A stretch of 64,000 nt of DNA, from contig CM034534.1 in assembly GCA_020002185.1 (NCBI GenBank), positions 30,523,851 through 30,587,850 of the forward strand, written 5' to 3'. The DNA is from Paraescarpia echinospica (lineage: Eukaryota > Annelida > Polychaeta > Sabellida > Siboglinidae). Below, piece after piece: positions 1 to 64,000 of this stretch (position 1 is its first letter; each line of letters begins with the position of its first letter). Below the pieces are notes generated by a model. It saw only the letters and a list, made by a program, of their open reading frames with translations, was not told where the DNA came from and did not search any database. Both the position numbers and the translations under genes were made by a program.

Positions 1-434
1 ACCAGAATTGTACAATTCTGGTATATACCGGGAGTGCGCTTTCTAGCTGACTTGATCACGTTTCGTGACCGTCCAGGTGCGTGTGTTACCGACGACAGCG
101 ACTGAAATTGTTTGCATCAAAAGGGCAATGTTGGAAGTGGTCTTTGCACGATTTGCGTGCAGAGTCGTTGATTCGGCCAATACGGCAATAGCTAGTAGGT
201 AAGTACTGAGTAGTTTAACTGATACTGAATAATCATCTAACAAAGCCTGAAGTCAAACAAAATTGAACGTGACTGGTTAATAATTATTTTAGTAACGAAT
301 AATTAAAACTTAAATAGAAAAATTGCAATTATACTTTGACCTTTGATCTTTGTAAAAAATACTCTGATTTTTATCAAACTATGTCCGACCGTTTTCTTTA
401 CAAACTTATGTTCTTGACAAGGTGTGTGCATCCT

Positions 435-475
<41 letters not shown>

Positions 476-2289
476 ATTGGCAAACACTAGTGTTCGAGCG
501 ACCTGCATAGTTTATGTAAATAAGCAAATAGCAAGCTACCATGCACTTATAGTTGTATATTTAGGACATTGTGCAATGTATTAATGATATAACAATACTG
601 AATTGGAATTGTATTAATAACAAATATATGTATTATACTGCAGTGAATTGCTTCATTTGTTTGTTTGGCTGTAATAGTTATATGAGTGACCAACCACACC
701 AGGAAGTGTAGTCATACACAGTGTAAGACTACAGTTCGAGATGTGGTTGTTCTTTTGGTGAGAACCCGCTGTGCTTAACACTGCTTTCTCGATGGCTGCC
801 ACTGCCATTGATGTTCAGATAATGAAGTCTGTCCAGTCAATTAACCGAAACGATCAAACATACAGACTGACATGATGCATTAGTTCTAACTAATCATTTA
901 ATTAAATGTACAACCAATAAAACATGGATACATCTTCAATATATCATACCCAACATTTTCTGATTAATTAAGTGGTGCCATTACAGAAGATGCCATTTGT
1001 CAGAAGTCATATAATTACTTGTTGCTACTGACAGCAAAAATGTGCCAATCATATGTGCCTATACATGTTACTACTGACAGTATATATATATATATACATC
1101 AGTAATCTGCCGAACATTACCAATCGTTTGTTTTGATACAGTACTTGTTCCTACTGACAATAAATATGGAATCCACCTTCACCTAAATATACACCAATCA
1201 TCTGTGCATTACTTGTTCTTGCTGACTGTACATGTACATCGATCATTTGTTGCAATACATCACGTGTTCCTACTGACAGTAAAGATACACCAATCACATT
1301 GTTTGATTTGTTTCTGCTGACAGTACACCAATCATCATTGGCAGTGAGATCGGAGTGTGCAAAGGGTCATCCACCGCAAGAGGATGCTTATGGTCAATCT
1401 TGGAGAAGACACATTTGAATCTGATAGAAACTTTACACATATGCGTGGTCGTGATGGGTGTTCACGTAGACAAGATGTCACCATTAACTATACCTGCATT
1501 TACAAATTGTTGCACTTGTGAAATAAATACCGGATCCTTTGTATTTTGAACTTTCGACATCGATTGTCAATTGTTGTGACAGCATTGGTGGCACCAAAAG
1601 TGACATATGTAATATTTTTGAGTGGACACTTTGAATACTTCGTGGATATTTCTAGTGGATACTTCTAAGCAAATCCATCATCTGAAAGGATTATGCAATG
1701 ACTTGAAATACATTTTATTAATCTTTGTTGATGTCCTTATATTTAACAACATTCATCTATTGCATAATATGAAGTGAATGTTGATTATCATTTTAGTGGA
1801 TCTATATAGTATATGTTCTACGTAGAGTGAAGGCCACCACCGATAGATTATATTATTACATCACAACTTTATACTTTATTTTTTGTGACTTCATTTCCGT
1901 CCACCAGTAAGACATGCCTGTGACCTTGGCAAAAAGGTGGGGGCTTCACAAGGCGATGACATATAGCAAGGGTTCCTAGCCTTTTTCTCTCTAGTCACCT
2001 TCTCTCGCCGACTCATGAGAGGATCAACCGGGTACCCCATTCACAGAGACAGTGGACAGAAACAAAGTCAGAAAAAAATTCAATATAATATTATAACAAT
2101 GTCCGGGAGGTCCATATTTTTGACACACGAAACTTATTCGTAGAAAATTATTCACGTGTCTTTAGTTGACTGATACGTATTACTGTACTATAACTTCACG
2201 GACAGTTTAAGTAATGTACAAAAACTCCACTTGATTGCTGGTTCGGCAAGTGTTTATGAGTTTTTATACGTTTTGACTACATTTCCTGT
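1..2289. other. No gene recognised; degenerate repeats
   Basis: AT-rich sequence without a convincing ORF. It holds a (TA)n run at 438-471 and an irregular tandem array at 1010-1345. If gene A continues leftward this would be intronic, but no prominin-like exon was seen. Confidence 0.5.
1010..1345. repeat. Irregular tandem repeat, roughly 65-75 bp units
   Basis: The phrase ACTTGTTCCTACTGACAGTA followed by ACACCAATCAT.TGT recurs about five times with substitutions and short indels. Diverged, so old. Confidence 0.55.
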
Positions 2290-2668
2290 GATACTGCCAT
2301 GCTGATTCGGTCAGCCGTGACCGCTGCAGCCAGAACAATGTGCCGACCAAGCATGACTATATGACACTACAGCAGCAGCAGGACATGATCAGGTACACTG
2401 CCAGCTGCCAGTCAATAGCTTCGCCATTCCTTTGCATCATGCGTGAACGCCAATACTTGGAGGACACTGGTCAATCACGGCATTGCCGCCCGGTTGCCTA
2501 CGAGACGCGGCTGCCGAGGCGGCGCTTGGAAACAACGAGTGATTGAACTTGTGGTCAGACATCGACCATACCACGGCCGGCCATGCACACGCCATTGTGA
2601 CAACAACTTAAGACACATGCGCCTAGAACAATGGGATTCGCCCACTCCACACAGTACTCCTTCGGTTA

Positions 2669-3484
2669 ATGGGGCTCTGCGAAATATATTGGGCCTCGTC
2701 AACGCCTGTTCCATTCGCAATAAAGCATACGTCTTTAGCGACCACGTCATTGACGCCATCTTTGTTCTCGTGGCAGTCACCGAGGCTCAGCCCGGGAGAT
2801 AAGGATACAAAATACAGTGAAAGAGTTAACACCGATCGGCAACAATTTCGTGCATGCACCCAGAAAGAACCGGCGATGGGTGGCATTGTCTTCTTATACA
2901 GTTCGATCTTTAAAGTTCCCGTCAACAACAACAAACAGCCGATGCAATCGTTCGAATGTACGGACATCGACGTCACGTCGCCCGCTAGCGTCATCAATCT
3001 GATCATTATATATCGCCCACTTCGGTTGAGCAAAAACAAACTCTCTCATGCCGAATTTCTTGCCGGGTTTGCATCCTTCGTTGACTGTTATGCCATGATG
3101 TCGTGCCGTTTCACGATGATCGGAGACTTCAACATACACTGGGACAAACCGTCCGACTGCATTGTGAAGCATTTCATCAAGTTAATCGACTCTGTTAACA
3201 TAACCCAACACATTCGCGAACCTACACACATCGATGGCCACATTATCGACTTGGTCCTCACAAGGGCAGAGAACCACGGAATCGTTTCCACCAAAACTTC
3301 GTCGCTTCTTTCCGATCATTTTTGGATTGAGTGCGTTATCCACATTATAAAAACCAAGTGTTCCAAGGAAACTAATAACGTATCGGAAATATACGATATG
3401 AACGGGCTCCTTGCCACTACCACAAAACGACATCATGCAAGAACTCGAATTTCGTCATTTTCTTCTCAGCAAAGGTCGAGATGA
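2669..3484 (+). pseudogene. LINE apurinic-type endonuclease domain, broken
   Basis: The C-terminal half of the endonuclease is readable: IYRPLRLSKN, MIGDFNIHWDKPSD, HIREPTHIDGHIIDLVLTRA and SLLSDHFWIE. The GDFN and SDH motifs carry active-site Asn/Asp and His residues. The N-terminal part (LGLVNACSIRNK) is in another frame around 2690-2800. Confidence 0.8.
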
Positions 3485-3541
3485 TTCAGGGGACGCTAGG
3501 TGTTAAGTTAGTTCTCTGTTTGTCATCAGAACACTACAGTC

Positions 3542-3891
3542 ATGTCTGGACGCGGTAAGGGAGGAAAGGCGAAGGGAAAGAGCAAGACAGGCTCGTCGCA
3601 TGCCGGACTTGAGTTCCCCGTCGGTCGTATTCATCGTCATCTGTCGGAGCCGGAGCGCCCGTCTACCTGACTGCCGTCATGGAGTATCTGGCTGCTGAGG
3701 TTCTCGAGCTGGCAGGAAACGCAGCCCGCTACAACAAGAAGTCGAGGATCAACCCCCGTCACTTGCAGCTCGCCATCCGTAACGACGAGGAGTTGAACAA
3801 GCTCCTGTCTGGCGTCACCATCGCCCAGGGTGGTGTACTGCCGAACATCCAGGCGGTGCTTCTGCCGAAGAAGACCCAGAATGCCCACTAG
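3542..3891 (+). pseudogene. H2A: Histone H2A pseudogene inside the CR1-like element
   Basis: Starts [20 protein letters not shown] and continues to [10 protein letters not shown]. About 25 bases coding for the KGNYAER stretch are missing, shifting the frame into a TGA. The frame resumes at VGAGAPVYL and runs through [33 protein letters not shown] and [17 protein letters not shown] to a TAG. Total 350 bp versus about 375 expected. Some 5' UTR-like sequence precedes the ATG (3500-3541); no histone 3' stem-loop is visible. Intronless, so either a retrocopy or a fragment of an intronless replication-dependent gene. Nucleosome core function is lost. Confidence 0.88.
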
Positions 3892-3896
3892 ACGAC

Positions 3897-5480
3897 ATTC
3901 TGGTCTCGAAACAAAAACCCCGCCGCCACATCTACCCTAGATGTCGATAAGCAGCAGATCTCCAGTGTACCACGATTACACACGTTCGCTACAGCGTGGA
4001 TATCTGATATCCGCAGTCTCATCATCAAGTCGCCAACGACATATTGCTCGCTCGACCCACTGCCAACATGGCTACTTAAAGATGTTTCAGACGGATTAGC
4101 GCAAATTCTTACGCAACTGACTAATTCATCCACCAAATACGGTGTCATCCCTCGTTGCCTAAAACATGCTGACATCATCCCGTTACTACAGAACCCTAAT
4201 TTAGATGTTGACAACTTGACACATTACAGACCAGTCTCGAATCTCTCTTTTATCTCCAAGTTGCTCGAGAGACAGGTTACACGGTGCCTACTCGATCCCA
4301 GAACTGCAAACGACCTATCGACCTTACCACTCAACTGAAACTGCTCTAATGCTTATACAGAATGACATTCTCCAGGCATCAGACCGGCGGTACGGGGTGA
4401 TACTCGTGCTACTCGATATGTCTGCCGCAATTGACACCGTTGACCACGACATCCTGATCTCGCGTCTAGAAAAATGCATCGGTATGACTGGTTCCGCAAT
4501 AGAATGGGACCGCTCATACTTGTCCGATCGAACACAATCCGTGATAATACCAGGCGGTGTTTCCGACCATTCAAATATCGCTTTCGGTGTCCCCCAAGGC
4601 GCAGCACTGAGGCCATTGCTTTTCACCATCTACACGTCCCTAATCGGCGATATCATCAGACAACACAACTTGAACTATCATGTGTACGCAGACGTCACAC
4701 AGCTGTACATCAAATTTGACATCACCGATGAAAACGACATACCGTCATCTTTACGTACAATCGAACACTGCGTCAACGACGTCCGCGCGTGGATGTACAC
4801 CAATTTACTGAAAGTCAACGAGGACAAAACAGTCGCGCATCACGCACCAACCAGAAGAAACACAACATCGGCGTTGCTTTCGACGTTGAAATGTTGATGG
4901 TACGTCAAATGCAACACGTATGCCGTACCGCATCCTATCACCTGTGGAACATTGCTTCCACACGATCGTGTCTACCGGAGAAAGCAGCGACTCGAATAAT
5001 ACATTCATAGGTGATTTCAAGACTCGACTACGGGAATGCTCTGCTGTTCGGCATTTCAGACGTTCTTATATCTAAACTGCAGAGTGCAGAACTCAGCAGC
5101 TCGATTGATAGTCCGCTGCAACAGGCGAGAGCACATCACCCCGGTGCTAAAGAACCTCCATTGACTTCTGGTGAAACAGCGTATCGTATACAAAATACTG
5201 CTGCTTTCGTTCCAAGCCCAACATGGCATTGCACCGTCGTACATCACCGACTTGCTCGATGCGTACCGACCAGCACGTGCACTACGTTCTGCCAACAACA
5301 ACGACATGTGTGTGCCGCCAGCCCGCCATCAAAGAACAATACGGCGATCGATCTTTCTCATTTCGGCCCCACGGATATAGAACACTCTTCCGTCAGAATT
5401 AAAGTCAGTTACAGCGCTAGTCGCATTCAAGCGACTTTTAAAAACCCACCTCTTCCGTGTAGCATTCCACGTTTAGTTTA
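3897..5480 (+). pseudogene. CR1-like reverse transcriptase, broken
   Basis: Visible RT blocks: HYRPVSNLSFISKLLE, GVILVLLDMSAAIDTVDH, FGVPQGAALRPLLF and YHVYADVTQLY. The YADD catalytic pair is YADV, and the S.AFDT block reads AAIDT. At least three frames are needed to follow it, and the tail shows the CR1-type PARALRSA segment. Confidence 0.8.
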
Positions 5481-5785
5481 GTCTATGAACTCGAACATAA
5501 AATTTGTTTTTAAATAATATTTATTATCATTTAACTAACTTATTTATGTCTTATGATATACATATTATGTCACGTTTATGTCTCTTATATCCGCTTACCA
5601 CATACTGTTTTGCCTATGCATTATGCACCACGGTTTTTGCAATTTCTTTATTTGTTATTATCATTTATTTAACTAGCTAAATTTAACATTCATGTATTAA
5701 TGTATTTTAGCGCCCCGGAGTGGACTTTTATCTAGATTTGTGGCGCTCTACAAGTTGACTCATTATTATTATTATATTATTTCAC

Positions 5786-7228
5786 AACGTTATGCACCAA
5801 ATGTTATAATAAGAACACGGGTAACTAGCTACGGTAAGGTAGCTAGTTATTGTTTTGATTGGCAAAGCCGGTTAGGCCAAAACTGAGGCCAGTTGTCAGT
5901 GTCTCAGATCGTCGGCGACGATACCGAACACGTGCGCTCGCGATGCCCAAGACGAAACGTAAATAAATCGGCGGATTAGAAACACTCAAATCACATTATT
6001 CATGTTCATTCGTAGTTTATCATAATCACATTTCTTATTACATTTCGATTTACAATATATCGCATATATGTTTATATATAAAGACGTTGAAATACAAATA
6101 TGTGACTATATTGTTGTCGTATTGATACATGACTGAACCCGTCACTCGACATGAGCTGGTTTCGGCATGTCGCTTCCTCGCCGCCGCCCGCGCCGCCCTG
6201 CAAATTATTATATTATGACAAGTTTCCAGGTCTATTTTCCCGAATATTACTCGGTGCTTAGTTATACATAGAAAAATCGACCAAAGATGGGCATGTGTCT
6301 TTGACCAAGAATTATGCTTTAATGTTCAATGTCTTTCCATGTTCGTCACATTCGTATTTAGTTTTGCAATCAGCGTTCAAAGGTGACCACCACAGATTCT
6401 TGCAGAGCTTGCCACCGGTGGACGCGACAAAATCATTATCTATACCATGCTTTTTCTCTGGGAATCCTTCCGTTAAAGTATTTGAAAAGTTGTTTCCACT
6501 TATAGTATATCCAGTAGCCATTCAGTGCATTCGATTTTTCTGTTTTTCTGTTTTTGTATGCAGTTCGTCGGTTTTTCTGGGAGCTATGCCGAATCGCCTA
6601 TTGAATTACATTGTGCGGCGGTGAGTGGCGTTTCACGCCTCAAACCACTCGGCGCTGGAGCGTAATGAATAAATGAAAGTTTATTCAACAACAACAACAA
6701 CAACAACAACATAATACATGCACAGTAAGGTGTGCTGCTACTGCTGAAAGGACATAGCTGTAGACATATACTTATATGTTGCTATGCCTTTCACAAAATA
6801 ATATTCATAACTCATATATAAACTTGTTACCATAGTGTTTGTGTTACTAATACATTGGTTTAACAAAAAGTCATCTTCAATTAACTATTTATAGATATGT
6901 AGAAAGTAATGACAACTTGAGTGTCAAAGGCTTTTTTTAGGTCGATAAAATGTCAACGAAGAAATTGTTAAAATGGTTATTATTATTATTATTATTATGT
7001 GCACTTTCGCGTGGCAGACGTGATGTAGTTCGCGTCTGTTTCGCTCGTGCCATTCCGCACGAAATGTACCATCACAGTTCCTTTGTAGAAGTGGAATAAA
7101 TAGATATATAAATAAATAAAAATATTTAAATGAATAGATACATGTATAATTAAAATGTCCATATGATAAAAAATATATATATAAAATAATCGTTAAAAAG
7201 TCAGTAGAAATTGCGCTAAATTGCTTTC
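5786..7228. other. Mostly unassigned sequence with microsatellites
   Basis: Holds a (CAA)n run at 6690-6712, TTA/ATT runs near 6970-6995 and an unassigned short ORF at 6312-6521. No prominin exon was recognised. Confidence 0.45.
6312..6521 (-). other. Unassigned short ORF with cysteines
   Basis: A 69-codon frame containing GKLCKNLWWSPLNADCKTKY then ECDEHGK, with three cysteines and aromatic residues, more protein-like than the flanks. Not recognised. It could be a diverged exon or an element fragment. No clear splice sites frame it. Confidence 0.25.
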
Positions 7229-9825
7229 TTATTTTGAAATGGCCAGCCCCAATTGTCGCCACTGTTCACGGTCGAGTGCGCGCAGAGCGTCGACATCGGC
7301 ACGGCAACGTAGCGTACGCCCTATGCGTCGCAGGTCCGCGCTCAGCGCTGTCGGCAGAGTCGTTCGCGGTCGAACCATGTATGTCGTGACACCTGTGTCC
7401 ACGGCGAAATAGTTGTCGATCGCTTGCTGAGCGGGTGCATCTGGTGGCATACGGAGCACGTGCCCGAATAGACTTCATCTCGCAGTTATGACAGCTTCGC
7501 TGATGGGACGGCATCGGCAACGGTGGTACAGTGCCTCGTAGGAAATGCGATGTGGCCAACATATGCCGATGATCTGGCGTAGATGACGACGGTGGTACTC
7601 ATCCAGATGATCTAGTTCTGATTTCGTGAGTCCCCATGTACCCATGTTGTACGTCAGCACGGGCACAACGAAGGATGAGTATAGCCGTAGCCGCAGCTGT
7701 AGAGAGATTTGTGATTGCCTAAACCACAGTGTCCACAGCTTGCGGAAGGCGACGTTGGCCAGCTGCTTTCGGCGAGAGACGTCTTCGGCTTCACCGAGGA
7801 GCGATCCAAGCTTGCGTGTCATACGCCACTCTTCCTGAATGCGGTCAGTGTGTTGGCTGATACTTGTTCGTTCTGTTTTCGACGCGTTGATCGTCAGCGA
7901 CCACTCCGCCAAGCAAGCTGGCGCGATGCGCTCGATCTCGTCGAGGAACGAACGAGAAGAGCTGACGAAGTCCGTGTCGTCAGCGTACTCGACGTCCAGC
8001 GGTAGGGTGGCATTGGCTGGTGGACGTGTCGGGAGGCGCGAACGAAGGTCACGGAGTGCCGCTTCGAGGTACACAATGAATAACACCGGGCTGAGGCTGT
8101 CGTCTTGCGGCGTCCCGATGGATATGGCGAATGAATGACAATCGCCTGTTGAGAGACGCGGCTCGAGCAACGTGGCGGCGAGTAGGAAGCGAATCATCCG
8201 CAGTTCCGACTCGCCGAGGAATGTTTGTAGCGTATCAAGCCGCTTGTCGCGACGTATGGTGTCGAAGGCGAGACTCAGGTCGATGCCGAGGAATTCGATT
8301 GATACGTGCTGACGCTGCGCTTTAGCACAGAGCCAACGATACCCGAAGACTACGTCGGCCGAGCTGCGTCCGCTTCGGAATCCCGATTGCGACGGCGACA
8401 GGTAGTCGTCAACTTTCGGCGCGATCCTCGATAGAACGATGAGAGACAGTGTCTTTCGGAGTACTGATAGTAAGACTATCGGATGCACACTCGTTAGTGG
8501 ACCTATTGGTTTGCCCGGCTTCTGTATTAATACGAGCACACCTTTGCCTAGGTCGAGCGGTTCGTGTTTTTCCAGCGCATCGTTGAAAGTGCTGGCAATC
8601 GTGTCTGCTAGCAGGCCAGCCGTGCATTTGAAAAATTCCGCCGGTATGCCGTCTTGCCCGCTGGCTCGGCCGCTGTTCAATTTCTCGATCGCTCGCTTGA
8701 CTTCTTCTGTTGTGATTGGGTCTGCCAGTCGCGATGGTCTTCCGGTGAAGGCAGGCAGTTCTTCTATAGCTTCGTCGCTGAACTGGCGACTGAAGTGTTC
8801 GGTGACCCGCGCGTTCAGTTAGGCTGTGTTACAGATAACTCATCCAGCGTCGTCGTGGATCGTTAGTTTGACGGGAGGTTTCCTCGTCATCTCATGAACG
8901 GCACGAAACAGTTTTGTGCCATCGTGGAGACGTTCAACTTCTGACGCTAGCCTGTCTAGTCTCGCTGAGGCGTTATCGCCAGCTTGTCGGCGCATAGCGT
9001 GCAAGATTGTGTTGCGCTGGTGCTTCAGTTCGCACCGGCGGATGGCGTTTAGAGTGTTCTGTAGCCATAGTTTCAACTTGCGTTGTTCCTCTGACATTGC
9101 CGCCATTTCAGCACAGTGTGGGACACCTCGTCTGGCCGCCGGGGCGGTCCGACCGATGGTCAGTTCCGCCGCCGACTTCTGAACATGTTCTACCGTGTTC
9201 CATCTCGAACTAGCTGACGTGTTCGTATTGACTTCCGATAGTGCTTCCAACACGACGTCACGAAACCGTGCGCGGAAGGGATCGCTGGCTAACAACTCGG
9301 TGTTGTAGCGAACGTGTTTCGCAGAGCGCAACTTCTCGATTCGACCCCAAACGTTGAACATTTGCCTGAGATCGAGCTTTGCGACGAGCAGGCGGTGGTC
9401 ACTATCGAGTAAAGTGCCGGCGTATGATCGGGAGTCTGTCAAGAGCCTTTTGTGTGTATGTCGGCAAATTACAAAATCGATCACATTGTATATGGGTACA
9501 GTGTGACCTGTCGTCACATCGCGGCGCTGTCCTTGCCATGTTGTTTTGTGACGAGCGGCGTGTTGGAATGCAGTGTTGCAGACAAACAGGCCGTGTACCT
9601 CGAGAAAGTCGGCGAGGGCTATGCCGGTGATGTTCCGTCTACCACGCGAGTGTTTTCCCATGAATTCCTCGTCGAACTTCTTGTAACCGAGCTTGCTGTT
9701 GAAATCACCAGCGATGTAAAATAGGGCATTCGACGAGTACTGCGACGTCAGACTTGCGAGTTCGGCGAAGAACTCGTCTTGCTCGGCATTGTTGGTGTTA
9801 ATGCGCTGCGACGTCGGGCAAATGG
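7229..9825 (-). mobile_element. RTE-like non-LTR retrotransposon, 5' truncated
   Basis: A single minus-strand frame spans most of the element: endonuclease (about 9825-8840: GDFNSKLGY, MGKHSRGRRN, TWQGQRRD, IYNVIDFVICR, SDHRLLVAKL), linker, RT (8680-7475) and C-terminal end (LFGHVLRMP, finishing DREQWRQLGL). Only three nonsense codons interrupt it: two near 8820-8842 and one near 7460-7475 where Trp is expected. No frameshift was needed. RT motifs include QSGFRSGRSSADV, DLSLAFDTI, GTPQDDSLSPVLF and an intact YADDTD. 5' end is cut at about 9825, joining another LINE fragment. Fairly young. Superfamily assignment (RTE or a related clade) is by pattern. Confidence 0.8.
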
Positions 9826-10062
9826 TTAGCTATTTCTTTATTTTCTATTACTACTAGGTTTTCACAAACATGAAACTTGTTAAAATATGTCGTATCAGAT
9901 TTTCTTTTATCTATTATGCTGTTAAGAGTTTTCCATGTATCCCTTGTATTAGTCTTACTAAGTAATGGCGGCGCCCAGTGCCGATATTTGCTAAGTTTGA
10001 AAAAATATTTAAAATATACCGCGATGCTGTGCTCATCAAATCATGGTGATAATGTAGTGTAG
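9826..10062 (-). mobile_element. Small LINE fragment (endonuclease-RT linker)
   Basis: Minus-strand reading gives KYRHWAPPLLSKTNTRDTWK, then LNSIIDKRKS and VIENKEIAN, the typical linker between endonuclease and RT in CR1/Jockey-type LINEs. The RTE-like element begins right next to it, suggesting it inserted here. Confidence 0.55.
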
Positions 10063-10299
10063 ATGGTATGTTCTCATGTTTGGGCTAAGGTTGTTCAAGC
10101 GCTTCATCCCCCCTTTAACATACGTGGTATTTCAAAAACAAATATAACACATAACCTTTTCTTATTAGGAGTCGTATAGATGAACGTTTGGCTTCCGAGA
10201 TGCAAATCATCTAGGAGGGAAATGTTATCATACACACATACACACGCTAACTCGATTATATTTAGAATTTGTTAGTATTATGTGTATTTTAATACTTAC

Positions 10300-10360
10300 T
10301 GTTTATTTCGACGAACGATTTATTAGTCACTCGTTTGCCAATAACTTCAAATACCGCGAT
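10300..10360 (-). CDS. prom: Prominin-like A, exon 10 (last one located)
   Basis: 61 bp, phase 0 to phase 1, acceptor GTATTGCAG and donor GTAAGT. It encodes [20 protein letters not shown], one codon shorter than gene B exon 10. No exon 11 equivalent was recognised between here and the left edge, where LINEs at 2290-5785 and 7229-9825 occupy much of the sequence. Confidence 0.72.
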
Positions 10361-13300
10361 CTGCAATACGAATGAATACATCATAGATAAATATATAACG
10401 AATACGAAGCTGATACATATTTGATGGTGATAAGTTGGACACGCATCATCTCTTGTCCCTATGCTTTCATTTAATAAGCGTGCATCCCTTACCTGCAATT
10501 CGTATAATTGCACTGGCAAGCCAATTAGTGACATATGAAAGATCGGAGTCCATCACCTTTCGCAAGGGAAGATCTCAGGCCAAATCCAGCCGTACCAGAT
10601 CTGGCCCCAAAATAAATCCATCCGAGAAACTATGGCCCGGGATAGCTGCATTTATTTGGTTTCTCCAATGTCATGCTCTGGACTAATAGCGGATGAGTCC
10701 CCGCCATTTCTTTGACATATATACTTGATTGCATTGTTAGTGTTTTTTTTTTTTAATTCTGTGAAATAATATATGCACGTATTACGTTTCAAAAAAGACA
10801 TGTATGGACTGCTGCAGTTCTTAAACAAAATAGTTTACTGTTGAACGGGACCACTGTACAATATGACACAGCAAGCGTCCAAACAACCTAACCAGAATCT
10901 AAAACACACCTACGTTGTCCATATTAGAAAGCAGAGATGACCTGAGGGTATTATTCATTGAAACCGATCCAGCCCTCAGATTTGGCATCTGAAGAGACAT
11001 ATTGATACGATGAGAACAATAGTGGTCTACATACAAAAATACAATTTGAGCTACGGCTCCACGCACCTTCTAAATAGTACTCCATTATATAGCAACATTG
11101 GTCTAACTCATGCCCGGTACTACTTGGGAGACACAGGTGGCATTAGGAGTGCAAAACGAGTTAAATAATCAGACTGTCAGCGCAATACTGGGCTGTATCC
11201 TAGATTATTCAGTAAATTCTTCAGGACATTTTTGTTTATTTTGTTGAATCCGTTTCTTTTTAACAAACATGAATTATCTTTTTTTTCACCTGCAAATGTC
11301 ATTCAAGCTTCGTTGGTACCTGTGCCGACCATGGTGTCACATGTACTGACGGCGCTTGCAAGATATGCAGGCAAAAGGAAGATAGTTCACGTTTCGGATT
11401 TGTAAGAAAGAAATTGATTCAACGGTACGTATCCAAGTCCAATATGGCGATGTAGGCCTAAAAGGCAATGTCATTTTGAGTCTTGTATGTCGCCGTGGTC
11501 TATATTCATGTGCTTTGCTAATCTTGATTTTTAGTTTTTAGAATAAAGCAGTTGCACCTGAACTGTTTGGAGGCCCGATGGTGTTTTGTTCTTAACAGAG
11601 TGAACGTTTCCTTTGAAAACATTAAAACATAATGTAAGTACAGCTGTAGATAATAATTGTTTCCAGCATGTCAAATGGTGCTGTTAAAGAAATCACGTGA
11701 TTTTGAATGACATAAATCAATAGATTGCTGACAATTAAATAATTCTTGGGAAGAAGCAGGAAAAAAACTGCAGAATACCCCGTGGAGAAATATCGATTCA
11801 CAACATCTTAATTGAACGTGTTCTGAACGTCATCTCTGTGGCTAGTTTTTTTGTTAGGTAATCTTGTATGTATGTCAATATACACAGAGACACATGACAT
11901 TGCCAGTGACAATATAAATAATGACACATATACAAAGTGTTCTTCTTGATAGGATGTTGACATTGGAGCCAATTTATATATTAGCTCAAACGTTGGCCAT
12001 GGCACGCACTATTACTATTAACTTTCACCTTTTATACTAGTAATATATATATACATATATATACATATCTCTATAATATATATATAATATATATATATAG
12101 AGAGAGAGAGCTTTGCTGCTAATACACACACACATGCACGTACACACGCACGCACGCATGTTCACAAACACGCACACATACGCATACACGCACGCACACG
12201 CATACACACAGCGTCATATCAACAAAATAACTACGATTTAAAATTCCTGAGAGCAAAATTTAGCGTATTAATATATGCTGTAACCTGTGTCACATCGATG
12301 CCAGTCGCGAGATCGTTTGTTGTGAGGTTGCTACAAGGGGGTCCACCACAACCCCCTGCTGCCCCCCTCGCCACGGCAGTGTTGATGGTAGTAACGGCTG
12401 CATCTAAGTCCCGCGTTAGGTTTGCCGTTAATGTCTGTAAACATCCAAGGGTGGTGGCTAACAACGTAGCGTCTGCGTATCAAGATTAGGTTTAGCAAGA
12501 CAACCATCCGAAGCGACACACTCCGGACGGCGTGTGGACAAATAAGCATTTGGCTGATCGGAAGTCGAAAATTATTCATTATGTATATCATGCCCGTATC
12601 GCATGTCAGCCTATCCCTAAGTTTACCTTATTCACACACTGCTGGCATTGACACAATCATTAGACCATTTATTCACTTCAGTTATAGTCCTCTGTGTGGA
12701 TGAGTATGTATAATTTTATTACGTATACAACCAACAATATTAATTGACTAATGCTGCTTTGTTCCCTCTAGTTCTTCTGTCTTCTTTAAATTTGAAGAAA
12801 CTGTTTATGCTTCAGTGTGTTGACGTCAGCGATTCTTAACCCCTGGGTTGCGTCCCAAAATTGTGTGCGCAAGCTATTTTGTGTGGGTCACCAAGAGTTG
12901 CCAGTGTAAAGTAATTTAGTGCCCTTACTACATCTCGTATGCAGGTGTTCGACTAATTTATGTATGACAAATGTTGCATGAATTTGAAATAATATCACAC
13001 AGTATTTCACCAATTTCAAGCAACAGGTTGTCGCCAATTAATCGACTCACTTGCATCTGGAATGAGTAAGTCATATTTTTGTCTGATGCAGGTGAACCGC
13101 TGACGGATCGTGCACAAAAATCGGTTAGCATTCACTCCACTAGCTAAAATGCCCATCCTTCAGGTGTCGCTTCCATAGACAAGTACCGCACTAATCAGCA
13201 AGTCCAGCCTAAAGCTAATGGAAAGTTATTTGAAAAATAGAAAACAGTACGTTATTTACAACGATACTATTTCTGAAACCCTGCCTATTACTACAGGTGT

Positions 13301-16300
13301 GTCACAGGGTTCTATGCTGGGCCCCCTTCTGGTTTTAATTTACATAAATGATTTACCAAGTCAAGTGAAATATTTAAATACGTAATGTATGAGGATGATA
13401 CAACTTTATTTAGAACAATCCAATCTTTAAACATATGTCCAAAAGACGTCGAACAACATTTAAATACAGAATTAAACAAGGTAAATGAATGGCTGAAAAT
13501 AAATAAATTGTATTTAAATATAAAGAAATCCAAGTATATAATACACAAACTAGGAAACAAACAAGTTAACAATTTCCTGCTTAAGATAGATGAAACCAGA
13601 ATCGAAAGAGTCCACAACTTTAATCTTCTTGAGGTGGCTGCTACGAGGGCGGCCAATAATTGTCTTAGTGGCAGTCTCCCTGACCCCTGTTTTTTATTTA
13701 TCTACAGCAAAGTTCATGGTCAGGATGTTGTTAATTGATTATATCATACATTGATTGTTTCTACTTTTATGTTATATATTCTACTTATTAACACATGTAT
13801 GTACTGGTGTAGTCTCCCCTCAAATAATGGGACCTCCCGTCTCTGACGAGAGACCACGAGGAAGATCAACATCGCTCAACAGTGATTTGATGGCTCACGC
13901 TATTGTATAACAATTTACCGTTTCTGGTACGCAATAAACAATGTTTGGTTATGTTGCTATATCTCATTGAGTATAAGCTTTAACATGGCGCAGTCGGCAG
14001 AAGGCCACGAACCCGAAATAAGACGGTAAAAAGTCGGTTTGTCTGTAAACGGTAGCGACAAAATGTACAGAAAATCCCGCGCTACAAACAATCACGGCGC
14101 CGCGGATCTTTCAAAAGATCCGCAAGAGCGCGCCACAAGCGTTGACGTTCACCAATGTCCGCGCTGTGGTGACACAATCGCACCAGACTGACTTGCGACA
14201 TTCATGTCTAAACAAGAAGAACGGGACAACAAACATGAACAGCGGGAACAGGAACGGGAGCGCGCATGCGCTGAAAGATATGAACTATCGATGCGTCTAT
14301 TCTGCGAGACACTCGACAGACGCGCCCATAAATCACCATCGCGCGCATACAGCAACGGCGCCAATGATGAATCTAGTGGTCCAGAGACTCGACACATAGA
14401 CACCGTGACCAACGTCCTTCTACCGGCCAACATGCTAAAACTAGACCGCCGGAGCCAATGGCAGCAGACATAACACTACGAGAACTAGCAGCATCGAGGC
14501 GATCATGGGAAGATTTCGTGGAGTTAGAACAGCTTGACCGTCTCCCAGGACGCCAACAGAGAGCCATGTTGCGCACTAGCCTCTCTATTGAAATGCGTGC
14601 TACATTGCAGTTAGCTATCGGTATAGACAATGATGACGATATAACCGTCACAGCGATCTTAGACCGAATCCAAGAACACATCCGAGCCAAACGAAATGTT
14701 ACAGTGCACAGGGAGGCACTAGAAGAACGCAAACAAGAAGAAGGCGAACCGTTCAACCACTTATACATGGACTTGCGGGAAAATGCCAACAACAGACCTT
14801 TGCCAACAGTGCTTAGACGATCGTTTTACTACGCGAATTATGTTGGGAATTCGTAACCCAGAAACAAGACGAAAGTTATTATCACGCCTCCCCCTTCTCT
14901 ACTGACAACAGTTGACATCTGCAGAAGTGAAGAATCTGCAAGGAATGACGAAGCTGCACTTGTAAACAAAGACAAAGGCCATACGAAGATAGACAGAATT
15001 GGCAAGAAAACCTGGCAACGTAGTAAAACCAGGAATAACGCCACAACAAAACATAACCACAGATGCGGTTACTGCGGAAAATCAGCTCATAAAACGCGAG
15101 ATGAATGTCCTGCACGACACAGTGTATATTCAGTATGTAAGAAAAAGGGTCATTGGGCTACGTGTTGCCGTTAGAACAATCCACAGAATAAGAGTACACG
15201 TCGATCGACCGCAATGAGTTAGATTCGCTTACTGGACATTCTGGGAAAGAAAAAACACCGTCGCGCCCCGCGCATTGAGGTACAACTTCATCATAATGCT
15301 GATGATAGCTTCATCACAACAGAACAGGCAACACCAGATACAGGGGCTGAAGCCACTGTTGCAGGGCTTGATATCCTAAAACAAATAGGATTAGACATCG
15401 GAAATACATGTCCCCCGCCCGAAGACACAATCATTACCGCCAATGGTACATCATTCGAATGTATTGGCACAGTAGACCTCCACATCCATGCAGCAGACAA
15501 ATATACGAAAGAGACTGTTCTTATCTACAAAGAGCAAAAAGAACTTATGTTGGCTTGGTATGTTTGCCGAGACTTAGGAATCGTGCCGAACGATTATCCC
15601 AAACCAATTTGTGCCATAAGACGGTCATGCGAAACAAATCGCCAAGAAAGATTCCTACAGAACACGAGTCATCCGACACGTGAACACGCAAGCGTAATGA
15701 CTTACTTGAAGAATTCAAAGACGTGTTCAACACAGGTGACCAACTGAAGACAATGTTGGGTGAACCAATGAAAATCCACTTGAACGAGAACGTTGAGACT
15801 TTTGCAATATCTGCCACTCGCCCCATTCCTTTCGCATGGCGTGATGAAGTCAAAGCTAATCTCAACCAGATGTCAAGACAAGGCATTATCAAGCCATTGG
15901 GAGACGTTCCCACCAGATGGTGTCATCCGCTCGTGGTAGTGCCAAAACCACGACGGGGTATACGTCTTTGTGTGGACCTCACACGTCTCAACAAATTCGT
16001 TCGTCGACCAATTCATCCTATATGAAGACACCGAAAGAAGCTGTCTCTAACATCAAACCAGGGTCAGGATACTTTACGACGTTAGACGCAAAACAAGGGT
16101 ACTGGCAGATACCACTCTCGCCCGAATGCCAAGAACTCACGAGTTTCTTGACCCCTTGGGGACGTTATCTCTTCTTGAGAAGCCCCATGGGACTGTTCTC
16201 AACCGGCGATGAATATTGCAGACGCGATAGTCCTGTATGGACCTCGTATTGTCGTGCCCAAATCAGCTCGACGTGAAGTCATAGCGCGTCTTCATGACTC

Positions 16301-19300
16301 GCACCAAGGGACCGATAAAACGAAACGCAGGGCGATACAAAACGTGTACTGGCCTGGCATTAGTAACAATATCGCTACGACAGTGACAAGTTGCAATAAA
16401 TGCTAAAAACTCCGACCTTCTCAGCAACGCGAACCACTGAGATCAGAACCTCTACCAAACAGGGTGTTTGAAGATATGTCAGCAGACTTCTTCCACAACG
16501 CCGGACGAGATTATCTCGTCTAAGTAGATCGACTCTCAGGATGGCCTGTGGTCTTCCATTTCCCAAAGGCTAAGACTACATCCCGCCACACCATCTATGC
16601 ATGGCGACGAGCATTTGTGGAGCTTGGAGTCCCAGTGCGATTTATATCTGATGGTGGTCCTCAGTTCGTGTCTCGTGAGTTTAACCAGTTCTTAAACCGC
16701 TGGGGCATTCGTCCCGCACCATCCACACCACATTACCACCAGTCCAACGGACATGCCGAGACTGCGGTGAAAACAATGAACAAACTCATTGCAACAACAA
16801 CCGTGAATGGAGATCTGAACGATGAGAATTTCCAGCGAGGACTTCTAGAATACCGCAATACTCCTCGTGCAGGTGGCCTCTCCCCTGCACAAATCCTCTT
16901 TGGACACCCACTGCGATCGGCAGTAGCCGCACACCGACAATCGTTTGCAAGCTAGTGACAACATGTGGCGGATAAGCAGGATGCTGGCTGCGGGCAAACA
17001 CATGCACGGGGCGAAGAGCGTTACAATAGGCAATCCCGTCCTTTACCACAGCTACGCATTGGTGCACAAGTAAGATTGCAAAATCCCCTTACAAAAAAAG
17101 TGGAATAAAATAGGCGTGGTAGTCGGAATTGGCCGACACCGCGACTATCATATGAAACTGCCCAGTGGTCGTGTCTACTGGCGCAACCGCCGATACATCA
17201 AACCGGACACGGTACAGTCGGGAGAGAACGATGTTCGTGTCCACAATACTGCGGAAGGTAGCAACACAGGCCACGTTGAACGAGACATTTCATCGTCCTC
17301 CCACAACAAACTGCGACGTGGTAAACGTCAGAAGATGCCTCCCAGTAAACAGCGACTCTAAGTCCTCCAATGTTCGGACTTTTAAAAAAGAGAGGAGGGA
17401 ATTGGTGTAGTTTCTCCTCACATAATGGGACCTCCCGTCTCTGATGAGAGACCACGAGGAAGATCAACATCGCTTAACAGTGATTTGGTGGCTCACGCTA
17501 TTGTATAACAATTTACCGTTTCTGGTACGTAATAAACAATGTTTGGTTCTGTTGCAATATCTCATTGAGTATAAGCATTAACTTGTACTACTTATTATTT
17601 CAACACATATTCAGTATTTCATAATTGAGCTGTAGATAATTGTGGTTTTTGAAAATTCAGATTCCACACCGCAGTGTCTATCGCATTGTTTGCCTTCTTA
17701 CTATCATCAGTATGAAGTAAATTAAATGAATATCATTCAAGCATAGTCGAAATAGTACGATCTCCCCGACACCGTCCATAATCTTTGTTTTCAAGTTGCA
17801 ACTTGTGTCCTTGTTTCATTGACATGCCAACAAACGATTATGCATAATTATTTTATTATTTAAGAAATAATTATCACACGTTATCTGTGGGCCGTCATTG
17901 GTCGACAAGCATGTCCATTGACCGGAATTTGGGTCGCAATCAAAACAGGTTAAAAACTGCTGGTTGAAGTGAATATTAAAACTCCGACAAACACGAATAA
18001 ACGTAGATAGATTTAATGTAGAAAATGAAACGAGAGTTGTTTGAAAATGGCAAAATGATGGTGCTAACGAACATACGCGTGTTTACATATAGTTATATAT
18101 TGTCCACCACTTACACAGATGAAATGTTACCTCCAGGTGTTTGAGCTGCTTCTCCAAGGCAACGTAATCCCGCGCGATAGACGAAATTTTCGTCGACATT
18201 TCTTTCAGATCTGCACCAATGAAACGTATGTACTTCAAATTAATAATAATCTACCAAGCAAGTTTGCAAATGCGCATATTTGATGGCATAAGCGTGAAGG
18301 TAGGTGGTGTCGTGATCGTTAACGTGGGCGTGGCTCTAAATGTATGCAAGGTGTGGGTAGTGGGTCAAACTTTTACTTCGCACACACAACCGTCTTACTT
18401 TTGTGTAAGTCTATGCCTCCCACTCCGCTCCGTTGTATAACTCCCCTTATGTTTCTCCCAATCGCCGGCCCTAGCGCTGTAATAGACAAACGCGGAACAC
18501 ATGTTCACACACGAGCAAATCCGCACGCACACACACACACACATACACACATAATTATATATATTTATATATATATATATATATACCTATGTATATCTGC
18601 CTAATTACAAACCTACTTACATACATACAAACACGCACTCACGCACTCACGCACTCACGCACTCACGGTGCACTTTCTCGTTTGTTGTAATGTATTATTG
18701 CCTAATTACCCACTTGAATTACACGTTTAATGGATAATTATAACCAATTTAGAATAAATATGCCGTATTGTATTCTATTACGATCTGGGGGTAATTATTG
18801 ATACGCAATAAGTGTTTATGAGGCGTAATCGTTACTTACTGTCTAAATCTCTATATAGCACCTGAACCGTGAAATTGAAGTTGTCCTGAAGAAGGTGTTT
18901 GAGTTCCTGCAACACATTTCAAGTGATATGTTTTATAACCAGAGTTCCCTTGGACAACCAAACGCATAACTGTTTGGCCGGTATTACATACAAATCACTT
19001 TCCTTCATACCCGGGAATCATGATGATGTTATTATCGCCTATATTGAAAACATTCCTTTTATCGTGGCTTTGTACTTGCGACATCAACCAATCAGTGGAG
19101 CAAATTACATTGTTACTACCTATGCTTATCGCTTAGCCTGGGTTAATCTGGTTGAATCTGGTTAACTCAACACAACCATCCATGCGATTTAAACTGTCAT
19201 CGATCGTATTGTTAAAGAAAACTTTCGGGTTAGACTCACTACGGTTGTATTGTTAAAGTACACTCCGAGGTTAGACTCCCAACAACTGTAATGTAAAAGT

Positions 19301-22300
19301 ACACTCACAGGTTAAATTCACGTTGACTCTAATGTTATTGCTCTCGTGTTACACTCCCATCCATTGTGTTGTTAAAAGACACTCAGATATTTGAAATGTG
19401 TTGTTATTGTACACTATCAGATTAGACTCACATCGATTTTATTGCTAAAGCACACTCTCTGCGTCTGGTTAGACTAACAACGATTGTAATGTAATAGTAC
19501 ACTATCAGCTTAGACTAAAAACGATTGTAATGTAATAGTACACTATCAGCTTAGACTAAAAACGATTGTAATGTAATAGTACACTATCAGCTTAGACCAA
19601 CAACGACTGTAATGTAATATTACATTATCAGCTTAGACTAACAACGATTGTAATGTAATACTACACTATCAGCTTAGACTAACAACGATTGTAATGTAAT
19701 AGTACACTATAAGCTTAGTCTAACAACGATTGTAATGTAATAGTACACTATCAGCTTAGACTAACAATGATTGTAATGTAATAATTTCACTATCAGCTTA
19801 GACTAACAGCGATTGTAATGTAATAGTACACTATCAGCTTAGACTAACAACGATTGTAATGTAATAGTACACTATCAGCTTAGACTAACAACGATTGTAA
19901 TGTAATAGTACACTATCAGCTTAGACTAACAACGATTGTAATGTAATAGTACACAATCAGCTTAGACTAACAACGATTGTAATGTAATAGTATACTATCA
20001 GCTTACACTAACAACGATTATAATGTAATAGTACACTATCAGCTTAGACTCGCATCGATTGTATTGTTAACGCATATGCCCAGGTTAAACTCATATTGAT
20101 TGTATTAGTAACGTTCATTCTCATGTTAGACTCACGTCGATTGTATTGTCTAAGTACATTCCCAGGTTCCCTTGTATATTGGCCGAAGCGTAATCTGCGT
20201 TCTCGCTTAGTGCAGACGCACGGAAGTAGCTGATCATTGCCATTATCCAGCCGGCCCTGAAATGATACACTATTTCACTCGATTAACTACCGCGTTGTCA
20301 CGATACCATGAGAAGTCGTGTTAAAAAAGACAATCGTGTGGGAAACTGCACATCACAATATAACAGCTTCACAAATATAGAAATACACAAAGAGCGGAAC
20401 GTTTCCCATCCAACTTGACTCTGCAGCAAAGGGTTTACTTTCACATTGTTTATAGCATTTTAAAATAAATTGTTATAATACGATGTGCATTTCTTATAAT
20501 ATTGGGGTGTTCAGTGCAGTATGTAATAATAATAATATTATTAATAACATCAACAACAGTAACAACAATAATAATATGCATATATATCGTCCTGCATCCT
20601 CGGGTATCTGAGCTAATATTGCATATCACGTTTGAGAAGTAGACGTAATTATATTGTAGTATTAACGCTCTTTCTCTGGATCGCAGCAGCAGCAGCCGGC
20701 TGCAGCCAGAAGCAGCAACCAGCAGCAGCCGGCAGCAACCAGCAGCAGCCAGCCGCATGAAGCAGCAGTCAACAGCAGGCTGCAGCAGCCAAAAGCGGGA
20801 ACCTGTAAAACTTTACGAATTGGTCCCGGAACAAGAGACGTCAACCGACACTAACGGACGCAACGCGACTACACCATTCCAACGAACGTACGCCAAGAAG
20901 GTGGTGATACTGAAGAGGCAGAGCATGGACACGCGTCTCTCTGAGTCGGACATCGGTACGAAGGGCCGTAGATTGGTGCCCCCACAGTAGCCGCCGCACC
21001 GCAACACGCAGAAGACGAAGCCAAAGAGCGGCATCGAGGTGGCGAATGCTAGTGCGAGGTAGACCAAATAGCGGACGCGAGGAAAACAGGTGAAGTACCA
21101 CTGAAACGACGACAAACGTCGAGCAAGAATCAGAAGACAATCCTGTCTACTTATCGCGGCGGTCACACTGCGATATATCGTATAGTGATGGGTACGATGA
21201 TTATGAAGACTACGCTGATCACAATACTCTTGATTGTTATGGTGCCTGTGATGACAATGATGACTGTGATGATTACGATGATAATAAAGAAAGAATGGTA
21301 AGGATGATAATAGCAACTATGATGATAATAATTATGTATGAACTTGTCACAAGTTCGTCATAAAAATTCCTCAGTTTCACTAAATACACAGATATGCAGA
21401 TTGGCTTTAGAGTTGTTCGAGCATAAAAGTCATGTTTTATGTTGACGTGTCACAATCATTGAATCATACTCAGTAATTATTGAAAATTCTTATGACAACA
21501 ACTTGATTATAGCTTTATGCAATACAATGTAAATTCCGCATTGTATTAAATCACGTAGATTAAGTACACCTAAATCAACACATCATATATTAGTGTGGCA
21601 TTAAAAGTGTCATTTAACTTAGTCGGATAACTTTGTTTTGTAATATAAAATTACTTTGATAATTGTTTTATATGTACTGCCCCAGACATTACAGCAGTAT
21701 GTTAACCAATGATTGCTAACTATTGATTAAACTTGGTAAATGCCGAAGATCTCACCCATGTGGCTACTATACCATAATAGTACGTTAAAGATGCCGTGCT
21801 AGGAACTCCAACAAAGTGCAACTATTTTTCTCAAGTTGAGATATTGGCGTTTCTACTAGAGTACAATAAGAAAAGGTTGATAATATGGAGTTTGGCAAAT
21901 ACGTTGACGTTGTTCACATTATGTAAAGAACGGAGCGTGACAAAGCGAATACAAATGACTGTTTAAATTGTATTGATAAAACGTCTGATGGAAATATAGT
22001 GCAAACTATGCTATGTTTTCCTATGATACTCACTGCCAAATACTTCGATCCGAACATCGTGCTTAACAACAAAGTCGATATATATAATATGTAGTTTACG
22101 GCCAATTGTGGTTTAATAATGCTAACTTGTGCGAACAGAATGGATACAATTTAAATTGTACGTATATAATATAATTATATGATAGCAATGAGGAAATCCA
22201 GGTGAAAAAGAGTGTACATCTACTTACTTCAATGTTTTCAAATATCGGCTTGTTTCGGGGGTCTATGTATAGTTCTGTAAACAATTACAAAAAACTGAAT

Positions 22301-24326
22301 AATTATTTACGGTACTTCGGAGCGCCAAAAATATGTCCCTACCATGTTTATTTTACACGTTTATTTAGTTGAGCAGGTTGTAAAGTTACCATTCAGAATA
22401 TATGATTCCCCTCAACGGAGCCTTGAGGATTTTAACCATATCTTCATCTCTGTCAGTTTGCTCTAATCTATGTTGTCATGTGACTATGTATGCGTGTCAC
22501 ATGACAACAGCTGTAAGATACTCATTGGAAGATTACTGAACATACTTCAGGATAGTTCGTTTTCAAATCAGAAACTTTCATTTTTCATATCAAGGTGTAT
22601 TTAATTTACCTGGTAGAGGCTTTCGTCAACGTATCACGTCGACGTCATCTGTACCGATGACGCTGAATGACGTCATCGTACAAGTGAGGCAGTTCGTATT
22701 TGCGCTCGTCTCTGTTGATGGGTGTTCTGGTTTTCCTGATCCAGATGGCTTCCTTGGTAGCTTTAAAAGAGCTACAGAAGGAGAAGTTCATCACCATACT
22801 CCCTGTGGACAAGGGAAAGACCACAGTCATCATGGAAACGAAAGAATACCAGAAAAAAATGAAAGAAATGCTAAGTGACGAAGCGACATATGAGAAGTTA
22901 AAGAAGGATCCGACCAAGAAATATAAGGCAGAACGCATCACTATGGTAACGTCCTTGGAGAAGGAGGGGAAGATCACCAAAGATCAATACTGATACTTGT
23001 ATTCTACGCTAGGAAAAGTACCATGGATGTACGGATCACCACAAATACACAAGAAGAGGGTGCCACTCAGACCAATTGTCGACTACAGCATAGCACACAG
23101 AGTATCCAGGGAATTGGCCAACATACTACAATCACTTGTTGGAAAAAGAGAACACCACACGGAAAACTCATAAGAACTGATGAAAGAAATGACAAATCTG
23201 AGAGTGGAAGAAGGAGAATCATTTGTAGTCATCCCATACGTGGAGGGGGTCTCAGAGAGAGTTCATCGAGTACCGAAGAACTATGGAGTAGCAACAGCCA
23301 TGCGTCCCCACACCACCCTCAGACGCCTGTTGCTACATCCCAAGGACAGAGTAGAGCTAGAAGAACAGGGCGAACTGGTGTACAAAATACCGTGCAAGAA
23401 TTGTGGTGCTGAGTACATACTATTCAAAACACGACTGGAGGAAAATGTAGACAAGGAACCCAACAGAAGAATCTGGCATATCAAGGAAGCCATCTGGATC
23501 AGAAAAATCAGAACACCCATCAACAGAGACGAGTGCTATTACGAACTGCCTCAGGTGTACGATGACGTCATTCAGCGTCATCGGTACTGATGAAGTCGAC
23601 GCGATACGTTGACGAAAGACTCTACCAGGTAAATTAAATACATCTTGGATATGAAAAATGAAAGTTTCTGATTTACTCATTGGAAGGTTTTAGCAAGGGG
23701 TGTAGCGGCACATCGAACCATCGATGCATCGCGATAGTCGATGTGACGATAATGTACTATCGATAGTAAATTGAACTAAACATTGATATCGTCTAGAATA
23801 CATCGAACTATCGTTAGAAGCGATAGTTGGCAGTCAGGTCAGCCGGGTACTTGTGCCATAGAAAAAAAAGTTAGTAAACTAGTAATGTGTGACACTATGC
23901 AGTTGCGTGTACTTAATCCAGCATAAACTAACACACATGTAGGCCTAAATGTATTAAAATGAGTAACGCGTAATGAAGAAGTTTCACATCGTTGTGCAAT
24001 CGTTTTACTGCCTGACACAGGCAGAAAAAACACTTAAACATCGGAATATCACTGACAGAAGACACACACCAGATCGACCTACCGTAGTCGAACGGCGATG
24101 GGTGAACAAGGTAGATAAATCCATTTGTCAACGTAAAAAGTCCAACAAGAACCCCTCCTCTGTCATTTGGGAAGTCGAATTCTTTCCCAGGTAACAAAGT
24201 CAGAGGTCCCCAAATGATATTGCTGTCGCCGTCTGCTTCATTACCGTATGCACGGACGGTTGCAGAATAAACGCAGAGAGGAGAAATAAAAGCGAATACA
24301 ATAAGCAATAAAACCAACTGTAACAT
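10300..24326 (-). CDS. prom: Prominin-like gene A (exons 1-10 of an incomplete gene)
   Basis: Prominins are pentaspan, cholesterol-binding glycoproteins of microvilli, cilia and other membrane protrusions. Ten exons were assembled on the minus strand: 24083-24326, 22228-22274, 20892-21100, 20136-20256, 18840-18906, 18399-18476, 18131-18210, 12285-12434, 10914-10988 and 10300-10360. All junctions are GT-AG, phases agree and no stop was seen. The product starts with a signal peptide (MLQLVLL...) and a segment like the human PROM1 N-terminus (GGVL...IYLVHP). A helix in exon 3 is followed by a CGG-type loop, a second helix spans exons 3-4, and the first large extracellular loop follows. Exon lengths and phases match gene B at 39549-63762. 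Introns hold a Penelope remnant (intron 1), a 41-bp minisatellite (intron 4) and a Gypsy element (intron 7). Exons after number 10 were not found; they may lie left of the window or be too diverged. Family call is confident; whether this copy is functional is inferred only from intact exons. Confidence 0.82.
10480..10690 (-). other. Conserved block in intron 9 of prominin A
   Basis: Minus-strand sequence alignable by eye with 59045-59225 in gene B: shared GAGAAACCAAATAAATGCAG, GATCTGGTA.G.CTG.ATTTGGCCT and TGTCAC.AATTGGCT.GC. It lies in the same intron and orientation in both genes. Either intron sequence retained since duplication, a regulatory element, or two copies of an old repeat. Confidence 0.6.
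10914..10988 (-). CDS. prom: Prominin-like A, exon 9
   Basis: 75 bp, phase 0, acceptor CTCTTCAG and donor GTAGGTGTG, the same donor as gene B. It encodes [20 protein letters not shown] then SNMDN, matching MPDLTAGAATMNDCLNTSLL in gene B. The intron after it is also alignable with gene B. Confidence 0.83.
10989..12039. other. Intron 8 of prominin A; no other gene seen
   Basis: Unassigned AT-rich sequence. Short ORFs here lack coding character. Confidence 0.5.
12040..12215. repeat. (TA)n, (GA)n and (CA)n compound microsatellite
   Basis: TA-rich run, then GAGAGAG, then CACA/CACG repeats. It lies 70-245 bases downstream of the exon 8 donor of gene A. Gene B has a (TA)n(CT)n tract in the equivalent position. 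Confidence 0.85.
12285..12434 (-). CDS. prom: Prominin-like A, exon 8
   Basis: 150 bp, phase 0 both ends, acceptor GTTTACAG and donor GTTACA. It encodes [14 protein letters not shown]...[14 protein letters not shown], then a Cys pair and NLTTNDLA...VTQ. The motif [10 protein letters not shown] is identical in gene B. It has two NLT sequons and two or three cysteines likely forming a loop disulfide. Confidence 0.87.
12435..13189. other. Intron 7 sequence of prominin A
   Basis: No coding feature or known repeat recognised. Confidence 0.4.
13190..13760 (+). mobile_element. LINE fragment (RT palm, 3' hairpin)
   Basis: Plus-strand RT remnant: [39 protein letters not shown] (YADD changed) and [19 protein letters not shown]. 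It is followed at 13634-13678 by the family hairpin (GTGGCTGCTA...TGGCAGTC). Same family as 33115-39085, 46010-47406 and 48021-53208. 5' truncated. Confidence 0.75.
13634..13678 (+). other. LINE 3' hairpin, copy 4
   Basis: GGCTGCTA pairs with TGGCAGTC. The C-G pair of the other copies is a G-C pair here. Confidence 0.65.
13805..13985 (+). repeat. 5' LTR
   Basis: 181 bp beginning TGGTGTAGTCTCC and ending AAGCTTTAACA, next to TGGCGCAGTC. It contains AATAAACAATG, a possible polyadenylation signal. A handful of differences from the 3' LTR suggest a moderate age. Confidence 0.9.
14142..15175 (+). pseudogene. Gypsy gag-like region with zinc knuckles
   Basis: A gag-like frame runs about 14180-14860 in pieces ([48 protein letters not shown]). 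Two CCHC-like knuckles lie near 15060-15170 ([15 protein letters not shown] and [11 protein letters not shown]). Frame breaks occur near 14855. Confidence 0.75.
15290..15600 (+). pseudogene. Gypsy aspartic protease
   Basis: Contains [15 protein letters not shown], the D-T/S-G catalytic triad of retroelement proteases, followed by IGLDIG and a flap-like segment. Confidence 0.7.
15723..16245 (+). pseudogene. Gypsy reverse transcriptase, N-terminal half only
   Basis: Motifs visible: [49 protein letters not shown] and [10 protein letters not shown]...MGL. It breaks off before the YADD loop and joins integrase near 16240. One frameshift lies near 16020. Confidence 0.8.
16225..17340 (+). pseudogene. 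Gypsy integrase, broken
   Basis: HHCC zinc domain ([15 protein letters not shown], ending SCNKC) and DDE core ([28 protein letters not shown] region, [19 protein letters not shown]), then a GPY/F-like tail near 17110-17200. Stops at 16404 and 16521 and a frame change near 16955. Confidence 0.8.
17403..17583 (+). repeat. 3' LTR
   Basis: 181 bp beginning TGGTGTAGTTTCTCC and ending AAGCATTAACT, followed by TGTAC, the target duplication copy. Same length as the 5' LTR. Confidence 0.9.
17589..18130. other. Intron 7 sequence of prominin A, right of the Gypsy element
   Basis: No coding or repeat feature recognised. Confidence 0.4.
18131..18210 (-). CDS. prom: Prominin-like A, exon 7
   Basis: 80 bp, phase 1 to phase 0, donor GTAACA. 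It encodes [20 protein letters not shown] and a further KQLKHLE, a coiled-coil heptad-like stretch nearly identical to gene B exon 7 (57293-57372). One of the best conserved exons. Confidence 0.87.
18399..18476 (-). CDS. prom: Prominin-like A, exon 6
   Basis: 78 bp, phase 1 to phase 1, acceptor ATTACAG and donor GTAAGA. It encodes [12 protein letters not shown]...VGGIDLHK, parallel to KLAPTIGGYVKD...PMGIDTDK in gene B. Exon length and both phases are identical to gene B. Confidence 0.8.
18525..18667. repeat. (CA)n, (TA)n and an 8-bp CACTCACG microsatellite
   Basis: CA run near 18527-18552, TA run near 18557-18585, and four copies of ACTCACGC at 18635-18667. Located in intron 5 of prominin A. 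Confidence 0.8.
18840..18906 (-). CDS. prom: Prominin-like A, exon 5
   Basis: 67 bp between GTGTTGCAG and GTAAGT, phase 0 to phase 1. It encodes [20 protein letters not shown], matching EIKHVLQDNF in gene B, the start of the coiled extracellular loop. It contains one NFT glycosylation sequon. Confidence 0.83.
19195..20135 (-). repeat. 41-bp minisatellite grown from the exon 4 splice donor, gene A (about 23 units)
   Basis: It starts at the first intron base after exon 4 of gene A. The period is 41 bp (for example CAGCTTA at 19506 and 19547 on the plus strand). In gene sense each unit reads like the exon end (ACAATACAATC), then a GTTAGTC donor-like core, then intron sequence. Units near 20040-20135 are closer to the exon, the middle block is very uniform, and the far end (19195-19450) is diverged. 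Confidence 0.9.
20136..20256 (-). CDS. prom: Prominin-like A, exon 4 (second transmembrane helix)
   Basis: 121 bp after acceptor TTTCAG, ending in phase 0 at GTGAGT. It encodes [15 protein letters not shown] and a loop ending [11 protein letters not shown]. By hand count 24 of 41 residues equal gene B. The last 24 bases plus donor are the seed of the 41-bp repeat that fills the following intron. Confidence 0.87.
20684..20790. repeat. CAG-rich minisatellite
   Basis: Repeats of CAGCAGCAGCC.GC.GCAACCAG (roughly 20-bp units built from CAG). It lies 100-210 bases downstream of the exon 3 donor of gene A. Gene B has a different GCCACT repeat in the same intron. Confidence 0.8.
20892..21100 (-). 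CDS. prom: Prominin-like A, exon 3 (first transmembrane helix)
   Basis: 209 bp after acceptor TTTCAG, ending in phase 2 at donor GTACGT. It encodes WYFTC, a hydrophobic helix, LRCGGYCGG (the Cys/Gly loop typical of prominin after helix 1), VPMSDSERR and the start of helix 2. It is two codons shorter than gene B exon 3, in the loop after CGG. Confidence 0.85.
21101..22227. other. Intron 2 of prominin A
   Basis: AT-rich, no coding feature recognised. A GATGAT/ATGATA-rich patch lies near 21190-21330. Confidence 0.45.
22228..22274 (-). CDS. prom: Prominin-like A, exon 2
   Basis: 47 bp between TTTACAG and GTAAGT, joining in phase 1 and ending in phase 0. With the base from exon 1 it gives 16 residues ([16 protein letters not shown]), parallel to VQHKVPKNISIPETEG in gene B. 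Support comes from the equal length and both splice sites matching. Confidence 0.78.
22532..23673 (+). mobile_element. Penelope-like element remnant with terminal inverted arms
   Basis: Flanked by the 13-bp direct repeat TACTCATTGGAAG (22519-22531 and 23674-23686), probably a target duplication. Plus-strand coding pieces: an RT N-terminal segment ([20 protein letters not shown], then the part ending [20 protein letters not shown]) and a GIY-YIG-like C-terminal part ([42 protein letters not shown]). The RT core is missing. The 3' end (23482-23673) is repeated as an inverted copy at the 5' end (22566-22763). Penelope elements often carry such inverted or tandem partial copies. Located in intron 1 of prominin A. 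Confidence 0.85.
22566..22763 (-). repeat. Inverted copy of the Penelope 3' end
   Basis: Reverse complement of 23482-23673, from CAAGGAAGCCATCTGGATCA through GATGACGTCATTCAGCGTCA to the CTGATT end. Small substitutions only. Confidence 0.85.
23807..23827 (-). other. Short palindrome in intron 1 of prominin A, conserved in gene B
   Basis: ACTATCGCTTCTAACGATAGT in gene sense pairs CTATCG with CGATAG. Gene B intron 1 has CTATCGCCTAACGATAG at 39886-39902. It sits within a wider CGAT-rich patch (23700-23840). Confidence 0.5.
24083..24326 (-). CDS. prom: Prominin-like A, exon 1
   Basis: 244 bp from the ATG. It encodes a hydrophobic signal peptide ending near CVYS and then the conserved GNEAD...WGPL segment and GGVL..L...IYLVHP, ending in phase 1 at donor GTAGGT. 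A GTG nine bases upstream is in frame, but the ATG at 24326 aligns with the gene B start. Counting by hand without gaps, about 45 of 81 residues equal gene B exon 1. Confidence 0.85.
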
Positions 24327-24445
24327 GTTTGTCACTGACCACGTCCGGTCTACATATACACACTGCTCTCGTTTCCCACTTCCGCTTCATGTTTGGATGG
24401 CAACGATTGGGTTACCCTAAGACGCTTTTCTATTCGTCGAAATTG
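24327..24445 (-). promoter_or_regulatory. Proximal 5' flank of prominin A, conserved with gene B
   Basis: Reading toward the ATG: CGACGAATAG (24430-24439), CCAATCGTTGCCATCC (24395-24410) and CGGAAGTGG within 24375-24385. The same three blocks in the same order and spacing precede gene B; the CCAAT block starts 84 bases before each ATG. CCAAT is a NF-Y type box, GTTGCCAT resembles half of an RFX X-box, and CGGAAGTG is an ETS core. Function is inferred from motif and conservation. Confidence 0.6.
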
Positions 24446-25384
24446 TGACTGCGTAATAATGTTTTATATGTGACGTCATGAATGCCAGTGCTGCTACAAC
24501 GGCGGTGTATGTAGATTATAACGTACACATTGATCAAGTATTTCTATACCCACCTAAACAAAATATAGTAGGGCCAACGGAAAATTTCTTCAGAAGTCAT
24601 ACAGAATAAACTAAATACCATACTTCTGAAAACAATACTTAGCGCATCAATAACAGATTAGCATATTATTGCTAGTAGTATCGTGCCCTGTACATGCCTT
24701 TCCATTACACGCGCCCCGTGTGAATGGCAGAAGAATCAGTGCCCTGTAATGTCGAATGAGGTCATATACATGTATAAGTGTTTAACCCATTCATGCCCAA
24801 AACTTACTGAACATGAAAAGTTTATGTTTTATTGTATTTTATTAGTCCATTTGGTTATGATAACATGGATTTTCAGTTTAATCAATATAGCAAGTTCCTA
24901 AAAGTGACATCTGAGGCGGTCCCTTTAGGGCCACCTGGGAGCCAGAGGGTACGTGAACATTGAGAACTGCGCTGGCCTGTTTGAACCATATGGGCGCCAG
25001 ATTGCACACGCAAACTTAACCAATAACCATATATTTACAAAGTACTTTGTCAAATAATTATGCCATATTTAAAAAACTTAATTTGTATCAATATAAACAA
25101 TGTTGTAGCGCGTTATCAAGTTAATACGACTGCGTGAAGCACTTTACACTTTACCCCTGGCAGAATTGTTCATTGCAATACTAACATGACTTATCTGGCC
25201 TCGCTATAATTATTGCGCTAACATTACGCCACCATTGTCGATACTCCACCATTGCCAGATGCTGAGTTAGATGGCTGAGTCAAATGGAGCAGCGTGGAGT
25301 AAACAAAATTGCTGAAACAACAAAACGGCAGCGAGAAGAGTCGAATACGTATGTCTACATGTTCGACTGCTGTCTACCTCAAGG
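24446..25384. other. Intergenic, no feature recognised
   Basis: Sequence upstream of prominin A beyond the conserved promoter block. No ORF with coding character. Confidence 0.4.
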
Positions 25385-25880
25385 ATTACACATGTCACAT
25401 CGGTCACATTTGTTACGCCTGTTACACCTGTCACACCGGTTACATATGTTACACCTGTCACATCGGTTACACATGTTACACCTGTCACACCGGTTACAGC
25501 TATCACAAATGTTACACATGTTACATATGTTACAACTTTTACACCGGTTACACCTGTCACAAATGTTACACATGTTACACCTGTCACACATGCAACGACT
25601 GTACCACACCTGTCACATCTGTTACACTTGTCTCAACGGTTACGCATGCTACACATGTTATTAATGTCACACCTGTCACACCTGTTACATCTGTCACACC
25701 TGCCATACATGTTTCACATGTGATATCACACATATGACACATGTTACACCTGTTACACCAGTCACACATGTTGTTCATGCCACATTTGTGCATGGCAACC
25801 TGTCACACCTGTCACACACGTCACACCTGTCACACCGGTTACACATGTTATACGTGTCACATATGTTGCACCAGATACCT
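25385..25880. repeat. 9-bp satellite, TGTYACAYC type
   Basis: About 500 bp of TGTCACACC/TGTTACACA-like 9-mers with higher-order mixing. The ORFs across it (T-C-Y or V-T-G-V repeats) are by-products of a period divisible by three. Confidence 0.9.
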
Positions 25881-27956
25881 GTTACACCTAATACAACAAA
25901 ACATTTTAAAGCGTCATATTCGGTTTAAGCTAGTAAGAAGCCCTGGTTCAGTCTCATCAATATTTGCGTGCAAAACAAATGCTATAATATTTTTAGAAGC
26001 ATCGCATCAAATTAGCTGACCCCAAATAAATGAAACAACCCCTCCATAACAAAATAATGTTTATTCAAGTGTGCAAATAAATTAATAGTTATACACTGTG
26101 CTCTCAATAAAATTATGTTACCATATAAACTAGGCTATCACTCAATATAATATATACATGACCCTCTCATGCCCATGTGGCTCTAAAGGGAGCAGTAAAA
26201 TATAATAAAATTTCCCCACGTTAAAAGCTAACGCCAGTCTTTTGAAAATTTGTGGCAGAGTTTATGCATATGTTATCTCAAAAAGCATATTACGTTTTTT
26301 CAAACACTTAGTATGAAGAGAATAATCACATCTGTTCGGTTTGTGGTCATGTGGTTTTTGAAGAAGACAAAATTCACGATAATGATGTCACTGGTGTAAT
26401 GTAAATTTTGAGAAAATCACTATTTTTGTTATCCACCTATGTTGACATACTCTCCCTAGTGACAATAATGAATAAAATATATTTTATTTTATAGCGCCAT
26501 ATCCCCGGATATAAAAACCTGTTCAAAGGCGCTTAATGCTCAAAATTACCATGGAAACGGGGGTCTGGCTAAAAAAGGTTCAATATATATTTTGCTCAGT
26601 AAGACCCAATTCATGCATTGGACAGAAAACATTTGTTTGCACAAATTAAAAAATAATCATATCTACCTGCCGTGTCTGGCCTTAAATACAACATTGTTAA
26701 AACATGATCGTTACAATACAACAATTATTTCACATATACAAAGTATAATATAATAAGAACCTAATGTGAAATTTAAATATACATTTGTAAATAAATAACT
26801 TATATAACATAGTGTCGTCTAAATATTGACTATCTAAAAATGTAACTATTTGCTACTTTAAAATCAATCAAGTAATTAAATTAAATAAATACTTAAATGC
26901 AGTATACAATAAACCATGTAATGACGTTAGAATTAAAATATTTTATATATGTGTCATTAACTGGGACTTAAAAAGTTCGATAGAGTCAGCGTCACGGATA
27001 TACAACGGCAGACCGTTCCAAAGGCCCGGTGCCGTCACGGAGAAACCCCGTCGACCGTATCATTCCATGTCGTAGCGAGGCATAGTTAGTAGATTGCTGT
27101 CAGCGGAACGAAGCCGGCGCCCTGGTGTATTATACGACGAGATCAAGTCTACAATGTACGCGGACGCGAGATGGTGTAACGCGCGGTATATCAACAGAAG
27201 AATCTTGTAGTTGATCCGCCATTGTACCGGGAGCCTGTGAAGAGCACAACGAGAGTGAGCGTGATGTGTTGATGGTCGCGACGGCATTGTCTCGTTATTA
27301 GGCGAACCGCCGAATGTTGCACCATTTGTAGCTTCTAGAATAAAAGCACTTTCACTTCAAAAACACAGCATTTCCATAATCCAGTCTGGAAGTAACACAT
27401 GCGTGTACGATCGTCTTGCACGCATGGGTTGTTAAATACTTTCTGATTTTAGCGATCTTGTGGAGCTGGAAATACGCCGACTGACGCGTGCGAGCGACTT
27501 GTGTAGACATACACAAAGTGCTGTCCACGAAGATGCCTATGTCCCGAACAAAAGATTAAGGTGATATATCACACCCACACACGTTGATTGTGTCAACAGT
27601 GGGTGGAGGCTTAGAGTAAGGAACACAGAAGACAATTGCCTGTGTCTTGGCCTCGTTTAACATGAAGTGTTTATCAATCATTCACAGGTTGATGGCAACG
27701 GTGCACCGCTCGATTCTTTCGATAGCACCGTCTACCTCGCAGGGTTGGTCCCGTGGGAATTCCCCGTAGAGTTGTATATTGCCCGCATACGTGTGATAGT
27801 TAACGTTGTGTTTGGCGAATATGGCGCTGATGGACATGCAGTAGATAGTGAACAGGAGGAGCCCAAGAACCGGCATCGGCGACTTTCGTTGCCATCGTCC
27901 GGTTGGATAATAAGTAAGATGTCAGCCATGCTAGTACTCGGCCTCGTATGTCGATC

Positions 27957-28284
27957 GAATGCATCTGCTGTAATAGCATTGTGTGATGCATGGTGTCGAA
28001 TGCATCTGCTGTAATAGCATTGTGTGATGCATGGTGTCGAATGCATCTGCTGTAATAGCATTGTGTGATGCATGGTGTCGAATGCATCTGCTGTAATAGC
28101 ATTGTGTGATGCATGGTGTCGAATGCATCTGCTGCAATAGCATTGTGTGATGCATGGTGTCGAATGCATCTGCTGTAATAGCATTGTGTGATGCATGGTG
28201 TCGAATGCATCTGCTGTAATAGCATTGTGTGATGCATGGTGTCGAATGCATCTGCTGCAATAGCATTGTGTGATGCATGGTGTC
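27957..28284 (-). repeat. 41-bp tandem expansion inside the CR1 RT palm (8 units)
   Basis: GCATCTGCTG recurs at 27961, 28002, 28043, 28084, 28125, 28166, 28207 and 28248. The single-copy counterpart codes for the stretch after DLTAAFDT. Since 41 is not a multiple of three, the frame cycles and yields long spurious ORFs. Confidence 0.95.
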
Positions 28285-28612
28285 GAATGCCGCAGTAAGA
28301 TCGAGTAGAATGAGCACTACTCCCTTTCGACGATCAAGTGCCTGGGTGATGTCGTCATGAATACGGACAAGAGCAGTTTCGGTGATGTGATGCGAGCAAT
28401 AGGCACTCTGGAAGGGAGAAAGAAGTTTGTTTTCGTCGATGTAGGGCCGAAGATCAGCCGCCAAATGCTTCTCCAACAACTTTGAAACAAAGCTGAGATT
28501 TGAAATTGGGCGGTAGTTCTTAATGTCATTTGCATCTATGCCAGTCTTCTTCAGCAGTGGCGTGACTAGCGCATGCTTCATATCGGATGGCACTGTCGCA
28601 GATTCCAGTGAT

Positions 28613-28750
28613 TACCCAGGGGGCCAAAGGCAGTTTTTTATGAAAGTAGACATGGAATGCTGTAAAAGGTTTGGCCCCAAAAATGATATCTACATATATC
28701 TAGGATCGTAACCTAGGTGGACAACATTGAAAAAAAGATATTGGAAACAC
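28613..28750 (+). repeat. Left TIR of the 2.48-kb element
   Basis: Starts TACCCAGGGGGCCAA. Shares GACATGGAATG.TGTAAAAGG, ATATATCTAGGATC and ACCTAGGTGGACAAC with the right end in inverted orientation. Confidence 0.88.
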
Positions 28751-29500
28751 GTAAACAGCACTTAAACAACATGCCCCTATACGCTAAAAGATGATGTTTG
28801 TGGTCATCATCAAATGTGTTATTTATACTTCATCTGAGCATATGGTGACGTTCTTACAACCTGTATATGTACCAGTTAAACCAGTGTTACTAATGCAGCC
28901 AAATTGTGCCAAATGAAAATTAAATCGACTTGGCCAGAAAAGAAATAGTGGTTGAAAATGCATTGCTTTTCAGGTCATTTTTTGGTATGTTTCGAATGAT
29001 ATTAACACATTTTTGTTAAAATGAGTCCCACATGTCCCATTTGTACTAAATTAGTTTCTCCTATGAATCTACTTTACAAAGGAATGAAAGGTATTAGAAT
29101 CCATGACTTTTAAACCAAAATGTAGGCGATGTCCTTCCCCTACCCCCTAAACACAACCGTCAAGCAAAATAAAGGAAAATCGCCTTGTTCAAATGTTAAC
29201 TTTTTTAAATTTTACTTTAACATATTAAATAACATTGCTTTAGGTAGCACTAGTTTATGAATAGTCTGAAAACATTTACCTCCAAATTAACAGAACATAA
29301 GACAATCTTGTCATAACTGGTCAGATACGGCGTAAACAACCATTTCTCACGCGTAACCATAACATGGATCGATTTCTCCCTTGAAAGTACTTATCGTTGC
29401 TCAGCAAACACAAATTTAACAGAACAGTAGTTATCTATGTCCACATATTTGAAGGTAGATTGTGCAAAAGCGTACTTGCTAGAAGGTTAACAGTTCAGCA

Positions 29501-30315
29501 TTAGAAGCGCTGCCAGTTTCTGTTGTCACTCTCTGATTCGCTGCTTTCGCTGTGGTCACATTTTGCAGCATTCATCTCACGGCTGCACTTTTTGACCGAT
29601 CCCTGGCAGCGACAACCAATATAACAGGCAATGTTTTTCTTAGCACATGAGCAGTTTTTGTTGCATCCTTTGGTGCAGCCACAGGATATGGTCTTTATCG
29701 TCTGCAGTGGGCAGGCAGGTTGTGTGGGTGCCACTGGAACAAGCTTGCCGTTATCCAGAACCCACCCATACTCTTCATACGGAGGGAAGACGGGCTTGCT
29801 GGCATAAGCACTCTTGTCTATCATAGTTACCAAAGCTGCACGTTTCAAATGCAGAAGAAATGCATCTTCTGTTGGTGGAAGTAAATTCAACAGCGTTGAC
29901 TTGTTGTTCAGGAACTTGTAAACTCGAAGCTTTCCAAGATCCGATCCTTCGAACGCATCGTCTTTGTTGGTGTACACAGCGATCGTAAGGTCCCTTGCCT
30001 GGTTGATCACGTCTACTGTTATAAGAGCGTCATCTTGTTCGGCAAAGTTCTCAAGTGCAGATATGTCCGTTGCCTTGCTGCGGTTCATCCACACCTTCTT
30101 ACCAGTGACATGTGGATAGCTGGTTGTGTCTCGCCCACTAAGGCTGTGCAGGAAGGGAAGTGCAAGATCTGCATATTAAATAGTCCTTTGGTCATTTGTT
30201 CTTGGCATATTACACACTTCGTGTAGTCAACTGTAATTTTGTCTTCGCGTCTTTTCTTTGACTGTTGCAGTGACACGACTCCACCAATCACCCGTTTTCC
30301 TGACTGGCTATTCAT
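29501..30315 (-). pseudogene. Rearranged nuclease/CXC-domain transposon protein
   Basis: N-terminus (from the ATG at 30315): MNSQSGKRVIGGVVSLQQSK, then KCVICQEQM, a Cys pair common at the start of this family. Near 30150 the sequence jumps out of frame to HSLSGRDTTSYPHVTGKKVW, equivalent to the HAFSGCDTTS nuclease motif but with Arg for Cys. The rest is one frame to 29501: LPPTEDAFLLHLKRA, YGWVLDNGKLVPV and a CXC (tesmin/TSO1-like) domain with CGCTKGCNKNCSCAKK and CRCQGSVKKC. The central part (several hundred residues) is deleted. It cannot encode a complete transposase. The family is one of uncharacterised proteins frequent in aquatic invertebrate genomes. Confidence 0.75.
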
Positions 30316-30954
30316 ATCGGCTCAGTTGTCTGCATCACAAATCCTATGTGTTAAAAGAACAGCATCATAAAACAACTATCCCAATTAATGTTAAATAATT
30401 ACAATTCATAATGTAATTGATCACAAAAAAAATAAAAAAAATAGTCCCATGTAGTTTGCACGTTTAATGTGTTGTGTTTATTGTAATACAGTGAAGCGTT
30501 TCGCACAAACCGGGGCGCTATTTGGGCCTCAAACGTACTATTAGACGCTAATGTTGTTAAACATTATATGCCTAAAATGATGTGGAATCACTGAATGAAT
30601 GCACTGAGGTATTAAATTTAGGCAAAATGTAGTTATAACGACGAAATCGAGGTGGGCCCGGATTCAAAACATTGCCGAAACATCTTAATTGGATGATGCA
30701 CAAACTTAGGACACGCAACAACGCATCTGCTTGCTAGAACCTCAGTTTCACATGCTAAGTCTAAGTCTAATGCCTATTTAAGAAGATTGTAAACATCCAC
30801 GTACTGCTGACATTACGTTTTGACATGTTTGTGATACGAATCGATTAATTTTCGAGCGTAAACAAACCGGTGTTATCGCTCATAAAAGGGCAAAATATCT
30901 AAACGGAAAGTGTTACAACGCTAGTTCGTTGTGGGTGCGGGCGGGCGTGTTTAG

Positions 30955-31093
30955 AGGCTAATGACTTTTTTCCAGTAACTTTTTTTCAAGGTTGTCCACC
31001 TAGGTTGTGATCCTAGATATATGTATAAATGTTTTTGGAGGCTAACCTTTTACAACATTCCATGTCTGTTAAACCCACTTGGCCCCCTGGGTA
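30955..31093 (-). repeat. Right TIR of the 2.48-kb element
   Basis: Inverted copy of the left TIR, ending TTGGCCCCCTGGGTA. Some indels relative to the left arm. Confidence 0.88.
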
Positions 31094-31350
31094 GATAGTT
31101 TAATGATGTTGACTAGGGTTGGTGCGATGATGTTAATGTTTGTCTTCAGCTGTGCGGTCGGCAAAGGGTTGAGAAAGCAAGTCTTGCAAGGGCACTTGCT
31201 CTCTATTCTGATGATAGCAGTAACAGTTATTGGTGTGAACGCTGTCAGAGTACAATGTTCGTGATTGTCGATTTTCGGCAACGGAGCGGCGCATTTTCTC
31301 AATCTTATCGAAGAAATATACTAGAAAACATTGATAATGATAACACAAAG

Positions 31351-31637
31351 CACTGATTATTTTAGAATTGTGTTGTTAGCTAGTGGGGTGGCCATGAACA
31401 GATGTTCCATATTGAGGAAATGCGCCGCTCGCTGAATCACTGGGCATGAATTAGTTAATATCGTTTTAACCTGCTGTTGCAGCAGGACAGAAATCGTTCT
31501 TACTGTTTTGCATAAAAGTTAATGAAACAGCACATCCGATGACAGCAGAACATAACACACACGAGTATGTGTATGTGTGTGCACATGTGCGTGTGCGTAT
31601 GTGTAGAATGAGTGAGTGTGTGTGTGTGTTGTGTGTG

Positions 31638-31735
<98 letters not shown>

Positions 31736-33114
31736 TGGGTGTGGGTGTGGGTGTGGGTGTCGGTGTGGGTGTGTTGGCCATCTTGTTTAAAGACCCCTTG
31801 TCAATTTGATCACCGACGAACTTGATTCCCGTTGGGATCATACAGTTAAGGAAAAGTTGTAATCATTTACTGGTCAAGCCATGTGTGCCGTTTCTGTTTG
31901 TAATAACTTACGGGTCTGTCAAATTGACTTCTGTGTCAAGAAACAATATATTCTACTTCACTCGAATTGTTTTGTTCAGTGTGAAGCATAAACCGCAAGT
32001 GTATTATGTCCGTCCGTGGCAGCAATATTTTATGTTTCAGGTGGAATGTCTTAGACTATTAGCACGTCTTAGAACATTTATGAAGTGAAGATGTGATCTA
32101 CGTTGACCGCAGATGAGCGACCAGAGCCATATTCGTGTGAAAATGTCACTCTTTGTGTTTTTGTTATGCAAGCGAATTCCCAGCATTGTTTCGATATATT
32201 GCAGGTGGAAAGTGTTCAATCTCCTATGATGCAGAAGGTGCAATGATACGGTCTCAAAGTGGTGCAGTAAATAGTGCGCTGAACACGCAAGCTTTGTATA
32301 ATTATAGTCTGTAGTTGGTATGAACGAACAGCGATATGTCTGTTTGACCAGACACGTCCAGAAAGACTCCCAAACAAGGAAGAGGTCTTGCTCAGTCGGA
32401 AGTTTAAGGTTGGGAAACATAGTTACCCGGGATACGTGATGTTGTTAACTTTTTTCAGAGGTGTTCCATTTTTTACCATTTACGGATTGCCTGTTACTTG
32501 GTCCAATATTACAGTCTTCTTGAGACTGATATTAAGCCAAGATTAATCGACGACCATAAGGCGTAACAAACTCATGTGCATAGTTTACAATAGTATAAGA
32601 GATGTGGCACAGAAGGCGACATCATCTGCAAAGATATGTTCTCTGACATAGAATGTGTTTATTGTTGTCTTGTCGTTCAGTCTCGATGGTTGCTAGAAGT
32701 TCATATCACAGCGAGTGATCAGCTCAATGCTGTCTTGCTGACTACCGAAAGCAACTTGACAAAAAGCGAAGTGGAGGTGACAAACAATTTTGAAGCCAGA
32801 ACACATATCTGCTTTCTTACATTGTTGATAGCAATGGTATTGCATATGATGCCGTCGTGTTGGACAGTTCTTTGCATACTGGAGTAGAATTGTATTAACA
32901 TCTCCAATAACGTGGCGGGACAATCTGTTTTGGGTAGTAGGGTGAACAAAGTTGTTCAGTTAAAAAGATAATATTGCTTGGGCAAACCGACACTGATTAT
33001 ATAGATCTATGCAGTGTTTGAAGTGGTCGGCGTTTTTGACGACTTTCTCGGCGATTTGACAGAAACCCACCATTGATGATGCCGTCTTCTGTGTAGTCTT
33101 CTCAGTACTGTTAG
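31351..33114. other. Intergenic; contains a (TG)n microsatellite
   Basis: Apart from the TG run at 31615-31775 nothing was recognised. Short ORFs here lack family motifs. Confidence 0.45.
31615..31775. repeat. (TG)n with (GGTGTG) edge
   Basis: About 110 bases of pure TG followed by GGGTGT variants. Confidence 0.95.
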
Positions 33115-33229
33115 GCCTCCTTTTTTCCAAGATGGCTGCCGTGGCGTGACGCCTTTTTGTTTCGGGAGCGAGATAGAGGAATGAGACGCAAGTGATTTAT
33201 TGTTTGGATACGGTTTTGGACCGCATTAT

Positions 33230-33850
33230 ACCGACAAAACGAAGAGGAGGTGGTGCCTCGGATGTTACCGAAGTGACACCGGAGACAGACGCTACTCCGG
33301 TTCTTGGATCTTTTAAGCAATGAGGCAATCGTTAATAAGCTACGTAGCGTGCTGTATCCGAAGGGTCTGACTGACAAGTTAGATGCATTGTCCACTAGTA
33401 TTACTCAGTTGAATGAGCGGTTGGATAAGAAGGATCAACATGTTGCTGCTCTAGAAGCAAGACTGTCTTCAATGGAGGCTGCCCTACATGAATTGGAGCA
33501 GTATTCTCGTAGATCAAACCTACGATTCTTCGGAATTCCCGAGTCGGACAAGGGGGAAGATATCACAGGCAAGTTGCTGTCTATTGTCAAAAAAACAATG
33601 GGAGTCAACCTCCCATTGTACGCGCGAATGTAGAGACCAGCCGTCGTCTTGGACGGCGACAGCCAGGTGCGGACGCGCAACCTCGACTAATGATCATCAA
33701 ATTTGCCACTATCCACTTGCACGACGTGGTCATTCGTGCGAGACGTCGCCTGTGGGAAAGCGGCGATGAACCGACGTTGTACGTCAATGAGGATTGACGA
33801 GCGGTGCTGACAAAGAAGACCCGACAGATGAAAAAGTCTAATCAAATAAA
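33230..33850 (+). pseudogene. LINE ORF1 (coiled-coil, L1-transposase-like)
   Basis: TKRRGGASDVTEVTPETDAT, then frame change to LLSNEAIVNKLRSVLYPKGL, a coiled coil (NERLDKKDQHVAALEARLSS) and the signature EQYSRRSNLRFFGIPES. A further frame gives ATIHLHDVVIRARRRLWESG. ORF1 proteins of this kind bind LINE RNA. Confidence 0.72.
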
Positions 33851-34768
33851 CGATTGTTGACCTTTCAACGGCAAAGTGGTCGTAAAGTCCCTGAACGGTG
33901 TTAAAAGAAATCCGCACTGACGCCGATTTGAACGGGTATTGACTGGGAAGGCACTTGTATAATTGTCAAACGTTGCTTTTGTCCGCGGCAACGACTTTGT
34001 GTGACTCATGTGTGACTCATCGCAGTGACTATAGTGACTCATCAACGATACACAGCTGCCATTTGCTACTGGTATTGGTATACACAACTATGTATGTCAA
34101 GTCCAACCAATGGAAACGTTAACAAAAGTACAGCTACCAGTAAATATATTTATGTTTACTATTCTTGAAAATGGTAATGCCAACTGTGTTCTATTACACA
34201 TGAACATCTGAAATTTGTGTTGGGTTATTTTATGAATGAACATCGGCATAATGAAACGTATATGTTTATTATATAATATTTGTGTTTTACAGTCATCATA
34301 AGCATCATCAATGGAAATGTTGATAGTAAGAAATATTTATATGCAGATATGTGTAATAATAATAATAATTATTATTATTGCTGCTTGTTTACACTATCCA
34401 TGCGTGATGTTAATGCTCTATTACACATAAGGAGTAAAAATCTACGGACTAACATCCCTACACTGTACTCTACGGATGTATTACATGTAACCTTACGCAC
34501 TGAACCTAATGCTAACTATATCAAATTTGATTGTGGTATGTTTGTGTATAATTATGATCTGACAGACGTAATGTATTATTATTCGTTTGTTTTGTTACAT
34601 TACTTAAAATCAAAACATTATCTATAAGTAATATTTGAACAGCATTACTTTAATATCTGTTATTTTATGGATTGACAAACTAAACCCTTATATATCGATC
34701 TTCGACAACGCGTACGTAAAGATAACTTAAACGCATTTATAGATGAATTTACACCAATTATATCAATA

Positions 34769-35803
34769 TTGGAAAACAGTAATGATGATATCATTATTGC
34801 TGGGGATTTTAATATTAACTTACTCAAATTAAATGAAGATGACATTTCTAGTAGCTTTTTTGATACTTTAATATCACATAGTCTCTACCCACAAATAACT
34901 CTCCCACCTAGATTCACTAGAACAACTGGAACCCTGATAGATAATTTAATTTGTAAACTTCATAAATCAATACAAGAAAGTACGGCAGGGATCTTAACTA
35001 AACGATTTTCTGACCACCAACCGTATTTTATGATTATGCACAACACCGTAAAGATACAATCGCCTCCTAAATATGTAAAAATAAACATTGTAAATGTAGA
35101 AGCAATGACAAGTGTCATGAATGAAATAAAATCAAATAACATTTACGATAAATTAAATAAAAGTCCAACCGCTGATCCAAATTGTAATTATGATATAATA
35201 TATGAAGAAATTACCCGTGCTAAAGCCAATTAATAAAATTTAATAAATACAAACAAGAATTCGACTTGGATCACTCAGTGTTTGTTAATATCAATTAGAT
35301 GTCGAAACAAAAGTATAAACAGTTAAAATTAACAAATCCCAGTTTAGTAAATTATGAAACTATTAAAATTAATCTAAAAACTTTTAACGCGATATTAAAG
35401 AAAAACATTCGGGCAGCTAAACAAATGTATTTTGAATCTCGTTTCTCTCTTTTTTTAAATGATATACGAAATACCTGGAAAACTGTAAATGAATGTCTCT
35501 AAAAAACAGACTGAAACAAGTTTCCCAACTAATTTTGAAGACAAAGGCACACAAATGACAAACAAACAAATAATTGCAAATAAATTTAATAATTATTTCA
35601 CAAAAAGAGCTCAGACTATTGTAGATGATATCAAATATGACTGTACCAAAGATTTTAGTTACTATCTAAATAAACAAATAAACTCAGCTTTTAAAATTGA
35701 AAATGTAGATGAAGAAAGAGTAAAGAAAATAATATACGATCTACCCACAAAACATAGTTATGGCTTCGATGGTATCTCTTCAAATTTTTTAAACAATAAT
35801 TGA
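34769..35803 (+). pseudogene. LINE endonuclease end, linker and RT start
   Basis: IIAGDFNINLLKL and TLIDNL...FSDHQPYFMI are the endonuclease GDFN and SDH motifs. Linker ORFs (TFNAILKKNIRAAKQMYFES, WKTVNECL) and RT block 0 (LPTKHSYGFDGISS) follow with frame breaks. Confidence 0.72.
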
Positions 35804-36384
35804 ACCTGCAATAATAAAGTCATTGACTATGTTAATAAATAAAGTGCTAAATACTGGGATTTTTCCAGTTAAACTTAAAATTGCCAAAGTAATTCCTATA
35901 TTTAAAAAGAACATTCCACATTATTTAAAAACTATAGGCATATTTCCCTACTCCCGACAATATCAAACGTACTAGAAATTATCTTTACTCAGTTATCGTC
36001 GTACTTTAATGAAGCTAAACTTCTGTTCGATAATCAATATGGTTTTAGACCTAAACATTCCACTGAGTATGCAGCGCTTGAATTAGTAGACATAATTATA
36101 AATCACATGAAAAATAATGAGACGCCAATTAACATATTTGTCTATCTATCGAAGACCTTTGATACCATTGACCATAATATTTTATTATATATATTAAGAT
36201 ACTACGGTCTGAATGATTCAACTCTACTTTTATTTAAAAAATATTTAAAAAACCGAAGACAGTATGTTGAAATTGATTAAATGCAATCAGAAATACTACC
36301 AATACAAATTGGAGTTCCACAAGGCTCAATTTTAGGACCTTTGTTGTTTACTATTTACATAAATTATTTCCCACAAGTTAGTAA

Positions 36385-37785
36385 TATTTAACAAGATTTA
36401 ACAAGATTGCCATCCAGAGAATTAACTCTAGATGGCAGGTGGACAAGGAAGCCCTTTGGCTTATCGAGAGTCCAACCCTTTTATCTACATATATCCAGCC
36501 CTTCTGAGGTATGTGTCGATTTTATTTTAAAACATATTCACACTACTAGCACCCACACAATCATCAGATAATCTGTTCCATTCATTCACAGTCCTTTGTG
36601 AAAATGAGAACTTTCTCACGTCTAATCTACACTGCTCCTTTACTAATGTAACTTCATGTCCTCTAGTCTTTCTATCTTTCTTAACTGAAAAAAAACATAT
36701 TTCTATCAATATTTTCATAACCATTCAATATTTTAAACACTTCTATCTGATCTCTCAATCTCCTGGTCTCTAGTGTTGTTAAACCACATTCTTTTAGGCG
36801 TTTTTCATAACTAAGATCCCTCAGTTTTGGTATCATTTTAGTCGCTCTCCTCTGTACTCTTTCTAGCATATCTATGTCCTTCTTGCGGTATGGCCTCCAC
36901 GCTTGTATACAATATTCTAAATGAGGCCTAACTATTGTTTTGTTTGTACAGCGGTATTATTAGTTATTTTTCTTTATATGCTATATTTCGCCTAATCAAT
37001 CCAATGATTTGATTTCCCTTTGAAGCTGCAATTCCACACTGCTCTGAAACCTTCAAGTCAGCACTAATTGTCAGCCCTAAGTCTTTTTCTTTTACAGTAG
37101 TACTTAGTACAGTTCCCCCCATTGTATATTCTACATATTCGTTCCCATGTCCTGTGTGGAGGCATTTACATTTCCCAAAATTGAACAACATTTGCCACTT
37201 TTCAGACCATTTGATCAACCTGTCAAGATCATCTTGTAAATGCTGTCTATCCCCATCACTTTTAATCCTTCTAAACACTTTTGTATTATCTGCAAATTTC
37301 AACACCTTGCTAGCTATATCATCGTCCAAATCGTTTATATATATTAAGAATAATATAGGTCCCAGTACTGATCCCTGTGGAACCCCACTCAAAACTGATT
37401 TCCAGTTTGAAGCCTCCCCATCAACAACTACCCGTTGTCTTCTGTCAATCAGCCATTTTTCTATCCAGTTAATTATACCATTTCCTATGCCATGGGCCTT
37501 TAGTTTAAGCAGTAATCTCTGATGTGGCACTTTGTCGAAAGCTTTTTGAAAATCTAAGTAGATGATATCTACTGGTGATCCATCATCTACCCACTTAGTG
37601 ATATCTTCCAAAAAACATAACATATTTGTTAAGCATGACCTCGCTTTTAGAAACCCATGTTGAGATGGGTTTATCAAGTTATGTTTAACAAGAAAATCCA
37701 CCATGTGATCTTTAATTAGTCTTTCTAATAATTTACAAATCACCGATGTTAAACTAACTGGTCTATAATTATTTGACTTGTTTCT
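36385..37785 (-). mobile_element. Nested CR1-type LINE, 5' truncated
   Basis: Minus-strand RT: NNYRPVSLTSVICKLLE, QHGFLKARSCLTNML, DIIYLDFQKAFDKVPHQRLL, SGVPQGSVLGPILFLIYIND and FADNTKV (FADD changed). The C-terminal half is broken (36869-36527). It interrupts the plus-strand LINE just before its YADD. The 3' end carries TTGTTAAAT repeats near 36385, a CR1-style terminus. Confidence 0.82.
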
Positions 37786-38912
37786 CGTCATTATGTATGC
37801 TGATGACACAACAGTGTTTCCAGCACATTAAAGCACTTTAGTGATAGCACAGAACACAGAAACAAAAGTATAGAATCTCTAATAAACAATGAACTGTGTA
37901 AAGTTATTGAATGGCTAAACATTAAGAAATTGTCATTAAACAAAGACAAATCTAAAGATATGATTTTTCATGTACTAAACAAAGAGACGCAAATTCCTAC
38001 TCTTAAAATACAGTTGTATATAATATAAATATTGAACAAGTGGATGAATAAAATGTTCTAGGTTTAGCTCTGGATCAAATCTAACATGGAAATTTTTTTA
38101 GACAAAATTGCAAATAAATGTTTTAAAACTACGGGTATATTATACAAATTAAAGCATGTACTACCGTTACAAATAAAGAAACTTTTATACAATTGTTTAA
38201 TATTATCACACATTAATTATTGTACTTTGGCTTGGGGAAACAAAGGCAGTCGAATAATGACAATTCAAAAAGGGCAGTTCGAATATGAACTTTGAACAGG
38301 TATAATTCACATACAGAACCCCTTTTTAAAAAACTTGAAATACTGAAAATAGAAGATAAGTTAAAGTTACAAGAACTGAAATTTTACTATAAATACAGTC
38401 GTTGTAATTTGCCAGTTTATTTATTAAACTGGAGAATTATCTCACATTATAACATAATACTCGCAATGTTACACATTTACACACATCTAGAGCAATACAT
38501 GAATTTGCAAACAAATATTTTAAATACAATTTGCCTCACATTATAAATGATACTCCAGAATTAGTTACAGAAAAATATTTAATCACAGATTATGTGGGTT
38601 TGCATAGTATTTAAAAAGTCATCTCTTACAAAAATACAAAACGCATGCACACAATCAAATTGTTACATATGTCAGTTTAATCTCCAAAACTAATAAAATA
38701 CACATATATATGGATAGATGCATAGATATTGTATACATACACGTATTTAGGAATCTTCACTCAAATATTTCTACTTGTACTTTAAAAAAGCATACCACTA
38801 CGTACACTTCATATACAGCTACATTTATAAAAGAGATAGACACCGTATTAAACATATATATTGTAATAAATTCCAATGAATAGAGGCCAATAAAATTGTT
38901 GTTATACTATGA

Positions 38913-38956
38913 GTGGCTCCTGTGATAGCGACACGTTTTTTCTTAACAGGAGTCAC
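38913..38956 (+). other. LINE 3' hairpin, copy 1
   Basis: GTGGCTCCTGT pairs with ACAGGAGTCAC (one G-U) around a 22-base loop. The equivalent position in three other copies also folds. Confidence 0.72.
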
Positions 38957-39436
38957 TGACCCCATTTCACTGTTCTTTCTTTTATTACATTGTTTTTAAT
39001 TAGTTATAATTTAGTTATGTTTATTAATAGTTGAAGTACACGATATTGTGACTACAAATGTACTCTTTGGGGTTAAATAAACATCTTGTTCTTGTTCATC
39101 TTGTACTAAGCCGTAAAATCGTTTGATCACCACTCAATTCTTAATATACGAGAAAGGCCTTCCAGAACAGTCATACATATCAAATACACATAAGTTGATA
39201 ACTCTAAATAACTATTAATGTTTTTTTTTTAATGCATCGCCAATTGGTAGATCCGAGGCCAATGGTTTCAGGAAACGAATGGACTTGGGCGACTTGTACG
39301 AGATACACCTACAATGATCCACAATTAGCGTATTGGTAACATAGATTATTTCTTAAGAATGTTACCGTTAACCAAAGCACACTACCATGACGTAACATTA
39401 ACATACGTACGTAAATTGATTACGCGGGCATAATCC

Positions 39437-39548
39437 CGACGAATAGAAACACGTCTAGAGTAAGCCAATCGTTGCCATCCATTCATCAAACGGAAGTGGA
39501 GAAAGACGGCAGTATGTTTGTGTATACTCGACGTGTCCAGTGAGAAAC
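39437..39548 (+). promoter_or_regulatory. Proximal 5' flank of prominin B, conserved with gene A
   Basis: CGACGAATAG at 39437-39446, CCAATCGTTGCCATCC at 39465-39480 and CGGAAGTGG at 39491-39499, then the ATG at 39549. It matches the gene A flank in order and spacing. Surrounding bases are less alike, which points to selection on these blocks or to a fairly recent duplication. Confidence 0.6.
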
Positions 39549-63762
<24,214 letters not shown>

Positions 63763-64000
63763 GTAAACGAAGGCTATATTAGAGTAGCCAATAGTTAAAT
63801 ACATACTGGCGTAGGCTTGTAAACTGGCATTGGTTCCCCCATCCTATTGTTGTTCTCGCAGTGTGCCTAGTTTCTTTATCTCGTTTTCTGCGTTTAACAA
63901 TATTGTTGTATCTCAACTGTTTCGTTTCTAACGGAATTTGTGAATCCGACTCGCGTCAGCATTTTTTGTCATCTTCAGTAGTTGAATTATATTTTCTTTC
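63763..64000. other. Start of intron 13 of prominin B
   Basis: No feature recognised before the window ends. Confidence 0.5.

Follow-up and report, generated by a model that had tools for sequence, protein, structure and literature searches.

An exon-intron boundary most likely founded the 41-bp minisatellite that directly follows exon 4 of a prominin gene (gene A), as the first-pass annotation had proposed. Sequence analysis favors the exon, and not a dispersed satellite, as the founder because, among the best candidates scored in a genome search, the 41-bp family was returned only at gene A and its paralog gene B, and because exon 4 is colinear with Pfam Prominin; the end of the exon also recurs in the array itself. 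Both genes lie in the window, by which we mean the whole 64,000-nucleotide stretch of DNA that was analysed.

The 41-bp arrays after exon 4 of genes A and B

When exons 3-6 of gene A were joined, they formed one open frame that matched Pfam Prominin at 2.5e-15, with residues 13-136 aligned to positions 97-220 without a net gap (124 versus 124). The features of gene A are listed below; the donor score of 6.62 bits was calculated with generic metazoan PWM frequencies.

20892..21100, minus strand: exon 3 (in-frame join; Pfam Prominin)
20136..20256, minus strand: exon 4, prominin, 121 nt (exons 3-6 join in frame and together match Pfam Prominin)
20130..20135, minus strand: putative true donor GTGAGT (sequence; phase 0 join to exon 5; PWM 6.62 bits)
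20129..20169, minus strand: unit 0, 34 exonic nt plus GTGAGTC (unit stepping; exon-tail comparison)
19191..20128, minus strand: intronic array, about 23 units of 41 bp (Tandem Repeats Finder; unit stepping)
19469..20067, minus strand: homogenised array core, 14.6 copies with 93% matches; most units read GTTAGT at the donor
18840..18906, minus strand: exon 5, paired with the donor of exon 4 (in-frame join, acceptor TTGCAG)
18131..18210, minus strand: exon 6 (in-frame join)

Intron 4 of gene A was 1,229 nt long, of which 938 nt were array. Tandem Repeats Finder reported 41-bp rows at 19206-19321, 19469-20067 and 20040-20147, and stepping unit by unit from the exon, from 20128 to about 19191 on the minus strand, gave about 23 intronic units, a count that agrees with the one proposed earlier and is approximate owing to register slips in units 18-20. 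While the core rows were 93% matched, the edge rows were 74-77% matched. The degenerate donor GTTAGT, which had been assigned to each unit, was found in the homogenised core; the edge units at both ends carried ATGAGT, GCGAGT, GGGAGT or GTGAGT instead, and three GTRAGT sites were left in the array.

The unit was indeed found to span the exon end and the GTGAGT donor, but the division into 24 exonic and 17 intronic bases had to be revised to about 34 exonic nt followed by GTGAGTC (7 nt). The last 34 nt of exon 4, which are purely exonic, had a counterpart in the intron with 26/34 identical positions; among 500 dinucleotide shuffles of the intron, the mean was 17.7 and the maximum 21. Thus, the resemblance between the unit and the 3' end of exon 4 was above background, as had been claimed, and the excess held when the comparison was rerun on the array with 200 shuffles. 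Further upstream in the exon, the next 10-nt blocks matched the sequence 41 nt downstream at only 4/10 and 0/10.

Gene B, a prominin paralog of gene A in a head-to-head arrangement with it, likewise has exon 4 directly followed by an array of the 41-bp family. Its joined exons 3-6 matched Pfam Prominin at 7.1e-10, and had no match to prominin among solved structures. Its features are as follows, with the donor scored by the same generic PWM frequencies.

43773-43987, plus strand: exon 3 (in-frame join; Pfam Prominin)
45042..45162, plus strand: exon 4, prominin, 121 nt, paralogous to exon 4 of gene A
45163..45168, plus strand: putative true donor GTGAGT (PWM 5.96 bits)
45129..45445, plus strand: array, exonic unit 0 and about 6.5 intronic 41-bp units
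55589..55655, plus strand: exon 5 (in-frame join)
57293-57372, plus strand: exon 6 (in-frame join)

The exon tail of gene B recurred in its array at 29/34, with a maximum of 21 among 500 shuffles. One extra base lies between units 0 and 1, and because it breaks the register, a fixed-lag comparison of gene B looks poor; when the two units were aligned without the extra base, they matched at 34/40. Donor positions in the array read GTTAGT, GTTACT or ATTAGT, with no GTRAGT site, and intron 4 extends over 10,426 nt. Genes A and B have in common both the 41-bp period and the start of the array 34 nt inside the homologous exon 4. A search of the 1.08-Gb assembly with the gene B exon and array as query returned four matches of the 41-bp family, in genes A and B only, although the search scores the best candidates only and skips very common words, and "only two loci" is not absolute.

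Other repeats and elements were observed in the window. A second 41-bp array (27955-28290, 8.2 copies, 98%) lies inside a reverse-transcriptase-like reading frame; by eye its sequence is unrelated to the prominin unit, and the equal period is probably a coincidence. A LINE-like reverse-transcriptase ORF (RVT_1) was found at 48456-50150, several retroelement-like reading frames occur between and within genes A and B, and a gene B intron contains a 24-bp array of 29 copies (56170-56865) that is open in frame on both strands.

Boundary arrays in other prominin and SNF transporter genes

Beyond genes A and B, Pfam Prominin had 10 further matches in the genome. Boundary arrays were found at three of these prominin paralogs (C, D and E) and at two SNF transporter loci, of which the following were placed by coordinates.

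L017:4614-7840 (G000:C1:41609613-41612839): paralog C boundary array, 66 copies, 49 bp
L023:5762-6425: paralog E acceptor-side boundary array, 12 copies, 55 bp
L052:2657-3110: SNF transporter donor array, 37 bp
L034:2613-2832: SNF transporter donor array, 33 bp

In paralog C, the array follows an exon whose donor corresponds to the exon 3 donor of genes A and B. Its 49-bp unit, which differs from the 41-bp unit of A and B, consists of the last 36-37 nt of the exon and GTGAGTACAAAG. There are 66 units including the exonic one, 93% alike overall, and 63 of the 66, the true donor among them, have an exact GTGAGT. The unit also holds an acceptor-like TGTAG. Paralog D (L015) has eight units of the 49-bp repeat, seven of them with GTGAGT. 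The genome search, with the best candidates scored, returned 21 matches of the 49-bp family, from C and D only. Paralog E has its array upstream of the exon, where the acceptor and about 31 exonic nt are repeated; this exon scored 34.1 bits on Prominin, just under the cut-off of 34.3.

Two other arrays were seen near prominin matches. A 22-copy array of 53 bp (L023:2165-3336) runs up to the acceptor of the exon that comes next in paralog E, and its units hold CTACAGGTCAGT with a juxtaposition of AG and GT; it was rejected as a second acceptor-side boundary array, since about 8 exonic nt are common and the match of 12/20 was reached by 188 of 200 shuffles. A 36-bp array of at least 168 copies (L021:1-6061 and L022:8413-10000) lies between two prominin matches on C4.

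As for the SNF transporter genes, the exon at L052 scored 49.9 bits on SNF, while the exon at L034 scored 20 bits, under the cut-off of 27, at a locus fetched by an SNF match above the cut-off. Both counted arrays adjoin neighbouring exons in the flanks and not the primary SNF matches: save for the low-complexity L037, none of the 30 primary SNF exon matches had an array (period 12-250) within 20 nt. Arrays at L040 (56-bp unit, GAGGTACGA), L019 and L016 were left out of the count with their exons unconfirmed, and no boundary position was demonstrated for an 80-bp array at L032.

The exonic ends of A, B, C, D, L052, L034 and the first acceptor of E recurred in their arrays above all 200 shuffles. 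Seven of the eight boundary arrays tested thus passed, and in these seven the copies were always on the intron side; with A/B and C/D taken as one event each, they represent about five independent origins. A general rule that minisatellites in this genome derive from boundaries or carry donors was rejected: 44 stretches totalling 292 kb yielded 42 arrays once low-complexity units were dropped, and these had no excess of donor motifs (3/42 at p<=0.05, combined p 0.51). The rows of A and B scored just p 0.35-0.58 in this test because their donors are degraded. At exon boundaries, roughly 0.64 arrays were expected and five were seen (A-E), three of them independent (P 0.028 for at least three), the expectation being based on a rounded number of about 56 exons (10 Prominin matches, 30 SNF matches and about 16 exons in the window). 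Because gene A prompted the search, this figure is weak and we do not claim it; an enrichment of arrays at exon/intron boundaries is suggestive only.

Origin of the arrays

We propose that a local tandem duplication, through replication slippage or unequal exchange, would have copied a 41-bp piece in which 34 nt from the 3' end of exon 4 are joined to the first 7 nt of the intron. Further unequal exchange would then have enlarged the array and homogenised its middle, leaving degenerate units at the edges. Since the new copies would come to lie beyond the original site, within the intron, neither the exon nor its original donor would be disrupted, and the copies would be removed together with the intron; in genes A and B, no usable donor is left in most of them. 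We hold it very likely that the boundary expanded in this manner, mostly neutrally, with the first donor still in use.

Minisatellites are common in this genome, as the 42 arrays kept in 292 kb indicate, and it could be argued that a dispersed satellite or mobile repeat already present in the genome was inserted next to exon 4 and that the exon end was taken from the repeat by exonisation. We rejected this origin as very improbable: among the best candidates scored, the 41-bp family was returned in A and B only, at two loci that are both homologous exon ends, and the 49-bp family in C and D only; the exon end of gene A lies inside the colinear Pfam Prominin match; and in C and D, another unit at another boundary likewise matches the local exon. 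It is scarcely credible that the arrays are artefacts of assembly. Long arrays such as the 66 copies in paralog C are hard to assemble and their copy numbers may be wrong, but the units of A and B are diverged and ordered, with edges unlike the core, and six sites that lie apart in the assembly show the pattern (A/B, C, D, E, L052 and L034).

In view of the equal period and equal start within the exon in A and B, the array probably has a single origin that preceded the duplication into the two genes. Two independent origins after the duplication, at a slippage-prone boundary, appear unlikely to us. They would be consistent with the unit sequences, in which, among 41 sites, one favors a split of exon versus array and one a split of A versus B, so that the arrays of A and B do not group against the exons; boundary arrays have also arisen several times in this genome. 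On the other hand, independent events would have had to produce the identical 41-bp period and the identical start 34 nt into the exon in A and B, and C and D share a 49-bp period as well.

Donor use and comparison with known systems

When reading continues past the true donor, a stop codon follows after 12 nt in genes A and B; in paralogs C and D, it falls at the donor itself. The original donor would therefore be needed for the full protein, and the use of a downstream donor in A-D should give a truncated product or decay. Since the stop lies 12 nt past the donor in A and B, the array as coding sequence was rejected. Gene A probably uses its original exon 4 donor, and the simplest account would be that the array expanded neutrally while the first donor stayed in use.

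The first-pass annotation had also suggested that the array could supply decoy donors or cause intron 4 to be mis-spliced. In gene A (3 GTRAGT sites) and gene B (0), the decoys are mostly disarmed; strong candidate decoys are found in paralog C, in which 62 array sites read GTRAGT with a score at or above that of the true donor under the generic PWM, and the array of paralog D has 6 GTRAGT sites. One could imagine that selection keeps the arrays because their units, as decoy donors or as landing sites for U1 snRNP, would delay splicing or divert some of the transcripts to isoforms with a stop codon (NMD). Such a role would fit the exact GTGAGT in 63 of 66 units of paralog C, the true one included, the high scores of its 62 array sites, the immediate stop met by downstream donors in A-D, and the presence of the array in both members of each paralog pair. 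However, the donors of A and B are mostly degraded, the units of C are 93% alike and their intact donors may only mirror a recent expansion, and regular splicing is described as undisturbed in the amphioxus "mirages" in the passages of PMC3087553 and PMC3902484 that deal with them. We therefore regard selection for a regulatory array as quite unlikely, and prefer the mostly neutral expansion.

The view that arrays of this type had no described equivalent does not stand, as amphioxus mirages (PMC3087553, PMC3902484) and a minisatellite of a human interferon-induced gene (PMC4526556) have been published. Mirages are described in PMC3087553 as minisatellite-like tandem duplications of exon/intron boundaries, with length instability and, in its passages on the subject, no sign of disturbed regular splicing. 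According to the passages on mirages in PMC3087553 and PMC3902484, the host genes are Adh3, the globin genes BflGb6 and BflGb9, and TnC, the periods are 10-72 bp (Adh3) and 150-160 bp (globins), splice signals occur in many but not all units, and the name is reported for cephalochordates only; PMC3902484 mentions mirages in Adh and TnC and draws a parallel between them and PGBD5 repeats.

Judged by the anatomy of their sequences, the present arrays belong to the mirage kind. As in those accounts of amphioxus, tandem units contain an exon end with the intron start, or an acceptor with the exon start; the gene A array has a homogenised cluster (93%) with divergent edges (74-77%); the mirage periods bracket the 41 and 49 bp found here; and splice signals are present on the intron side in C (62 GTRAGT) and D (6). 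Genes A and B have 3 and 0 GTRAGT sites, most of their units carrying the degraded GTTAGT. Unlike the amphioxus cases in these accounts, the genes here encode prominin and SNF proteins in a 1.08-Gb genome, the array of paralog C has grown to 66 copies, 63 of them with an exact donor, and the same array is found in both members of paralog pairs.

The minisatellite of the human interferon-induced gene 6-16 (IFI6/G1P3) supplies multiple splice donors (Turri et al. 1995, as cited in PMC4526556). As in that gene, repeat units at an exon end act as donors or resemble them; according to that citation, downstream IFI6 units are used in real isoforms, whereas the array units of A-D are candidate donors, and reading on past the true donor there runs into a stop. 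The review PMC3443670 summarizes how introns may be gained when AGGT segments are duplicated in tandem in the genome. This similarly involves local tandem duplication of sequence bearing splice signals, but intron 4 of genes A and B has its acceptor outside the repeat units and is not bounded by two copies of such a segment. In human segmental duplications, the cases described in PMC2812944 are minisatellites with units of 30 bp on average that changed gene structure, some of them at exon-intron boundaries, and they resemble the present arrays in that short units alter paralogs. Unlike the arrays here, those cases, as described there, concern recent paralogs, about half of the repeats are in coding sequence, and novel introns were proposed.

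It is possible, although we put it forward only tentatively and think it somewhat improbable, that exon/intron boundaries in this genome are recurrent birthplaces of minisatellites, that the arrays outlast gene duplication, and that old arrays have been disarmed (GTGAGT to GTTAGT in A and B) while young ones (C) offer about 60 equal donors. If the host is not a lancelet, mirages would be wider in distribution than reported in the passages of PMC3087553 and PMC3902484 that describe them. With equal donors beside a real exon, the long-standing question of how the spliceosome selects a single site from dozens of equivalent ones could be tested in nature, and the paralog pairs would offer such arrays both armed (C, D) and disarmed (A, B). 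If boundaries are indeed such birthplaces and the first donor wins, these genes would be natural experiments on how the true site is chosen; if the first donor does not win, the length of the array would tune the output of the gene.
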